From assembly GCA_017651165.1 (NCBI GenBank), contig JAGCDH010000012.1, positions 1 to 64,000 on the forward strand: a stretch of 64,000 nt of DNA. Direction: 5' to 3'. The translations under genes and the position numbers were made by a program. This document shows, piece after piece, positions 1-64,000 of this stretch (position 1 is its first letter; the number at the start of each line of letters is the position of its first letter). Source of the stretch: Bacilli bacterium (lineage in GTDB: Bacteria > Bacillota_I > Bacilli_A > RFN20 > CAG-826). The notes beneath the pieces were generated by a model, which saw only the letters and a list, made by a program, of their open reading frames with translations, was not told the origin of the DNA and searched no databases.

Positions 1-125
1 AGCAGAGTTGTTGAGCTCTAGGAGCTCTCATATAACTGTTGTCAGTTATTTTTGTTTTGATGATAACGTCATCACTCGACTGCAGTTAGAGCCTAACCAT
101 TCCCGGTCGAAACCAATACGACCCC
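1..125 (-). ncRNA. ssrA: tmRNA (5' part; 3' end beyond the left edge)
   Basis: On the minus strand the segment starts GGGGTCGTATTGGTTTCGAC and continues with CTCTAACTGCAGTCGAG. A 5' GGGG, the GGTTTCGAC D-loop segment and ACTGCAG are tmRNA 5'-end hallmarks. tmRNA rescues stalled ribosomes together with SmpB and adds a degradation tag. About 80 nt in, AATAACT is followed by GAC AAC AGT TAT ATG, at the place where Bacillus tmRNA has its resume codon after TAACT. This is the only frame that stays open to the window edge and would give a tag beginning DNSYMRAPRAQQLC. The rest of the tag and the 3' acceptor half are not visible. Identity is confident; the tag frame is inferred. Confidence 0.88.
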
Positions 126-135
126 ATGGGCTTAT

Positions 136-165
136 ATTCTACATATAATTATCTTTATTTGTAAA
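136..165 (-). promoter_or_regulatory. Promoter of the tmRNA gene
   Basis: On the minus strand TTTACA (160-165) and TAGAAT (136-141) are separated by 18 nt. The -10 box ends 10 nt before the first G of the tmRNA, which fits a primary transcript with a short processed 5' end. Confidence 0.6.
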
Positions 166-171
166 TAGAAG

Positions 172-198
172 AAAATAAAACCCCATATTTCTATGAGG
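172..198 (-). terminator. Rho-independent terminator of the AraC-family gene
   Basis: On the minus strand a CCTCATA/TATGGGG stem (one G-U pair) with a GAAA loop is followed by TTTTATTTTC. It lies 8 nt after the stop codon of the regulator gene and directly upstream of the tmRNA promoter. Confidence 0.75.
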
Positions 199-206
199 TC
201 TATTGC

Positions 207-1178
207 TTAGTCATGTCTTTTTTCAAAATCTGTAAGGGCACCAATTGAATCGGCGACGTTATAGATCGTTTCGGTTTCATGGATGACTTGTTTGATTTCC
301 ACTTGTTCCGCGCCGATTCTACGACGATACTCTTTTGGAGTATAACCGAAGTGTTTGATAAACATACGGTTCATATACTTTGGATCAGAGAAACCCGATT
401 CATAAGAGATTTCTAATAAGGTCTTTTCTTTATTAGGCATTAATCTAATGCATTGTTCCATTCTCTTAATGTTGACGTAGTCTTGGAATGTCACACCGAA
501 TAAGGATGTGAATAAGTGAGAGAAATGGGTTGGAGAAAGATTTTCTTGTTCGGCGAGATCTTGTAAACGAATTTGGGTTTCAAAGTTGGCATCGATATAA
601 GAAATGATTCTTTCAATTCTTAAGTTCTTTTGTTTTAAGTTATTCTTTTGTGCTTCAGAAATAATCTCATAAGGCACTTTTTCATAGCAGCGTGTTAATA
701 CGCGTGAAACATTAGATAAAACGCGTAATGGATAATAACTACTTTCTAAGAAATATAATTTCGCGGATTCAACGAGTAATCTCACGACTTCTTTTCTTTC
801 GTCTTCATTTAAGTAATCAGCGAGATTACAAGAATTGAAAACTGTGGTTCTAATTTGAGGGAAGTATTCTCTTAAACAGTGATTAGAGATTTGGGCAAAT
901 AGGAACAATGGAGAAGAATCATTATTACGGTCCACGACGATATTAGAATTAGGATTACGGGCGTAGCTATGCACTTCACCAGAATTAATTAAATACACGT
1001 CCCCTTCTTTTATATCGTAGGTATGGCTTTTAATCTTCGCGATACCTTCGCCTTTTAAAACAACGAATATTTCAAACTCGTTGTGGATATGTTCTTTACG
1101 TTGTTGAATCCTGTTCACCAAAAACTTGACGTGTTTTAGCTTTTCATAACGAATAAGCTCAATGTCTAACTGTTTCAT
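207..1178 (-). CDS. AraC-family transcriptional regulator (cupin + AraC HTH)
   Basis: This 323-residue protein has an N-terminal cupin-like sensor (about 15-100, with HIHNEFEIFVVLKGEG and a later GEVHSYA, typical of sugar-sensing AraC regulators). It ends in the double helix-turn-helix AraC domain (about 188-288), with the signature SGFSDPKYMNRMFIKHFGYTPKEYR in the second HTH. Such proteins usually activate carbohydrate-use genes when they bind a sugar. The start is supported by AGGAG 8 nt upstream. It lies downstream of a GH3 glycosidase operon on the same strand, so control of that operon or of itself is a reasonable guess. Two copies of a 17-bp direct repeat in the upstream gap are candidate binding sites. 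The ligand is unknown. Confidence 0.9.
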   Translation of the reverse strand: MKQLDIELIRYEKLKHVKFLVNRIQQRKEHIHNEFEIFVVLKGEGIAKIKSHTYDIKEGDVYLINSGEVHSYARNPNSNIVVDRNNDSSPLFLFAQISNHCLREYFPQIRTTVFNSCNLADYLNEDERKEVVRLLVESAKLYFLESSYYPLRVLSNVSRVLTRCYEKVPYEIISEAQKNNLKQKNLRIERIISYIDANFETQIRLQDLAEQENLSPTHFSHLFTSLFGVTFQDYVNIKRMEQCIRLMPNKEKTLLEISYESGFSDPKYMNRMFIKHFGYTPKEYRRRIGAEQVEIKQVIHETETIYNVADSIGALTDFEKRHD

Positions 1179-1211
1179 TGAATCATCTCCTATTTGTTCA
1201 CTGCAAGATAA

Positions 1212-1240
1212 AGATTATCACAAAAATGTCTAATCGACAA
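1212..1240 (-). promoter_or_regulatory. Candidate promoter of the AraC-family gene
   Basis: TTGTCG (1235-1240) and TAATCT (1212-1217) are 17 nt apart on the minus strand, about 35 nt before the regulator start codon. A copy of the 17-bp repeat fills the spacer, so a protein bound there would affect this promoter directly. Confidence 0.45.
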
Positions 1241-1403
1241 CTATGCTATTAGTTTTCTATTATTTTGTGATTTCTTATTAATACATTTATGTATTTTTAT
1301 AGACGATTCTTTGTTTAATGATTAGTTAGAGTAAACAGCCTTTATACCTTAGAAAAGAAAAACCGCATTTTTGACATTTTCCACCAATCACAAAAATGTC
1401 TAA
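1217..1403. repeat. Pair of 17-bp direct repeats, candidate AraC operators
   Basis: ATCACAAAAATGTCTAA occurs identically at 1217-1233 and 1387-1403, exactly 170 bp apart (about 16 helical turns). Inverted partial copies flank them: TTTTGTGAT at 1263-1271 and GACATTTT at 1373-1380. Spaced identical half-sites are typical of AraC-type DNA looping. Function is inferred. Confidence 0.5.
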
Positions 1404-1432
1404 AAGAAAAGATGGCACCCGAGAGTACCATC
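1402..1432 (-). terminator. Terminator after the membrane-protein gene at 1456-2973
   Basis: On the minus strand GATGGTAC and GTGCCATC form a stem (one G-U pair) around TCTCGG, followed by TTTTCTTTTA. It closes the operon formed by the GH3 gene and the membrane-protein gene. The T-tract touches the second 17-bp repeat. Confidence 0.7.
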
Positions 1433-1455
1433 TAATTCTTAATTAGAATGAAGGA

Positions 1456-2973
1456 TTATGCTTCGGCTTCGGCTTCGCCAACTTTAACTGTGATGTCAGC
1501 GGAGTATTCGCCCCATTGCGCGACGACTTTTTGTTTACCAGGATTGGCAAATTGAGCGGTCACTTGAGCGATACCTCTGTTCTTGTCACCATCAACGTAT
1601 TCAACGGTGATACGACCTTCGTCTGTGACATAGATAATACCGATTGTGTTGTTACCTTCTTTTAAGTTTTCAGTGGTATATGGCTTTTCACCTTGTTCTG
1701 GGTCATAATCTCTACCATCATCGATATACCAAGCAACTTCTGTTGGAATAAAGACTGATGTGTAAGTGAGATTGGTAATAACACGTTTGGCTTGCCAGAA
1801 GGAGAGATCGTAATCCGCTCCAGCGGTAGTCTTTAATTCTGTACCACTGTTATCAATGACGATTGCGCAGTTTGGATAGTATTCGTAACCATTAACGATA
1901 ATGGAACGGTCGCCATTCCAGCTCATACGTAAGTAGAGGTAGGCTTGCCATTGATAGAAACCACTGGCCTTTTGACAAATAATAGATTCGTATCTACTGA
2001 CATTACTGACCATGGTTAAGCAGTCTTTAATATCATTGCCTGCGGCATCTTGGCCTTCTGCTAATGAAGAGTTGAACCAGTAGCCTCTGATCTTACCTTG
2101 GTTTGTGGTACCGGATTCACCAGTGAATGTACCATTATCCCAAAGGTATAAGTAAGCATATGTTTGTGAATAGTCACCTTGGTAGCCTTCAGCGTAAGCA
2201 CCTTCGAAGCGGTAGACTAATTGGGCATCTTCGTATGGAACATTACCATTAGTTGGATAGTTCTTAATGGCATCGTAATCATATGGATAAACATATTCGC
2301 CATTTTTTAAGACTTTTTCTTCTTCCTTGATAAGGATGGAAGATGGATCGAATGTATAGCCTGCATCTTGAGCAGCTTTTCTGATGGATTTGGTGATTAA
2401 TGGATCGGTGTTAGCAGCACTGCTATCAACGATACCTTTGGCCACGATGCAACCCACGACGACGGCGACTAATGCGATGAGAGCACCACTACCGACTCTG
2501 ATCATTTGAGGAACATTCTTCTTATTGATGGACATTTCTTCTTGCGCTTGTTTTTCATCTTTGTAGAAGCCCATAAAGGCAACGACAACGGAAAGGACGA
2601 CAATGATGAATAATAAGACGAAGTAGATCATATTGAGTTCGAAACTACCGCCGTTATATTCAACGTTGTTAACCTTACCAGCGATGAAGTCTGGAATAAT
2701 GATTGTTTCTTTATAGAAAGCGAGGCCAAACATCGCTAATGCGACGATGTGGATGAATCTATATTGTGGGAGGAAAAGGGCCACTAATTCGACCACAAAG
2801 CCCGCTAATAAGAAGACACCAATTGTTTCTGGGCCAACGCCTGCGGCGTAGTTACCCATATTGCCTTCTTGTGTGGCAATAAAGAGAATGGCTGTAATTA
2901 ATGCAAGAACTGCAATACCTGCGGCCATGTAATAGCCGATGGATTTGTTTGCAAATAATTTCTTAAAGAACAT
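1456..2973 (-). CDS. Membrane protein with large extracytoplasmic beta-rich domain, unknown function
   Basis: No family is recognised in this 505-residue protein. The N-terminal third holds about five hydrophobic segments (roughly 14-34, 47-67, 72-90, 113-135 and 158-178). A highly charged stretch (KDEKQAQEEMSINKK) separates the fourth and fifth. The remaining ~320 residues are rich in Tyr, Trp, Asn and Gly, look like extracytoplasmic beta-sandwich material, and end in an Ig-like strand pattern (KQKVVAQWGEYSADITVKV) with an acidic tail. AGGAGG precedes the start. The gene follows the GH3 gene by 12 nt, so the two are almost certainly co-transcribed. A role in holding the enzyme at the surface or in binding its substrate is plausible but unproven. 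Confidence 0.7.
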   Translation of the reverse strand: MFFKKLFANKSIGYYMAAGIAVLALITAILFIATQEGNMGNYAAGVGPETIGVFLLAGFVVELVALFLPQYRFIHIVALAMFGLAFYKETIIIPDFIAGKVNNVEYNGGSFELNMIYFVLLFIIVVLSVVVAFMGFYKDEKQAQEEMSINKKNVPQMIRVGSGALIALVAVVVGCIVAKGIVDSSAANTDPLITKSIRKAAQDAGYTFDPSSILIKEEEKVLKNGEYVYPYDYDAIKNYPTNGNVPYEDAQLVYRFEGAYAEGYQGDYSQTYAYLYLWDNGTFTGESGTTNQGKIRGYWFNSSLAEGQDAAGNDIKDCLTMVSNVSRYESIICQKASGFYQWQAYLYLRMSWNGDRSIIVNGYEYYPNCAIVIDNSGTELKTTAGADYDLSFWQAKRVITNLTYTSVFIPTEVAWYIDDGRDYDPEQGEKPYTTENLKEGNNTIGIIYVTDEGRITVEYVDGDKNRGIAQVTAQFANPGKQKVVAQWGEYSADITVKVGEAEAEA

Positions 2974-2985
2974 ACGTGCATCCTC

Positions 2986-5900
2986 CTATTCGGCAACGCC
3001 AGCGGCATCAGCATCTTGCTTTGCCTTGGCGGATTTGATTTTTGAAGTGATTTCGAAGAAGGCATAGAGACCGACTAAAACGGCGGTAATACCGGCCACG
3101 CCGATGACAGAGCCATCGATAGCCTTTTGCCAGGCCTTCTTACCAAAGCTATTGAATTCGATACCACCCATCATGGATCTACTGATGGAGTACATAATGT
3201 ACTTGTTCGCGCGTTGTAAATCCTTTAAGAGGGTGAGGTCATCATTACTGTTGATGTAGCTACTTAATTGACCACCACGACCACCGTCTAAGCAGAATAA
3301 GTCTGTACCACAGTGGAGCATGGCTGGACCATTACTGTAATTGCTATCGTTACTGCCTGTTAAAGCGTCGTCGATGATTTGACCACGATACTTCCATTCA
3401 CCCCTCATGACGTTCATCATTAAAGGTTCGTGACATGCAGCGTATCTGGCACCGATTCTGTTATAAGAGGTCATGATACCTAAGCCTTTACCTTTGGTTA
3501 ATGCACCTTCGAAAGGTCTTAAGTAGATTTCTCTAATGGCTTGTTCATTACAGTATGTGTAAATACCTTGTCTGTTTGTTTCTTGGTTGTTTAAGAAGCA
3601 GTGCTTAATGTTCATGATTAAGCCTTTCTTTCTAGCAGCACCAACGATGTTAGCGGCGGTATTGTAATTTAAGATACCGTCTTCAGACATGTATTCAGAA
3701 GCACGGGAACCGTAAGGAGTTCTATTGATGTTACAACCTGGAGCGTTGACACAAGCAACACCACAGAATAAGGCATCTTCACCATAGAATTCACCAAACT
3801 TGGATTGCATCTTGTGATCCCATGTACCGGTGTACATTGGGCCAGTTGGGAAGCCGGTTGCCCATCTCTTATCATAGTATTGATATCTGGATAATAAACC
3901 TTCTGGACCTTCGGCGACGGAGTTACCTTTTTTCTTAACTTTTTCGACGTCTAAGATACCACGGTTATCACTGACAGAAATGATTAAGTCACTAAGAGTC
4001 ATTTGCTTAATGAACTTATCCCAAACTTCTGCGCCATCTTCGCCATAGAATCTACTATCTGGATTTGTGACTTCGCCTTCTAATGGGACTTTGCTCATTT
4101 CGCTGAATCTGATGACTGAAGCTTCGTTGGTATCTGGATCAACGTATTGGACGTTGTATTCAGTCTTGTCAGCGGCCTTATAACCTTTATCAGTACTACT
4201 TGTGGAGTAGTAATTTCTCATGTTGCTATCAGCATCTGAAGCAGGGTTATTAGATTTTGAAATCTTGCTTGGCCATGTGCCTTGCCAATCTTGTCTATCA
4301 AGATAAGTCATTTGTGTTTTGCCGTTCTTCTTAGCGATGTAGTTGTAGTCAGCATCATCGAATTGATTCTTAACTTCAACAGTTTCATCGTAGTGTGATG
4401 TAGCGTATGTGACTGTATCTTCTGTAATAGCAAGTGTCGCGACTGCGTCATCATTACCATCATAGGCTTCGCCATTGTGATCCACTAAGGAAGCGGTTGG
4501 GCTCTTGACATGGATAATGTTATTTAACGCTTCGTGAGCACCATTACCAACTGCGAAGTAGTAATTACCACCTTCTAAGATATATCTACCTTTAACGTTG
4601 TTGGATCCGCCTTTAGTGGTTTGATATTCGTTAACATAGTCATATGTTGTTAAGAAGTAACGATCGAAGGAGACATCAACTGTCACTGTTTCGTTTTTCT
4701 TGACATCGACTTTTTCATAGGCCATCAAAGAGATTGATGGTTTACCTAATTTGTTATCTTTATCAAATTGGGTATATGGTTGTTGGACATATAATTGCAC
4801 AGAGGCTTTGCCGTCCATCTTGTTACCATCTTCGTCACCAACGTTGGTAACTTGGACTTTAGCGTCGATTGTATCTTTTTCTTCGTTATATACTAAGCTG
4901 GTGATCTTTTGTTCGAATCCTGTATAAGATTCACCATAGCCGAATGGGTAGCCCATTTCTTCAACGTAGTTCCAGTTACCGGTGCTAACTTTCTTACCCG
5001 CTGTACCACTGGCGTTACCTTGACCTAAGACAGCGTCTTCGTATCTGGTTTCATAATATTTGTAACCAACGTAGACACCTTCTTGGTAAACGGCGATACC
5101 GTCTTGGGCATCACGATTAAAGTTAACATAGGCTGGAGATGAACTGGCGGAGGCTGCAAATGTATTAACAGCGTGGCCAGATGGGCTTAATGGTTTGCCA
5201 TCAGCGTCTTTACCCATTAAGAGGTATGGGATACCACTGGCACCATAGTAACCAGGAACACCAACATAGAGAATGGCATCGATACCGTATTCTTCTTTAT
5301 CAGCCCAGTCCATTGACATTGCTAATGGAGAGTTGATAAGAACGATTGTCTTTTTGAATTGTCCAGAATCCTTGATCATTCTTAACAAATCTTTTTCGTT
5401 AGATTTGAGATCAAGTTGACCATCTGATGGGTCAGTATTTTCTGTACCGATACGGACAAACGTCACGATAGCGGCATCACTATACTGATCGAATGTGTCT
5501 TTGACATCGTTATAAATGCTGACGGAATCTTCAACATTTGTACCTGGGGATGTCATGCTACTTTGTGATAATTTGCTGTACTTTTTGAATACTTCTTGGT
5601 TGACGTGGAAACCTGCATCTTCAAAGGCCTTATCAAGTTTGACAACTAAACTTGGGTTTGGAGCCGCACCACCGGCACCAGAACGCATGAATAAGTTTCT
5701 GCTACCACGGCCAAACAGGGTAACATTTCTTTCGTCTGCTTCTAATGGGAGAACTTTTTTGCCATTCTTTTTGTTGTTTTTGAAAAGAACGGAACCTTGT
5801 TCAACGGCTTCTTCACAGAACTTATAAGCATCTGCGATCATTTGCTTACAACCACTGTCGGATAATGAGCCATTGGCATCCGCATAAGCAGAACCTTCGA

Positions 5901-6060
5901 CTTCATCACTATCGATGGCGTCGATTTTTGTTTGGTTAAGTCCTAAAGCGTCGTTAATGATACCAGCTTTATCTGTGGTAATCTTTTGAGCCGCTAAAAT
6001 GAGGGCTAAAAGTGCCACACTGGTGGCTGAAAGACCTAACCATAGTTTTGGCTTTGCCAT
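2986..6060 (-). CDS. Membrane-anchored glycoside hydrolase family 3, reversed domain order
   Basis: This 1024-residue enzyme is predicted to remove terminal beta-linked sugars. A hydrophobic segment (8-26) looks like an uncleaved signal anchor, and a second one lies near 985-1005, so both ends are membrane-bound. The GH3 alpha/beta sandwich comes first (about 80-370; EQGSVLFKN, then GRGSRNLFMRSGAGG). Next is YPFGYGESYTGFE, the start of the fibronectin-III-like domain. The TIM barrel is last (about 680-940; NIKHCFLNNQETNR and GIMTSYNRIG). This order is the permuted form known for some Ruminococcus and Butyrivibrio beta-glucosidases. The nucleophile position is IIDDA, so Asp898, where most GH3 enzymes have SDW. 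AAAGGA precedes the ATG. The exact sugar cannot be told. Confidence 0.88.
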   Translation of the reverse strand: MAKPKLWLGLSATSVALLALILAAQKITTDKAGIINDALGLNQTKIDAIDSDEVEGSAYADANGSLSDSGCKQMIADAYKFCEEAVEQGSVLFKNNKKNGKKVLPLEADERNVTLFGRGSRNLFMRSGAGGAAPNPSLVVKLDKAFEDAGFHVNQEVFKKYSKLSQSSMTSPGTNVEDSVSIYNDVKDTFDQYSDAAIVTFVRIGTENTDPSDGQLDLKSNEKDLLRMIKDSGQFKKTIVLINSPLAMSMDWADKEEYGIDAILYVGVPGYYGASGIPYLLMGKDADGKPLSPSGHAVNTFAASASSSPAYVNFNRDAQDGIAVYQEGVYVGYKYYETRYEDAVLGQGNASGTAGKKVSTGNWNYVEEMGYPFGYGESYTGFEQKITSLVYNEEKDTIDAKVQVTNVGDEDGNKMDGKASVQLYVQQPYTQFDKDNKLGKPSISLMAYEKVDVKKNETVTVDVSFDRYFLTTYDYVNEYQTTKGGSNNVKGRYILEGGNYYFAVGNGAHEALNNIIHVKSPTASLVDHNGEAYDGNDDAVATLAITEDTVTYATSHYDETVEVKNQFDDADYNYIAKKNGKTQMTYLDRQDWQGTWPSKISKSNNPASDADSNMRNYYSTSSTDKGYKAADKTEYNVQYVDPDTNEASVIRFSEMSKVPLEGEVTNPDSRFYGEDGAEVWDKFIKQMTLSDLIISVSDNRGILDVEKVKKKGNSVAEGPEGLLSRYQYYDKRWATGFPTGPMYTGTWDHKMQSKFGEFYGEDALFCGVACVNAPGCNINRTPYGSRASEYMSEDGILNYNTAANIVGAARKKGLIMNIKHCFLNNQETNRQGIYTYCNEQAIREIYLRPFEGALTKGKGLGIMTSYNRIGARYAACHEPLMMNVMRGEWKYRGQIIDDALTGSNDSNYSNGPAMLHCGTDLFCLDGGRGGQLSSYINSNDDLTLLKDLQRANKYIMYSISRSMMGGIEFNSFGKKAWQKAIDGSVIGVAGITAVLVGLYAFFEITSKIKSAKAKQDADAAGVAE

Positions 6061-6075
6061 ATTATTTTCCTTTCC

Positions 6076-6089
6076 CGCATATGCATGCG
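6076..6089. promoter_or_regulatory. Imperfect palindrome upstream of the GH3 gene at 2986-6060
   Basis: CGCATATGCATGCG reads nearly the same on both strands (five paired bases on each side). It lies 16-29 nt upstream of the start codon, just before the ribosome binding site, so it could be an operator or an RNA hairpin covering translation initiation. No protein can be assigned. Confidence 0.3.
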
Positions 6090-6212
6090 AATAAAAAACA
6101 TGTAAAAATATTCAGCTCGAAATATTTTTTTGTTTCTTCACCTTTATTTATATTTTATTGCGCGTTTATCCCGTATGACTAATATGCGAAACGCCCGTGA
6201 TACATGTGTGAT

Positions 6213-6247
6213 AAAGAAAAAAGAAAAGAGCCGAAATAATCGGCTCT
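6213..6247 (-). terminator. Terminator of the Cys/His-repeat lipoprotein gene
   Basis: On the minus strand AGAGCCGA and TCGGCTCT form an 8-bp stem with a 5-nt loop, followed by a T-rich tract (TTTCTTTTTTCTTT). Confidence 0.85.
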
Positions 6248-6269
6248 AATCTTTAATTATTGACTGTAA

Positions 6270-8804
6270 TTATGCAGCGGCTTTCACTAAGCGGACAGCA
6301 GCGATAAAGGCGGAGTAGCCTTTATTTGTCCAGTGAATTGTGAAGGAAGCAGCGTCAGCGGCAACAGCAATTTGATTGATTGGGCTGGACCATTGACATT
6401 TATCTTGTGCTTCACCTGTGCCTAAGCCATAACTTCCATATGTAGCGTTGTCGTCAGAGGCGCCGATATAAGAACCATCGTCAACTTTGAATTGATAACG
6501 ACTATCATATTTTTGTGTTAATGTTGTGGATGCCGCACAAGCATATAGCTCGATATCATAATTACCAGCTGGGAGACCTGTGATATTCCAGGTGATATCT
6601 TTTTTGAGTTTTTCTGGACTTGCTAAGTCTAATTGATAAGCCACAGCATGGCAAACTGAACATTCGTATGGAGTGGCATCACTGACTTTGGCTTGAGCTT
6701 CACCAAATGTGTGAGCTGCCATTGGTGTTTCAACAGTCTTTTCGTAGTTACAAACTGTACATTTCACTTTGTAAGAACCTTTAGCACTGCATGTTGCGGC
6801 CACTTCATCATATGGATCACTCCATGTATGAGCGGCTTTGTCATAGATACCATCAGCGATTGGGCAGCCTTGAGCTGTACAAGCATGCCAGTGATTATCT
6901 GCATCTGTTACCCAAGCATCATCGCCATTATGGATGTGGGATGGTGTAACGTGTGGAAGACCTGTTAATTCGAATTCAAGCATTTGAGCTCTGTAGCCAA
7001 GATATGGGAAGACATCAATCTTATTGATACCGGCCTTTAATGGGAATTCAACTGGCCATTCGAACCAACCAGAAGATTGGTTGCCATACTTATCTTCACC
7101 CAAGTAGTATTCGACATCGTTAACTCTTAAACCATAACGTTTTTGAGCATGTGTGAATTGGCCATCTTTGTAAACATAACCATGAGCAGTATCGTTTGGA
7201 ATTGGATCGAAAACGTTTGTGACACCACTGTTACCACCAGTGTTATTGATTTTGAACGCTAAACCTGCTTTTTCAACTGCTTCAGGAACATTGACATAGT
7301 AGAAAATGTGTGAACCAGCGGATTGTTCTGCAGGAGCTGCGGTTGCGGTTCCACTGTTTTCAACTGTACCACTTCCAAATCTGACGTAACCATCCGCTTC
7401 TTTTCTATCAAGAGCAGAGCTTGATTCTGTTTGATTATAATCTAAAGCAGACCAACGTAAAGCTGATTTGTTACATGTGGAACAGTTATGAGCGGTTGTG
7501 GCGATATAGCCTTCACCAGCAGCATAGCTTTCAACAACATCACCGAAATTGTGATCTAATCTTGGAAGAACTTCAGTAACGACTTCGTTACAAACAGAAC
7601 ATTGTTTCTTTTGTGAACCAGCGGCTTCGCATGTAGCAGCGACGATATCGTACGCTTCGCCAAGTGTATGTGCTAATTTGTCGAGTTTTGTTTCAACTTT
7701 GTAACCACAGACGGAGCAAACTTCAACTTTCTTGCCTTCGGCAGAACATGTTGCAGCAACGCCTTGTGCTGGATCTTCGACTAATGTATGGGCAACAACA
7801 GCATCAGCTTTACCGGTTGGGCAACCCATCGCGGTACAAGCATGCCAGTGACCTGTTTCATCACTTGACCAGGCATCAGCAGCAGCGTGGACGTGTTCAA
7901 ATTCGGAACCGATAAAGATTAAATCAGAAATAATAAGGTTATAGGAACCTAATCTTTCGTATGTAATTTCATTTAAGCCTGGTTGAATGACACATTCGCC
8001 AATTGGGACAACACAAAGTGGAGAATAGTTGTCGCCCATTGCGGAACTATCTTCACCATCTGCTAATAATTCGTCGAATGTAATTCTGATCCATTGAGTT
8101 TTGTCGAGGGCATCGCCATTGACTTTAACTTCAAAGTTACCTCTTGTGTATTCTGGAGCATTGTCACCAGATGTACTTGTTGCGGCATAGGACTTATCCG
8201 TGTTGCTAGAGAAGGAGTCCATCGCACCACGTTGATATAACATACCTTTGTACAACTTTGTACCTGGAACTGTGAATTTCCAATAGGCTTTGTCGTTTTT
8301 AGAATTGAGTTTGAAGTAACCTGTTGGGGTACCACTCTTGATTTTGCCGGCGTAGAATTTGGCATCAACAGCTTTGATGTCAGCTTTAACGGCATCGCCT
8401 TTCTTACAGTTAGCTAATTTGAAACTAACTTGGTTTTCATCACCAGCAGCGATTTCTTGTTCGGCATCCCAATCGTGAGCGGCTTTAACAACTCGTGTAT
8501 CTTTTTCGTTACAGCCAGCTCTCTTACATGCACGTTCTTCAACACCATCGGTTGTACAACTTGCAGCAGTTTTTACTTCCCATTCGCCCCAGTCATGACC
8601 GAGAGCGTTAACGGGTCTTGTTGACTTTTCGCCACACTTACATGTACCTTCTTCTTCACCTTTTTCGGTACAGGTAGGAGCTTTTGTTTGTGTCCAGTTC
8701 TCATAAACGTGTTTGTGTTCTTCTTTCTTGCCACCACCACCACAAGCTGAGAGAGACATCGCTAACAAAGCGCCAAGGACAACTAAGATTTTTGTTTTTT
8801 TCAT
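6270..8804 (-). CDS. Lipoprotein with Cys/His-rich repeats and carbohydrate-module-like domains
   Basis: This 844-residue protein starts with a lipoprotein signal peptide and lipobox (LSAC; Cys21), so it should be anchored on the outer membrane face. It contains about eight Cys/His units of roughly 35-40 residues built on TC...G....C.VC....E....AHTWGE. Examples are APTCTEKGEEEGTCKCG, AATCEAAGSQKKQCSVC and the longer HWHACTAMGCP type. Between and after them lie three beta-sandwich stretches (about 110-300, 440-620 and 720-844) with features of carbohydrate-binding modules (YYVNVPEAVEKAGLAFKINN; GLPAGNYDIELYACA). Repeats of this kind occur in surface proteins of gut Firmicutes, but their role is unknown to me. 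No catalytic motif is seen. Its place next to GH3 genes suggests glycan binding. Confidence 0.75.
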   Translation of the reverse strand: MKKTKILVVLGALLAMSLSACGGGGKKEEHKHVYENWTQTKAPTCTEKGEEEGTCKCGEKSTRPVNALGHDWGEWEVKTAASCTTDGVEERACKRAGCNEKDTRVVKAAHDWDAEQEIAAGDENQVSFKLANCKKGDAVKADIKAVDAKFYAGKIKSGTPTGYFKLNSKNDKAYWKFTVPGTKLYKGMLYQRGAMDSFSSNTDKSYAATSTSGDNAPEYTRGNFEVKVNGDALDKTQWIRITFDELLADGEDSSAMGDNYSPLCVVPIGECVIQPGLNEITYERLGSYNLIISDLIFIGSEFEHVHAAADAWSSDETGHWHACTAMGCPTGKADAVVAHTLVEDPAQGVAATCSAEGKKVEVCSVCGYKVETKLDKLAHTLGEAYDIVAATCEAAGSQKKQCSVCNEVVTEVLPRLDHNFGDVVESYAAGEGYIATTAHNCSTCNKSALRWSALDYNQTESSSALDRKEADGYVRFGSGTVENSGTATAAPAEQSAGSHIFYYVNVPEAVEKAGLAFKINNTGGNSGVTNVFDPIPNDTAHGYVYKDGQFTHAQKRYGLRVNDVEYYLGEDKYGNQSSGWFEWPVEFPLKAGINKIDVFPYLGYRAQMLEFELTGLPHVTPSHIHNGDDAWVTDADNHWHACTAQGCPIADGIYDKAAHTWSDPYDEVAATCSAKGSYKVKCTVCNYEKTVETPMAAHTFGEAQAKVSDATPYECSVCHAVAYQLDLASPEKLKKDITWNITGLPAGNYDIELYACAASTTLTQKYDSRYQFKVDDGSYIGASDDNATYGSYGLGTGEAQDKCQWSSPINQIAVAADAASFTIHWTNKGYSAFIAAVRLVKAAA

Positions 8805-8850
8805 AAATCTTTAATTTTTTAGCAACGTTATATAGTTGCGTTTTCCTTTC
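8805..8850 (-). promoter_or_regulatory. Leader with displaced ribosome binding site and hairpin
   Basis: The only Shine-Dalgarno-like motif (AAAGGA, 8844-8849) lies 39 nt before the ATG of the lipoprotein gene. A small hairpin (GCAAC/GTTGC, 8822-8839) sits between them. The same plan (AACCCT, then AGAAAGGA, then a hairpin, then an ATG without its own SD) precedes the second lipoprotein gene at 50370, which suggests a shared translational control. Confidence 0.35.
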
Positions 8851-8924
8851 TTTAAGGGTTTTATCATTGTCTGCATTACTAGGCCCTTAAGAAACTAGCA
8901 AGGCAAAAGAAATAAAAAACCAAT

Positions 8925-8938
8925 TTTTTGCGCAAAAA
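8925..8938. promoter_or_regulatory. 14-bp perfect palindrome upstream of the lipoprotein gene
   Basis: TTTTTGCGCAAAAA is a perfect palindrome about 120 nt before the start codon, upstream of the probable -10 region (GATAAA, near 8865). It is a candidate operator. The rest of the 276-bp gap shows GC-rich inverted words (GCGCGCA, GAGCGCG) but no gene. Confidence 0.3.
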
Positions 8939-9080
8939 TGTTTTTTCTTCTCTTTAATCGTAGGCAATGCACGCGCTCTATTGCATGACTTTGTTGCGCG
9001 CAGACATAGGACAATGATTAGAAACACGCATTTTTAATATTATTAAATTAATTGAAGAAGGATAGTGATAAACGTGCAGT

Positions 9081-10106
9081 TTACATCACGTGTTCACCAT
9101 CTTTCATTGCTTCGATCAAAGGATGATACAAAAGAGGAAACTCCACTTTCATGATAGTGGTCACACTGTTACCAGCGTCTTTGCTTGATGTACCACAGTG
9201 ATAGATTACTTCGCTATCTTTTGAATAGTCTATTACGATATATCTATCATGACATTTGCCGTTATTTCTTTTAAAAGAAAGATGATTTCCAGTGTCTAGA
9301 AGAAAATCATTTAAATACTCTTTGGTTAAAGGGTTCTTAGATTTGTTATCAGAAAAAACGGATATCTCAACATTTGTCTTACAATTTTTTAATAATTGAA
9401 GTGTTTTCACGTTAACATAGTCATCAATGATTAAAATGGAGTACTTTGCAAGCGAATATATTGTCTGATACGCAACATCGGCTTCCACTCTTTGATTATC
9501 TAATATCAAGAAATGTTTATAAGTAGATGGATCAATAAAGTTATTCATTACTATTACTAGTTTTTCTTCAACCTTTTCAAAGCGCTTATCATATGAAGAA
9601 AACTTACTATTGATTAAAGAAGCGTTATCTCCAATAAGACTATTACTCTCAATAATAAAATCTTTCATTTTCTTGAATAATCTAATAAGAGCTTTGCTCT
9701 GTTTAGTGGCAAGTTCGCCTTTTAATACAGTCATCAACATATAGATGCCTTGCTCGGTAAAAGCGTATGGCAGATATTTGATGTGCCGGCCTCTCAAGTT
9801 GCCTGATTTGTTTAAGGTCGATTTTTGCGACCATAAAGATTCTTCTGGTATAATTGCATCGTTTTTCGTTGTCAAAATTTGCGACCTCGATAATTGTTCC
9901 GTTTCTTCTCTTGCCAATCGGAACATAAAATCTTCTGGAAACTTATCAATATTTCGCCTCACCTGTTCGTTAAATCTCTTCGTGGTGTATCCGTAGATTC
10001 TCGCTAAATCAAAGTCCAGCATTACTTTCTGCCCTCTGATTTCATAGACCATAGATTCAATGTTTTCTTCTGTTAATTCAATAATTGTTAATTCTTTTTG
10101 TGACAT
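9081..10106 (-). CDS. ORF6N-domain protein with PLD-like C-terminal domain
   Basis: The N-terminal ~110 residues of this 341-residue protein match the ORF6N domain (IRGQKVMLDFDLARIYGYTTKRFNEQVRRNIDKFPEDFMFRL, then YAFTEQGIYML), a DNA-binding module of phage antirepressors and bacterial relatives. A predicted helical linker follows. The C-terminal ~140 residues contain CHDRYIVIDY and, 10-20 residues later, YHCGTSSKDAG. This resembles one half of a phospholipase-D-type HxK..D..GS site in a degenerate form. ORF6N proteins are often mobile-element- or defence-associated. Here the gene stands alone with its own ribosome binding site (AGAAAGGA). It shares a 57-bp upstream element with the small-ORF locus at 25.5 kb. 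Activity is unknown. Confidence 0.8.
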   Translation of the reverse strand: MSQKELTIIELTEENIESMVYEIRGQKVMLDFDLARIYGYTTKRFNEQVRRNIDKFPEDFMFRLAREETEQLSRSQILTTKNDAIIPEESLWSQKSTLNKSGNLRGRHIKYLPYAFTEQGIYMLMTVLKGELATKQSKALIRLFKKMKDFIIESNSLIGDNASLINSKFSSYDKRFEKVEEKLVIVMNNFIDPSTYKHFLILDNQRVEADVAYQTIYSLAKYSILIIDDYVNVKTLQLLKNCKTNVEISVFSDNKSKNPLTKEYLNDFLLDTGNHLSFKRNNGKCHDRYIVIDYSKDSEVIYHCGTSSKDAGNSVTTIMKVEFPLLYHPLIEAMKDGEHVM

Positions 10107-10136
10107 TTTTATGATTCCTTTCTGGGGATAAAAAGA

Positions 10137-10193
10137 AAAAAGTCCCTCTAATTAACCAATAGATAGGATTTTTGAAATTTGTCCAAAATATTT
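10137..10193 (-). repeat. 57-bp element, copy A (second copy at 25634-25690)
   Basis: Read on the minus strand this stretch matches 25634-25690 without gaps at about 46 of 57 positions. Fully conserved cores are AAATATTTTGGACAAA and CTATTGGTT. TGGACA and TCTATT, 16 nt apart, make it a possible promoter. It lies 31 nt upstream of the ORF6N gene. Confidence 0.55.
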
Positions 10194-10213
10194 ACATTAT
10201 TTAAGCGAGCATC

Positions 10214-10239
10214 AAAAAAGGGGCTAAAGATTAGCCCCT
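10214..10239 (-). terminator. Terminator of xylA
   Basis: On the minus strand AGGGGCTAA and TTAGCCCCT form a 9-bp stem with a 3-nt loop, followed by TTTTTTGAT. Confidence 0.88.
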
Positions 10240-10261
10240 AATTTTTCAGAATAATGTTGGT

Positions 10262-11584
10262 TTATTTACCAAAGAGGATGTCATTAACGATTGCTTCAAG
10301 CATTTCTTGACGGCCACTGCCTGGAAGTTCAGGAGCACCCATCTTGCAAGCGTAGTCAGATAATTCTTCTAAGCTTGTCTTATCGTTTAAGATCTTTTGA
10401 CCGACTTCGGTATTACGGAATGATGAATATTTGTCTTCGATGAATTTATCGACACGGCCATCTTCGATGATCGCAGCGGCTTTCAATAAGCCGAGAGCGA
10501 ATGTATCCATACCTAAGATGTAGGCATAGAACATATCTTCTTTTGTATAGGATGGACGTCTATTTTTACTATCGAAGTTGAAGCCACCGGTGAGACCACC
10601 ATTCTTTAAGACTTCATACATACATTGTGTCGCACTGTAGACATCGAATGGGAATTCATCGGTATCCCAACCTAAGAGCATATCGCCTTGGTTAGCATCG
10701 ATGGAACCTAACATACCATTAATGGCGGAGATTCTTAAATCGTGTTGGAATGTATGACCCGCTAAAGTAGCGTGGTTAGCTTCAATGTTCATCTTGAAGT
10801 CTTTATCTAAACCATATTGTCTTAAGAAGCCAATCGCTGTAGCAGCGTCGAAATCATATTGATGTTTCATTGGTTCTTTTGGTTTTGGTTCGATATAGAA
10901 GTCACCTTTGAAGCCGATGGAACGACCATATTTAACGGCCATCTTCATTAAACGAGCGATATTCTTTTGTTCAAATAAGACATCGGTATTGAGTAATGTT
11001 TCGTAGCCTTCACGACCGCCCCAGAAGACGTAACCTCTACCACCTAATTTAACGGTGATGTCTAAGGCTTTCTTCACTTGAGCAGCGGCAAATGCATACA
11101 CGTCTGCGCTATTTGTGGAACCAGCACCGTTGCAGAAACGTGGGTTGCTGAACATATTGGCGGTACCCCATAAGCACTTGATATCTGTACCTTTCATCTT
11201 TTCTAAGATGTAGTCAGAAATCTCATCTAATTCTTTGTTTGTTTCTTTGATGTCTTTGCATTCTGGAACTAAGTCGACATCGTGGAAGCAGAAGTATTTG
11301 ATACCGAGTTTCTTCATGAATTCGAAACCAGCATCGACTTTGGCTTTGGCGTGTTCCATTGTTCCTGGTTGGGCACCGAAGCTCTTATCAGCTGGGCCTG
11401 CACCAAACATATCGACACCAGTAGCACCTAAGTTATGCCACCAAGCCATAGCGAATGGTAAGTGTTCTTTCATTGGCTTACCTAAAACGAGTTGATCCGG
11501 ATTGTAATAATGGAAAGCTAAAGGATTCTTGCTATCTTTGCCTTCGAATTTGATTTCCGGAATATTTGGGAAAAATTCTTTCAT
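10262..11584 (-). CDS. xylA: Xylose isomerase
   Basis: Xylose isomerase converts D-xylose to D-xylulose in the cytoplasm. The 440-residue length is normal for class II enzymes. Both family signatures are present: FHDVDLVPE (His101 and Asp104, the catalytic pair) and IEPKPKEP (Glu232, metal ligand). GGREGYE (190-195) lies between them. GAGGTGT precedes the start codon. No xylulokinase or xylose transporter is adjacent, and strong terminators flank the gene on both sides, so it is a single-gene transcript and the rest of the pathway must be elsewhere. The neighbouring glycosidases could supply pentoses. Confidence 0.97.
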
Positions 11585-11617
11585 ATTTATGACACCTCTT
11601 CGATTTCTATATTTTCA

Positions 11618-11653
11618 TAAAAAAAATAGCGATAAATTGATTATCTTGCTATT
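11618..11653 (-). terminator. Terminator of the YAGP-repeat gene
   Basis: On the minus strand AATAGC...GCTATT with an inner GATAA/TTATC pairing (AA bulge, TCAA loop) is followed by TTTTTTTATG. Confidence 0.65.
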
Positions 11654-11712
11654 TGATATATATAAAAAATAAGGAAATGCGCGGGCGCAAATTTAGTAAA
11701 TATCTTTGATAT

Positions 11713-12072
11713 TTAAATTTCGTGGAGGATATAGATTAATATGACTAGCGCCATCAAGTCATCTTCACTTAAACGGCCATCAATTTCATATTCGATTGGA
11801 CCAGCGAATGGTCTTAAATATTTATAGCCTTGATCAAATTTAGCGATGATTGGACCAGAGAAAGGTTTAATCTCACCATTACGGACGATTAGTTTTATAA
11901 GTCCAGCATATGGTCTAATCTCACCATTACTATAAGTGTATTCAATTGGGCCAGCATACTTACGGAATTCTCCCCTACCATATGTATAAAGGATAGGACC
12001 AGAAAATCTTCTAACCTGACCGTTAGATATTTCCATAAGGATTGGACCTGCGTATCTTCTGATATATGCCAT
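11713..12072 (-). CDS. Small YAGP-repeat protein (predicted beta-repeat fold)
   Basis: This 119-residue protein is six tandem units of about 17-20 residues with the pattern R-[RKP]-[YF]-[AS]-G-P-I-x5-NGE. Examples are RRFSGPILYTYGRGEF, RKYAGPIEYTYSNGEI and KPFSGPIIAKFDQG. Unit 4 has YAGLI instead of YAGPI. A hydrophobic C-terminal helix follows (DDLMALVILIYILHEI). Each unit looks like a short beta hairpin, so a closed beta-flower or propeller-like fold is likely. There is no signal peptide, so it is probably cytoplasmic. It has no ribosome binding site, but GATAAT lies 8 nt before the ATG, which suggests a leaderless mRNA. Function is unknown. Confidence 0.75.
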   Translation of the reverse strand: MAYIRRYAGPILMEISNGQVRRFSGPILYTYGRGEFRKYAGPIEYTYSNGEIRPYAGLIKLIVRNGEIKPFSGPIIAKFDQGYKYLRPFAGPIEYEIDGRLSEDDLMALVILIYILHEI

Positions 12073-12080
12073 ATATTCAT

Positions 12081-12086
12081 ATTATC
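12081..12086 (-). promoter_or_regulatory. -10 box of a leaderless promoter (YAGP-repeat gene)
   Basis: TGTGATAAT on the minus strand is an extended -10 whose last base is 8 nt before the ATG. Transcription should start at or within 1-2 nt of the start codon. Confidence 0.55.
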
Positions 12087-12136
12087 ACAATCATCGATAA
12101 AAAAGATGTGTACTATCAGTCAAATAAATAATATTA

Positions 12137-12165
12137 TTTACGAAGTGCACAATATTTTGTAAAAT
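12137..12165 (+). promoter_or_regulatory. Promoter of the membrane-protein gene at 12189
   Basis: TTTACG (12137-12142) and TAAAAT (12160-12165) are separated by 17 nt. GAGGTAA follows 11 nt later as the ribosome binding site. Confidence 0.6.
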
Positions 12166-12188
12166 AATGTGGCTGCGAGGTAACCAGT

Positions 12189-13439
12189 ATGAAAGATAGA
12201 ACAAAACAAACAATTGCCGATGGCTTTGGTGGCTTAGTTAAAAACGCCACCGCATTAAGAGGCGCTAAAAACGGACCATTATGGTTAACAATCGTCATGT
12301 TTTTTGCTTCTATTCTTTTACCAATTCTTCCTTTGTTCGTTTCTGCGAACAGTATGTCTGGTTCTTCCTTTATTAAAAATAATACCTACAGCCTTGAAAG
12401 ATACGTTACAAGAGCAGCGCTTGATTTAAAAAAATCTCCTAATAAATATGAAATCAGTATTAGCGAAGATCATTTCCTAAGCGTTAATAAAGAAGGCACA
12501 GAGATTAACTATGGTTCTTATGACGATCATGGCAAAGACGCCGATAGAACAATCGCCCCATTCTACACTTACACAAATAAGGCGACTGGCGAATATAGTT
12601 TCTTACTCTATGTCTCTGACATTGATAACACCGCAGAAAAAGTGGAAACCACTAACGCTAAAGGCAAAACAAAATTAATTAATGCTAAAACAGCTTACTT
12701 AACTAGAATTGCGCAATTCACATATGAAACAGGCACCACTACTAGTTATGACCTTGGCAAAGAAGATCAAAAGAAGGCCGTAGAAGATGCTAAAAAGAAA
12801 GATTCTACAGATCCTAAGACATTCTATTTCCCATCATATATCGTCTTATTTAAGGATAGTTTTAACGTTGTTTGCTGTTATGGTGAAAAAGCTGTGGCAG
12901 GCTCCACAAACGGGGCTGCTGATTATAAGAAAGTCAGCGCTAATGCCAACTGCTTAGAAACATTACTTACTGTCAAAGATAAAAAAGGCAATGATGTTAT
13001 AGGAACAGATCCAAAAATCATCGATGGCACTGCCACAGAAGAAGAAATCGAAGCAGATATCGGTCACAAGATGGCTTGTGAAGATTACTACAATGGTGTC
13101 TTAGCTAACTTTAAGAAATTCTTAAATAAATCTTACTTAGCCTCAAAAGCCAAAACCACAGCGGTAACATGCTTATTCAGTTTAGCGGTCTTTGCCGGTT
13201 TAAGTTTAATCATGGGCTTCTTAATGTGGGTCATGACACGTGGTAAGAACAATCCAAATAACTACTTCTCATTATGGTTATGCTTAAAACTCGAAGCGCG
13301 TCTTGCTCTTGCTCCTGCTCTCATCACATTGTTGCTTGGCTTCTTATTAGTGAGCTACGCCCAAATGATCTTCATCCTCACCTTAGGTATGAGAGTCATG
13401 TGGATCTCAATGAAGGAATTAAGACCTGTTCAACAATAG
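12189..13439 (+). CDS. Membrane protein of unknown function
   Basis: This 416-residue protein has one hydrophobic segment near the N-terminus (about 28-50), a ~270-residue extracytoplasmic region rich in Thr, Lys and Asp, and two or three hydrophobic segments near the C-terminus (about 322-345 and 365-405). This layout (TM, large outside loop, TM cluster) recalls DUF1189-type proteins, but I cannot assign it with confidence. GAGGTAA is 8 nt before the ATG. It is the only plus-strand gene in this part of the window and ends 1 nt before the converging stop codon at 13441. No signal peptidase site or enzyme motif is seen. Confidence 0.7.
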   Translation: MKDRTKQTIADGFGGLVKNATALRGAKNGPLWLTIVMFFASILLPILPLFVSANSMSGSSFIKNNTYSLERYVTRAALDLKKSPNKYEISISEDHFLSVNKEGTEINYGSYDDHGKDADRTIAPFYTYTNKATGEYSFLLYVSDIDNTAEKVETTNAKGKTKLINAKTAYLTRIAQFTYETGTTTSYDLGKEDQKKAVEDAKKKDSTDPKTFYFPSYIVLFKDSFNVVCCYGEKAVAGSTNGAADYKKVSANANCLETLLTVKDKKGNDVIGTDPKIIDGTATEEEIEADIGHKMACEDYYNGVLANFKKFLNKSYLASKAKTTAVTCLFSLAVFAGLSLIMGFLMWVMTRGKNNPNNYFSLWLCLKLEARLALAPALITLLLGFLLVSYAQMIFILTLGMRVMWISMKELRPVQQ

Positions 13440-13440
13440 G

Positions 13441-13782
13441 CTAATCGCCGTAATCACTACCACGTGACTTATCTTCTGCAAAAATTTGAAGAGGATCGGT
13501 CACATCAGTAATTTCTAAAAATATATAATTGTCGACACTCGTTAACGGATTCTCGAAGTTACCTGTGAAGACAATTTTTTTATTCTTCTTCACGAGTTCT
13601 TCCATCTTCTCAATAATCAAATGATATTGATCTGGATAATGATCTTTAAAGCCCATTAATTGGGTATAAAAGACTGGTTCTAGATAAAAGGTTTCACCAC
13701 TTTCGTATTGGTAAAGTGCACAAAAAGGATTATTCTTGTCTTCAAGTTTCTTTAGATGTTTGAATTCTTCATAATCTCTCAT
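13441..13782 (-). CDS. Conserved-looking small protein of unknown function
   Basis: This 113-residue, charged, soluble protein has no recognised domain. It is the last gene of the gdpP-rplI-dnaB-walJ-rlmH transcript. Its ATG overlaps the TGA stop of rlmH (ATGA), so it is translationally coupled. The middle part (YESGETFYLEPVFYTQLMGFKDHYPDQYHLIIEKMEELVKK) looks like a compact alpha/beta fold. No terminator is visible before the converging plus-strand gene. Confidence 0.7.
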   Translation of the reverse strand: MRDYEEFKHLKKLEDKNNPFCALYQYESGETFYLEPVFYTQLMGFKDHYPDQYHLIIEKMEELVKKNKKIVFTGNFENPLTSVDNYIFLEITDVTDPLQIFAEDKSRGSDYGD

Positions 13783-14258
13783 TTGTGGTAAACCTCATTT
13801 CTATTAATCTTAAAAGCGCGATAGATTTGCTCTAATAATATTAGTCTAGTCATTTGGTGGAGAAAAGTCATATTAGATAAACCAATTCTATCTTGGCAGC
13901 GTTTCTTTAATTCATCGCTTAAGCCATAAGAACCGCCTATAACAAAGGAAATAGATGAACCACCTAAGACAAACTTATCTTCTAAATATTTAGCGAATTC
14001 AGGACTGGTTGGTTGCTTGTTAACTAAATCTAAACCAATCAGATATTCATTATTCTTTAAGAGCTTTAAAACTCTTTGGCCTTCTTTATCTTTAGCGATA
14101 TCAATTTCCTTTTGGCTAGGATTATCCACGACACTTTCATCATTCACTTCAATGATTTCTACTTGAGCGTATGGTTTTAATCTTTCCAAATATTCGTTAA
14201 TGCCTTGTTTTAAGTAGGCTTCTTTTAAATGACCAATCGCGTAAATCTTAATCTTCAT
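13779..14258 (-). CDS. rlmH: 23S rRNA pseudouridine-1915 N3-methyltransferase RlmH
   Basis: RlmH methylates pseudouridine 1915 in helix 69 of 23S rRNA using SAM. The 159-residue length is typical. The SPOUT-fold knot is recognised by LIGLD (73-77), FVIGGSYGLSDEL (SAM loop GGSYG, 108-112) and the C-terminal NRNEVYHK; the final YHK is characteristic of the family. The stop is TGA directly after that conserved end, which is good in-window evidence that TGA is a true stop codon in this genome. It overlaps walJ by 11 nt upstream and the 113-residue gene downstream by 4 nt. Confidence 0.95.
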   Translation of the reverse strand: MKIKIYAIGHLKEAYLKQGINEYLERLKPYAQVEIIEVNDESVVDNPSQKEIDIAKDKEGQRVLKLLKNNEYLIGLDLVNKQPTSPEFAKYLEDKFVLGGSSISFVIGGSYGLSDELKKRCQDRIGLSNMTFLHQMTRLILLEQIYRAFKINRNEVYHK

Positions 14259-15006
14259 GAGGATAGTTACCTCCCGACAAAGATTGTCTTTGCCACGCGG
14301 TTCTCACTTTGTAGTTATTAATATTCACACCAAAGTGTTTAAAAATCTTTTGATAAGCTTCTAGGGCTACTTCTGGAGTATTGGCCTCTTCAGAAAGATG
14401 GGCTAAAACTATTTCTTTAGTGTTGTCACCAATAATCGAGATAGCGGCAATTGCACTGTCTTCATTACAAAGATGACCTTTATCAGACATGATTCTATTC
14501 TTAAGTTCAAATGTACGATTAGTGTTTAAAAGCATCCTAATATCATGATTAGATTCAATAATGAGATAAGTTGGATTCTTTACCAAAGGTAAATTATGTT
14601 CTAAAAACACTCCTGTATCGGTCATATAGAAGAGCGATTCTTCTTTATCCTTAATTAAATACGCACACGGATTGGTGGCGTCGTGACTAGTCTCAATAGG
14701 GGTAATTTCAAAATCTCCAACATTGAATGGTTGGTTAAGATTAACAACGTTAGATAAAGAAGAAGGAAGCGTTCCTTCAAGAGCGTACATAATCTTTGGG
14801 GAGATGAATTTTAAACCCGCGATATGATCGGTGTGGCCATGAGTAAATAAGGCACCCGTGATATCGTTTACAGTTAAATTAATCTCAGAAAGGCCTTCTT
14901 CTAAACGCGTTAAAGTAATACCCATATCGATGAGTAATACTGTCTTATTTGAAACGACGATTGTCGCATTACCTTTCGAACCCGATGCAATGATATGAAA
15001 ATACAT
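14248..15006 (-). CDS. walJ: MBL-fold metallo-hydrolase WalJ (YycJ)
   Basis: This 252-residue metallo-beta-lactamase-fold hydrolase carries the metal site HGHTDH (56-61), a later SHDATNPCAYLI and MTDTG, and a final LAHLSEEANTPEVAL. These features and its position between dnaB and rlmH match WalJ/YycJ, a predicted exonuclease-like enzyme that in Firmicutes is linked to cell-division and replication coordination. The ATG overlaps the TAA of dnaB (TAATG). No WalRK genes are in view. Confidence 0.88.
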   Translation of the reverse strand: MYFHIIASGSKGNATIVVSNKTVLLIDMGITLTRLEEGLSEINLTVNDITGALFTHGHTDHIAGLKFISPKIMYALEGTLPSSLSNVVNLNQPFNVGDFEITPIETSHDATNPCAYLIKDKEESLFYMTDTGVFLEHNLPLVKNPTYLIIESNHDIRMLLNTNRTFELKNRIMSDKGHLCNEDSAIAAISIIGDNTKEIVLAHLSEEANTPEVALEAYQKIFKHFGVNINNYKVRTAWQRQSLSGGNYPHED

Positions 15007-16505
15007 TAGTCGATACTATTTTGGTTAATTTCACGCATTTGCTTGAGCCATTCTTCACTAGGCTCATCAAATCTACCAAATGATTTATAGAAGAATAAGT
15101 ATGATTTACCGGTTTGGCCATTTCTATTTTTAGCGACGTTGACTTCAACGAATGAAACATCGCCCACCATGGATTCACCAGTAATCTTTTCTTTTTGTTC
15201 TTTGACCATTTCAAAACGTTCACTACCAGAAAGATTCTTCATCTTCTTATCGCCCGCACCACCATTTGGGGCTTTGGAATCTTTATAATAGTCTTCACGA
15301 TAAAGGAGCATAACGACGTCAGCATCTTGTTCAATAGAACCAGAGTCTCTTAAGTCGGAAAGAATTGGACGTTTATTTTCACCACGTTGTTCAACAGAAC
15401 GGGATAATTGAGAAACAACGATGACTGGAACTTTGAGTTCACGAGCAAGAGCCTTTAAGGCCAAGGATGCTTTTCTGACTTCTTCTTGACGAGAATCGCT
15501 TCTCGAACTAGAGCCAGAAGAGACTAAGCCTAAGTAGTCGATAATAATTAAACCTAGGTCTGGATGATTGGCTTGTAATTTTCTACTCTTAGCGATGATA
15601 TCCATTAACTTGCCGTTTGGGGAGTCATCAATAAATAATGGTAAACTACCAATTTTAGAAATCGCAGAGGCAACTTTTGCTCTATCAACACCGTTTAGAT
15701 TACTTGTCGTAATCTTGCTTAAAGAAACGGAAGATTCCGCACCAATTAAACGGGTGACGAGTTGTTCCGCTGGCATTTCAAGTGAGAAGATCGCCACTGG
15801 TTTATCAGTACGGTTAGCCGCACGATAAGCAAAGTTAAGCGCTAAAGCGGTTTTACCAACAGAAGGACGAGCGGCAACAATAATCATATCACCAGCATGG
15901 AAACCTTGTGTGATTCTATTAAGAGAATCAAAACCTGTGGTCAAACCATTAACACCATCAGTCTTTGTTTCTTTTGGTGTTTCGATGGACATCTTCACTG
16001 CTTCGGCGACATTTTGAATTGGTTTAAAAGCGGACACTCTTCTTTTTTCTGTCGCGTTCTTAAGAACGTCTTCGCTTTCGGCGATGAAATCATTAACGTT
16101 ATCGATCTCCGCATTTAAGAATTTGTAATCGATGTCACGGCATGATTGAATCAATCTTCTTAAAACAGCCTGGTCATTAACAATGTTAATGTAATAATCT
16201 ATAGAAGAAAGAGCGACCATCGCATCGGAACATTGTTGTAAGTATTCCACACCACCGATGGTTTCGAGTTCTTTCATGTTCATTAATTCTTCAGTCACAG
16301 TTAAAACATCGACACCACTTTGTTTATCAAACAAATTCTTAATGGCACGATAAATTAATTGGTGTTTGCCAAGATAAAAATCTTGTTCTTCTAAGGCAGA
16401 AAGAACGTTATAAAGACATTCTCTGGACAATAAAGCGGAGCCTAATACGGCTTGTTCTGCTTGATCATTATATGGTAAATCTCTTGGAGCTTTTGCGCGT
16501 GCCAT
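15006..16505 (-). CDS. dnaB: Replicative DNA helicase DnaB (DnaC in Bacillus naming)
   Basis: DnaB is the hexameric helicase that opens the replication fork. The 499-residue protein has the N-terminal collar domain (about 15-115; DQAEQAVLGSALLS) and a RecA-fold ATPase. Visible motifs are Walker A (ARPSVGKTA, 212-220), Walker B (LIIIDYLGLV) and the DnaB signature SQLSRSVEQR...PILSDLRDSGSIEQDADVV. Length and motifs are normal and no intein is present. It starts 1 nt after rplI, as in other Firmicutes where rplI, gdpP and dnaB are neighbours. Confidence 0.97.
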   Translation of the reverse strand: MARAKAPRDLPYNDQAEQAVLGSALLSRECLYNVLSALEEQDFYLGKHQLIYRAIKNLFDKQSGVDVLTVTEELMNMKELETIGGVEYLQQCSDAMVALSSIDYYINIVNDQAVLRRLIQSCRDIDYKFLNAEIDNVNDFIAESEDVLKNATEKRRVSAFKPIQNVAEAVKMSIETPKETKTDGVNGLTTGFDSLNRITQGFHAGDMIIVAARPSVGKTALALNFAYRAANRTDKPVAIFSLEMPAEQLVTRLIGAESSVSLSKITTSNLNGVDRAKVASAISKIGSLPLFIDDSPNGKLMDIIAKSRKLQANHPDLGLIIIDYLGLVSSGSSSRSDSRQEEVRKASLALKALARELKVPVIVVSQLSRSVEQRGENKRPILSDLRDSGSIEQDADVVMLLYREDYYKDSKAPNGGAGDKKMKNLSGSERFEMVKEQKEKITGESMVGDVSFVEVNVAKNRNGQTGKSYLFFYKSFGRFDEPSEEWLKQMREINQNSID

Positions 16506-16506
16506 A

Positions 16507-16956
16507 TTACTTCTCCTCTTCTAATTGAACGTGGACTTTACCAAAGACGCCTTTATATAGTTCCACACTTAAGTGATGGAAACCTAATACGTCTAATGGT
16601 CCTTTATCCACGAATTTGCGTTTATCAATTTCGATATTGAATTGTTTATTTAATTCTTCAGCGACTTGTTTTAAAGAAATCGCGCCGAATAACTTGCCTT
16701 CTCTACCAGTCTTTACTTTAAATTTTAAAGTAATTTCATCTAATCTTTTGGCGAGTTCTTGGGCATCCGCTTTCATCTTCGCGTCGTTTTCTCTTCTTTG
16801 TTCTTGTTGGTTTTCTAAAACCTCAACACTCTTCTTAGTGACTTGCACCGCTAACTTACGAGGAAAGAGGAAGTTGACTGCATAGCCATCGCTGACTTCG
16901 ATAGTTTGATCTTTTTTGCCGAGTTTTTTGACATCGGCTAGTAAAATGACCTTCAT
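16507..16956 (-). CDS. rplI: 50S ribosomal protein L9
   Basis: L9 binds 23S rRNA domain V near the base of the L1 stalk and helps reading-frame maintenance. The 149-residue length is normal. The N-terminal signature (MKVILLADVKKLGKKDQTIEVSDGYAVNFLFPRKLA) and the Gly-rich GREGKLFGAI of the C-terminal domain are both present. GAGGAGG lies 8 nt before the ATG, inside the end of the gdpP reading frame. Confidence 0.97.
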   Translation of the reverse strand: MKVILLADVKKLGKKDQTIEVSDGYAVNFLFPRKLAVQVTKKSVEVLENQQEQRRENDAKMKADAQELAKRLDEITLKFKVKTGREGKLFGAISLKQVAEELNKQFNIEIDKRKFVDKGPLDVLGFHHLSVELYKGVFGKVHVQLEEEK

Positions 16957-16958
16957 AA

Positions 16959-18995
16959 TTAATCCTCCTCGTTATTCTTTGGTACACCGGTGTTAGTTGC
17001 TTCCTTAAGGGAAGACTCTAAAACCATTATCAGTTTTTGTTTTGCTCTTCTCACATCGTTATCATTGAACAATGCTGCGGCAGAGGTGAAGTGACCACCA
17101 CCATTGAGTTTTTCACACAACAATGAGACGTTAATTGTACCATCACTACGAGCGGATAAACGTATCTCTCGAGGGCTAATTTTTCCTAAAACAAAGGCAG
17201 CGTGTACGCCTTTATATGTCAAACAAAGGTTCGCGGCTTTAGCGATTGTCGCATGATCATAGAGTCGATCTTGATCAGCGGTAGCAATAACTACGCCATA
17301 GAAAGGTGTTTCAAGATTAGCAGTAATTTCAGTAATCTCTTTATGTTCTTCGTAACCATCTTTTAAGAAGTCGTCCGCTAATGAGTTATCAGCGCCATAT
17401 TCTTTAAGAATAGTTGCGGCTTCAAATGTTCTAATACCAGTACTTCTACTCTTGAAGTAAGAGGAATCAAGGAAGATACCGGAAAGCATGATTGTAGCGT
17501 ATGTGCTTGGAAGTTCAATTCTTGGGTTAATAGATGAGAATCTAATGAATTCAGAAATAAGTTCGCAAGTTGATGACGCTGCTGGGTCGATGTGGTTAAA
17601 GACTGGAGAGTCAATATATTCTTCAGCACGTCTATGATGGTCGATAACGACAATCTTCGCGGCTCTATCAACAAGTTTTGGCGCCATAACCATACTTGGA
17701 ATGTGGACATCAAGAACGATTAATAATGTATTACCATCAATTAATGTTTCAGCGTCTTTACTATTAACAATGAGTTTTTCTAACTCATCTTTGCTAAATG
17801 ATTGTGTTAAAGCGGATCTTGTTTTTGCTTCAGTATTCTTTAAATCTACGACAATGCGAGATTCAATTTTCAAACGATTACAAATCGCTTTCATACCTAA
17901 ACAGGCGCCTAAAGCGTCCATATCCATCATTGCGTGGCCCATAATCAAGACTCTTTGAGAGGCGTTAATTAAAGAAATAAGGGAGTCAGCCAAAACACGA
18001 GTTTTAACTCTGTTACGTTTTTCTTGAGCTTCAGATTTGCCGCCATAGAATTTCATTTCTTGGCCATAAGCGGAGACAACAACTTGGTCACCACCACGAG
18101 ACATCGCGATATCTAAAGCTTCAATCGCTAAATCGTTTAATTTATTAACGTCTGGGAAGTCATGAGCGATACCAATCGAAAGAGTTAATGGAATATCGCC
18201 AAGAATTGATTCCGCACGGACTTTATCAATGATGGAGAATTTATCTTCTAACATCTTAGAGAAAGATGAGAAATTACAAAGCATTAAATAGCTATCGTCT
18301 TTAATTCTTCTAAGAAGAATGCCATAGTCTTTAGCGTAACCAAAGATATCGTTTTTCACTTTGGTGACAACGTCATTAAAGTCATCATCACCACGGACGA
18401 CATCATCATAGTTATCAATCGCTAAGATACCAACCACAGGGGCTTGTTCTTTAGAATAATTGAAGATTTGTTCATAATCGGTCACATCTTTAAAAATCCA
18501 TAAGCCAGCTTCTGATAATAACTTAACAGCGTAGGTTCTAGAGTTAACCACGATTTTGACGCCTTGCTCACTACTATTAGCCTCTCTTAAAGCGGCTAGT
18601 TCTGGTTGCCAGGCAATAATATCGGTGTCCATGATTTCGATATGACGAGATTTGAATAAGTCATTTGTCCAGAGGACAACATTTTTATCATCGGTGATGG
18701 CTAAGCCAATCATTGCAAAGTTATAAGCTTCTTGAACGTCACTACCGATAACTTCTGCAGCGCGTAAGTCTGTCTTTTGTCTCAATGAAGAAAGAATCAA
18801 AATGATAATCCAAATCAACAAACAGTTAACCACTAAAACAGCGATTGACGCTAATGTGATGATATAAGGTGTGACGATATTCTGAACATGGAAATAGTTA
18901 TTAAAATAAACGACAGAAAAAACCGAACCCGCTAGAATTTCTAGAAGGATGATAATAAAAGAAATTGTTTTAATTCTCTTGATCGTTCTTCCCAT
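16959..18995 (-). CDS. gdpP: Cyclic-di-AMP phosphodiesterase GdpP (DHH family)
   Basis: GdpP hydrolyses the second messenger c-di-AMP at the membrane. From the chosen start the protein has 678 residues: two membrane helices (about 10-30 and 40-70), a PAS-like domain, a degenerate GGDEF domain (SRGGDQ in place of GGDEF), then the DHH and DHHA1 domains. Key motifs are GHAMMDMDALGA, VVIDHHRR and GGGHFTSAA. The frame stays open to 19061, but that upstream start lacks a ribosome binding site. The ATG at 18995 is preferred because TATAAT ends exactly 9 nt before it, as at seven other genes here, which implies a leaderless mRNA. It heads the operon through rplI and dnaB. Confidence 0.93.
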   Translation of the reverse strand: MGRTIKRIKTISFIIILLEILAGSVFSVVYFNNYFHVQNIVTPYIITLASIAVLVVNCLLIWIIILILSSLRQKTDLRAAEVIGSDVQEAYNFAMIGLAITDDKNVVLWTNDLFKSRHIEIMDTDIIAWQPELAALREANSSEQGVKIVVNSRTYAVKLLSEAGLWIFKDVTDYEQIFNYSKEQAPVVGILAIDNYDDVVRGDDDFNDVVTKVKNDIFGYAKDYGILLRRIKDDSYLMLCNFSSFSKMLEDKFSIIDKVRAESILGDIPLTLSIGIAHDFPDVNKLNDLAIEALDIAMSRGGDQVVVSAYGQEMKFYGGKSEAQEKRNRVKTRVLADSLISLINASQRVLIMGHAMMDMDALGACLGMKAICNRLKIESRIVVDLKNTEAKTRSALTQSFSKDELEKLIVNSKDAETLIDGNTLLIVLDVHIPSMVMAPKLVDRAAKIVVIDHHRRAEEYIDSPVFNHIDPAASSTCELISEFIRFSSINPRIELPSTYATIMLSGIFLDSSYFKSRSTGIRTFEAATILKEYGADNSLADDFLKDGYEEHKEITEITANLETPFYGVVIATADQDRLYDHATIAKAANLCLTYKGVHAAFVLGKISPREIRLSARSDGTINVSLLCEKLNGGGHFTSAAALFNDNDVRRAKQKLIMVLESSLKEATNTGVPKNNEED

Positions 18996-19004
18996 GGTGT
19001 CATT

Positions 19005-19010
19005 ATTATA
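19005..19010 (-). promoter_or_regulatory. -10 box of a leaderless promoter (gdpP operon)
   Basis: A consensus TATAAT on the minus strand ends 9 nt before the ATG at 18995. No Shine-Dalgarno motif is present. No good -35 hexamer lies at the expected distance. Confidence 0.6.
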
Positions 19011-19171
19011 AATAATCTCGTTAAAATAATAAATACAAAAAAAGCAAAACTTCTTTTGCATTTATTAAGTAAAAACTGGTCTAATATGACTCGCCTTAAA
19101 AAAGGAAAGGGGGCGTGTTTGTATTATAGACCACTTTTAAGTGAATGCCTAATATTTTATTAGAATCTTTT

Positions 19172-19705
19172 TTATTTGTTATCAATCCAATAGATTTCTA
19201 ATTTTTCGTCGTCTTCACTAACTGTGCGCTCAAAAATACCACCATTATTGAGAATGGATTTTTTAGAACCAATATTACTTTCGTTACAAGAAATCATCAT
19301 TCGATCAATGCCCATCTCTTTGCATATTTTCAAAGCATGATGAATCATTTCTGTCGCATAGCCTTTTCTTCTTTCGCTAGGCCTAACCCCATCACCGATA
19401 TGGCCACCACTATTTCTGAGATGTTCATTTAGAAAATGACGGATTTGAATAGCGCCAACGATAACATCTCTTTCTTTATCTAAAGCAAAATATGTTGTTG
19501 CAGGAACAAAACCTGGTTGAGGATTGATTTCTTCTTGTTTGAATTCATCTAGATACTTTTCGAAGTTGCTGTAATCCTTATTAAAAATTGATCTTGGCGA
19601 AGGATCGGTTGGATGAGTAGCGTTATAATGAGCCCACTCCTTAACCATATCCAAGATTTGTTCTTTATAAGCAATAGATGGTTTAATAAGAATTAGTCTA
19701 TCCAT
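19172..19705 (-). CDS. GNAT-family N-acetyltransferase
   Basis: This 177-residue protein has the GNAT fold. Acetyl-CoA motif A is VRPSERRKGYATEMIHHAL (R-x-x-R-K-G-Y/A type), followed by SCNESNIGSKKSILNNGGI, the usual NxxS motif B. The preceding VGAIQIRHFLNEHL strand matches small-molecule acetyltransferases of the YhhY/RimJ-like group. The substrate is unknown. There is no ribosome binding site; TATAAT ends 8 nt before the ATG, so the mRNA is probably leaderless and separate from the trpB-tfoX transcript, which ends in a terminator just upstream. Confidence 0.9.
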   Translation of the reverse strand: MDRLILIKPSIAYKEQILDMVKEWAHYNATHPTDPSPRSIFNKDYSNFEKYLDEFKQEEINPQPGFVPATTYFALDKERDVIVGAIQIRHFLNEHLRNSGGHIGDGVRPSERRKGYATEMIHHALKICKEMGIDRMMISCNESNIGSKKSILNNGGIFERTVSEDDEKLEIYWIDNK

Positions 19706-19713
19706 ACAAATTA

Positions 19714-19719
19714 ATTATA
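19714..19719 (-). promoter_or_regulatory. -10 box of a leaderless promoter (GNAT gene)
   Basis: TATAAT on the minus strand ends 8 nt before the ATG at 19705, with no ribosome binding site. It is close behind the terminator of the preceding gene. Confidence 0.6.
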
Positions 19720-19731
19720 CTTAAGTATTAT

Positions 19732-19753
19732 TAAAAAACCATCAAATTGATGG
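19732..19753 (-). terminator. Terminator overlapping the end of the TfoX-domain gene
   Basis: On the minus strand CCATC-AATTT-GATGG followed by TTTTTTAAT forms a short hairpin with a T-tract. Its 5' arm is made of the last codons of the gene itself and its loop and 3' arm contain the TGA stop. Confidence 0.6.
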
Positions 19754-20047
19754 CCTTTTATCTTTTAATTCCTCAACGATGAGATTAATAATGTTTTCAA
19801 TTTCTTCTGTATCTTCGATATCAATGAGTAACATCGGTTTAGCGCTTGGATAAGGAATCACTTCTTTGAAATCTTTGCTTTCTAGAGATTTTGTTTTCTT
19901 AATAAGAAACCTATCATCATAGATACCACCAAAAATGATACCGTTTTTATAAAGAATATATTCCCCCATCATCTTTTTATAAGTGATGCCTGGGATATCC
20001 CTTAGTAAATCCAATACATATAATAAATAGTCTTCCGAAGTTGCCAT
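19742..20047 (-). CDS. TfoX N-terminal-domain protein
   Basis: The frame is open from 20113, but the ATG at 20047 gives a 101-residue protein starting MATSEDYLLYVLDLL, which matches the usual N-terminus of stand-alone TfoX_N proteins. Family features are ITYKKMMGEYILYKNGIIFGGIYDDRFLIKKT and IPYPSAKPMLLID. The longer start would add a stretch that overlaps the end of trpB in another frame. In Haemophilus TfoX controls competence, but short TfoX_N proteins in Firmicutes have no settled role. It begins 1 nt after the trpB stop, so it is co-transcribed. It ends in TGA. Confidence 0.85.
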   Translation of the reverse strand: MATSEDYLLYVLDLLRDIPGITYKKMMGEYILYKNGIIFGGIYDDRFLIKKTKSLESKDFKEVIPYPSAKPMLLIDIEDTEEIENIINLIVEELKDKRPSI

Positions 20048-20048
20048 T

Positions 20049-21464
20049 TTATTCTCTAAACATATGTGGATACTTTTTGAGCATGAAGTCCATATCTTTA
20101 TCACCACGTCCACTTAAGTTGACGAGGATGGAACCGCTCTTCATAGTTCTCGCGCATTTAATAGCGTATGCTAAAGCGTGGCTTGATTCAATCGCAGGAA
20201 TAATACCCTCTAATCTTGATAATAAGAAGAATGCTTCAGCCGCTTCATCATCAGTTATATATTCATACTTAACTCTACCAATTTCCTTAAGGAACGCATG
20301 TTCTGGACCAACACCTGGGTAGTCTAATCCACTTGCGATGCTATAGGCATCACCAGCAGTTCCATCTTTGTTTTGTAACACTAAGGAATTGAAACCATGA
20401 AGGATCATTTCTTTGCCTAATGTCATAGTAGCGCTGTTCTTTCCTGGCTCTTCACCTTCACCCATCGCTTCAACACCAACAATATTAACTGGTTCTTCTA
20501 AGAAGGCTTCAAACATACCAATGGCGTTACTGCCACCACCAACACAAGCGGTGACGATGTCAGGAAGTTCACCAGTCATCTCTAAAAATTGTTCTTTCGC
20601 TTCGCGACCAATCACTTCTTGGAAGTCTCTGACCATTAATGGGTATGGATGTGGTCCAACCGCACTACCAATGACGTAGAATGCTTTTTTATATTCTTTG
20701 GCATACGCTTCAAAAGCTGCATCAACTGCTTCTTTTAATGTTCTTGTTCCAAAACTAACAGGGATAACATTTGCGCCTAACATTTTAATTCTAGCGACAT
20801 TAGGTGCTTGTTTCTCCATATCAACTTCACCCATATAAATATCGCATTCTAAACCAAAGTAAGCTGCGGCCATAGCAACAGCGGAACCATGGCTACCTGC
20901 GCCTGTTTCAGCAATGAGTTTTTTCTTACCTAAATATTTTGCCAACAAAGCTTGACCCATCGCATTATTTAACTTATGAGCGCCACCATGATTAAGGTCT
21001 TCTCTTTTAAGATAAATCTGTACGCGTCCTAAATAATTGCTTAAATTTTGACAGTGGTAGACTGGTGTCGGACGACCTTGGTAGTTCTTTCTAATTTCTC
21101 TTAATTCCGCAACGAACTTTGATGATTTGGCAATGGTTTGATATCCATAGTAGATTTCTTCCATCGCTTTTTTAGGATTGTCAGGAAGGAATGTCCCGCC
21201 ATAGCGGCCAAAGTAGCCATCATCACTTGGATATTGTTTACGATAATTTTTAAAATCAATGTCGATACCTTTTAGTGGAGAGTCTTCAAACAAGCGTTGT
21301 CCTTTAACTCGACGGTCTAATGGCTTAACGGCATTATCTGGAATCAAGTATTTATGATCCTTATAAATCGCACCTTCAATTCTTTTCTCTTTTAAAAGAG
21401 CTCTTACTCTTCTTTCATTAATGCCGAACTTTTCAGCGGCTTCTTTAACGGTAATATATTTCAT
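20049..21464 (-). CDS. trpB: Tryptophan synthase beta-like enzyme fused to an N-terminal HTH domain
   Basis: The 471-residue protein joins a MerR/excisionase-type helix-turn-helix (1-50; [35 protein letters not shown]) to a complete TrpB (about 82-471). TrpB residues are intact: PLP lysine in HKLNNAMGQ (Lys164), catalytic Glu186 in [18 protein letters not shown] for phosphate binding, and the late LSGRGDKD. TrpB makes tryptophan from indole and serine; normal TrpB is about 395-400 residues. No trpA or other trp gene is nearby, so indole salvage is more likely than full biosynthesis. The HTH may have been kept for DNA binding or may only be a structural cap. AAGGGAG precedes the ATG, with TATAAT (21500-21505) upstream. 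Confidence 0.9.
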
Positions 21465-21499
21465 ACCTTTATACTCCCTTCGGTATATTCGTTGTTCCT

Positions 21500-21527
21500 A
21501 TTATAATTTATTTAATAAGTAATTAAA
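21500..21527 (-). promoter_or_regulatory. Promoter of the trpB-tfoX transcript
   Basis: TATAAT (21500-21505) is preceded by TTTAAT at a 16-nt spacing on the minus strand. The short leader carries AAGGGAG and shows no T-box or attenuator fold. Confidence 0.5.
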
Positions 21528-21539
21528 AGGATTTTTAAC

Positions 21540-21566
21540 ACAAAAGAAAAGCCACTAACGTGGCTT
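21540..21566 (-). terminator. Terminator of the XRE-hydrolase/zinc-ribbon operon
   Basis: On the minus strand AAGCCAC and GTGGCTT form a 7-bp stem with a 4-nt loop, followed by TTCTTTTGTG. Confidence 0.8.
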
Positions 21567-21591
21567 ATTTATTAGTATACGTTATTGATGT

Positions 21592-21798
21592 CTAGTTTTC
21601 TCTTCTAAGAATAACCTCGAACATCTTTCCACATTTTGTACAAACAGCACTTGCGTGTGTTCCGCCATAGGAAGCATGTGCCCCACACATTTTGCTCATC
21701 ATATCAACGTGCATGCAGAAAGGACATCTAGGTCTATAATCCACACTCATTCCATCATCTCTGACAATGATGGCGTTAACGCCATAAGTTTGACCCAT
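21592..21798 (-). CDS. Small zinc-ribbon protein
   Basis: This 68-residue protein has two Cys pairs, PRCPFC (about 24-29) and VCTKCGK (about 53-59), with Cys, His and Met residues between them (HVDMMSKMCGAHASYGGTH). A four-Cys zinc ribbon is likely, though its length does not match a ribosomal protein I know. It starts 11 nt after the XRE-hydrolase gene with AAGGAGATAATT as ribosome binding site, so it shares that transcript. Function is unknown. Confidence 0.75.
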   Translation of the reverse strand: MGQTYGVNAIIVRDDGMSVDYRPRCPFCMHVDMMSKMCGAHASYGGTHASAVCTKCGKMFEVILRREN

Positions 21799-21809
21799 AA
21801 TTATCTCCT

Positions 21810-22670
21810 TTATTTAAATAGTCGCAGCATCCAGTCTTTAATAAACTCTTTTTCTTCTTCGCTTTCGAAGTAGTGTTCAGAGTCACTCTTTACCGTTAAT
21901 CTAGCAAGTGGGTGATTCTCTAAAAATTCTAACATGCTACCTGTATAGACGACTTCGTCATAAGCGCCATATAAGATTTCCGTTGGAATTTCCCAATGAT
22001 CTTCGTCATTAGAAACATGTTGATAGAAGTCATAAGAAAGGACGGTTCCGTCTTCCACTTTAATTAATTTCTTTTGTTCTAATTCTTTATCTTTAATGCC
22101 ATACATTGACATAATGTCAATGATGTTTTGGAACATACTAACAATTGGAGAAATGAAGAACGCTCTATCGATTTTAAAATCCGCTAAGTATTCGCAAGCA
22201 TAGAAGGCGCCTATGGAATTAGCAATAACTATCACTTCATCATAGCCTTTAGATAGTTTCTTGAATTCTGCTTTGATTGTTTCTCCCACTTCCCATGGAT
22301 TACCATCTTGATAATCTAGGCCAACAACATCATAGCCTTCAAGAAAACTAAAATCATTGGCTTCTGCTGCAGAACCATGGAGACCGTGTATATAAATTGC
22401 TACTTTTTTGCGGTTATCCTTGGCTTCTTGGACGACTTCGACCTTTTGTGCAGGAGCTTTCTTACCGATATTGAATAATTCGTTAGCTTCTAAATCATAC
22501 TTCTTTATAAGAAGACAGATTTTTTCATAGGTCATATCGGCGTCGCCTTTTTCAATGTGTGAAATAACAGACTTATTATAATAACCTAAGGATTTAGCCA
22601 AAGCCTCTTGTGTTAAATTGTTCTTCTTTCTAAATTCTCTGATCTTCGGACCAATCATTTGTTTAGCCAT
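21810..22670 (-). CDS. XRE-type HTH fused to alpha/beta hydrolase
   Basis: Residues 1-65 of this 286-residue protein form an XRE/Cro helix-turn-helix (GPKIREFRKKNNLTQEALAK, then SVISHIEKGDADMTYEKI). Residues about 88-286 form a small alpha/beta hydrolase. It has an oxyanion segment YIHGLHGS, a nucleophile elbow ANSIGA (Ser152), an acid in YGAYDEVV (Asp239) and a His in SEHYF (His266), so the catalytic triad looks complete. The hydrolase half resembles RBBP9/YdeN-like serine hydrolases. HTH-hydrolase fusions are uncommon. AGGAG lies 9 nt before the ATG. Its role, for example a ligand-destroying regulator, is speculation. Confidence 0.85.
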   Translation of the reverse strand: MAKQMIGPKIREFRKKNNLTQEALAKSLGYYNKSVISHIEKGDADMTYEKICLLIKKYDLEANELFNIGKKAPAQKVEVVQEAKDNRKKVAIYIHGLHGSAAEANDFSFLEGYDVVGLDYQDGNPWEVGETIKAEFKKLSKGYDEVIVIANSIGAFYACEYLADFKIDRAFFISPIVSMFQNIIDIMSMYGIKDKELEQKKLIKVEDGTVLSYDFYQHVSNDEDHWEIPTEILYGAYDEVVYTGSMLEFLENHPLARLTVKSDSEHYFESEEEKEFIKDWMLRLFK

Positions 22671-22825
22671 ATTAAGTTTCTCCTGTTCATTAGCCCTAAC
22701 AAGCGAAAAGACGTTGCCTAGAGCATTCTCTTAAAATCACGGAAATATCTTTCATCTGTATAATATCAATTCGTTGTCTATTTTACAACTGAATATAAAC
22801 AGTTTTAAGATTTCTACTCGTTGAG

Positions 22826-22831
22826 TAAAAT
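22826..22831 (+). promoter_or_regulatory. -10 box of a leaderless promoter (Pr6Pr-like gene)
   Basis: TAAAAT ends 8 nt before the second of two tandem ATG codons (22840). Neither ATG has a ribosome binding site. Confidence 0.5.
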
Positions 22832-22839
22832 TAAAAATG

Positions 22840-23478
22840 ATGAAAAGATCTGAAAGAATCAGAATAATTGTTGGCGCAATGATTAATATCATTGTCTTTT
22901 GCCTAAGTGTTTATTGTCTTTCTACTTTCATCAGATACGCTATACATGGAAACCCAGATAATCGTTTTAGATATTTCACTAATATTTCCACATTAACTGT
23001 TGGTTTCATCGCCCTACCAAACGCTGTTTTACTTGTGGTATCTGCAATTAAAGGAAGGATGATTTATCCGACATTCTTATCGATCGTCAAATTTATTGGC
23101 CTATCAATGATCTCTCTTACATTCTTTACAGTTCTATGCTTTATAGCGCCTTTATCTAGCTTCAAGAGCATGTATCAAAACATGCGCTTTATTACCCATC
23201 TTGTCATACCTATTTTAGTAATGGCCTCCTATTTCTTCCTTGAAGAAAAAACTATGTTTGAATGGAAACTATCGATGATCGGTGTTGTGCCATCCATTAT
23301 CTACACAGCTATTTATGGTATTAATGTCGTTTTATTAAAAACATGGGATGACATTTATAAAGTTAATAACGATGGATTATGGTTTCTTTTTGCCTCTCTG
23401 GTAGTCCTATTCAACTTTGCAATTTGCCTGGGCTTATATTTTGCAAAGAGAGCATTGATAAAAAAGCTTTCTAAGTAG
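22840..23478 (+). CDS. Pr6Pr-like integral membrane protein
   Basis: The protein is mostly hydrophobic with six predicted membrane helices. Near residue 44 it has NRFRYFTNISTLTVGFIALPNAVLL, which resembles the FRYFT.LSN signature of Pr6Pr/FAR-17a-AIG1-like membrane proteins. A conserved-looking FITHLVIPILVMASYFF helix follows. Two ATG codons stand in tandem (22837 and 22840); the second is 8 nt after the -10 box and is chosen to match the spacing seen at other genes here. The function of the family in bacteria is unknown to me. It is divergent from the XRE-hydrolase gene. Confidence 0.7.
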   Translation: MKRSERIRIIVGAMINIIVFCLSVYCLSTFIRYAIHGNPDNRFRYFTNISTLTVGFIALPNAVLLVVSAIKGRMIYPTFLSIVKFIGLSMISLTFFTVLCFIAPLSSFKSMYQNMRFITHLVIPILVMASYFFLEEKTMFEWKLSMIGVVPSIIYTAIYGINVVLLKTWDDIYKVNNDGLWFLFASLVVLFNFAICLGLYFAKRALIKKLSK

Positions 23479-23508
23479 AAGTCATTTATTAGTTAGTGTT
23501 TTGACTTA

Positions 23509-24177
23509 TTACTTAGCGTAAAAGATGGTGTTCTTATGGAACGCTCCAAAAGCAAAACCAAAGTTTAAGAATAATGGCATATTTTTATATGCGCTAAAAG
23601 TTGTTCTGCTTATGAATTCTTTGGTGGTTACATTTTCAATGTATCCATAAGGGTTATAGACTGTGACATTATCATTTTGTAAATCTAATCCGCTAACAAC
23701 AGAGAAATGTAATGTCCAGGCGTTTTCATATTTTGCCGCCCATTCAATAGCGACAGGATTATTTTTCTTTAAAGAATCGTGAATCTCCTTTAATAAGACA
23801 TTATGTTTTAAATAAGTTCTTTTAACAAACGACTTAGATGGGATGGATTTATTAATTTCCTTAAGGAAACCATCGGTAGAGGCAGTAGAAATTGCTTTGT
23901 TTCTAGCGTCTAATTCATCTTCGGTTATGGGGCTACCATAATAGGCCGAAATCATCTCAATAGAAGCATAGCCACAAGAGACGTGTTGTGTTACTAGTTC
24001 AAAGCCAGTAACCTCCACTTTTTCTTTATAAGCTGCATCTTCTTTTAAATAAGAATAATCAGCTTTTAAATTAGCGGTCTTTATACCTAGAATAGCAAAA
24101 GGGATTGCTACCACTAATCCAAGAGTCAAAACTACGCTTGATAGTGAGATTAGAATAACCTTAGTTCTCTTTTTCAT
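23509..24177 (-). CDS. Membrane-anchored C39-like (papain-fold) peptidase
   Basis: This 222-residue protein has an N-terminal hydrophobic anchor (8-30) after a KKR start, placing the rest outside the cell. The domain has a papain-fold pattern: HVSCGYASIEMISAYYG (Cys68), WTLHFSVVSGLD (His157) and VTVYNPYGY (Asn175). This is the Cys-His-Asn/Asp order of C39-like peptidases. The bacteriocin-exporter form carries its transporter on the same protein; this one stands alone, so a processing or toxin role is possible but not shown. There is no proper ribosome binding site (GAGG is only 2 nt from the ATG). TATAAT lies 9 nt upstream. Confidence 0.8.
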   Translation of the reverse strand: MKKRTKVILISLSSVVLTLGLVVAIPFAILGIKTANLKADYSYLKEDAAYKEKVEVTGFELVTQHVSCGYASIEMISAYYGSPITEDELDARNKAISTASTDGFLKEINKSIPSKSFVKRTYLKHNVLLKEIHDSLKKNNPVAIEWAAKYENAWTLHFSVVSGLDLQNDNVTVYNPYGYIENVTTKEFISRTTFSAYKNMPLFLNFGFAFGAFHKNTIFYAK

Positions 24178-24186
24178 AACCTCGCC

Positions 24187-24192
24187 ATTATA
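24187..24192 (-). promoter_or_regulatory. -10 box of a leaderless promoter (C39-like gene)
   Basis: TATAAT ends 9 nt before the ATG at 24177 and sits directly against the bidirectional terminator that closes the rpsF operon, so the -35 region overlaps the hairpin. Confidence 0.6.
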
Positions 24193-24194
24193 AC

Positions 24195-24224
24195 AAAAAA
24201 AGCCGTCACGTGTACGGCTTTTTT
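24195..24224. terminator. Terminator of the rpsF-ssb-rpsR operon
   Basis: AAAAAAGCCGT and ACGGCTTTTTT form an 11-bp stem around CACGTGT, with T-tracts on both strands. It ends the operon 15 nt after the rpsR stop codon. Confidence 0.9.
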
Positions 24225-24239
24225 ATGTTTTTTAACTAA

Positions 24240-24467
24240 TTAGTCAGCAACGTATGGAAGAAGCGCCATAAATCTTGCGTTCTTAATTGCTTTGGCTAAT
24301 TCTCTTTGGTGTTTAGCACATGTGCCTGTTGCTCTTCTGGTGGAAATCTTACCATTTGGAGTAATCATTGTTTTTAAGAGTTCAACGTCTTTATAATCAA
24401 TGAATTTAGATTTGTTCTTACAGAAGATACAAACTTTTTTATGTGGTCTAACTTTTCTAAATGCCAT
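24240..24467 (-). CDS. rpsR: 30S ribosomal protein S18
   Basis: S18 forms a heterodimer with S6 on the platform of the 30S subunit. The 75-residue length is normal, and the signature [36 protein letters not shown] is complete. It carries CIFC near residue 13 and CAKH near residue 50, so it is the zinc-binding (C+) form. It is the last gene of rpsF-ssb-rpsR, 20 nt after ssb, with its own AAAGG ribosome binding site. Confidence 0.97.
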
Positions 24468-24487
24468 AATTATTTACCTTTCTTTCA

Positions 24488-24916
24488 TTAAAATGGAAGA
24501 TCGTCATCTGGCAAATCAATAGAATCTAAATTGCTGTTTGCAGGAGCTTGGATGTCATCGAATTTTGGTTCTTCGACAGCGTTATTTTCTCTATTTGGAT
24601 TTGGATCTAAGAATGTAACACTATCAACAACGATTTCGATAACTTTACCTTTGGTACCATCTCTGCGTTCAAAATTTCTTTGATTTAAACTGCCATCGAC
24701 TGCGACCTTTGAACCTTTTCTTGTGGATTTTACCAAATTCTCAGCTTGATCTCTGAAGACACGGCAATCGATGAAGATCGTACCTCTGGTACCATCTTGT
24801 TCTCTAATGCGGTTATCAACAGCAAGGGTGAATGTGGCAAAGCTCACATCAGAACTGGTTTTTCTTAGTTCTGGATCTTTAACTAAACGACCCACTAAGA
24901 CGACTCTGTTTACCAT
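24488..24916 (-). CDS. ssb: Single-stranded DNA-binding protein
   Basis: SSB coats single-stranded DNA in replication and repair and recruits partners with its acidic tail. The 142-residue protein has the OB fold (NRVVLVGRLVKDPELRKTSSDVSFATFTLAVDNR) and the conserved C-terminal tip DDDLPF after a disordered linker. Its place between rpsF and rpsR is standard in Firmicutes. Confidence 0.97.
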   Translation of the reverse strand: MVNRVVLVGRLVKDPELRKTSSDVSFATFTLAVDNRIREQDGTRGTIFIDCRVFRDQAENLVKSTRKGSKVAVDGSLNQRNFERRDGTKGKVIEIVVDSVTFLDPNPNRENNAVEEPKFDDIQAPANSNLDSIDLPDDDLPF

Positions 24917-24929
24917 ATGTTAGTCCTCC

Positions 24930-25220
24930 TTATTCTTGGTCAACTGTGACTAAGTGACGTAACACGGCTGGATTGATTTTGACTTTACGATTGAATTGAT
25001 AAAGTGCAGTCTCATCGGCAGACACTTTGAGCACGACATAGAAACCTTTGGTTTCATCGTTAATTGGGTACGCTAATTCGCGGAGACCTAATTTAACGTC
25101 TGTGTTTTTAACTTTAGCGCCATTGTCTTCGAGAAGTTTTTGCAAATCTTGCATAGCAGCTTCACGATCGGCGTCAGCTAAGTCGGCTTTCAAAATGTAC
25201 ATGATTTCGTAATTGCGCAT
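24930..25220 (-). CDS. rpsF: 30S ribosomal protein S6
   Basis: S6 binds S18 and 16S rRNA on the 30S platform. The 96-residue protein begins RNYEIMYILKADLADADREA and contains LAYPINDETKGFYVVLKV, both typical. AGGGAGGT precedes the ATG. It is the first gene of rpsF-ssb-rpsR, driven by a strong promoter about 83 nt upstream. A hairpin in the leader may be an S6:S18 autoregulation site. Confidence 0.97.
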   Translation of the reverse strand: MRNYEIMYILKADLADADREAAMQDLQKLLEDNGAKVKNTDVKLGLRELAYPINDETKGFYVVLKVSADETALYQFNRKVKINPAVLRHLVTVDQE

Positions 25221-25246
25221 TTTATATACCTCCCTTTGGTCTAATG

Positions 25247-25268
25247 GCTACCATATTCTCTTGGTAGC
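25247..25268 (-). promoter_or_regulatory. Hairpin in the rpsF leader, possible S6:S18 site
   Basis: GCTACCA and TGGTAGC pair (7 bp) around an 8-nt loop AGAGAATA in the minus-strand leader, between promoter and ribosome binding site. Firmicute rpsF leaders often carry an S6:S18-binding hairpin, but I do not see the usual CCG bulge clearly, so the role is uncertain. Confidence 0.35.
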
Positions 25269-25302
25269 AGAGATTTGTGCTTAATAAATACTAAGCGTGT
25301 CA

Positions 25303-25331
25303 ATTATACAGGTGTCAAAAGCATTTGTAAA
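25303..25331 (-). promoter_or_regulatory. Promoter of the rpsF-ssb-rpsR operon
   Basis: TTTACA (25326-25331) and TATAAT (25303-25308) are 17 nt apart on the minus strand, a near-consensus sigma-A promoter fitting a ribosomal protein operon. Confidence 0.85.
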
Positions 25332-25374
25332 GCGCATGTACGCACTATTGTGCTTGGTAGCGGGCAAAAGCCCG

Positions 25375-25402
25375 TTGACAAGTGCTATGCGAGTGTTATA
25401 AT
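25375..25402 (+). promoter_or_regulatory. Consensus promoter pointing into the small-ORF locus
   Basis: TTGACA (25375-25380) and TATAAT (25397-25402) match consensus fully with a 16-nt spacer. A GCGGGC-AAAA-GCCCGT inverted repeat (25360-25375) touches the -35 box. Transcription would run rightwards, antisense to both small minus-strand ORFs. There is no plus-strand gene downstream, so the product is probably a non-coding RNA. Confidence 0.65.
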
Positions 25403-25415
25403 GAAGGTGCTTGTT

Positions 25416-25441
25416 GGATCCTCGTTTCGAGGACCCTTTTT
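25416..25441 (+). terminator. Terminator close behind the plus-strand promoter
   Basis: GGATCCTCG and CGAGGACCC form a 9-bp stem with one mismatch and a TTT loop, followed by TTTTTA. It is only about 10 nt after the likely transcription start, so the main product would be an RNA of about 35-40 nt unless polymerase reads through. A second plus-strand hairpin with a T6 tract lies at 25639-25670. Confidence 0.7.
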
Positions 25442-25450
25442 ATTAAACGT

Positions 25451-25516
25451 TTAGTGGCGTTTAACATATTCAAGCATCAACAAAATAACAACGAGAATTA
25501 TCACTAATTCCTGCAT
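25451..25516 (-). CDS. Candidate 21-residue hydrophobic peptide
   Basis: MQELVIILVVILLMLEYVKRH is a single membrane-spanning stretch with a basic tail, in the size and style of type I toxin peptides. It has no ribosome binding site of its own and overlaps the 29-codon ORF in another frame, so it would need translational coupling or a frameshift. Transcription from the opposing consensus promoter converges on its 3' end. It may also be chance. Confidence 0.35.
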   Translation of the reverse strand: MQELVIILVVILLMLEYVKRH

Positions 25517-25559
25517 AAACTTGGCGCCAACGGAGCAGATGCCCTATTAAATGTCTCAT
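25470..25559 (-). CDS. Candidate 29-codon ORF with strong ribosome binding site
   Basis: The ORF encodes a basic peptide starting MRHLIGHLLRWRQVYAG and ends in TGA. GAAAGGAGA lies 6 nt before the ATG, a better initiation site than many annotated genes here have, which argues that something is translated. It overlaps the start of the hydrophobic 21-residue ORF, so it could be a leader that drives it, or the two could be one small membrane protein broken by a frameshift. No homologue is recognised. Confidence 0.4.
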   Translation of the reverse strand: MRHLIGHLLRWRQVYAGISDNSRCYFVDA

Positions 25560-25633
25560 GGATTGTCTCCTTTCGGCATTTAAACCAAGCATATGTAGAA
25601 GCATTATTGGCAGTTAGACCATTAGGCACAACC

Positions 25634-25690
25634 AAAAAGTGCTCCTATTAAACCAATAGAAGCGTTTTTTGATTTTTGTCCAAAATATTT
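25634..25690 (-). repeat. 57-bp element, copy B (first copy at 10137-10193)
   Basis: This stretch is about 46/57 identical, without gaps, to the element upstream of the ORF6N gene. Read on the minus strand it has TGGACA and TCTATT 16 nt apart (possible promoter for the small ORFs). Read on the plus strand it contains a hairpin, GTGCTCCTATT with AATAGAAGCGT (one mismatch), followed by TTTTTT, which could end a plus-strand RNA. The rest of the gap between rpsF and lysS shows no further gene. Confidence 0.55.
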
Positions 25691-25695
25691 TATGC

Positions 25696-25721
25696 AGAAA
25701 GAAAAAGGAGCAAAGCTCCTT
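25696..25721 (-). terminator. Terminator of lysS
   Basis: On the minus strand AAGGAGC and GCTCCTT form a 7-bp stem with a 3-nt loop, followed by TTTTCTTTCT. It closes the transcript 6 nt after the lysS stop. Confidence 0.85.
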
Positions 25722-25727
25722 ATTTTT

Positions 25728-27212
25728 TTATCTATCCCTCATTGTTGGGAAGAGAATGATTTCACGGATCTGTTGTTGGTTCGTTAATAGCATCACGAAT
25801 CTATCAATACCCATGCCCACGCCGCCTGTTGGAGGCATACCATACTCGAGCGCTTCCACAAAGTCTTTGTCCATTTCACTAGCTTCTTCGTCGCCTAGTT
25901 TCTTGGCTTCGAGTTGAGCGGCAAATCTTTGTTCTTGATCGATTGGGTCATTTAATTCTGTATAAGCATTAGCGAGTTCTTTGCCATTAACGAATAATTC
26001 AAATCTTTGAACGAATCTTGGATCTTTTTCTTTCTTGGTTAATGGAGAAACTTCGATTGGGTATTCATAAACAAAGGTAGGTTGGATTAAATCTGCCTGG
26101 CAGTATTCTTCAAAGAATTCATTCATGACATAACCAACGGTGTTTTTGAACTTGTCTAAACGTAAACCTTTTTGATCTGCTAAGGCTTTTGCTTCTTCGT
26201 ATGTTTTGATTTGTTTGAAATCGATTCCACATTTTTCTTTAATCAAATCATTCATGGAAATCCATCTGAATGGTGATTTGAAATCAATATCACGGTCCCC
26301 GTATTTCACTATAGCAGAGCCAGTAACTTCTTTAGCGGTATTTCTGATCATCTTTTCAGTAAGAGCACCAATACCTTTTAAGTCAGTATAGGCTTGATAG
26401 ATTTCAATACTTGTGAACTCTGGATTATGGGAAGCGTCCATACCTTCATTACGGAACAATCTACCAATTTCATACACTCTTTCCATACCACCAACGATTA
26501 AACGTTTGAGGTTAAGTTCAGTAGCGATTCTTAAGTAGAAATCTTTATCTAAAGTATTGTGATGGGTAACGAATGGACGAGCAGCGGCACCACCTAATGT
26601 TGGCGAAAGAATTGAAGTTTCAACTTCAACGAATCCTTGTCCATCTAAGAAGCGTTGGATACTACGAACGATTTGTGGCCTCATGAAGGCAACTTTACGA
26701 GCTTCATCATTCATGATTAAGTCGAGGTATCTTCTTCTAGAACGTTCTTCAACATCGGTTAAACCATGGAATTTTTCTGGTAATGGGTGTAAGCACTTAG
26801 TTAAGTGGATGAACTTTTTGGCTTTGATAGTCAATTCGCCAGTTCTAGTGAGATTCATGACACCTTTGATGCCAACGATATCACCGATATCGGCCATCTT
26901 GAAAAGTTCATAGTTCTTTTTACCTAAGTTATCTAAAGATAAGTAGACTTGCATATTACCTGTCTTATCTTGAATGTTCATAAATGAGGCTTTACCCATT
27001 TTTCTGATGGCTTTAATACGTCCCGCCACAGAAACATGTAAGTCCATTTTTTCTAATTTAGCAGCATTCTTTTTAGCGCAAAGCTCTCTAATTTCTTGGA
27101 AGGAATTAGAAACTTTGAAGGCTTGTCCGTATGGATCTAAACCTAATTCTTGGTATTTTTTGAGTTTCTCAAGACGGTTTAATTCTTGGTCGTTTAATTC
27201 ATTAATGTTCAT
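25728..27212 (-). CDS. lysS: Lysyl-tRNA synthetase, class II
   Basis: LysS charges tRNA-Lys. The 494-residue length is normal. The N-terminal OB-fold anticodon domain (about 50-150; VAGRIKAIRKMGKASFMNIQDKTG) precedes the class II core with motif 2 (FRNEGMDASHNPEFTSIE) and motif 3 (GMGIDRFVMLL). AAAGGAG precedes the ATG. As in other Firmicutes it follows dusB and ftsH, although a 64-nt gap with an inverted TTTTGACT/AGTCAAAA element may hold its own promoter. Confidence 0.97.
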   Translation of the reverse strand: MNINELNDQELNRLEKLKKYQELGLDPYGQAFKVSNSFQEIRELCAKKNAAKLEKMDLHVSVAGRIKAIRKMGKASFMNIQDKTGNMQVYLSLDNLGKKNYELFKMADIGDIVGIKGVMNLTRTGELTIKAKKFIHLTKCLHPLPEKFHGLTDVEERSRRRYLDLIMNDEARKVAFMRPQIVRSIQRFLDGQGFVEVETSILSPTLGGAAARPFVTHHNTLDKDFYLRIATELNLKRLIVGGMERVYEIGRLFRNEGMDASHNPEFTSIEIYQAYTDLKGIGALTEKMIRNTAKEVTGSAIVKYGDRDIDFKSPFRWISMNDLIKEKCGIDFKQIKTYEEAKALADQKGLRLDKFKNTVGYVMNEFFEEYCQADLIQPTFVYEYPIEVSPLTKKEKDPRFVQRFELFVNGKELANAYTELNDPIDQEQRFAAQLEAKKLGDEEASEMDKDFVEALEYGMPPTGGVGMGIDRFVMLLTNQQQIREIILFPTMRDR

Positions 27213-27276
27213 AATGCTGCTCCTTTGAATGCACGTTAATACTATATACGAGTTTTTTGACTCAAAAAAGTCAAAA

Positions 27277-28254
27277 TTACATTTTCAAATATTCCTGCTT
27301 AAATTCATCCAATATATTGATGAGTGATTGGTATGTGGTTAATGACGTTGCTAAGACCGTTCTAAGCGTTCTTGAATTAGCGAACCCCGCAAAGAATTTA
27401 GGGGCAATACTACGATAAATACGCATCGCAGTTAATTCACCTTTTTCTTCCACCATTGCTTTAGCAAGTTCCAAACAATACTCGCATTGTTCTAAGAAAG
27501 AAGGATTAGGTAATCTTTCACCTGTTTCATAAAAAGCTTTGATTTGCTTAATCAAAAACGGGTTACCAACACCACCTCTAGCCACCATCACGGCTTCCGC
27601 TCCTGTGATTTCTAACGCTTTAATCGCGTCATCTAGCGTATAAATGTTTCCAGATACCATCAATGGTACTGTCATTTCTTTTCTTAAATCTTTGAGTAGT
27701 TCGTAGTGAGGTTCACCAGAATAGAGTTCTTTTCTAGTCCTGGCATGAATGCCAATTGCATCAACACCAGCGGCCTCAAGTTCTTTAATGACCTCTTTAA
27801 AGTTAACCTCGTTATAGCCTAATCTAATCTTCGCAGTAACTGGCTTATTTGTGGCCTCTTTAATAGCCCTGATGATGTCTCCAGCAAGCTTTGGATGGAG
27901 CATTAAAGAAGAGCCCGCTCCAGTCTTTGTGACCTTTGGAACTGGACACCCCATATTCACATCAATAAAATCGATATTTCTGTTTAATTGTAGGACTATT
28001 TCCGTGGCTTTTTTGATATTTTCCGGGTTTGAACCGAATAATTGGACCCCGGTAACTACTTGATCTTTATCGAAGGTCACATAGCTTTCTGTTTCTTTAT
28101 TTTTGTAGATTAGGCCCATATCAGAAACCATCTCGGTAACACAGATATCCACACCAAAAGAATTGAGGTATTTTCGATAACCTGCACTTGTGATTCCTGC
28201 CATTGGGGCAAGAACGATTCTTCCTTTGATTTCAATATTGCCTAATTTCCACAT
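27277..28254 (-). CDS. dusB: tRNA-dihydrouridine synthase DusB
   Basis: DusB reduces uridine in the tRNA D-loop using FMN. Motifs are LAPMAGITSAGYRKY near the start, the catalytic cysteine in VNMGCPVPKVTKTGAGSSLM, IRLGY, HARTR and MVARGGVGNPFL. The frame is open to a GTG at 28275, but the ATG at 28254 (MWKLGNIEIKGRIVLAPMAG) fits the usual DusB N-terminus. Neither start has a well-spaced ribosome binding site. A hairpin (GGAAGG/CCTTCC) covers the region between ftsH and dusB and may weaken expression of dusB. Confidence 0.92.
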   Translation of the reverse strand: MWKLGNIEIKGRIVLAPMAGITSAGYRKYLNSFGVDICVTEMVSDMGLIYKNKETESYVTFDKDQVVTGVQLFGSNPENIKKATEIVLQLNRNIDFIDVNMGCPVPKVTKTGAGSSLMLHPKLAGDIIRAIKEATNKPVTAKIRLGYNEVNFKEVIKELEAAGVDAIGIHARTRKELYSGEPHYELLKDLRKEMTVPLMVSGNIYTLDDAIKALEITGAEAVMVARGGVGNPFLIKQIKAFYETGERLPNPSFLEQCEYCLELAKAMVEEKGELTAMRIYRSIAPKFFAGFANSRTLRTVLATSLTTYQSLINILDEFKQEYLKM

Positions 28255-28287
28255 AATGAAAGGAAGGATTTTCACCTTCCTAATTAA

Positions 28288-30339
28288 TTATTTGTTTTCT
28301 TCAGCTGGAGCTTCAACCTTTGGTTCTTCTACCGTCTGTTCGTTTTGCGCTTCAGCTTCAATTTTCTTTTCATCACGTTTTAGATGACGATTTTCCATTA
28401 AGTAATCGATTTCTTCAGCGGTGATTTGTTCATGCTCCATCAAAGTCTTTGCAAGCAAGATTACATCTTCCTTGTTTTCTTTGATGACTTTGAGAGCTTC
28501 TTTGTGAGCATTTTCAATAATGGCACGAATCTCAGCATCAATCTTTGTTGCGGTCTCAACAGAGAAATTCTTTTGGGTTGATGTGTAGTCTCTTCCTAAG
28601 AAGACACTACCGGTATCTCTTTCATATTGGATTGGTCCTAAGGAAGACATACCTAATTCACACACCATGACACGCGCAATCTGGGTAGCGACTTCGATAT
28701 CGTTTTGAGCGCCACTAGAAACATCGTCGAAGAATGTTTCTTCACTGGAACGACCGCCTAAATAACCAACGATACGAGCTTCTAATTCTTTCTTAGTCAA
28801 TAAGAAGCGATCTTCTTCAGGTGTCATACGGACATGGCCGCCTGTATTACCACGAGGAATGATTGTAATCTTTTGAACCTTATCGGAATGAGGATATCTT
28901 AAGCCAATAATCGCATGGCCTGCTTCATGATACGCCACGACTTCTTTTTCGTGTTCGCTCAAAGAGCGAGAAGATTTAGCAGGACCCGCTACTCTTCTAT
29001 CAATAGCTTCATCAATATCATCAACAGAGATTTTATCTCTATTGGCACGGACTGCTAAAATGGCAGCTTCGTTCATGATATTTTCAATATCAGCACCAGA
29101 GAAACCAACAGTACGGCGAGCAATGTTTTCAAAGTTGATATCGTTTTCTAAGAACTTGTTACGAGCATGAACTTTGAAAATCGCTTCTCTACCTTTTCTA
29201 TCTGGTAATGAAACTGTAATCTTTCTATCGAAACGACCAGCTCTTAATAAAGCAGGGTCTAAAACGTCGTCTCTATTAGTGGCCGCGATAACGATAATGC
29301 CTGAATTATCATTAAAGCCATCCATTTCAACAAGTAATTGGTTAAGTGTTTGTTCACGTTCATCGTTACCACCGCCTAAACCAGCACCTCTTTGTCTACC
29401 AACAGCATCGATTTCATCAATGAAGACTAAACATGGGGCATTTTCTTTGGCAATTCGGAACATATCACGTACACGTCCCGCACCAACGCCGACAAACATC
29501 TCAACGAAATCAGAACCGGAAATAGAGAAGAATGGTACGCCAGCTTCACCGGCAACAGCCTTAGCAAGTAAGGTCTTACCACATCCCGGAGGGCCCACTA
29601 AGAGGACACCCTTTGGTAACTTAGCACCAAATCTGGTGAATTTCCTTGGATCTTTTAGATAGTAAACAAGTTCTTCCATTTCAGCTTTCTCTTCATCTGC
29701 ACCAGCAACATCAGAGAATCTAACTTTGGAAGTAGCTTTTCTTGCGCGTGAGCGATTAAAATCCATTGCTTGTCTATTCGCACCATTAACGGTGGATGAC
29801 ATTCTGGATAACAAGAAGATCATGATAAGGGCAGAGCCACCAATCAAAATGATTGTTGGACCCCATTGATCCCACCATGAAACGCTATATGGATTAGCAG
29901 TATTGTTTTCTTTGAATTTGACAACTGGATCTTCGTGGTATGTTTGATAAGCATGACCAATGATATCTCTTAATGTACAAACGTCTTTGTCATCAATAGT
30001 ACCATCGTTGTTAAAGTCAGCAACATACCATGCGTTTGGTGTGTCTAAGACACCACCATCAAATGTAATTGTGTAATTAGCCTTGGTCTTCCTAGCGTCA
30101 TCAGTAAAATATTTACCTCTAACGGTAGTAAAGTTCTCGCCGGAAACAACTTGAACTTCAGTAACACGACCATTGTAAAGATAGTTCATGAAAGCATACT
30201 TATCATCAAGCGTTGTAGCGGTATTTGAGTTAGAAAAGATGAAGTAAGCGACTAAGGCAATAATAGCCGCGACGATAAAAATAGAGAAAATAAAACTTCT
30301 GGATACACCCGGTCTCGGTTGTCTGTTTTCTTCGTCCAT
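28288..30339 (-). CDS. ftsH: ATP-dependent zinc metalloprotease FtsH, with EF-hand-like insert
   Basis: FtsH degrades misfolded membrane and regulatory proteins. Two membrane helices (15-35 and 161-179) bracket an extracytoplasmic domain; then come the AAA+ domain (Walker A GPPGCGKT, 249-256; FIDEIDA) and the M41 protease with HEAGH (471-475). The 683-residue length is normal. What is odd is residues 106-127 in the outside domain: [22 protein letters not shown] matches a calcium-binding EF-hand/dockerin loop (Asp108, Asn110, Asp112, Ile115, Asp116, Asp119). I do not know of this in FtsH. AAGGAGG precedes the ATG. The acidic, Glu-rich C-terminal tail is common. Confidence 0.97.
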
Positions 30340-30415
30340 ACAATTTCCTCCTTCAAGCAGTGTTGATTTATTTTACTATAATTTCTTTATTTATAAAAAG
30401 AAAAACGCTTAAATG

Positions 30416-31621
30416 TTAAATTTTGACCTTGAAGTTCATGTTTTCTTCCACGATGAAATCTTTTCTATAGCGTGGAACATACACAATAATGCCATCTTTG
30501 TTAATAATTATTGGCCAGCGATTTCTTAAAGAGACAGGCATCTTCCAATCGATAAATAATCTTCTTAATTCCTTTTCGTAATCTTTAATCTTGTAAGCGT
30601 CGTTTGGACGAGCGTTTCTAATAGTTAAAGGATAGTCATCTGGGAAAACATTTCTGTTAGAAGTATCACCATTGAAATCTAAGGAGAAATAAGGAGTATC
30701 TAATTTGCCTGGTGCATCAAGTTTATATTCATAATCGCATGACGCAGCATCTTCTTTAATGGTGAATGAGTCATATTCTTTCAAGAAACATAGTTCATCT
30801 ACAGTTAAGGAGATGTTCGGTTTATCAGAATTAAGAACTTTACGTAATTCTTCGCCTTGTTCTTTGGAAATGGTAAAGTCCGCTTTAATCTTACGTCCTA
30901 AGGCCACGATAGCGTATAAGAACTCTGTATCATTTAACCTATTATAATCTTCAATCTTATTAGAATTAATCTTGGAAATCTTATCAAATATCTCAGCGAG
31001 GTTCTTATTTTCGGAATCAATCTCTTGTAAGATTTGTTTTCTTTCTTCCACAGACATCTGTTCCACGACACTATGTCTGATTTGGTTTCTAAGGAAGTGA
31101 TCTTCAAGGTTTGTTTTGTCAATAGCGTAAGGCACACTGAACATACGGCAATAGATCAATAATTCCTTCTTGCGATACTTCAATAATGGCCTGATAATCT
31201 CGACATCTGTAAAATAGGAAATTTCCTTAATTCCGAAATAATTAACGAGGTTTTTACGCCTTTTTTGCATTAAATAAGTTTCAATTAGGTCATCTTCTTG
31301 GTGGGCAACAAGCAAGGCATCAAAGCCGTTTTGTTTGACCACATCAATAAAGAAGTTATAGCGGATATCACGGCATTTAGCTTCAAGATTATTATCACCA
31401 AGATTCTCTCTTACACTTTTAACGAAGATTCCAACGCCATGAGTTAAGCAATAATTCCTTAATTCAATCTCTTCATCATCGGATTCGCTTCTTAAATGAT
31501 AATTGACATGAGCGACTGCAAATCGATAACCTTCTTTTAATAACATATCAAACAAGGCCATTGAATCTGGTCCAAATGAACACGCCAATAAGTACTTTTT
31601 GTTTTTTTCTAAATTAAGCAT
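30416..31621 (-). CDS. tilS: tRNA(Ile)-lysidine synthetase
   Basis: TilS converts the wobble cytidine of the CAU-anticodon tRNA-Ile to lysidine, so that AUA is read as Ile. The PP-loop is ACSFGPDSMALF, where most TilS have SGGxDS; the Phe in place of Gly is unusual. VAHVNYHLRSESDDEE and the following VAHQEDDLIETYLMQ are typical. About 400 residues including the C-terminal domains is in the normal range. The ATG at 31621 overlaps the end of rqcP by 8 nt, with AAGGTG as ribosome binding site. An alternative GTG lies one codon earlier. Confidence 0.93.
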   Translation of the reverse strand: MLNLEKNKKYLLACSFGPDSMALFDMLLKEGYRFAVAHVNYHLRSESDDEEIELRNYCLTHGVGIFVKSVRENLGDNNLEAKCRDIRYNFFIDVVKQNGFDALLVAHQEDDLIETYLMQKRRKNLVNYFGIKEISYFTDVEIIRPLLKYRKKELLIYCRMFSVPYAIDKTNLEDHFLRNQIRHSVVEQMSVEERKQILQEIDSENKNLAEIFDKISKINSNKIEDYNRLNDTEFLYAIVALGRKIKADFTISKEQGEELRKVLNSDKPNISLTVDELCFLKEYDSFTIKEDAASCDYEYKLDAPGKLDTPYFSLDFNGDTSNRNVFPDDYPLTIRNARPNDAYKIKDYEKELRRLFIDWKMPVSLRNRWPIIINKDGIIVYVPRYRKDFIVEENMNFKVKI

Positions 31622-31880
31622 CACTATTCACCTTCTTTGTTAATACTTCTTTATAAGTTGGGAATTCCCTTTTAAATCTTTCAACGAAAGATATCTCGAC
31701 TACTAAAACGCGATTTCCTAAGCGAAGTTCTAAAAGATCTCCGCTTTTTACTTCGCTAGATGGTTTGGCCACTCGATCGTTAATTAAAATACGACCACGC
31801 TCCGCTAATTCTTTAGCGACAGTCCTTCTTTTAATTAATCCTGATTGTTTTAAAACTAAGTCTAGTCTCATTTTATACAA
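31614..31880 (-). CDS. rqcP: S4-domain RNA-binding protein RqcP (YabO)
   Basis: This 88-residue protein is almost only an S4 domain (MRLDLVLKQSGLIKRRTVAKELAERGRILINDRVAKPSSEVKSGDLLELRLG). This size and its position between mfd and tilS match RqcP/YabO, which helps RqcH add alanine tails to stalled nascent chains. It overlaps mfd by 8 nt and tilS by 8 nt, so all three are coupled. Confidence 0.9.
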   Translation of the reverse strand: MYKMRLDLVLKQSGLIKRRTVAKELAERGRILINDRVAKPSSEVKSGDLLELRLGNRVLVVEISFVERFKREFPTYKEVLTKKVNSDA

Positions 31881-34800
31881 TTTCCTTAATCACAAAGTGT
31901 TTTTGGATTTCTAGAAGACTCTTGAGAATATTCTCTAAATCAGAAATCCATTTTTTATTCTTTGTTAAAAGTATTTTGAATACATTATTAGCATAACTGA
32001 TTTTTACCGAAGCTAAAAATGGAATTAACGCTTCAAATAAGATATTTCCGATTCCTTTGATGTTGATATAGTCGTCTCCAAGAAGGATTTCCACGAATTT
32101 TGGCTTCTCTTCGAGTTTTAAAACTTTAGACTCTCTCATCAATAAATCGATATTGCGCTTAGTAAATAATGCTTCGACTTCTTCTGGTAAACGGCCATAG
32201 ATATCTCTGGTCTTTTCTTTAATAACTAACAAGTCTTCTATAGAAGGAGCGTGCAAAATATCTTGATATAGTTCAATCTTATCTCCTTCTTTAGCATAGC
32301 TATTAGGAATATAGGCATCAACATTAAGCGTTGGATTGATTTCCACTGTTTCTTCTTCTGTTTTGCCTTCCATCTTCTCTTTCACGGCTTCGTTTAAGAG
32401 TTTGATATACATGTCTAAACCTATGGAGTCAATAAATCCCGCTTGTTCTGGACCTAAGATATCACCAGCGCCTCTAATCATTAAGTCTCTTTGGGCAATC
32501 TTATAACCACTACCAAGTTCGGTAAAATCTTGTAAGGCCTTTAATCTCTTTTGGGCTTTTTCATTTAATACTTTGTATTCACTATACATTAAGTAAGCAT
32601 AAGCAATGCGACTTGAGCGACCCACCCTGCCTTTGATTTGATACAACTGTGACAAACCATAGTTTTCACTGTCTTCAACGATAATCATATTCGCATTAGG
32701 CACATCAATCCCATTCTCAATGATGGATGTGGACACTAAAACATCAATGCCGCCATCATAAAAACGCATCATCACATCTTCGATATCTTCACGGTCCATC
32801 TTGCCATGTGCCACACCAAAAGTGACGTTTGGCATCATCTTTTGTAAGACTGATACTCTATTATATAGAGTAGATATATTGTTATGTAAGAAGAATACTT
32901 GTCCGTTTCTTCCTAATTCTCTTTCGATTAATTCTTTAACGACATCCATTTTAAATGGTGTCACATATGTTTGAATTGGCATTCTATCTTGTGGAGGAGT
33001 ATCGATCTTTGACATGCTTCTCACACCGATTAAAGAAATCTGCAATGTTCTTGGAATAGGAGTTGCCGTTAATGTTAAAACATCAATGTTGTTCTTAAGT
33101 TCTTTGATTCTTTCTTTTTGTTCCACACCAAATCTTTGCTCTTCATCAATGATTAATAAGCCTAGTTCTTTAAAGTGGACATTTTTAGAAAGTAAGCGAT
33201 GCGTGCCTATAATTAAGTGGGCTTTTCCTTCTTCCACTTGCTCTAAAAACTTCTTCTGTTCTTTAGTGGTTACTAATCTAGAGAAGATGGCGATATTGAC
33301 ATCAAAGTTAGCAAAACGTTTAAGCGCTAGTTCGTAGTGTTGTCTCGCTAATAATGTAGTTGGACACAAGATAGCGACTTGTTTACCTGATAAGATGGCC
33401 TTAAAAGCCGCGCGAAAAGCCACTTCGGTTTTACCGAAGCCAACATCACCACAAAGGAGCCTATCCATTGGTGAAGTTGATTCCATATCTTTCTTAATTT
33501 CATCTAACGCTCTTTGTTGATCTCTAGTTAATGGATATTCAAATTCATTTTCAAAAGCTTCTTGGAACTCATCATCTTCTTGGAAGGCAAAGCCTTTGAC
33601 TTTACTTCTTTCAACATATAGTTGCATTAGGCGTTCCGCTAAATCATTAACTCTAGCTTTGACTTTCTTTTTAGTGTTTTCCCAATCTTTACTGTGTAAA
33701 TGGCTCAAACGCGGAGTCATACCTTCCTTGCCAAGGTACTTTCTCACTAATTGGAACTGTGCTAAAGGAACATAGAGGAATTCATTACCCCAATAAGCTA
33801 TCTTAAGATAGTCTTTATGGACACCTTCAACTTCTAAGGTTTGCAAAGCAACGAATTGACCAATACCTTGATATTCATGAACGACATAATCACCAGGCTC
33901 TAATTCTTCATAACTTCTTAGGATTGTAGCTTCCTTAAATCTGTTATCAAATCTAGCGGTTCTGACTTTCTCGTTAAACAATTCAGCGGTTGTTAGATAT
34001 ACAACCTTCTCGTCTGTTAAAACGAATCCGCTTGGAAGGTTGATTAAGCTGATACCAATCTTTCCTTGCTTAGGAAGATTAAAGGAATCCACGATTTGAT
34101 ATGGCAAATGATGGAAATCTAATAATTGTTCTATCGTGAAGATATGTTCTTTATTATTTAATGCCAAAACTATCTGATACCTATCAGATAAGTATGATTG
34201 AATGATATTAATTGCATCATTGGCTTTACTGGCTTGAAACGGGACATTTTTAATTGGAACAGTTACCGCTTCTGGTGAATCAATCAACGACGATGTCGTA
34301 ATACTATCTTTGATACTAGCGACTCTTTCTAGGTTCTGATAGATTTCTAATCTAGGCAGAGCCTTTTGATTCTCATATAGCTCGCTTAAATACATGTGAG
34401 AGTCATTCTGTAAGATACTATGGGAACTATATATCGCTGGTAAATCCACGAACACTTTGGTAAAGGATTGGCAGTAGTCAAAGACTGAATAATGGTTCTC
34501 AGTTAAGAATCCATAATATTTATAGAGACTCTCATCAATCGTTCCTTCGCTTAACCTGAAGGCTAAATCATCTACTGTGTCGCGTATTTTTTCAAAATCG
34601 CTATATGAGAGAACCTCTTGTTCCTTCTCTAAAGCGGCATATAACTTTTCACTACCTTTGGCCTTTTCTTCTTCGGTCAACAAGATATCAGAAGCAGGCA
34701 AGATGGTTACTTTATTAAGAGATTCTATCGATGTTTGCTTTGCAATATCGAAATAACGAATGCTTTCCACTTCATCATCGAAGAATTCAATACGTACTGG

Positions 34801-35349
34801 ATAATCATTATTAACCGAGAAGATATCTAAGACATCGCCTCTGATTGCAAATTGCAATGATTGGTCAATTTTATTCACAAGTGAATAACCATCCATTACT
34901 AGTTTCTTTTTAATATCAGCGATGTGGTAATGGTTACCCACCTTTAGTTCAAAAGTACTGCTCTTAAATAAGGCTGGGCTTGGCAAGAAGCGTAAAGCGC
35001 TTGATAAGTTAGCGATAACGATAACATTTTTTCTTTTTAAGATTTCGTCTAGTACGTATAAGCGATGCGCAGACATTTCTTTAGATTGGGCAATCGTCTC
35101 CGCGCGAATGAGTTCATCGCTTGGGAATAATAAGACATCGTCTTTAGATAAGAATGACACTAATGAGGAATAGATTTTTTGGGCCTTAAATAAGTTAGAG
35201 GCAACGATTAAATATGAACCTTTATTTGCCTTATAATTGGAGGCAATTAAAAGTGAGATTCCGTTATTATCGTCAACGACAAAATGCCCCTTTTTCCTTT
35301 CTAGGAGGGGGGTAATACTATTCGTTTTGAGTTTCTCAAAAAGGTTCAA
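31873..35349 (-). CDS. mfd: Transcription-repair coupling factor Mfd
   Basis: Mfd removes RNA polymerase stalled at DNA damage and recruits UvrA. The 1158-residue protein has the UvrB-homology region at the N-terminus, the CarD-like RNA-polymerase-interacting domain (LEPGDYVVHEYQGIGQFVALQ), a RecG-like translocase (Walker A GDVGFGKTEVAFRAAF, box DEEQRF, TATPIPRTLQISL, GRVGRS) and the C-terminal TRCF domain. The start is TTG at 35349, supported by AAAGAGGTGATT 4 nt upstream. It is 12 nt after pth. Confidence 0.96.
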   Translation of the reverse strand: MNLFEKLKTNSITPLLERKKGHFVVDDNNGISLLIASNYKANKGSYLIVASNLFKAQKIYSSLVSFLSKDDVLLFPSDELIRAETIAQSKEMSAHRLYVLDEILKRKNVIVIANLSSALRFLPSPALFKSSTFELKVGNHYHIADIKKKLVMDGYSLVNKIDQSLQFAIRGDVLDIFSVNNDYPVRIEFFDDEVESIRYFDIAKQTSIESLNKVTILPASDILLTEEEKAKGSEKLYAALEKEQEVLSYSDFEKIRDTVDDLAFRLSEGTIDESLYKYYGFLTENHYSVFDYCQSFTKVFVDLPAIYSSHSILQNDSHMYLSELYENQKALPRLEIYQNLERVASIKDSITTSSLIDSPEAVTVPIKNVPFQASKANDAINIIQSYLSDRYQIVLALNNKEHIFTIEQLLDFHHLPYQIVDSFNLPKQGKIGISLINLPSGFVLTDEKVVYLTTAELFNEKVRTARFDNRFKEATILRSYEELEPGDYVVHEYQGIGQFVALQTLEVEGVHKDYLKIAYWGNEFLYVPLAQFQLVRKYLGKEGMTPRLSHLHSKDWENTKKKVKARVNDLAERLMQLYVERSKVKGFAFQEDDEFQEAFENEFEYPLTRDQQRALDEIKKDMESTSPMDRLLCGDVGFGKTEVAFRAAFKAILSGKQVAILCPTTLLARQHYELALKRFANFDVNIAIFSRLVTTKEQKKFLEQVEEGKAHLIIGTHRLLSKNVHFKELGLLIIDEEQRFGVEQKERIKELKNNIDVLTLTATPIPRTLQISLIGVRSMSKIDTPPQDRMPIQTYVTPFKMDVVKELIERELGRNGQVFFLHNNISTLYNRVSVLQKMMPNVTFGVAHGKMDREDIEDVMMRFYDGGIDVLVSTSIIENGIDVPNANMIIVEDSENYGLSQLYQIKGRVGRSSRIAYAYLMYSEYKVLNEKAQKRLKALQDFTELGSGYKIAQRDLMIRGAGDILGPEQAGFIDSIGLDMYIKLLNEAVKEKMEGKTEEETVEINPTLNVDAYIPNSYAKEGDKIELYQDILHAPSIEDLLVIKEKTRDIYGRLPEEVEALFTKRNIDLLMRESKVLKLEEKPKFVEILLGDDYINIKGIGNILFEALIPFLASVKISYANNVFKILLTKNKKWISDLENILKSLLEIQKHFVIKEIV

Positions 35350-35361
35350 ATAATCACCTCT

Positions 35362-35916
35362 TTAATTATAATTGTTCATCGCCCGATCAAAATCAGACTT
35401 TAAGTACTCCTTTACTGCTCTTACTGCGTTAGCAATTGCTTCTTCAATCAAAGGCGCTTCTTCTTTGAGGGGTTTAGATAAGACAAAGTCAACGTTGTCC
35501 CATTCACCTGGTTCACCAATTCCCACTCTGATGCGTTTGATTTGTTCGGTTGATAAACAATCAATAATGTTTTGCATTCCTTTATGACCACCAGAAGAGC
35601 CTTCTTTACGAAGTCTAATCACACCTGGCGCTAAAGCCATATCATCATAGATGACAACGATATCTTCAAGTGCAATTTTGAAATAATGCACAACTTCTTG
35701 TACCGCTGTCCCTGAGAGATTCATAAATGTTGTTGGCTTAAAAAGAATGACATCTTCGTTGAAGATTTTTCCACGACTCATTAAGCCATGAAACACTTCT
35801 TTATCCACATCGATTTCCGCTTGGTCGCTTAAAAGATCGACCGCCATAAAACCCATGTTATGACGAGTGCCTTCGTATTTCTTGCCAGGATTACCTAAAC
35901 CAACAATTAGTTTCAT
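35362..35916 (-). CDS. pth: Peptidyl-tRNA hydrolase
   Basis: Pth frees tRNA from peptides dropped by ribosomes. The 184-residue protein has GLGNPGKKYEGTRHNMGF with the catalytic His19, FKPTTFMNLSG, VIYDDMALAPG and GGHKGMQNI, all family hallmarks. It heads the pth-mfd-rqcP-tilS-ftsH-dusB-lysS cluster, the usual Bacilli order without the sporulation genes and without hpt. TATAAT lies 17 nt before the ATG; the ribosome binding site is weak (GAGA). Confidence 0.96.
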   Translation of the reverse strand: MKLIVGLGNPGKKYEGTRHNMGFMAVDLLSDQAEIDVDKEVFHGLMSRGKIFNEDVILFKPTTFMNLSGTAVQEVVHYFKIALEDIVVIYDDMALAPGVIRLRKEGSSGGHKGMQNIIDCLSTEQIKRIRVGIGEPGEWDNVDFVLSKPLKEEAPLIEEAIANAVRAVKEYLKSDFDRAMNNYN

Positions 35917-35964
35917 ATCAATCTCGTGCGCTTATTATACAACACATTTATACGTTATGCGCAC

Positions 35965-35993
35965 TTTAAATAAATGAACGACTCTTGTATACT
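35965..35993 (+). promoter_or_regulatory. Leaderless promoter of the DUF368 gene
   Basis: TTTAAA (35965-35970) and TATACT (35988-35993) are 17 nt apart. The -10 box ends 9 nt before the ATG at 36003, leaving room for a leader of only about 2-3 nt. No ribosome binding site exists. Confidence 0.65.
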
Positions 35994-36002
35994 CATATCT
36001 GT

Positions 36003-36968
36003 ATGAAAGTTAAAGCATGGTTTAAAAAGTTTTTTGCCGGTATGGCTATTGGTACGGGTGCCGCCATACCTGGTGTTTCCGGTGCGGCTATTGCCGTTAT
36101 CTTTAGAGTTTATGAGGATATCATTAACGCTGTTAATAATTTCAGAAAGAAATTCGGTTGGGCATTATCCATTCTCGTCCCAATCTTAATTGGTGTTTTA
36201 TTAGCGGTCGCTATTTGTATTGTTTTATTCCACATCGCATTTAGTCACTTCATGTTTGTCTTGATGTGCCTATTCGCAGGTTTCTTAGTGGGTTCATTCC
36301 CTGGTATCACAGACGAAGTCAAAGATGAAAAGTTAAACAAGAAAGCCATCATCTTAATCGTGATTGGTTTTATCTTTGTCATCGTTTTAGGTGTTCTTAG
36401 TGTCATTGCCGGGGCAAACGGCTTTGAAGTGAGTGGATTATTTATCAAATTACCTTGGTGGTTATATCTAGTTTTAATCCCAATAGGCGCGATTGCCGCG
36501 GTTGCTTTAACTGTACCTGGTTTATCAGGCTCATTAATTTTATTAATTATCGGTTTCTATCGTCCATTAATTGATTTTGTTGAAGGTTCCGCAAAAGCGA
36601 TTTTAAAGGGTGACGCCAGTTTAATTCTTCCTTTATTAGGGGTCGTTGGTTGCTTTGCCATCGGTTGTTTAATCGGTGTGGTCTTAGTTTCTAAGATTAT
36701 GAATGTTCTTTTAAGAAAGTGGCGTATAGAAACCTTCTACACCATTATTGGTTTTATTGCCGGTTCAGTCTTTGTCTTATTCTTTAACTATGAAATCTTC
36801 AAATATTATCAAGTCTGGGCAGGACAAGCTGTTGCAGGCATCGATCAATATATGCCAATGTGGCTAGAAATGATTATCGGTTTCCTTGTCTTAGGAGCGT
36901 GTGCCTTTGGTAGTTATCAACTGGTTAGAGTTCAAAGAAAGAAAGCCCCACAAGAAATAGCAGAATAA
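36003..36968 (+). CDS. popT: DUF368 polyprenyl-phosphate transporter (PopT-like)
   Basis: This polytopic membrane protein has about eight helices and the DUF368 repeats GMAIGTGAAIPGVSGAAIAVIFRVYE and VALTVPGLSGSLILLIIGFY. Members of this family were shown to recycle undecaprenyl phosphate across the membrane for cell-wall and glycan synthesis. That fits the neighbouring glycosyltransferase and galactopyranose mutase genes and implies a walled cell. The frame also opens at a TTG (35985), but that codon lies inside the promoter, so the ATG at 36003 is chosen. Confidence 0.85.
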   Translation: MKVKAWFKKFFAGMAIGTGAAIPGVSGAAIAVIFRVYEDIINAVNNFRKKFGWALSILVPILIGVLLAVAICIVLFHIAFSHFMFVLMCLFAGFLVGSFPGITDEVKDEKLNKKAIILIVIGFIFVIVLGVLSVIAGANGFEVSGLFIKLPWWLYLVLIPIGAIAAVALTVPGLSGSLILLIIGFYRPLIDFVEGSAKAILKGDASLILPLLGVVGCFAIGCLIGVVLVSKIMNVLLRKWRIETFYTIIGFIAGSVFVLFFNYEIFKYYQVWAGQAVAGIDQYMPMWLEMIIGFLVLGACAFGSYQLVRVQRKKAPQEIAE

Positions 36969-37000
36969 AAAAGAGATAGGCATTAGCCTATCTTTTCTTT
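36968..37000. terminator. Bidirectional terminator between the DUF368 and GT2 genes
   Basis: AGATAGGC and GCCTATCT pair around ATTA with A/T runs on both sides (AAAAAAG and TTTTCTTT). It serves the plus-strand DUF368 gene and the converging glycosyltransferase gene. Confidence 0.8.
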
Positions 37001-38033
37001 AACCGAGCTTCATCTTTCTTTGATAACGGGTATAAACCTTTCTACATAAGAATGATTTGATATTGTATGTCGGAATGTTAAGCACCAAAGACAATAATGA
37101 ACGATGGCGAACCTTGTTATAGAGTTTCTTTTCGCTAGCCTTCAACCTTCTTAAGAATTTCTTATATTCTTCCTTACGCATTGGTTTATCTTCTTTAGTG
37201 CCAATGATGGTCATCGTGGTAATGGCCATAATAGTCATCACCCATTTGAACATATATTTATAAAGTGGTTTTGGGAATGTTTTTAACTCTTTTAAAGTGA
37301 ATCCGTTGAAGATGATTTCAAATACACGCATCTGCTGATCGTAACGTTTACACATTGTTCCAAAGTTAATGGATTGATCCGCTCTACCGATGAAATAGTG
37401 ATAGAAATCGAGATCGTTATAATAGATCTTTTCGCAGTATGGAAGAGGGATATAAGCATAGATATCATCAACATAGAATGTATGATTTGGTAATTCCATC
37501 TTAGATTCTTTTAAAACATCTAAGCGGAACATTAATGAGTGCATTAAGAAGATGGTGCTTAATTTCACATGTTTCATCTCATTCCATGTGAAGATTTTAT
37601 TCACTGGTAAACAGTAACGATAATGCATTTGATATTGTGTATTATCAGAAGCATGCTCATACACATAGTTAGAGATATATAAATCAATCTCTTCTTTTTC
37701 TTCTAAGTGTTTCTTGATTAAATCAAGCATCTTGATGACGTCTTCAGTTTCGACCCAGTCATCACTATCGACGACTTTGTAATAAAGTCCTGTACCATTA
37801 CGGATACCAGCCATAACGCCTGATCCATGACCACCATTCTCTTTTTGAATGGCTTTAACAATTGTTGGATACTTTTTTTCGTATTCGTCAGCGATTTTTC
37901 CAGTATCGTCTTTAGAACCATCGTTAACGATAATGACTTCGATATCTTCGCCCACAGCGACGAGATTATCGATAATATGACGCATATAATCTTGAGAATT
38001 ATAGCAAGGAATTGTGAATGTAATGTATTTCAT
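36999..38033 (-). CDS. Glycosyltransferase family 2
   Basis: The 344-residue protein begins with a GT-A fold (ITFTIPCYNSQDYMRHIIDNLV, VIIVNDGSKDDT, ENGGHGSG, KVVDSDDWV). The SDD motif is the metal/nucleotide-sugar site. The C-terminal ~120 residues are basic and helical without a clear membrane segment. It follows glf by 37 nt on the same strand, so it probably adds galactofuranose or another sugar to a surface glycan. Donor and acceptor cannot be read from sequence. Confidence 0.9.
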   Translation of the reverse strand: MKYITFTIPCYNSQDYMRHIIDNLVAVGEDIEVIIVNDGSKDDTGKIADEYEKKYPTIVKAIQKENGGHGSGVMAGIRNGTGLYYKVVDSDDWVETEDVIKMLDLIKKHLEEKEEIDLYISNYVYEHASDNTQYQMHYRYCLPVNKIFTWNEMKHVKLSTIFLMHSLMFRLDVLKESKMELPNHTFYVDDIYAYIPLPYCEKIYYNDLDFYHYFIGRADQSINFGTMCKRYDQQMRVFEIIFNGFTLKELKTFPKPLYKYMFKWVMTIMAITTMTIIGTKEDKPMRKEEYKKFLRRLKASEKKLYNKVRHRSLLSLVLNIPTYNIKSFLCRKVYTRYQRKMKLG

Positions 38034-38070
38034 AAGGCTTGTTGTTTTCTCCCGGCAACAATCATACTAC

Positions 38071-39180
38071 TTATTTAGTTAAAAGAAACTCTACTAATTG
38101 CAAAGCTTTCTCTATAACCACATCCATGTTGTAGTAGGAATAGGTTCCTAGACGTCCTCCAAAATGTATTTTGGGGTTAGTTTCTGCGAGGGCTTTATAT
38201 TTAGCGTAGAGTTCGCTATTTTTTGCATCATTAATTGGATAATAGGCTTCATCACCGACTGACCAAGTCTTGGAATATTCTTTGGTGATGACGGTTTTGT
38301 TATGTTTTTGTCCTGGTTCAAAATATTGATGCTCAGCGATACGAGTATATGGAATTTCATATTCTGTATAGTTCACAACCGCTGTGCCTTGATAATCAGG
38401 TTGGTCTAATATTTCTTCTTCAAATCTCAGTGAACGCCACTCTAAAGCGCCATAACAATAGTTAAAGAACTTATCAATCTCACCTGTATAGATAATTTGA
38501 TCCGCTAGAGCATCTAATTCTTCCCGATGTTCTAAATAATCAGTATTAAGTCTTACTTCAATACCTTCTAACATATGTTCGACGATTTGAGTGAAACCAC
38601 CAATTGGGATGCCTTGATAGACATCATTAAAGTAGTTGTTGTTATATTCATATCTCACTGGTAAACGTGAAATGATAAAAGGTGGAAGTTCATTACAAGG
38701 TCTACCCCATTGTTTTTGGGTATATCCTTTGACTAACATTTCATAAATTGTTCTTCCCACCATTGAAATAGCTTTTTCTTCAAGGTTTTTTGGTTCCTTG
38801 ATATTAGCTTCTTTAATCTCTTTTTCGATACACGCCTTCGCTTCTTCTGCGGTATTAACACCAAAGACTTGATGGAATGTATTCATATTAAAAGGCATGT
38901 TATAGTATTTGCCTTTATAGTAAGCAATTGGCATATTGATATAGTTATTAAACTTTGCAAATTGGTTGATGTAATCCCACACCATCTTATTTGAGGTATG
39001 GAAAATATGCGGACCATATTTATGAACTTGAATACCTTCGATTTCTTGTGTGTATATATTACCGGCGACATTGCCTCTTTTTTCCACCACTAAAACTTTA
39101 TAACCGTGTTTAAATAATTCATGAGCACATGTCGCGGCAAAGAGGCCGGTGCCCACAATAAGGTAATCATATTTCTTCAT
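38071..39180 (-). CDS. glf: UDP-galactopyranose mutase
   Basis: Glf converts UDP-galactopyranose to UDP-galactofuranose using reduced FAD. From the chosen start it has 369 residues: Rossmann fold YDYLIVGTGLFAATCAHEL, then GPHIFHTSNKMVWDYINQF with the conserved active-site His, NMPFNMNTFHQVFGV, GRPCNELPPFIISRLPVR, and a late FGGRLGTYSYYNMDVVI. The frame opens at a GTG (39198), but the -10 box TATAAT overlaps that codon and ends 9 nt before the ATG at 39180, so the ATG is chosen and the mRNA should be leaderless. It makes the precursor for galactofuranose-containing surface glycans, with the following GT2 gene. Confidence 0.95.
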   Translation of the reverse strand: MKKYDYLIVGTGLFAATCAHELFKHGYKVLVVEKRGNVAGNIYTQEIEGIQVHKYGPHIFHTSNKMVWDYINQFAKFNNYINMPIAYYKGKYYNMPFNMNTFHQVFGVNTAEEAKACIEKEIKEANIKEPKNLEEKAISMVGRTIYEMLVKGYTQKQWGRPCNELPPFIISRLPVRYEYNNNYFNDVYQGIPIGGFTQIVEHMLEGIEVRLNTDYLEHREELDALADQIIYTGEIDKFFNYCYGALEWRSLRFEEEILDQPDYQGTAVVNYTEYEIPYTRIAEHQYFEPGQKHNKTVITKEYSKTWSVGDEAYYPINDAKNSELYAKYKALAETNPKIHFGGRLGTYSYYNMDVVIEKALQLVEFLLTK

Positions 39181-39189
39181 AGCATAATC

Positions 39190-39195
39190 ATTATA
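39190..39195 (-). promoter_or_regulatory. -10 box of a leaderless promoter (glf)
   Basis: TATAAT ends 9 nt before the ATG at 39180. TG directly precedes it. No Shine-Dalgarno motif is present. Confidence 0.6.
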
Positions 39196-39307
39196 CACTA
39201 AATGGTCTGTATATAAATATACGAATGCTTATTCTTACCTCCATGATGCATTGAATCCATGTATTGCGGATGTGAGTATTTATGAGTGGAAAAATAAATT
39301 ATATTTA

Positions 39308-39336
39308 TTGACAAGTTCATTAACTAACTACATAAT
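39308..39336 (+). promoter_or_regulatory. Promoter of the ABC exporter operon
   Basis: TTGACA (39308-39313) and CATAAT (39331-39336) are separated by 17 nt. GAAGGAA follows as the ribosome binding site of the first exporter gene. Confidence 0.75.
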
Positions 39337-39357
39337 CTTTGCGAAGGAATTAAAGAG

Positions 39358-41142
39358 ATGTTCAAAGCGATTCTCAAAGTATTAAGAAGTGTCAGAGAGT
39401 ATAAAATCTACGCGATTATTACTCCTTTATTTATGATTGGCGAAGCCGCTGTTGAATGTGCTTTACCTTTTGTCATGTCAAAGCTTGTTGATGAAATTGA
39501 ATTTGCAGAAAGCATCAAAGTTCTGATTCCTTATTTCATCATCATTATTGGCATGTCGGTTGTTTCTATTACATGCGGCATATTAGGTGGAAGATTCGCC
39601 TCTTATGCTTCTAGTGGATTTGCTAAAAACCTTCGTAAGGATTTATATCGAAAAGTTGAAAGTTTCTCTTTTGAGAACATTGATCACTTCCACTCCTCAA
39701 GTTTAGTGACCAGAATGACTACAGACGTTACAAATGCGCAAAACTCTTTTGCGATGACCATTAGAATCGTCGTAAGAGCACCTTTAATGCTCATCTTCTC
39801 AGCGATTATGGCGTTTATCACTGGTGGCCATATGGCGTGGATCTTTGTCGTAGCCATCCCTGTCATCGGTATTATTTTCTTCGTCCTTGCTAAGTTAGCG
39901 ATGGGTATCTTTAGAAGAGTCTTTAAACGCTATGACGCTTTGAATGAATCAGTACAAGAAAACGTCGCAGGTATGCGCGTTGTTAAAACATTCGTTAGGG
40001 AAGACTTTGAAGATCAGAAATTCTCCAATGCCTCAAATAGCTTATCTAAAGACTTTATCAAAGCGGAGAAGATTGTCGCTTTAATGACGCCTTTGATGAA
40101 CACATCAATTCACATCGTCTATATGATTACGATGTTTCTCGCGGGATATATCATTTTCTCCACTTCAGTACCTGGCCTAAATAAAAAAGGTCAAGTTGTT
40201 CCTGTGGATGGAAAATTATCTATTTCCCAAATGTCCGCGTTGCTCACATATGGTATTCAAATCTTAATGTCCATTATGATGATTTCCATGATTGTCACGA
40301 TGTTAGTCATGTCATTTGAATCCATTAGACGTATTGGTGAAGTTTTAGACGAAGAACCAACCATTAGGAACCCAGAAAACGCTATTACAGAGATGGAAGA
40401 TGGATCCGTTATTTTCGATCACGTCTCCTTTAAATACAAAAAAGAAGCGGAGCGTTACGCTGTTAGCAATCTTGATTTCACCATTAAATCAGGTCAATTC
40501 ATCGGTATTATCGGTTCCACCGGTTCTGGTAAGAGTACATTAGTTAATTTAATCTCTTGATTATATGACACTACTGATGGTCGTATCCTTGTCAGTGGTC
40601 ACGATGTGAGAGAATACGATTTAAAAACGTTAAGAGATTCAGTGGCAATGGTTCTCCAAAAGAACTTCTTATTCAGCGGCACTATCCGTTCCAATATGAA
40701 ATGGGGCAACAAAGAAGCCACAGACGAAGAAATTTTAAAAGCTATTGAGATAGCGCAGATCCCAGATGTCATCAACCACTACGCCGAAGGTTTAGACCAT
40801 GTCGTGGAACAAGGTGGCGCTAATTTCTCTGGTGGTCAAAAGCAAAGACTTTGTATCGCAAGGGCGATTTTAAAGAATCCTAAGATTTTAATCTTAGACG
40901 ACTCCACTTCCGCCGTTGATACAAAGACCGATAAATTAATTAGAAGAGCCTTAAAAGAAGACTTACCACATATGACAAAGATTGTCATCGCTCAAAGAAT
41001 TAGTTCTATTGAGGAAGCTGATCAAATCATCGTTTTAGATAACGGCAATATCGATGGTATTGGCACTCACCAAGAACTTTTAAAGAGCAATGAAATTTAT
41101 CGCGAAGTCTATCAATCACAGACACAGAAAGGAGGTAATTAA
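39358..41142 (+). pseudogene. ABC exporter subunit 1 (permease-ATPase), broken by in-frame TGA
   Basis: The frame would encode a 594-residue half-transporter: six membrane helices, then an ATPase domain. Codon 401 (40558-40560) is TGA, right after Walker A (GSTGSGKSTLVNLIS). The frame continues with LYDTTDGRILVSGHDV, Q-loop VLQKN, signature FSGGQKQR and Walker B LILDDSTSAVD. The partner subunit has Arg at the matching place (NLINRFYD), so a CGA or AGA codon changed to TGA is the simplest view. Asp instead of the catalytic Glu after Walker B marks the degenerate site of heterodimeric exporters. GTG at 40606 could restart, but gives no working ATPase. Loss of function, a sequencing error or recoding cannot be separated here. 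Confidence 0.85.
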
Positions 41143-41143
41143 C

Positions 41144-43120
41144 ATGCCAGGTCCACGTATTAGATCTTATGCTAGACCAAAGAAGGGCACGATTAAGCGT
41201 TTAATCAAATCCCTTTGGAAGCATTTTAAGTTTGAACTTATTATTTCGTTAATTACCTTATTCGTTTCGATTCTTGTCAACTTATGTGGCAGTATTTTCG
41301 CTAGTTTAATTACACAAGTGGTAACAAACGCCGTTATTGAAGGTGCACCACACGTCTTTACTGGTTCATTTAACGCATCATTGCTTAATATCATTCCACT
41401 TAAAACAAACTTAACTCAATTACTTATTGCTTTAAGCTGTATTTATGGTCTTGGTGTGATTTGTTCTTGGACATGGAACAGAACTATGGCGGTTGTTACA
41501 CAAAAATATCTTAATCTTTTCCGTATTAAGATGTTCTCTCACATGCAAAAACTTCCAATCAAGTATTTTGATACACATCAAAACGGCGCGATTATGTCTT
41601 TGTACACAAACGACATTGATACAATTAGACAATTAATCTCACAATCCTTACCAAATATTATCTCCACAGGTGTCACTGTCATTGGCTGTTTAATGGTCAT
41701 GCTGTTCCTTTCAATTTGGATGTCTCTTGTGGTCATCTTAGGTACTGTCGCGATGGTATTAAATACCAAGATAATCGGTGGACGTGCCTCACGTTTCTTC
41801 GTTGCTCAACAAGCAAGTGTTAGTAAAGTTGAAGGTGCGATAGAAGAAAGCATTACAGGCTTAAAAGTCATCAAAGTATTCACTCATGAAGAAGATAGTT
41901 TGAAAGACTTTGAAAAGGTCAATGATGAATTATATGGTAACTCCACTAAAGCTAACATCGCTGGTAATATCATGATGCCAATCAACGGTAACATTGGTAA
42001 CTTCATGTATGTTTTCATTGCGATTTTAGGTTGTATCCTATATCTCACACCAGGAACATATAACTTATCATTAACTGGCTTTAGAGAAGTTTCACCTGAT
42101 GTCTTCTATGGCTTATTGTTAGTGCCATTCTTAATGCTTTGTAGAATGTTCACCAATAATATTGGTAACTTCTCACAACAAGTCACATTCGTGGTTATGG
42201 GTACCGCTGGTGCATCAAGGTGTTTTGATTTACTTGATGAAATCAGTGAAACAGATGATGGCTATGTTACTTTAGTGAATATTAAAAAGAATCCTGATGG
42301 CACATTTGAAGAAACGAGCGAAAGAACAAGAGATTATGCTTGGAAGCATCCACATAAAGCGGATGGCACGATTACATACACTGAGTTAAAAGGCGATATC
42401 GTTATCGATAATGTCGACTTCTCTTATGATGGCAAAAAGACCGTCCTTAAAGGTGTCAGTGTCTACGCTCACCCAGGTCAACAAATCGCTCTTGTCGGTG
42501 CGACAGGTGCGGGTAAGACCACGATCACGAACTTAATCAACAGATTCTATGACATCGCTGATGGCAAGATCAGATATGATGGCATTAATATCAATAAAAT
42601 TAAGAAAGATGACCTACGTCATTCTTTAGGCGTTATTTTACAAGATGTGAACTTATTCACAGGTACCGTTATGGAAAACATCCGTTATGGAAGACTTGAC
42701 GCTACTGACGAAGAAGTTTATGAAGCGGCAAAGATTGCTAATGCTTATGATTTCATCATGAGATTGCCACAAGGCTTTAACACCATGCTTTCTGGTGATG
42801 GTGCCAATCTCTCACAAGGTCAAAGACAATTGATTTCTATTGCTAGAGCTGCAGTTGCGGACGCACCAGTCATGATTCTTGATGAAGCGACATCCTCAAT
42901 CGATACCAGAACCGAAAGACTAGTGCAAAAAGGTATGGATCAATTAATGAAAGGCAGAACAACATTCGTTATTGCTCATAGATTATCCACTATTCAAAAT
43001 GCTGACTATATCTTGGTCTTAGACCATGGTGAAATTATCGAAAGAGGTAATCACGAATCCTTAATCGAACAAAAAGGCACCTATTATCAACTCTATACAG
43101 GAGCCTTTGAACTCGAATAA
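41144..43120 (+). CDS. ABC exporter subunit 2 (permease-ATPase)
   Basis: The 658-residue partner starts at the ATG at 41144 with AGGAGGT 7 nt upstream; an open frame from 41090 overlaps subunit 1 and is not used. It has six membrane helices (about 40-330) and an ATPase domain with Walker A GATGAGKTT, Q-loop LQDVN, signature LSQGQRQ and Walker B MILDEATSSID with the catalytic Glu. LSQGQ here and Asp in the partner's Walker B form the asymmetric pair of BmrCD/LmrCD/TM287-288-type exporters, which export drugs, lipids or peptides. About 60 residues between permease and ATPase are an unusual extra strand region (DGYVTLVNIKKNPDGTFEETSERT). It would need an intact partner. Confidence 0.92.
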   Translation: MPGPRIRSYARPKKGTIKRLIKSLWKHFKFELIISLITLFVSILVNLCGSIFASLITQVVTNAVIEGAPHVFTGSFNASLLNIIPLKTNLTQLLIALSCIYGLGVICSWTWNRTMAVVTQKYLNLFRIKMFSHMQKLPIKYFDTHQNGAIMSLYTNDIDTIRQLISQSLPNIISTGVTVIGCLMVMLFLSIWMSLVVILGTVAMVLNTKIIGGRASRFFVAQQASVSKVEGAIEESITGLKVIKVFTHEEDSLKDFEKVNDELYGNSTKANIAGNIMMPINGNIGNFMYVFIAILGCILYLTPGTYNLSLTGFREVSPDVFYGLLLVPFLMLCRMFTNNIGNFSQQVTFVVMGTAGASRCFDLLDEISETDDGYVTLVNIKKNPDGTFEETSERTRDYAWKHPHKADGTITYTELKGDIVIDNVDFSYDGKKTVLKGVSVYAHPGQQIALVGATGAGKTTITNLINRFYDIADGKIRYDGININKIKKDDLRHSLGVILQDVNLFTGTVMENIRYGRLDATDEEVYEAAKIANAYDFIMRLPQGFNTMLSGDGANLSQGQRQLISIARAAVADAPVMILDEATSSIDTRTERLVQKGMDQLMKGRTTFVIAHRLSTIQNADYILVLDHGEIIERGNHESLIEQKGTYYQLYTGAFELE

Positions 43121-43563
43121 TGAAAACGATTATCTTTGTTTGTCATGGATCAATTTGCCGTAGCCCCGCTGCGGCATTTATTGCGAAGAAACATTTAAAA
43201 GAAGCGGGACGTGAAAGCGATTTTAATATCTTAATACGCGCGACATCTAGCGAAGAAATCGGTAATGATGTCTATCCTCCGATGAAAAGAGAGCTCATTA
43301 GAAGAGGCATTCCTTTATTTCCACATCAAGCGACAAGAATTAGACAATCTGACTACGATAAAGCGGATTACATCTTTTGTATGGATGATGAAAACTATTA
43401 TTCATTGTTAAGACAGCTCGATGATTATAAACACATTATTTATCGCATTAATAAATACACTAAAGACATCTATGAAATAGAAGATCCTTGGTATACAGGA
43501 AGATATGAACTGGTTTGTGACCAAATAACTGACTGTATTCACGATATATTTGCTAATATCTAA
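43120..43563 (+). CDS. Low-molecular-weight protein tyrosine phosphatase
   Basis: This 147-residue protein has the phosphatase loop CHGSICRS (Cys8, Arg14) and the general-acid Asp in EDPWYTG (Asp122). His-Gly instead of the usual Leu-Gly after Cys8 is a minor variant. Such enzymes often act on tyrosine kinases that control capsule or exopolysaccharide export, though no such kinase gene is in view. Its first base is the last base of the preceding TAA-overlapping stop region (TAATGA), so it is translated from the exporter transcript. Confidence 0.9.
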   Translation: MKTIIFVCHGSICRSPAAAFIAKKHLKEAGRESDFNILIRATSSEEIGNDVYPPMKRELIRRGIPLFPHQATRIRQSDYDKADYIFCMDDENYYSLLRQLDDYKHIIYRINKYTKDIYEIEDPWYTGRYELVCDQITDCIHDIFANI

Positions 43564-43565
43564 TT

Positions 43566-44630
43566 ATGGTTATAGATAAAAATCCGGAATTACTTAAAGA
43601 GATTCAAAACATCATTAGCGTTAATAACATCAATATGAATGTCGCGGATATGCTAATGAATGTTTTTTCTTATACCGATATTATCGACCCTAACGAAGTT
43701 AACCAATATATCAAAGAAGGCTGGTCAGAAAACGAAGCTATCTTAAATATCCTTTATGATTATTTGGGTTTGAATAAGGATGATAAAGATAATCAAGAAG
43801 TGATGGAAAAGTATGTTTTAAATAATTTGAAGCGTCTTAATCCTAATGATTATTTAAACAATCCTTATGTTAAAGCTATTAAAGATTCAGGCAAGAACAA
43901 GAAATATGCTTTGAAATATATCAATTATTATCCTTATCAACTATTTGCCTATGACGATATCAAAATGCAGGGCTATGAAGAGTTTAGTCAGATTGGTTAT
44001 TTCGTTTCTAAATTCCCCTATTTAGCGTTAACCCAAGGCAATAATATTTGGATGTCATTAAATCCTAATGAAATAGAGACGATGAAACCTTTTATTAATA
44101 AAGGTAAAGGCCACGTTTTAGTGCTCGGTTTAGGTATGGGTTATGTTCCATATATGCTTTCACTTAAAAAAGAAGTTAAAAGCATTACCATTATTGAAAA
44201 GGACGAAGACGTGATTGAATTATTTAATAAATTAATCTGGCCAAAGTTCGTCAATAAAGAAAAGATTAAGATTATCAAAGATGATGCGATTAAATATATT
44301 GAAAAGAATCATCAATATGATTATATCTTCGCGGATCTTTGGCATGACCCAGAAGATGGCTTACCTTTATTCGTTAGTTTAAAAAGAATTAATAAAGACA
44401 TCGATTGTTGGCTCAATACATCGATGTACGCCTTATTAAGAAGGTGCATGATTACTTTATTAGAGGAAACAATAAACGGCGCTACAGAGGGCGATTATCA
44501 GTTTGCTAAAATCTATACTGATAAAGTCATTAATCAGTACTATCAAAAAACAAAAAACCTTCCTATTAACAATAAGGAAGATTTAGATAACTTATTAAAA
44601 GATGAAACGTTATTATCTTTAGTGCTTTGA
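43566..44630 (+). CDS. SAM-dependent methyltransferase-like protein (spermidine-synthase fold)
   Basis: The N-terminal ~150 residues of this 354-residue protein are of unknown fold. From about 175 onward there is a Rossmann methyltransferase: GHVLVLGLGMGYVPYML (SAM loop), ITIIEKDEDVIELF (acidic end of strand 2), DDAIKYI and YDYIFADLWHDPEDG. The last motif resembles spermidine-synthase-like enzymes more than classical methyltransferases. It starts 2 nt after the phosphatase gene and has no strong ribosome binding site. It ends in TGA and overlaps the converging glycosyltransferase gene by 12 bp. Substrate is unknown. Confidence 0.8.
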   Translation: MVIDKNPELLKEIQNIISVNNINMNVADMLMNVFSYTDIIDPNEVNQYIKEGWSENEAILNILYDYLGLNKDDKDNQEVMEKYVLNNLKRLNPNDYLNNPYVKAIKDSGKNKKYALKYINYYPYQLFAYDDIKMQGYEEFSQIGYFVSKFPYLALTQGNNIWMSLNPNEIETMKPFINKGKGHVLVLGLGMGYVPYMLSLKKEVKSITIIEKDEDVIELFNKLIWPKFVNKEKIKIIKDDAIKYIEKNHQYDYIFADLWHDPEDGLPLFVSLKRINKDIDCWLNTSMYALLRRCMITLLEETINGATEGDYQFAKIYTDKVINQYYQKTKNLPINNKEDLDNLLKDETLLSLVL

Positions 44631-45434
44631 TTTAGTGACTAAGAAGATTACTAAAGCGGCGACCACTAATAAGAAGAGAACGACCATCATGATGACTAGT
44701 AAACCATTGCCGTTTTTCTTTGGTTTATTATCGTCAAAGTAATAATCCTTCTTATGTTTTCTAATAGCGAAGATATCTTTAAAGAATTTTAAAGATGATT
44801 TAATAGGAGAAACCGTACTACCACGGTCATCGCTCCAAGTAATACCTAATTCATACATTGAAAGGTTATTTAATTTGGCGATATAGATATATTCAACATC
44901 AAAAGCGAAGTTATTAACTTGTTGCTTAGCTACAATCTGTTTAGCAACATCTGTTCTCATTGCTTTAAAGCCACATTGTGTGTCTTTAAATTTAGTGTGG
45001 AATAACATCTTCACTAATAAGCGACAGCAACGGCCAATAAAGACTCTTAAGAAAGGCTGTTTTTTCTTAATGACACTGCCTTTAGCGTGTCTTGAACCAA
45101 TGATTAAATCATAGTTTGGCGCTAACTCTACGACTTTTTCAATCGCGGAAATATCAGTGGACAAATCAGCGTCCATAAATAAGACGTAATCGCCTGTCGC
45201 GGACTCAATGCCGTATTTAACCGCGCCACCTTTACCGCGATTCTTTTCATAGGAAAGCGCTCTCACGCCCTCAATGGATTCAATTACTTCTTTGGTGTTA
45301 TCTTTGCTGCCATCATTAACTAAGATTAATTCGTGATCAATCTTTTTATCTTTTAGATAGGCCTTAACTTTCTCGATATTTGAAGCGATATCTTTCGCTT
45401 CGTTATAACATGGAATAACAATACTTAGTTTCAT
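44619..45434 (-). CDS. GT2 glycosyltransferase, polyprenyl-phosphate-sugar type, tail-anchored
   Basis: This protein resembles dolichyl-phosphate glucosyl/mannosyl transferases: LSIVIPCYNEAKDI, LILVNDGSKDNT, KNRGKGGAVKYGI, VLFMDADLSTD (metal-binding DAD), IIGSRHAKGSVIKKKQPFLR and DTQCGFKAMR. It ends in one membrane helix (about 247-268). It probably loads a sugar onto undecaprenyl phosphate for transfer outside the cell, which fits the DUF368 transporter nearby. The frame opens at 45440, but the ATG at 45434 is 9 nt after TAGAAT, matching the leaderless pattern. Confidence 0.9.
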   Translation of the reverse strand: MKLSIVIPCYNEAKDIASNIEKVKAYLKDKKIDHELILVNDGSKDNTKEVIESIEGVRALSYEKNRGKGGAVKYGIESATGDYVLFMDADLSTDISAIEKVVELAPNYDLIIGSRHAKGSVIKKKQPFLRVFIGRCCRLLVKMLFHTKFKDTQCGFKAMRTDVAKQIVAKQQVNNFAFDVEYIYIAKLNNLSMYELGITWSDDRGSTVSPIKSSLKFFKDIFAIRKHKKDYYFDDNKPKKNGNGLLVIMMVVLFLLVVAALVIFLVTKSKH

Positions 45435-45443
45435 ATCCATATT

Positions 45444-45449
45444 ATTCTA
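45444..45449 (-). promoter_or_regulatory. -10 box of a leaderless promoter (GT2 gene)
   Basis: TAGAAT ends 9 nt before the ATG at 45434; there is no ribosome binding site. The divergent gene at 45504 has its own TATAAT at 45471-45476. Confidence 0.5.
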
Positions 45450-45503
45450 ATTAATAAAAGTAAATAATGCTATAATAAAGCGACAAAAAAGGATGATAGA
45501 GAT

Positions 45504-45932
45504 ATGAATCTAGCAAAGTTAAGAGAAAAGCTCCTTGAAACCGGAGCCAAAATTGGTTTTCAAGTTGAAAATGAAACTTCTAAAGAATTAACAATGCACG
45601 CTGAACTTGTGGCGAGCAAATATTTTAAAAAAGCAGTCTATCTTCGTATGGTCTTCTTCGCCAGTGGCACAATTCACGTCTTCCTCACATTCGATAAGAT
45701 TGAAAAGACATATGATAATTTCTTCTTAATTAATAAACTCAATGAAGAAAATCCATGGTTTAGAGCCTATATTGTTAATTTAAATAACGATGACTATCTT
45801 GAACTTCATTATGTCGCTGTCGATGTAGAAAAAGAAGAACAAGCAATGGATACAGTGGCGTTCTTGCTCAACGAAGTCTTAGAGGAATCCATTCAACAAT
45901 ACTTAAGGCCAATCTTAAAAAACAGTAAGTAA
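45504..45932 (+). CDS. Small soluble protein of unknown function (YbjN-like outline)
   Basis: The 142-residue protein has an alpha-beta outline (LREKLLETGAKIGFQVE; VYLRMVFFASGTIHVFLTFDKI; FRAYIVNLNNDDYLELHYVAVD; LLNEVLEESIQQYLRPILKNS) that resembles YbjN/T3SS-chaperone-like sensory domains. I cannot confirm the family. It is transcribed alone from TATAAT at 45471 with AAAAGGA before the ATG, and ends at a bidirectional terminator. Confidence 0.7.
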   Translation: MNLAKLREKLLETGAKIGFQVENETSKELTMHAELVASKYFKKAVYLRMVFFASGTIHVFLTFDKIEKTYDNFFLINKLNEENPWFRAYIVNLNNDDYLELHYVAVDVEKEEQAMDTVAFLLNEVLEESIQQYLRPILKNSK

Positions 45933-45939
45933 AAGAGTA

Positions 45940-45978
45940 AAGAAAAAGGAGAGTCAATTACAACTCTCCTTTTATTTT
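45940..45978. terminator. Bidirectional terminator
   Basis: AAAAGGAGAGT and ACTCTCCTTTT form an 11-bp stem around CAATTACA with T-tracts on both strands. It ends the plus-strand gene at 45504-45932 and the minus-strand GH3 gene. Confidence 0.9.
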
Positions 45979-45988
45979 TGTTTTTTAG

Positions 45989-48900
45989 CTATTCAGCGGC
46001 TTCAACCTTTTCTTCGGTTGGAGTTTCTTTAGTTTCTTCTGAAACTTGGCCTTTTTTAGCTTTTTTGGCTTTTGGTTTAGCGCGTAATGCGGTAAAGATC
46101 ATGAAGAAGCCCCAAACTAATAAGAGACCAACAATACCCCATTCAACACCATTAAGGACCACTCTCCAAACAGCTGGCTTATAACCAATGATGTCGACTT
46201 TAATCGCACAAGAATTGGCTAAAGCATATAAAGTATTATGCGCAGCTCTTCTTAAGAGAACGACGTCTTTTGCATTTGTCTTGGAGACATTGTCATAATC
46301 GCCACCAGATGTTTTAAGCATAATCTTTTCATCTGAGCAAAGACTGATGTCACCACCACCGTAGAGCATTTGTCTGCTATCCATATAGTCAGAAGCTTCT
46401 GTCTTATAGTCGCAGATAATTGAACCGACAAAGCCCCATTCTTTTCTAAGAATCTTTGTGCATAAACGATAGCTACCACCAGCCCATTCGACACCGATAC
46501 GGTTGAATGATGTCATTAAGCCACGTGGTTTACCTTCTTTAACAGCGATTTCAAACGCTCTTAAATAGTTTTCACGCATTGCTTGTTCATCACACCATGT
46601 AGCAATACCTTTTGCGTCTCTATGTGTTTCTTGGTCGTTTAAGGCGTAGTGCTTAAGGTTAGCATAGACACCTTTTTCTTGGACGCCAAGAATGACTTTA
46701 GCGGCGAACTTACCATTTAACCAAGAATCTTCTGAATAATATTCAGTATTACGGCCAGAGAATGGTGAACGGTGAATGTTAACGGCTGGAGCATACCAAC
46801 CTGGATATGATAAGCCATCACCACGTTCGTTACCGATTAAAGCTTCATTACCAACGGCATGAGCTTGTTCTGTGGCTAATTCAAGGTTATATGTTTGCGC
46901 TAATAAGCATTCAGAGCAGTAATAGCAGCAACCATAAACTGGAGGTTTTTGGCCAACGTCTAAGACGGTACCTAAGAAGCTCACTAAGCCAGTAGGACCA
47001 TCAACAGATGTGGTTTTTGGAATACCTAAACGGAGAATATCTTTTGTGGAATAGCAGCCATAGTTGAAGATGGCTAACATTTCTTCAAAAGTCATTTGAT
47101 TGAGGAATTCTTCCCATTTGGCATCGTTATATTCTTTTCCGAATAAATCTTTTAACTGAATTAAAGTTCCTGATTCTGGTGTATAACCGGTGACTGGCAT
47201 AGAGTCTGCTGGTTCATCGTTTTCAGTATAGGAACGTTGGGTGTTCTTTAATTCTCTTAAACCATCAGCATCAAGAGTACGTTCTTCTTTAGTAATCATT
47301 TTTGGGAAAGTATTCTTGAAATCTCTACGAGATAAGCTTTCGTTGACGTTCATATGGGATGTCACGTCATCGAATAATGGTTCAACTTTTGTGCCTGTGA
47401 CTGGGTCATTATTCCAGAAATAGTCACTCGCTAAAGTTTTGGAAAATGTTCCAAAATCATCGTGAGCGTTGATGCCAGCATGGAATATGTATTCACCAGC
47501 ATCTAATTCCCAGCCCTTATTGCCATTACCATTGGCGTCGTGATTATCAAAACTAGCAAAGTCATATGGATTAACAGTAATCTTGACATCATCGTGTTCG
47601 CCTGCCTTGATGAGATCTGTTTTAGCAAAACCAACAAGAACCTTGTATGGTTTTTCAATCTTACCTGCGGTATATGGAGCTTCGGCATATAATTGCACGA
47701 CTTGTTTGCCGGCAACTGGGCCATTATTAGTCACTCTGATATTCACTTCAAATGTTTCAGCAGGATTTAAAGCGCCCGATAAAGCGGCAACGTTGGTAAT
47801 TTCTTGTTCAAATTCTGTATAGCTTAAGCCATAACCGAATGGATAAACGACTTGTTTGCTATAATCGAATCCTTCGTAGTTACCATTTTTGGCTTCGTGA
47901 TCAGCGGTTTCGTAATAACGATAGCCTTGATAAATATTTTCTTCGTATTCAACAAGGAAGAAGTCTGTACCAACAAGCTTGCTGTTTTTAACTTGTAAAT
48001 ATTGGTCGCCTTCAAAGGCTTCTGGAGTAACACCATCGTCTTTATATTCTTGGAAGTTACCACCAAAGTTTTGCCATGTTGGATCCTTATCGTATTTTGT
48101 ATAAATAGTATCAACTGTGCGACCAGAAGGGTTGACTGCACCAGTGAGAATTTCACCTAAAGCCATAATACCTTCAGCGCCAGGGCTACCGATAACGATA
48201 GCACCATCGACATATTTACCAAAATCATTGTAATCAGTACCACTAGCGGTTTCTTCTTTTAAGAAGCCGACGTCAATATAGTTGGAACCGTTTAATAAAA
48301 TAATGATGTGTTGGAATTTGCCGGATTGGGCAATTGTTTTTAATAACTTTCTTTCGTAGTTATTTAATTCGAGATAATGACGTGTTGGGTCACCACCGCC
48401 ATCTTCTGTATCTTGGACACGTGGTAAATCCCATGTTTCACCAGCGATACGGGAGAAGACAACTAACGCTGCATCACCATATTCATTAAATGAATTAGTG
48501 ACTTCAGGAGTAAATCTATCTGGATCTGTTTCACCAATCTTTAAAGTTAAAGAAGAGGAAGCGCTATCCATGGCTGGGTTTTCACTACGGCCTTTACCAG
48601 ATTTGGAATTGTCTTCATAGAATTCTCTAAGAACTTGGTTGTATTCGATATCTAAATCTTTTGCTGATAAAGAATCAAAAATTGTTTTCTTTTCAATGTT
48701 CTTATCTGGAGCGGCAGAGCCAGAACCACCATAAACTAGATTAACGGAGTTTTTGCCAAAGACAGAAACTTTAATCTTGCCACTGGCACCCTTCTGTAAT
48801 GGTAAGGCTGGCACGTCACCTTTCTTTTCGTTCTTTAAAAGAACCATGCCTTCTTCACAAATCTTCTTTGTGATTTTGTCGCCGTTTTCACGAGCTTTAT

Positions 48901-49111
48901 CTTTAGTTTCAAATTCTTGGCCGAAATCAATATCTGTTTCACCATCAGCGGTAATTGGTCTCTTACCACCAAAGATTTGATCTAAAGTTGGGGCAAATCT
49001 ACCGACTGCAACATTGTTAGCAATAACAAGCGCTACAAGTAAGACAACGGTAAATCCTGCCCAAATGAAGACACGTGCTTTAAGAAGTTTTTTTAATATT
49101 TTCATTTTCAA
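45989..49111 (-). CDS. Membrane-anchored glycoside hydrolase family 3, reversed domain order (second copy)
   Basis: The 1040-residue protein has a signal anchor (14-33) and a C-terminal membrane helix followed by a charged tail (PKAKKAKKGQ...VEAAE). The order is permuted: alpha/beta sandwich (about 75-370; EEGMVLLKNEKKG, FGKNSVNLVYGGSGSAAP), fibronectin-III-like domain from YPFGYGLSYTEFE, then the TIM barrel (about 665-930; NLKHYALNDQETHR, GLMTSFNRIGVEW). The nucleophile is Asp901 in SIICDYK. Cys in front of it replaces the usual Ser. AGAGGA precedes the start. It follows the InlB-repeat lipoprotein gene by 29 nt, so the two form an operon. Confidence 0.88.
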   Translation of the reverse strand: MKMKILKKLLKARVFIWAGFTVVLLVALVIANNVAVGRFAPTLDQIFGGKRPITADGETDIDFGQEFETKDKARENGDKITKKICEEGMVLLKNEKKGDVPALPLQKGASGKIKVSVFGKNSVNLVYGGSGSAAPDKNIEKKTIFDSLSAKDLDIEYNQVLREFYEDNSKSGKGRSENPAMDSASSSLTLKIGETDPDRFTPEVTNSFNEYGDAALVVFSRIAGETWDLPRVQDTEDGGGDPTRHYLELNNYERKLLKTIAQSGKFQHIIILLNGSNYIDVGFLKEETASGTDYNDFGKYVDGAIVIGSPGAEGIMALGEILTGAVNPSGRTVDTIYTKYDKDPTWQNFGGNFQEYKDDGVTPEAFEGDQYLQVKNSKLVGTDFFLVEYEENIYQGYRYYETADHEAKNGNYEGFDYSKQVVYPFGYGLSYTEFEQEITNVAALSGALNPAETFEVNIRVTNNGPVAGKQVVQLYAEAPYTAGKIEKPYKVLVGFAKTDLIKAGEHDDVKITVNPYDFASFDNHDANGNGNKGWELDAGEYIFHAGINAHDDFGTFSKTLASDYFWNNDPVTGTKVEPLFDDVTSHMNVNESLSRRDFKNTFPKMITKEERTLDADGLRELKNTQRSYTENDEPADSMPVTGYTPESGTLIQLKDLFGKEYNDAKWEEFLNQMTFEEMLAIFNYGCYSTKDILRLGIPKTTSVDGPTGLVSFLGTVLDVGQKPPVYGCCYYCSECLLAQTYNLELATEQAHAVGNEALIGNERGDGLSYPGWYAPAVNIHRSPFSGRNTEYYSEDSWLNGKFAAKVILGVQEKGVYANLKHYALNDQETHRDAKGIATWCDEQAMRENYLRAFEIAVKEGKPRGLMTSFNRIGVEWAGGSYRLCTKILRKEWGFVGSIICDYKTEASDYMDSRQMLYGGGDISLCSDEKIMLKTSGGDYDNVSKTNAKDVVLLRRAAHNTLYALANSCAIKVDIIGYKPAVWRVVLNGVEWGIVGLLLVWGFFMIFTALRAKPKAKKAKKGQVSEETKETPTEEKVEAAE

Positions 49112-49140
49112 AAATCCTCTTTAAGTTTTTAAGTTTTAAA

Positions 49141-50370
49141 TTATTTATCCATGACAGAAATATCAGCATCTGCCCATTCGATTGTGCTAGAAGTAAATAA
49201 TTTGAAGCAGTCAAAGACTGGAGCTTGAGCAACTAATGAGTTACCGGAACCAACGAAGTCGTTGTTGTCAACGAGGAACTTAAGGGTGTTTGTACCTTTT
49301 TTCAAAGAAACGTTGGTGTTTAAGACATAGTCTTGGAATGTGAAGTACTTATTGAAAATAACGTTGTGAATATTGAGGTTACCATATTCCACTAATTCGT
49401 TGTTAAGGTAGACTTTACATTTTTGATCGCTAATTGCGCAAACTAATTCGCCGTCTTGGCCATCTAAGCCATATTCAGCGCAAGCTCTCATTGCGAGAAC
49501 GACATTGCTAGCAGCTTCAGAAGCGGTGAATTCCCATTCTAAGAAGTTGCCTTGAATGTGCATATTGTGGACAAAGCCACCGAATGTCTTTTCATATTCA
49601 TCGGAATCGGTCGCATATCTTGCTTCTTGGTTTTCATCCCAAATGTAATTACCAGAGGCTTTTAATGGGTTTTCATTAATTGAGCTGTGAGAATCACGAG
49701 CAGTCATACCTCTACCTTGAGAACCACCAGAATATGTTGCACCTTTCATTGTTAAAATGTTCGGGCAAAGTTCACCTTCAAGGGCTTGAGCTTGGAGAGA
49801 AGAATCAATAAATAATGGTTCGAATGTTAAATCTTGCATGACCAATTTTAATTGCTTATCTTCGAAATCCCAAATTTGACCACCATTGTTTGTGGCTCTC
49901 CAGCCATAGAATGTTTTGCCGCTTGGCGCGATTGGATCGGCTGGCTTGGTTAATGTTTCACCTCTATTGATGTATTGGGTAGCAAGAGCGCCTTCAACAC
50001 CACTAAATGTGACGGTGTACTTATCGTTCCATTTCGCCGACAAGGTAATGTTTTTGGTCACTTTAGAAAGTTCAAAAGACCAAATTGCGTTATCGGAGTC
50101 ATACCAACCAAGGAATTGGTAAGCGCCTTTCACTGGATCATTTCTTGTTGGATCGGTAGGTTTGGTCGCATAACCATTGTGTTGAACGATTTGATCTTCA
50201 ATGGTTTCTGCACCACCATTTGTGTCGAATTTCACGGTGTAAGGACCTTTTGTTGTTTGGCTAGTGGAAGTAGGAACTTTTGATGTAGGATCTTTTCCAC
50301 CATTGCCGCCACCGCAGGCGGCCAACATCATCGAACAGAGGATTACACCTAAGAGTACGGTTTTTTTCAT
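49141..50370 (-). CDS. InlB-repeat lipoprotein with C-terminal carbohydrate-module-like domain
   Basis: The 409-residue protein has a lipoprotein signal with lipobox LAAC (Cys20) and a Thr/Ser linker. Two InlB B-repeats (Flg_new) follow, about 44-120 (YTVKFDTNGGAETIEDQIV, FLGWYDSDN) and 120-190 (YTVTFSGVEGALATQYI, FYGWRATNN). The C-terminal ~210 residues (FLEWEFTASEAASNVVLAMRACAEYG, CKVYLNNELV, LKKGTNTLKFLVDNNDF) look like a CBM6/CBM35-type beta sandwich. It probably binds glycans at the cell surface for the GH3 encoded just downstream. The start codon has no near ribosome binding site; the only one is 49 nt upstream. Confidence 0.82.
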   Translation of the reverse strand: MKKTVLLGVILCSMMLAACGGGNGGKDPTSKVPTSTSQTTKGPYTVKFDTNGGAETIEDQIVQHNGYATKPTDPTRNDPVKGAYQFLGWYDSDNAIWSFELSKVTKNITLSAKWNDKYTVTFSGVEGALATQYINRGETLTKPADPIAPSGKTFYGWRATNNGGQIWDFEDKQLKLVMQDLTFEPLFIDSSLQAQALEGELCPNILTMKGATYSGGSQGRGMTARDSHSSINENPLKASGNYIWDENQEARYATDSDEYEKTFGGFVHNMHIQGNFLEWEFTASEAASNVVLAMRACAEYGLDGQDGELVCAISDQKCKVYLNNELVEYGNLNIHNVIFNKYFTFQDYVLNTNVSLKKGTNTLKFLVDNNDFVGSGNSLVAQAPVFDCFKLFTSSTIEWADADISVMDK

Positions 50371-50434
50371 AATTACAATAATTATTCAGATAACCCTAGC
50401 TTAACTGCTGAATAACATTCTCCTTTCTAGGGTT
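50371..50434 (-). promoter_or_regulatory. Leader with overlapping inverted repeats and mini-ORF
   Basis: Two inverted repeats overlap and cannot form together: AACCCTAG/CTAGGGTT (50427-50434 with 50392-50399) and TTATTCAG/CTGAATAA (50407-50414 with 50382-50389). AGAAAGGAG lies at their upstream side, with a 5-codon ORF (MLFSS, 50401-50418) inside. Folding could switch translation of the lipoprotein gene. Confidence 0.4.
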
Positions 50435-50502
50435 TTTATAATAACTTCGCCATAATCTAGATGATATATGGTGTTGGTTTATTAACAATTTTATTATATA
50501 TA

Positions 50503-50522
50503 ATATTACTTCGAAATAATAT
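50503..50522. promoter_or_regulatory. 20-bp near-palindrome upstream of the lipoprotein-GH3 operon
   Basis: ATATTACTTCGAAATAATAT pairs with itself except for one mismatched pair. It lies about 60 nt upstream of the probable -10 region (TATTAT/TATAAA, near 50437-50445) and is a candidate operator. Confidence 0.35.
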
Positions 50523-50532
50523 ATGATGATAT

Positions 50533-50573
50533 GCACGAAACTGCTAGGGCCGCTTTGACCCTAGCAGTTGTGC
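50533..50573 (-). terminator. Strong hairpin after the GH3 gene at 50595, atypical terminator
   Basis: AACTGCTAGGG and CCCTAGCAGTT pair perfectly over 11 bp, with outer GCAC/GTGC pairs. On the minus strand it is followed by ATATC rather than a T-run, while on the plus strand TTTTTT follows. It may act as a weak terminator or as an RNA-stabilising stem between two glycan-use transcripts. Confidence 0.5.
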
Positions 50574-50594
50574 TTTTTTATTGTGCTTTATCGA

Positions 50595-53500
50595 TTAAGC
50601 TCTTTCTTTTTTGCGAAGGGAGAGAAGGATGAATCCGACACCCACAAGAGCAAGTAATCCGAGGGTAGCGCCTACGGAAGCGAGACTACCACCACAGCCA
50701 CCTTTTGCTTTTGGATAGACAAATTCTTCCATCACTTCTTCACTGAGTTCTTCTTCTGCTGGCACGATATCAATGATGAATTGAACTGCCACTTTATTAG
50801 AACCACTTTCAAGAATGAGATCAATTCTATATAAACCAAGATGTTCAAGTTTACCACTTAAGGCACCATTTTCGAGTTCAACGCCTTCTGGTAAGGAGCA
50901 ACGTTGATTGAGTCTTGGAGTATATGATTCATATTGTGATGGTAAAACGTTGAGGGTGAATTCTTCACCGAGTTTCTTAGAAACGTTTTGGACATCGACA
51001 ACTTTGGTTAAACCACGGTTTTGACCTGTACAATTGATGGACATGTACATGATTTCTTTAATACGTTGTCTACATGCATACCACCATGTATAGGAAGTGA
51101 ATTTGGAACCATTGTATGCTTGTTTGGAAACTGGAGCACCTTTTCCACCAAAAGCGGATGAGCTCCATTCACATTCGGAGTTACCACCGAAACCACGTTG
51201 GTCTAATTGAGAGTTACAACCAGCGATAGCACGGTTATTAACGTTTTCATAGCACTTGAAGTTAACACTACCATTACCACTGTGGGTCATATCGGATAAG
51301 ACCGCACCTTTGAAGCCCCATTCTTCACGGAGAACTTCTGTTAATAATGGATAGCTAGCCGCGGTTTCCATTAAACCTAAACGGTTATAGGAACCCATAA
51401 CACCCATGGATTTACCTTCTTCAAAGACCATTTGGAATGATCTGAGGTAAATTTCACGAAGTGCTTGTTCTGTTAAGTATGAGATACCACTTTCACGGTT
51501 CTTTTCTTGATCGTTTGTAGCGAAGTGTTTGAAGTATGCATAGACACCTCTATCAGTAGCAGCACCAACGACTTCAGCAGCGATTCTACCCATTAAGAAT
51601 GGATCGGCTGAATAATATTCGAAGTTACGGCCACCAAATGGAGAACGGTGTGTATTGACCGCTGGGCCCCACCAACCAGATTTACCATTGATTTGAGATT
51701 CCATACCAACGGCTTCACCTTGTTCGTGAGCAAGTCTTGGATTGAATGTCGCAGCGATAATTGGGGAAGAAACCCATTGCATAATGCTGAATTTTTGTGG
51801 GCCGTCACCTTCGCTGAAGCTATTTTTGCCAATAGCACTTAAGCCTGGTGAAGCCATACCATTAGACTCGATGTAGTTGAGCATTTCGCTATAGGAGAAT
51901 TCGTTGACGAATGATTCCCATTTTGGATCATCTAAATCGACGCCTTTCATGGCAGAAAGTTGTGTACGTGGAGATGGTGTCTTTTGTTCCCATTTACCAT
52001 CGATTGCGTCTTGTTCTGTCTTATAAGCAGCTTCTGGTGTGTATTCGAAGTTGTGATCAACATCGACTTCACCGAGTTTGTATTCGTGAGTAAGGAATTC
52101 TTCTGCACGGCTGCCTTCTTTAACAGTACGGGATTCAAAAGTTGGGTGATGTGGGAATGTCTTAACGAGATCGACACGGCTCATTTGTTCGAATTCGATA
52201 TCGTCTTCGCCTGGTAAGGAATTGTAGAAGCCTCTATCAGTGAAACGGTTTTCAACTTTGTTGCCAGTGAAACGGTCGTTTTCGTATTTAATACCATTTT
52301 CAGTAACATTTAATGTAACTTGGCCATAGAATTCATGGGCGTTTTTGCCTAAGAGAATTTCGTATGCACCTGGATCTAATTCATAACCCTTGAAGCCATT
52401 ACCATTCGCATCACTGAAGTCGTAGTTAGCGACATCTTGGAGATGGAAAGTAAGGTTCATGATTTGTGATTGTCCTGGTTGAATGAGTTCGCTCTTGTCG
52501 AAAGCACATAAGACGTGGTCTGCTTTTTCGATTTCGCCTTTTTTGTATGGAGCTTTCCAATATAATTGAACAGCATCTTTACCAGCAACTGTACCTGTAT
52601 TAGTCACCTTTACAGTCACTTCGATTAAATCACTATTTTCATCGAGAATAGCGTCTTTTGCAGGACTGACTCTCATGATTTGTTGATCGAAGGAAGTATA
52701 GCTTAAGCCATAACCGAATGGATAAACAACGCCACCTTTTTCTTTGTCTTGACCGTTGTACCATTTATCAGCGGCCTTTTTGTTTTTGGCAGCCATATCA
52801 GCATAACGGGTTTCATAATAACGATAGTCGACATAAATGCCTTCTTCATATGAAACATAAGCGGATGGTTTAACGCCATTGATACCACCTTGGACAACTT
52901 TAGCCTCTTCGTCAACCCATCTTGGGCTTTCGTGCTTGCTATAAGCTTTATCAGTACCAAAGCTCATCACTGGATCACCATCTGGAGTGAACATTGTATC
53001 TTGTGGCGCGTATGTTTCGGTTTTGCCAAACCAAGAATTGTCATTCGCTTTGATAATTTGATCGTTTGTTTGTGCGTTGTCAGAGAAGTTTTGATATGTT
53101 GGATCTAATTTGAAATCTCTTGCCCATGTATCAACTGTACGACCTGATGGGTTGACATCACCAACTAAAATTCTACCAACAGCGGCTGGGCCAACGTCAC
53201 CTGGGTTACCAATCCAAAGAACTGCAGAGACCTTTGGATCTTTTTCAAAGACATCACATTCGAAGATGTTGGAAGAGTTAATAACGATAATAACATTATC
53301 GAAATGTTCTTCTAACAAATGTAATAAGTCTTCTTCGTTGTCGGATAATTCAAGTGCGTGCTTATCGGTAATTTCATCAAGTGGTGTTGCCTCAACGTTT
53401 GTACCGTTTGCTCTTGGATCGAAGTCACGAGCGTCAATTGCTTTGACGTCACAACCTTCTGAACCTTCACGAGTGATAACTTGGATAGCAACATCGTTGA

Positions 53501-54026
53501 ATTCATCCATACTGGCAATTAAATCTTCAGTATAGAGGTTCACTGGGGTTTCACCAATTTGAACTTGAGAGTTGCCTTTCCAACCATCGTTACCATTGGT
53601 TCTGCCAATACCTGAAGCAGGATTGTTTTCCCATTGGCCTCTTGAGTTTTTCCTACGATAGAACTCTTTTAATGTAGTATTGACTTCAAAGCCCACTTCT
53701 TCCAAAGCCATTTGGAGGTCATAGTCTTTGACACCACTACTAGCGGATGAGGAACCGGAACCTGCGCCACCTTTTGCAAGGTTAAAAGCAGATTTACCAG
53801 CTAATGTGGCCTTACCAGGTTGCATTGGTAAGAAGCCATCGTTCTTGAGAAGGACAAAGCCTTCGTCAGCAATGCGGCTATTTAAATCAGAACCATAAGC
53901 TTTATAGGCACTGTCAGAATCATATTTACCAATGAATTCAGCGTTTAAACCGACTGGTTCACTGTGTAAACATAATGGAAAAGCCATTGCTGCTAGAAGA
54001 ATTGGAAATAAAATTTTTTTCTTCAT
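50595..54026 (-). CDS. Secreted, C-terminally anchored glycoside hydrolase family 3, reversed domain order (third copy)
   Basis: The ATG at 54026 (AAAGGA 7 nt upstream) gives 1143 residues; an upstream open frame lacks this site. It has a signal peptide (MKKKILFPILLAAMAFPLCLHS). The order is alpha/beta sandwich (ADEGFVLLKNDGFLPM, KGGAGSGSSSA), fibronectin-III-like domain (YPFGYGLSYTSFDQQ), TIM barrel (about 700-960; YFKHFATNDQEKNRESG; nucleophile Asp912 in AVLSDMTHSG), then an Ig-like domain (LPEGVELENGALSGKL). The C-terminus is KGGCGGS, a membrane helix, then RKKE. It is closely related to the next copy (54470-57910): long segments around the nucleophile are identical, so the pair is a tandem duplication. 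The promoter at 54137-54164 holds an operator-like palindrome. Confidence 0.9.
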   Translation of the reverse strand: MKKKILFPILLAAMAFPLCLHSEPVGLNAEFIGKYDSDSAYKAYGSDLNSRIADEGFVLLKNDGFLPMQPGKATLAGKSAFNLAKGGAGSGSSSASSGVKDYDLQMALEEVGFEVNTTLKEFYRRKNSRGQWENNPASGIGRTNGNDGWKGNSQVQIGETPVNLYTEDLIASMDEFNDVAIQVITREGSEGCDVKAIDARDFDPRANGTNVEATPLDEITDKHALELSDNEEDLLHLLEEHFDNVIIVINSSNIFECDVFEKDPKVSAVLWIGNPGDVGPAAVGRILVGDVNPSGRTVDTWARDFKLDPTYQNFSDNAQTNDQIIKANDNSWFGKTETYAPQDTMFTPDGDPVMSFGTDKAYSKHESPRWVDEEAKVVQGGINGVKPSAYVSYEEGIYVDYRYYETRYADMAAKNKKAADKWYNGQDKEKGGVVYPFGYGLSYTSFDQQIMRVSPAKDAILDENSDLIEVTVKVTNTGTVAGKDAVQLYWKAPYKKGEIEKADHVLCAFDKSELIQPGQSQIMNLTFHLQDVANYDFSDANGNGFKGYELDPGAYEILLGKNAHEFYGQVTLNVTENGIKYENDRFTGNKVENRFTDRGFYNSLPGEDDIEFEQMSRVDLVKTFPHHPTFESRTVKEGSRAEEFLTHEYKLGEVDVDHNFEYTPEAAYKTEQDAIDGKWEQKTPSPRTQLSAMKGVDLDDPKWESFVNEFSYSEMLNYIESNGMASPGLSAIGKNSFSEGDGPQKFSIMQWVSSPIIAATFNPRLAHEQGEAVGMESQINGKSGWWGPAVNTHRSPFGGRNFEYYSADPFLMGRIAAEVVGAATDRGVYAYFKHFATNDQEKNRESGISYLTEQALREIYLRSFQMVFEEGKSMGVMGSYNRLGLMETAASYPLLTEVLREEWGFKGAVLSDMTHSGNGSVNFKCYENVNNRAIAGCNSQLDQRGFGGNSECEWSSSAFGGKGAPVSKQAYNGSKFTSYTWWYACRQRIKEIMYMSINCTGQNRGLTKVVDVQNVSKKLGEEFTLNVLPSQYESYTPRLNQRCSLPEGVELENGALSGKLEHLGLYRIDLILESGSNKVAVQFIIDIVPAEEELSEEVMEEFVYPKAKGGCGGSLASVGATLGLLALVGVGFILLSLRKKERA

Positions 54027-54136
54027 ACGTTTTTCCTTTCGAAGTGTAAATTGCATTATTATGTTGCCTCTATTTGAGAGCAAGCGAAGAAACTGTCTAA
54101 TTATGCTATCGTTTCATAATGCATGTGCATATTTAA

Positions 54137-54164
54137 TATATATCGTGCACGAATACCTTTACAA
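54137..54164 (-). promoter_or_regulatory. Promoter of the third GH3 gene with operator-like palindrome
   Basis: TTGTAA (54159-54164) and TATATA (54137-54142) are 16 nt apart on the minus strand. The spacer contains TCGTGCACGA (54143-54152), a perfect 10-bp palindrome in the classic place for a LacI- or TetR-type repressor. The upstream gap of about 230 bp (54165-54395) shows a short ATAGTTTT/AAAACTAT inverted repeat (54304-54320) and no gene. Confidence 0.55.
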
Positions 54165-54395
54165 GACAAATTGTTTTATTTAAACAGGACAATTATTTGT
54201 TATTTTTTGTGCTAAACAAAAAGCTATTTATCCTACTAGTAATGAACCTTAATTATTTTAAATCAGATTCAAAGTATGCATTAAAGTGATCATATCATTT
54301 CATATAGTTTTAAAAACTATTTCTTAAGAACGATGCGATTATAAACGCGCTAAACAAACTGATTGTTAAAAAATATTAACTTATTTTTGTAGTTA

Positions 54396-54437
54396 GTTAA
54401 AAAATAAAGCGAAACGCCCCTAAGAACGTTCCGCTTT
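54396..54437 (-). terminator. Terminator of the fourth GH3 gene
   Basis: On the minus strand AAAGCGGAACG and CGTTTCGCTTT pair (one G-U) around a 10-nt loop and are followed by ATTTTTTAAC. Confidence 0.8.
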
Positions 54438-54469
54438 GAAATTGATATGTGATTAAGAAGCAATAATAA

Positions 54470-57400
54470 CTATTCAGTTACTCTTCTTTTTTTGTTGAGA
54501 AATAGAGCGCCAAAAGCGAGTAAACCAAGTGTCGCAACACCGATCATTGTGACGCCAATGGAGCCACCACAACCGCCTTTTCCTGCTGGCATTTCGGTTG
54601 ACTCTGCATCAATTGCACCAGCTGGGATATAAAGCTTGAAGGAGTAACCAACGGTCGCTTTGCTTTGATCGCTATATGTCAAATTAATGATGAGGTGGAC
54701 GAATTGATTAACAGCAGCATCAACCTTGCCAGAGATTGCGTTGTTATTCAATGATAATCCCTCTGGAAGAGGTGTTGTTGGGTCAATTGCGATTGAAGAA
54801 TCAGCAATGTTCTTACCACCAAACGTTGTTGGAAGTGTAATTTGAATATCAACGTCTTCATTGATTGCGCCAACGAACACATCACGTTCTGTGTTAGAAA
54901 GTTGTGTACCAGTTAAAGGCTTAATCATGGAAGTGGAAGTAGCACCAGATCTTGCGCAAGAGTAAAGTGTTCCTTTTGCTGCTTTTCTAAGAGCATACCA
55001 CCAAGAATAAGCTTCCACTGTATCATTACCGATTTTGAAAGTTGGACAACCTAATGTTGGGCTCCATTTCGCTTCGATATTACCGTTGAAACCACGTTGG
55101 TCTAATTGTTGGTTACAACCAATAAGAATACGCCAGTTAACGTTTTCATAGCACTTGAAGTTAACACTACCATTACCACTATGTGTCATATCGGAGATGA
55201 TGTGTCCTTTGAAGCCCCATTCTTCACGGAGAACTTCTGTTAATAATGGATAGCTAGCCGCGGTTTCCATTAAACCTAAACGGTTATAGGAAGACATAAT
55301 ACCAGTGGCTCTACCTTCTTGAACAACGATTTGGAATGGTCTGAGGTAGATTTCACGAAGCACTTGTTCTGTTAAGAATGTTGAAGTACCTTCACGATTC
55401 TTTTCTTGATCGTTAACAACAAAGTGTTTGAAGTAACAATAGATACCTTTATCTGTTGCACCCGCCACAACTTGACCAGCCATCTTGCCCATTAAGAATG
55501 GATCGGCTGAATAGTATTCAAAGTTACGGCCACCAAATGGGGAACGGTGTAAGTTGACAGCAGGACCAGCCCAACCATATGTACCTTGGATGTGGGCTTC
55601 CATGCCAACCATTTCGCCTTGCTTTTTGGCCAATTCAACATTAAATGTTGCTGCCACGATAGGAGCGCCAGCCCACCAAATAATTAAGAATTGGGAAGGA
55701 CCATCACTACTACCAGTTTCTGGTTTATTTAATCTGCTAATACTTGGATTTTGAGTTGTACCATCAGTGAATTTCAATAATTCATCGTAAGTAAGTTGAT
55801 TTAAGAATAAATCCCATTTTGGATCATCGATATCTAAGTTATACATATCTGGGAATTTGATATCAGAGATATTTGTGCTAGTAGCTTGTGAATAACCAAG
55901 AGCTTGAATTTCTTCTTTGGTCTTTTTAAGGACTGTTGGGATATATTCACCAGTTGGATTATCGAGTTCAATGTCCGCTAAAGTGACTTCGTGGTTGAAG
56001 AATTCTTCGACACGGCTGCCATCTTTTAATGAACGTGATTCAAAAGTTGGGTGATGTGGGAAGGTCTTAACCAAATCAGAACGGCTCATTTGTTCAAATT
56101 CGATATCTTCTTCCGCTGGTAAGCAGTTATAGAAACCTCTGTCGGTAAAACGGTTTTCAACTTTATGACCAGTGATGCGGTCATTTTCATATTGAATGCC
56201 ATTTTCACCCACCATTAATTTAATGGAATCATAGGCTTCGTGAGCGTTTTTGCTTAATAAGATTTCGTATTTACCTGGATCTAATTCATAGCCTTTGAAG
56301 CCATTACCATTGGCATCGTTATAGTCATAGTTAGCCACGTCTTGGCTATAGAAATCTAATTTTAATGTTTGTGATTCGCTTGGTTGTAACATATCTGTTT
56401 TAGCGAAAGCACATAAAACATGATCGGCTTTTTCAATTCCGCCTTTTTTATATGGAGCTCTCCAATAAAGTTGGACAACTTCTTTGCCAGGCATACCGCC
56501 AGTATTGGTGACTTTAACTTCGACTTCAATGTGAGCGTTGCCACTTGTAATCATTTTATTAGCGTAGTTACAAGAAACAACTTCTTGTTCAAAGCGTGTA
56601 TAGCTTAAGCCATAACCAAATGGATAGATAACGCCGCCTTTTTCTTTATCTTTACCGTTGTACCATTTATCGGCTTTACCTTTACTCTTTTTCGCCATAT
56701 CAGCATAGCGAGTTTCATAATAACGATAGTCGACATAAACGCCTTCTTCATATGAGACATAAGCGGATGGTTTAACGCCGTTTAAACCGCCTTGAACGAC
56801 TTTGGCATCTTCATCCACCCAACGAGGAGCGTCATGGTCTTTATAGTTTTTATCAGTACCATAACTCAAAACTGGGTCACCATCAGCGGTGAACATTGTA
56901 TCTTGTGGCGCGTATGTTTCGGTTTTGCCAAACCAAGAAGTGTCATTCGCTTTAATGATTTGATCGTTTGTTTGCGCATTATCAGAGAAGTTTTGATATG
57001 TAGGATCTAAGGTAAAATCTCTAGCCCATGTATCAACTGTGCGGCCTGATGGATTAACATCACCATTTAAAATACGGCCAATAGCACCTGTACCAACTGC
57101 GCCTGGATTACCCATCCAAATAATGGCTTTGACTGCTGGGTCATTTTCAAAAAGATTGCATTGGAAGATGTTGCCAGAGTTAATCAAAATAATGATATTG
57201 TCTGTGTGTTCGTGAAGTTCGTTAAACAAATCTTCTTCGTTTTTTGATAATTGAAGAGCGTGTCTATCAGAGATTGGATCATCTGGGGTATTTTGGTTAT
57301 TACCGCCGGTATGAGCATTACGTGGATCGAAATCACGTGCATCAATCGCTTTGACGTCACAACCTTCACTACCTTCACGAGAAATGACTTGGATAGCGCA

Positions 57401-57910
57401 ATCATTATACTCATCAAGCGTCGCTAATAAATCTTCGCCATAAAGGCTGAGTGGTGTTTCACCAATTTGAACTTGAGAGTTGCCTTTCCAACCATCGTTG
57501 CCATTAGAACGACCTTTGCCTGATCTTTCCTCGCTTTTGTAAAACGCTGTTAAATCTGCATTGAGTTCAAAGCCTGCATCTTTTAAAGATTTTTGCAAAT
57601 CGATATCAGATTCACCATTGACACGGCCACTACCGGAACCACCACCACCTCTAACAAGGTTTGTGGAACTCTTACCAACAACGGAAATTTTTTCATTTCC
57701 AACCATTGGAAGGAAGTTGCCTTCATTCTTTAAAAGGACGAAACCCTCATCACATATTTGAGCGTTTAGGGCAGAACCAGCAACAATGTAGTCGTTTCTG
57801 GAACTGTACTCACCGATGAATTGAGCGTTTAAACCTTCAGCTTGTTGTTGAATACAAAGAGGAACGGCTAAAGCGCCAAGAAAAATTGGAATCAATAATT
57901 TTTTCTTCAT
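54470..57910 (-). CDS. Secreted, C-terminally anchored glycoside hydrolase family 3, reversed domain order (fourth copy)
   Basis: The ATG at 57910 (AAAGGA 7 nt upstream) gives 1146 residues; the ATG at 57925 is part of the ribosome-binding region. It has a signal peptide (MKKKLLIPIFLGALAVPLC), the alpha/beta sandwich (CDEGFVLLKNEGNFLPM, RGGGGSGSGR), the fibronectin-III-like domain (YPFGYGLSYTRFEQE) and the TIM barrel (YFKHFVVNDQEKNREG; nucleophile Asp907 in HIISDMTHSG). An Ig-like region (LPEGLSLNNNAISGKV) and the C-terminal KGGCGGS-membrane helix-NKKRR signal follow. It is a tandem paralogue of the third copy. Divergence is greatest just before the barrel and in the Ig-like region, which may change substrate range. 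It is predicted to be bound to the cell surface. Confidence 0.9.
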   Translation of the reverse strand: MKKKLLIPIFLGALAVPLCIQQQAEGLNAQFIGEYSSRNDYIVAGSALNAQICDEGFVLLKNEGNFLPMVGNEKISVVGKSSTNLVRGGGGSGSGRVNGESDIDLQKSLKDAGFELNADLTAFYKSEERSGKGRSNGNDGWKGNSQVQIGETPLSLYGEDLLATLDEYNDCAIQVISREGSEGCDVKAIDARDFDPRNAHTGGNNQNTPDDPISDRHALQLSKNEEDLFNELHEHTDNIIILINSGNIFQCNLFENDPAVKAIIWMGNPGAVGTGAIGRILNGDVNPSGRTVDTWARDFTLDPTYQNFSDNAQTNDQIIKANDTSWFGKTETYAPQDTMFTADGDPVLSYGTDKNYKDHDAPRWVDEDAKVVQGGLNGVKPSAYVSYEEGVYVDYRYYETRYADMAKKSKGKADKWYNGKDKEKGGVIYPFGYGLSYTRFEQEVVSCNYANKMITSGNAHIEVEVKVTNTGGMPGKEVVQLYWRAPYKKGGIEKADHVLCAFAKTDMLQPSESQTLKLDFYSQDVANYDYNDANGNGFKGYELDPGKYEILLSKNAHEAYDSIKLMVGENGIQYENDRITGHKVENRFTDRGFYNCLPAEEDIEFEQMSRSDLVKTFPHHPTFESRSLKDGSRVEEFFNHEVTLADIELDNPTGEYIPTVLKKTKEEIQALGYSQATSTNISDIKFPDMYNLDIDDPKWDLFLNQLTYDELLKFTDGTTQNPSISRLNKPETGSSDGPSQFLIIWWAGAPIVAATFNVELAKKQGEMVGMEAHIQGTYGWAGPAVNLHRSPFGGRNFEYYSADPFLMGKMAGQVVAGATDKGIYCYFKHFVVNDQEKNREGTSTFLTEQVLREIYLRPFQIVVQEGRATGIMSSYNRLGLMETAASYPLLTEVLREEWGFKGHIISDMTHSGNGSVNFKCYENVNWRILIGCNQQLDQRGFNGNIEAKWSPTLGCPTFKIGNDTVEAYSWWYALRKAAKGTLYSCARSGATSTSMIKPLTGTQLSNTERDVFVGAINEDVDIQITLPTTFGGKNIADSSIAIDPTTPLPEGLSLNNNAISGKVDAAVNQFVHLIINLTYSDQSKATVGYSFKLYIPAGAIDAESTEMPAGKGGCGGSIGVTMIGVATLGLLAFGALFLNKKRRVTE

Positions 57911-58063
57911 ATTTTTTCCTTTCATTTTAAAAGCACATATCTTGTTTCACGACGAATACAAGTTAGTTAAATTAACTATGATATGTACCACTCATATAAT
58001 AACATTGAACGCTATTTAATAAATAGATAATATGACTATCTTGTGTTTTAGAGAAATTAAAAT

Positions 58064-58087
58064 GAAAAGAAAAAGGGCATTGCCCTT
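58064..58087 (-). terminator. Terminator of the opp operon
   Basis: On the minus strand AAGGGC-AAT-GCCCTT is followed by TTTTCTTTTC, 6 nt after the oppF stop codon. Confidence 0.8.
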
Positions 58088-58092
58088 CTTCA

Positions 58093-59319
58093 TTATTTGT
58101 TTTCGTTAATTTGCTTACGATATTTTTCAAGCTCTTCAGTGTTGGCCATGACGAAGTGTCCTGGGATAACTTCCACAAGGGATGGCGCTTCTTTAGAATA
58201 GTCATGCTCTTCTTGTGGCTTATAGACATATCTCTTTCTGACCTTTTCACTAAGTGGATCTGGCTTAGGAATAGCGGAAAGTAAGGCCCTCGTGTATGGA
58301 TGTAATGGATGTTTGAATAATTCATCACTACTCGCCATCTCCACGATATTACCGAAGTACATAACCGCGATTCGATCACAGAAATATTTAACGACGGATA
58401 AGTCGTGAGCGATAAACATAATGGTTAAACCCATTTCATCTTTTAAATTATTTAATAAATTAATGATTTGGGCGCGGATGGAGACGTCAAGCGCGGAAAT
58501 AGGTTCGTCACAGATTAAGAAATCTGGATTCATAATTAAGGCTCTTGCGATACCAATACGTTGTCTTTGACCACCAGAAAATTCGTGAGGATATCTAGAA
58601 GCATATTCTGGTAAAAGACCAACTTTAATTAAAGCGTCTTTCACTTTCTGGGAGTTTTCGAATCGATTGTATTGACCTTGAATATGTAAGCCTTCTTGAA
58701 TGATGTCTTCAACAGTCATACGAGGGTCAAGAGAATCAACAGGGTCTTGGAAGATCATTTGCATCTTGCTCATGAGCTTCTTATCAACGTGTCTGTTATC
58801 GTAATTGTGTTGCGCAATCTTTTCTTTTTGTTCTTTGATAAGTTCCGCTAAATCGGATTCAATCTTTTTGATTTGTTGATCGTATTCCGCTTTAATCTTC
58901 GCGGTTTCACTAGCGATAAAATCAGCGTTGCCTTGTTCGTCAGTTAAAGAATGAACCTTTTCGTTCATTTCGTTTTGTAGTTCTTTGATTCTACGACGGG
59001 CTTTAATTCTCTTCCACTTGATTTCTTTTTCATTCCATCTGTTACCAGCGACAATACGGTAACCTTTGAAATAAACAGAACCAGAAGTAGCTTTGTAAAG
59101 CCTGATTAAAGTTCTACCAGTTGTGGTTTTTCCACAGCCTGATTCACCAACAACACCAAAGCATTCACCTTTCTTAATATCAAAGCTGACATTATGGACG
59201 GCTTTAGTGATGAATTTGGATTTACCATGACCAAACTTAAAGAATTGTTTTAAGTGTCTAACTGATAATTCAATATTGTTTTCCACTAATTCTGGAAGAT
59301 AAGTAACTTTTCTAGCCAT
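58093..59319 (-). CDS. oppF: Oligopeptide ABC transporter ATPase OppF with coiled-coil insertion
   Basis: OppF is one of the two ATPases driving peptide import. The 408-residue protein has Walker A GESGCGKTT (58-66), Q-loop IFQDP (Gln191), signature FSGGQRQR (about 247-254), Walker B LICDEP and the Opp-type C-terminus LSAIPKPDP. Unlike ordinary OppF (about 310-330 residues) it carries about 80 extra residues (roughly 98-180) between Walker A and the Q-loop. These are Lys/Glu-rich and predicted as a helical hairpin or coiled coil (KRIKARRRIKELQNEMNEKV; KIKAEYDQQIKKIESDLAEL). The start overlaps the stop of oppD by one base. It is the last gene of the operon. Confidence 0.93.
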   Translation of the reverse strand: MARKVTYLPELVENNIELSVRHLKQFFKFGHGKSKFITKAVHNVSFDIKKGECFGVVGESGCGKTTTGRTLIRLYKATSGSVYFKGYRIVAGNRWNEKEIKWKRIKARRRIKELQNEMNEKVHSLTDEQGNADFIASETAKIKAEYDQQIKKIESDLAELIKEQKEKIAQHNYDNRHVDKKLMSKMQMIFQDPVDSLDPRMTVEDIIQEGLHIQGQYNRFENSQKVKDALIKVGLLPEYASRYPHEFSGGQRQRIGIARALIMNPDFLICDEPISALDVSIRAQIINLLNNLKDEMGLTIMFIAHDLSVVKYFCDRIAVMYFGNIVEMASSDELFKHPLHPYTRALLSAIPKPDPLSEKVRKRYVYKPQEEHDYSKEAPSLVEVIPGHFVMANTEELEKYRKQINENK

Positions 59320-61025
59320 TATTTACCCTCCAATCTCGCCGCGTTATTCGCTTTAGCGGTCTCAATACGTGTTTTAACAATCGCTGGCATTTCCACTTTT
59401 GGCGCTCTTGGATCGAGTAACCATGTAGCAGCGTAATGTGTATCAGACACCTTGAATAAAGGTGGTTCTTTCTTAAAGTCGATTTTCATCGCATATTTAC
59501 TACGTAAGGCGAAAGCATCACCAACAGGTGGATAGATTAAGTTTGGAGGTGTGCCTGGGATGGCATCAAGTCTTTCTTTGCTATCAACATCTGGGATAGA
59601 GGCTAATAATGCCCAAGTATATGGATGCTTTGGATCATAGAAGATTTCTTCTTCTGTACCATATTCCACAATCTTACCAGCGTACATAACCGCGACACGG
59701 TCCGCCATATTAGCGACAACACCTAAATCGTGGGTAATAAAGATACACGTCATGTTTCTTTCTGCTTTCAAACGGTTAATTAATTCAAGGATTTGAGCTT
59801 GAATGGTAACGTCTAACGCAGTGGTTGGTTCGTCACAAATTAAGATATCTGGGTCCGCGGTTAAAGCAATGGCGATAACGATACGTTGTCTCATACCACC
59901 AGAGAATTCAAATGGATATTGTCTGAATCTGGTTTCTGGATTTGGAATACCGACTTCTTCCATAATCTTGAGGGCTTTTTGTTTGGCTTCCTCTTTGGAG
60001 ACTTTGATTTTGGAGAGATAGTTTTTCCACGCTTTTCTTGGTTCGACATGGTGTTCTAACTCATAGTAGTATTCTTCAAGATAGCGTTGCTTGGTCGCTC
60101 TAACGACAGCGCTGGCTTCTTTATTCTTTACTTTGTAAGCCGCTTTAGTTTCAGCGATAATTGGTTTATATTTTTCTTTTAATTCAGACTTATTAGCGTT
60201 CTTATCATGTTTGGCTTGTTGAATCTTTTGATTAAAGTCTTTTTTAAGATTCGCTAATTTTTCTTTATTAGAAGAATGTTGCTCTTTAGCATTCTTTAAA
60301 ATCGCGTTCTTTTCATTAACGTAGTTATCGTGTGCTTCTTTTAAAGCATTCGCTCTTTCTTTAGCTAATTCTGAACGTTTAGAAGCGTCTTCCGCTTCAG
60401 CGATCATCACTTTATATTTGTGGATAATAGTAACCTTTTCAAGACCATAGTCTTGCTTTAAAGCATAAATCTTACCATCAGATTCGTTTTTAGCGATGTT
60501 TTTAATTCTTTCGATTTCTTTTTTCTTTTCGCTCTTTAAGAATTTAATGGTTTCTTTACCTTTATTCACTTCGCTCTTATAAGCGGTAATCGCGTTTTTA
60601 TAGGCAACGAATTCATTAGCGACGATTTCTTCTCTCATCTTTTTGAGATGGTTGCCGTTTAATAACATAGCTTCGGTAATTTGTTTACCAATTCTCATGA
60701 TTGGGTTTAAAGATGATAAAGGATCTTGGAAGATCATACCAATCTTACGACCTCTGATACGGTGGAATTCATCTTCACTAACTTTGGTTAAATCTTCACC
60801 TTCATACATGATGGAGCCAGAAGCGATACGACCATTCGCACTTAAAATACCCATGATGGTTTTACTGGTGACGGATTTACCACTACCGGATTCACCGACG
60901 ATACATAATGTTTCACCTTTGTATAAGTCAAAGGAAACACCACGTACCGCTTGGACATAACCATGGTCTGTGGAGAAGTTAACTTTTAAGTCTTTAACGG
61001 ATAAAACAATTTCTTTATTTTCCAT
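59319..61025 (-). CDS. oppD: Oligopeptide ABC transporter ATPase OppD with ~215-residue helical insertion
   Basis: OppD pairs with OppF. The 568-residue protein has Walker A GESGSGKSV (44-52), Q-loop IFQDPLSSLNP (Gln100), signature FSGGMRQR (374-381), Walker B ILICDEP (394-400) and the Opp motif GTPPNLIYPPVGDAFA. The normal length is about 330-350. The surplus is residues about 125-340, a Lys/Glu/Ala-rich stretch with almost no Pro or Gly, predicted as long coiled-coil helices in the helical subdomain between Q-loop and signature. This part normally touches the permease, so the insertion would project into the cytoplasm next to it. The start overlaps oppC by 1 nt. The conserved motifs are intact, so it is presumably active. 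Confidence 0.93.
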   Translation of the reverse strand: MENKEIVLSVKDLKVNFSTDHGYVQAVRGVSFDLYKGETLCIVGESGSGKSVTSKTIMGILSANGRIASGSIMYEGEDLTKVSEDEFHRIRGRKIGMIFQDPLSSLNPIMRIGKQITEAMLLNGNHLKKMREEIVANEFVAYKNAITAYKSEVNKGKETIKFLKSEKKKEIERIKNIAKNESDGKIYALKQDYGLEKVTIIHKYKVMIAEAEDASKRSELAKERANALKEAHDNYVNEKNAILKNAKEQHSSNKEKLANLKKDFNQKIQQAKHDKNANKSELKEKYKPIIAETKAAYKVKNKEASAVVRATKQRYLEEYYYELEHHVEPRKAWKNYLSKIKVSKEEAKQKALKIMEEVGIPNPETRFRQYPFEFSGGMRQRIVIAIALTADPDILICDEPTTALDVTIQAQILELINRLKAERNMTCIFITHDLGVVANMADRVAVMYAGKIVEYGTEEEIFYDPKHPYTWALLASIPDVDSKERLDAIPGTPPNLIYPPVGDAFALRSKYAMKIDFKKEPPLFKVSDTHYAATWLLDPRAPKVEMPAIVKTRIETAKANNAARLEGK

Positions 61026-63274
61026 TATTGTTCTTCTCCTTTCAAACTTGGGTTAATCGCGTCTCTTAAACCATTACCAAACAAGTTAAATGAAATCATA
61101 ATTAAAGCGATGATAATGGATGGGTATATCAATAGATATGGGTCTGTCTTTAGATAGACCTGGTTCTTAGATAAAATGACACCTAATGAAGCGATGTTCT
61201 GTAAGCCTAATCCTAAGTAGGAAATAACCGCTTCAGAGAAGATAACACTTGGGATCATTAAGACCGCACCAGTGATAATTGTGCCTAATGAGTTAGGTAA
61301 GATGTGTTTGGTAATTAATCTCGCATCACTCGCGCCTAAAGTACGTGACGCTAAAACGTATTCACGTCCTCTAAATCTATAGAATTGTGTTCTAGTTCGA
61401 GCCGCAGTACCAATCCACCCAGTCATACATAAGGCCAAGGCAAACGTCCAGAAGTTACTACCCATATGGATGATAACTAAGGTCATGACAACAATCCACG
61501 GGATACCCGCTAGAATATCGGTAAATCTTTCCATTAATAAGTCCACGGTGCCGCCGAAATAGCCACAGATGGCGCCCCAGGCTAAACCGAATAAGAAGCA
61601 GACAATAAATGTTAAGAAGCCGAGTAATAAGGATGTTCTAAGACCTTCGAAAACATATTTAAATAAGTCTCTACCATTTCTATCTGTACCCATCAAGAAT
61701 GTTGGAATAGATTTTAAGCCTTTTAACTTATACTGCCAGAACGTCGCTTTGATTGGGAAGAAACCATAGACATAGTCTTCATCATAATAGACGGCCATCT
61801 TTTCGTATTCTTCTAAATCTTTTAAAGTGATTGGCTCCGCTAATGGGCATTTATCTGGTTCAAGAATCTTACAAGTGAAGTTCTTGACGTCTAAACAATA
61901 GCCAAAGTAAGTATCTTCGGTATCATAAAGAGTTGATTGGCCAGTCACATCAGAAGTTAATGAAATCCAGCCCTCTTTTTCATAATTGATTAAATCTTTA
62001 AGAGCAATATCTTGGTCGATCTTACCAAAGGCCGCTTCATATGTGTCATATGTGAATGAACAGAAATAGGCTTTTGCGAGATAAACACGTCTAATATCAG
62101 TACTGCTCCAGTAGGTCCAGTATTTAAAGTTGGTTTTGCCTTCGTCTTTACCGGAATCGATTTTTTTGCCTCTCACTTTATCGCTATTTGGGTCAACAGC
62201 GACGACTGGGGAAGCACTAGTAAAGGAAATAGCTTCAAACTTCTTTTGGGTTTCTTCATCAGCAGCATTATCATACTCAAAGGAAATACCACCAATTAAG
62301 GAACAGGTATTACGGTCTTTGCCGTCCACCACCATTCTCACAGCGAATTGGGCATTTTGGAATGTGGTTTGACCAGTTTCGTTTTGAATGATTTCCGCAA
62401 TATTGAGTTTTGGTTCTGCTAATGAGGTGACGAAACTACCAATGTTATGGACGAGTTTATAATCGATTAATTGCACTTCTTTATCAAAGACTTCTCTATT
62501 CACTTCTTCTTGATATTTGAAGTAAAGAGCACATTCACCTAAGTGATAGTTATCTGGAGTATCGAAAGTATCTTTACCTTCTCTTAAATGAATCTTATTG
62601 ACGTCATAAACATCAAAAACATTAAGATATAAGTTATTGTTCAAATTTAAGTTTTCAATGGCTCTACTAGTGAAGTCATAGGCTTCGCCTTCTTTACGGC
62701 TACCTAAATAACCGAATTGGACGTAACCATCTTTCGCATAATCACCAGCGGTTGAGTCGTTGATATATTGTTGGTCAGTGAATTTCTTCTTACTAATCGC
62801 TCTATGATTAGAGAATCTATCCTTATCTGGCCACCAGTCTTCTTGCTTTTGGGCTTCGATTTCTTCAGGAGTGCCAGTTGGGTTAGGATTGGCGGAAATA
62901 TCAACTGGAATATTCTTGTATTTTGCAGTGCCATCCCAGAAGCCTGTACCAGACTTAAATAGTTTAGGCGCTAAGAAAGTATAGTCTTCGTGAACTTCTC
63001 TGGTGTCATTTCTATCAATAATTGGCACTAAGAAAGACATCAAAAGAAGAATGCCTAAAATATAAGCGGCGACGACTGATGATTTATTCTTTCTAAATCT
63101 CTTTAATGAGTCTTTTAAGAAGGTTGTTGGCTTGGTTTGAATCCTTTGTTCGTGAACGGATTCATCAATTTGAGTCAAAGTAAAATCATCATCACTAATT
63201 TCCACATCATCGACGATGTTTTCGTTAACAGGGGCTTTTTCATCTAATAATTCGAAATCTTTGTCTTCAAACAT
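61025..63274 (-). CDS. oppC: Oligopeptide ABC transporter permease OppC with ~430-residue extracytoplasmic insertion
   Basis: OppC is one half of the membrane channel. It is 749 residues long, more than twice the usual ~300. After an acidic cytoplasmic N-terminus and the first membrane helix (about 65-86) comes a region of about 430 residues outside the membrane, with no recognised domain. It includes KAYFCSFTYDTYEAAFGKID and repeated Tyr/Trp/Asp-rich strands. The conserved LMGTDRNGRDLF (about 528), normally 30-50 residues after helix 1, follows. Five more helices and the EAA loop (EYVLASRTLGASDARLITKHILPNS) are normal. It overlaps oppD and oppB by one base each. The insertion could take over substrate capture or dock a binding protein. 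Confidence 0.92.
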   Translation of the reverse strand: MFEDKDFELLDEKAPVNENIVDDVEISDDDFTLTQIDESVHEQRIQTKPTTFLKDSLKRFRKNKSSVVAAYILGILLLMSFLVPIIDRNDTREVHEDYTFLAPKLFKSGTGFWDGTAKYKNIPVDISANPNPTGTPEEIEAQKQEDWWPDKDRFSNHRAISKKKFTDQQYINDSTAGDYAKDGYVQFGYLGSRKEGEAYDFTSRAIENLNLNNNLYLNVFDVYDVNKIHLREGKDTFDTPDNYHLGECALYFKYQEEVNREVFDKEVQLIDYKLVHNIGSFVTSLAEPKLNIAEIIQNETGQTTFQNAQFAVRMVVDGKDRNTCSLIGGISFEYDNAADEETQKKFEAISFTSASPVVAVDPNSDKVRGKKIDSGKDEGKTNFKYWTYWSSTDIRRVYLAKAYFCSFTYDTYEAAFGKIDQDIALKDLINYEKEGWISLTSDVTGQSTLYDTEDTYFGYCLDVKNFTCKILEPDKCPLAEPITLKDLEEYEKMAVYYDEDYVYGFFPIKATFWQYKLKGLKSIPTFLMGTDRNGRDLFKYVFEGLRTSLLLGFLTFIVCFLFGLAWGAICGYFGGTVDLLMERFTDILAGIPWIVVMTLVIIHMGSNFWTFALALCMTGWIGTAARTRTQFYRFRGREYVLASRTLGASDARLITKHILPNSLGTIITGAVLMIPSVIFSEAVISYLGLGLQNIASLGVILSKNQVYLKTDPYLLIYPSIIIALIMISFNLFGNGLRDAINPSLKGEEQ

Positions 63275-64000
63275 TATCTCTTTTCCCCCATTCTAATTCT
63301 TGGATCAATAAATCCGTACGATAAGTCTGTAACGATGCCTGCTAATAAGCCGACTGTGGTGAAAATCGCCATATCGACCATTAAGACGTTATAGTCAGGC
63401 GCGTTCAAGGCGGTGATGTATAGTCTTCCGATACCTGGGATATCGTACAAACTCTCTAAAATCATAGAGCCACCAAAGACACCAATAAATTCCGCCAAGA
63501 TAGATGGAAGAATTGGCACGAAGGCGTTTCTTAAAGCGTGACGGACAATGGCTTGGTTTTTGGTTAAGCCTTTGGTTCTCGCTAACAATAAGTATTCACT
63601 GGACATGACTTCACAAAGTTCAGCTCTGACGAATCTGGTATAACCACAAACAGAACCAAACGATAAGGACATGACTGGAATGAAGTACGCTAAAATCTTT
63701 TTAGATATAGTTTCATCTGGTCTCGCCCAAGCCGGAGGCAGCCACTGCAGTTGATAACTGAACCACTGAATCATAAACGTAATAACAACGAAGGATGGGA
63801 TGGAAATAAAGACCATGACTAATGTAGAGATTAAATGGTCGACCCATGTATTCTTCTTTAGGCCCGCTAAAATACCAAGACCGATACCTAATGGCACAGA
63901 AACGATAACGGAAATCACGTTAACGCTGACGGTTGGTGGTAATTGTTGGGCAATAATGAAAATGGCGGATGCACCTGGTTCAACCTTTGTGGAGGTACCC
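63274..64000 (-). CDS. oppB: Oligopeptide ABC transporter permease OppB (5' end beyond the right edge)
   Basis: The frame is open to the end of the window, so the N-terminal part of the gene is missing. The visible ~241 residues read in frame from KVEPGASAIFIIAQQLPPTVSVN, then continue with membrane helices, the EAA loop (EYLLLARTKGLTKNQAIVRHALRNAFVPILP) and the end LSYGFIDPRIRMGEKR, all typical of OppB/DppB. A GTG at 63918 is inside the gene, not its start. No large insertion is seen in this part. The substrate-binding protein OppA should be sought to the right. Confidence 0.92.
   Translation of the reverse strand, partial: GTSTKVEPGASAIFIIAQQLPPTVSVNVISVIVSVPLGIGLGILAGLKKNTWVDHLISTLVMVFISIPSFVVITFMIQWFSYQLQWLPPAWARPDETISKKILAYFIPVMSLSFGSVCGYTRFVRAELCEVMSSEYLLLARTKGLTKNQAIVRHALRNAFVPILPSILAEFIGVFGGSMILESLYDIPGIGRLYITALNAPDYNVLMVDMAIFTTVGLLAGIVTDLSYGFIDPRIRMGEKR

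Follow-up and report, generated by a model that had tools for sequence, protein, structure and literature searches.

The region between lysS (25728-27212) and the start of rpsF (25220), both located on the minus strand, carries a conserved module of approximately 220 bases (25360-25582, minus strand), delimited as the match of a covariance model, R1. The whole stretch of DNA analysed (the window) is 64,000 nucleotides long and its contig is part of an uncultured 1.14-Mb gut bacterial genome. The module has a 29-codon ORF with a strong Shine-Dalgarno (SD) sequence that overlaps a 21-codon hydrophobic ORF on the minus strand; both had been noticed in a first-pass annotation of the sequence and are indeed present, in different frames. 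A perfect promoter, soon followed by a terminator, opposes them on the plus strand. The strict detector which we used (a hydrophobic peptide with a basic tail, an opposing promoter and a terminator within 65 nt) found a single match in the 64-kb window, at the lysS-rpsF locus. When it was applied to both strands of 551 kb consisting of the window and 61 loci of relatives, the other matches were all module copies adjoining lysS. The module is more than a chance arrangement.

Eight of the 16 congeneric genomes carry the module. Its ten copies all lie in the lysS-rpsF gap, with three in tandem in G004; most of the genomes compared are incomplete assemblies. It is cleanly missing from the gap in five congeners (G007, G009, G013, G014 and G015), where the gap measures approximately 255 bases as against 510 bases with the module. 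Since these five congeners keep lysS, a dispersed repeat and the rpsF promoter intact, neither lysS nor rpsF needs the module, as the first-pass annotation had stated. At the left edge of the gap in four of them (loci L017-L020 of G013, G007, G015 and G014, respectively), a very short ORF with a good SD (MAHAKV, MAQAKV, MVATKV and MVRTKV) and the motif GTCTAACTT are left, possibly a remnant of the module 5′ end. A separate hairpin, GCTACCA...TGGTAGC, precedes the SD in the rpsF leader (25222-25290) and is conserved in all congeners compared. It gave no Rfam match at the gathering score and is possibly an autoregulatory S6:S18 site.

The toxin-like ORF (25451-25516, minus strand; 21 aa, MQELVIILVVILLMLEYVKRH) encodes one hydrophobic stretch with a basic tail. 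When the genus copies were aligned from ATGCARGA, 311, 43 and 411 differences were counted at codon positions 1, 2 and 3, respectively, and T at codon position 2 is invariant or nearly so in 21 modules of the family. The genus peptides, such as MQDLLLVLVVILILLVEVKRH and MQEIILVLLLLLLVLVAFKRLLKNK, keep M-x-E/D-L, then a run of L, I or V and finally K or R; otherwise the peptide varies, only its hydrophobicity and basic tail being constant. Judged by these substitution patterns, the frame is protein-coding and under clear purifying selection (pN/pS = 0.29 among the genus copies), which is the opposite of the lack of conservation named in the first-pass annotation as an argument against its reading. 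The toxin ORF has no SD of its own (SD score 0 in 10/10 genus copies). Loss of the peptide is tolerated, because a one-base deletion breaks its frame in the G010 copy. The product is a membrane peptide of approximately 20 residues and a probable toxin.

The longer, mok-like ORF (25470-25559, minus strand; 29 aa, MRHLIGHLLRWRQVYAGISDNSRCYFVDA) starts with ATG at 25559 behind the SD AAAGGAG and overlaps the toxin start in another frame. Its conservation is limited to the first approximately eight codons. The segment CCATGAGACATTT does not differ between the ten copies even at silent sites, and it lies in a hairpin with the SD, so the leader start is constrained at the RNA level too. This 5′ hairpin (25548-25582, minus strand), AAAUGYC...GACAUUU, has a loop that contains the leader SD and AUG; 95.8% of its cells are paired, with few variable pairs. 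In all of the 22 modules, an ATG leader with an SD precedes the toxin start by 40-76 nt and remains open up to it, whereas shuffled upstream regions contained such a leader in 0.77 of 22 cases on average and in 4 at most. A leader was present in 35 of the 40 modules of a wider set. It was in frame with the toxin in 11 and out of frame in 24 of them, and its frame relative to the toxin differs even between the genus copies. This ratio is near the 1:2 expected if the frame were irrelevant, and the leader frame therefore looks unconstrained. Thus, the 29-codon ORF of the first-pass annotation exists, with its strong SD and its overlap with the toxin ORF, but its behaviour is that of a leader without a conserved frame. 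The simplest reading, by analogy with mok/hok, is that ribosomes on the leader would pry open the toxin start whatever the frame. The 1:2 ratio makes such frame-independent translational coupling directly testable.

The opposing promoter, TTGACA-N16-TATAAT (25375-25402, plus strand), matches at 12/12 positions and has a TG-extended −10 element, and a terminator, a hairpin at 25419-25433 followed by T5, lies approximately 30-40 nt past the expected start. Both elements had been described in the first-pass annotation and were found in their places. The predicted antisense RNA of approximately 33 nt (25409-25441, plus strand) consists of a G/U-rich tail of about 10 nt, the terminator hairpin and a U run, and it ends just beyond the toxin stop codon with no overlap with the toxin ORF. 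The same promoter layout with a spacer of N15-16 occurs in 10/10 genus copies, and the promoter and the terminator, with tail and hairpin, are kept in every aligned copy. Five of the six pairs of the terminator helix changed on both sides. Across the modules, the predicted RNA is 30-50 nt long and antisense to the 3′ region of the toxin mRNA. The complementarity concerns this 3′ part only and assumes that the mRNA passes 25409, which is supported by the folding of the toxin strand. We also considered masking of the leader or toxin ribosome site by the short RNA in trans. The complementarity test gave no signal: pairing of the short RNA with its own mRNA 5′ leader was no better than with non-cognate leaders (−20.7 vs −21.0 kcal/mol, p 0.69). 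Direct blocking of a ribosome site is therefore unsupported.

The most telling feature of the module is the predicted 5′-3′ closure of the toxin mRNA, which the first-pass annotation was not in a position to see. In the minimum-energy computations, a fold of −73 to −78 kcal/mol (z −5.3 to −7.8) was obtained for the toxin-strand RNA of the module in the window, and the segment reaching from within the leader ORF to the toxin start codon (25513-25544, minus strand) pairs with the last 30 nt of the RNA (25362-25390, minus strand). This 3′ arm is the same DNA as the −35 box and the spacer of the opposing promoter. A small hairpin over toxin codons 3-8 (helix 5; 25494-25511, minus strand) is predicted inside the long-distance structure. 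The closed fold appeared in 10/10 genus copies (z −4.9 to −8.5), and a closed fold burying the toxin start, with 15-33 long-distance pairs, was predicted in 22/22 modules (z −3.5 to −10). RNAalifold on a MAFFT alignment missed the long-distance helix because its arms align poorly; in its place, we relied on folds of the single sequences, on arm swapping and on a projected structure.

In the arm-swap test, cognate arms reached a mean of −42.0 compared to −36.7 for exchanged arms, and none of 5000 permutations was as good. Pairs changed on both sides numbered 20 against 12.0 in shuffles. The covariation score was 0.220, above all 500 shuffles (0.147), and slid versions of the structure scored at most 0.111; this slid control favours the fold because the structure was derived from the same sequences, whereas the arm swap is independent of that structure. 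In 20/22 modules the toxin strand gives the better fold of the two strands, and in 20/22 it also has the more extreme z-score. It is therefore the toxin-strand RNA that appears to be under selection, and in that case the toxin RNA must extend through the antitoxin promoter. Scans found no toxin-strand terminator marking the mRNA 3′ end and no strong minus-strand promoter site upstream of the leader.

A candidate for the toxin mRNA promoter may be the dispersed repeat just upstream. This repeat of approximately 60 bp (25634-25690; also at 10137-10193 in the window) has about 16 further copies elsewhere in the genome; its minus-strand reading is TTTTGGACAAA...CCTCTATTGGTTAAGTAGGAGG, and it often stands immediately ahead of an ATG and looks like a recurrent promoter/5′-UTR cassette. 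The second plus-strand hairpin with T6 (25641-25670), which the first-pass annotation had placed at 25639-25670 and counted among the parts of the locus, exists but lies in this separate repeat. It was discarded as a module part since it occupies the same spot in the module-less congeners too.

Covariance model R1 was built from the ten genus copies. Within the genus it returned exactly these copies with strong scores and it gave weaker matches in seven other genomes of the family (15/224 family genomes in total). The distant family modules, read by hand, follow the same plan with hardly any nucleotides in common: each encodes a peptide such as MQYLLVLVIILLVICLLVK, MEYLVILVIILLLVILLLRK, METILMFLSLVAVIIYLLRK or MAELCLVLLMVLLILITLKK, is opposed by a promoter and has a hairpin-T terminator immediately beyond the stop codon. 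The wider search used a sequence-only profile of 21 modules. At E ≤ 1e-4 it matched approximately 49/224 family genomes and 12 genomes of the class outside the order (395 genomes searched); these counts include some false matches, and matches at E above approximately 1e-4 may include ordinary coding DNA of membrane proteins. The profile matches are often in tandem (three each in G134 and G178, two each in G278 and G164). Distant copies thus occur in other genera of the family and the order, tandem arrays among them, and in a second genus the L051 copy directly follows lysS. Phage and plasmid records gave no module match. Two viral contigs with the conserved start motif proved to be chance matches in GC-rich coding DNA and not modules.

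In other genera (L156, L155, L158 and L157), two or three module-like units stand in tandem at distances of 330-400 bp. These units encode clearly different peptides, e.g. MRRLFRLILIMILLISLLGN and MEELIALLVLILLILLEFGRNKKE, which suggests several subfamilies. Matches outside the order are otherwise rare, but G279, from another family of the class, has two good ones (L187 and L199; peptides MIFIILVMILLLLLIVAIKH and MLGLIIILILLLLIIVAIKS). These two copies have a longer predicted antisense RNA (approximately 65-70 nt) and no leader ORF and are perhaps a simpler form of the system.

Taken together, we consider it likely, on the sequence evidence, that this is a type I toxin-antitoxin module encoded on the chromosome and that its sequence family is new. 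This supports the type I reading of the first-pass annotation, the grounds being the selection on the peptide frame and the opposing promoter-terminator gene in every aligned copy. We infer the toxicity, the antitoxin function and the transcription of either RNA. According to the proposed mechanism, the minus-strand mRNA would encode the membrane peptide, the probable toxin, and the 3′ end of the full-length mRNA, i.e. the complement of the antitoxin promoter, would pair across the leader and the toxin start and render the complete message inert. The 5′ hairpin would hold the leader SD and AUG. Ribosomes would enter only via the leader ORF, and translation there, in any frame, would open the toxin start by a coupling like that of mok/hok. 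Trimming of the mRNA 3′ end may be the activation step. The plus-strand promoter would produce the RNA of approximately 33 nt, whose complementary site in the mRNA directly follows the toxin stop, and this pairing would mark the mRNA for decay by analogy with TxpA/RatA (PMC4147584). More tentatively, and with slightly less than even confidence, we propose the particular combination in which one DNA stretch serves as the antitoxin promoter and as the arm that closes the ribosome site, the leader acts in whatever frame by bringing ribosomes over the toxin start, the antitoxin measures only 30-50 nt and the system extends across an entire order of uncultured gut Bacilli. As the antitoxin promoter and the inhibitory mRNA arm share DNA, the family offers many natural variants for studying the evolution of this double constraint.

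The main alternative to duplex decay is that the opposing promoter acts mainly by transcriptional interference, the short RNA being a by-product and not an antitoxin. An RNA which ends at once after 30-50 nt and has no extra complementarity to the ribosome-site region is what interference would lead one to expect. However, no copy has lost the tail or the terminator hairpin, the pairs of the hairpin co-vary, and an overlap with the 3′ end of the toxin mRNA is known from Gram-positive antitoxins (PMC4147584). We regard interference as unlikely. A small, non-toxic regulatory membrane protein held down by mRNA folding and antisense RNA is somewhat less probable still. The coding frame, the fold and the antisense gene all concern the control of expression and would look alike in that case, and the peptide is short and generic, with Pfam matches that are weak and below threshold. 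On the other hand, tight repression in several layers, presence or absence among congeners and tandem arrays are typical of type I toxins, as is a peptide that varies in all but its hydrophobicity and basic tail.

The two remaining explanations deserve very little credence. A structured non-coding leader or attenuator of the rpsF-ssb-rpsR operon with incidental ORFs would suit a highly structured module upstream of rpsF on the same strand, but the module is separated from rpsF by an intact rpsF promoter, which the module-less congeners keep, the peptide frame codes for protein, and relatives are located on many different contigs, in several copies per genome. Equally improbable is a palindromic, MITE-like mobile element with chance ORFs: some species have the module and others lack it, and an inverted repeat, long but imperfect, does occur in it, but this genome has a single full-length copy, the ten genus copies share one locus, covariation is seen between the arms and selection acts on the peptide frame.

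The type I toxin-antitoxin reading can be set against the known systems. The scan of the window with Rfam covariance models gave no match at the gathering score. A comparison of the peptide with Pfam and NCBIfam gave no Hok match, no Fst/Ldr match at E 10 and no match of the TxpA/BsrG type; with Pfam Ibs_toxin (PF13956), E was 0.7 and the score 10.4 bits, below the cut-off of 27. Sequence signals typical of the type I class are present, namely a small hydrophobic peptide conserved as a protein and an opposing RNA gene with its own promoter and terminator. We found no report of a type I system from this lineage or from rumen assemblies in the literature searched; some of the peptides may have been predicted in silico earlier. 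The family appears to be both undescribed and widespread in a large uncultured gut lineage.

In the Hok/Sok system of E. coli plasmid R1, the mok leader ORF with a good SD overlaps a poorly accessible toxin start, the mRNA folds back 5′ to 3′ and the antisense RNA covers the leader SD. A leader ORF with an SD overlapping the toxin start, probably coupled to it, a predicted closed mRNA and an antisense gene are seen here too. In contrast to Hok/Sok, the antisense gene lies beyond the toxin stop instead of over the leader SD, the leader occurs in varying frames, and the peptide is unrelated to Hok and far shorter. In Fst (par of pAD1), the repeats DRa and DRb provide complementarity between the antisense RNA and the mRNA at their 5′ ends, and the terminator is shared with the toxin mRNA. 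The present module resembles Fst/Ldr in its small hydrophobic probable toxin and in the convergent antisense RNA from a strong promoter in a Gram-positive lineage; it differs in that no repeats make the antisense RNA complementary to the mRNA 5′ end and the antisense terminator is not shared with the toxin mRNA. As regards the "hok/mok- or Fst-like" designation in the first-pass annotation, the module is similar to Hok/Mok in having a leader ORF and in its mRNA folding, and to Gram-positive type I systems in the position of its antisense RNA at the 3′ end, but it belongs to neither the Hok nor the Fst family. The E. coli Ibs/Sib loci, also multicopy, have a similarly short hydrophobic peptide (19 aa vs 19-25 aa), but Sib spans the whole ibs ORF and its SD and there is no leader ORF, whereas the antisense RNA predicted here stops before the toxin ORF.

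In AapA/IsoA of Helicobacter pylori, a long-distance 5′-3′ interaction keeps the full-length toxin mRNA inert and co-transcriptional hairpins guard the SD (PMC6733600). A 5′-3′ interaction burying the ribosome site is likewise predicted here in 22/22 modules, with co-varying arms. IsoA, however, covers the 5′ part of the mRNA in a duplex of approximately 80 bp, whereas the present module has a leader ORF and its RNA of approximately 33 nt is opposite the 3′ part. In Gram-positive type I systems, the antitoxin and the 3′ end of the toxin mRNA overlap, and RatA acts through decay (PMC4147584). TxpA/RatA and BsrG/SR4 of Bacillus subtilis share with our module the convergent antisense RNA, which overlaps the mRNA 3′ end and reaches neither the coding nor the initiation region; their antitoxins are several times longer and their toxins have approximately 40-60 aa. 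A leader ORF and long-distance closure, both predicted here, are not cited for them (PMC4147584). Ibs, Fst, Hok, AapA and TxpA/BsrG thus share single features with the module and each of them differs in at least one defining feature tested. The module brings features of mRNA control of the Hok and AapA types into a Gram-positive layout with the antisense RNA at the 3′ end.
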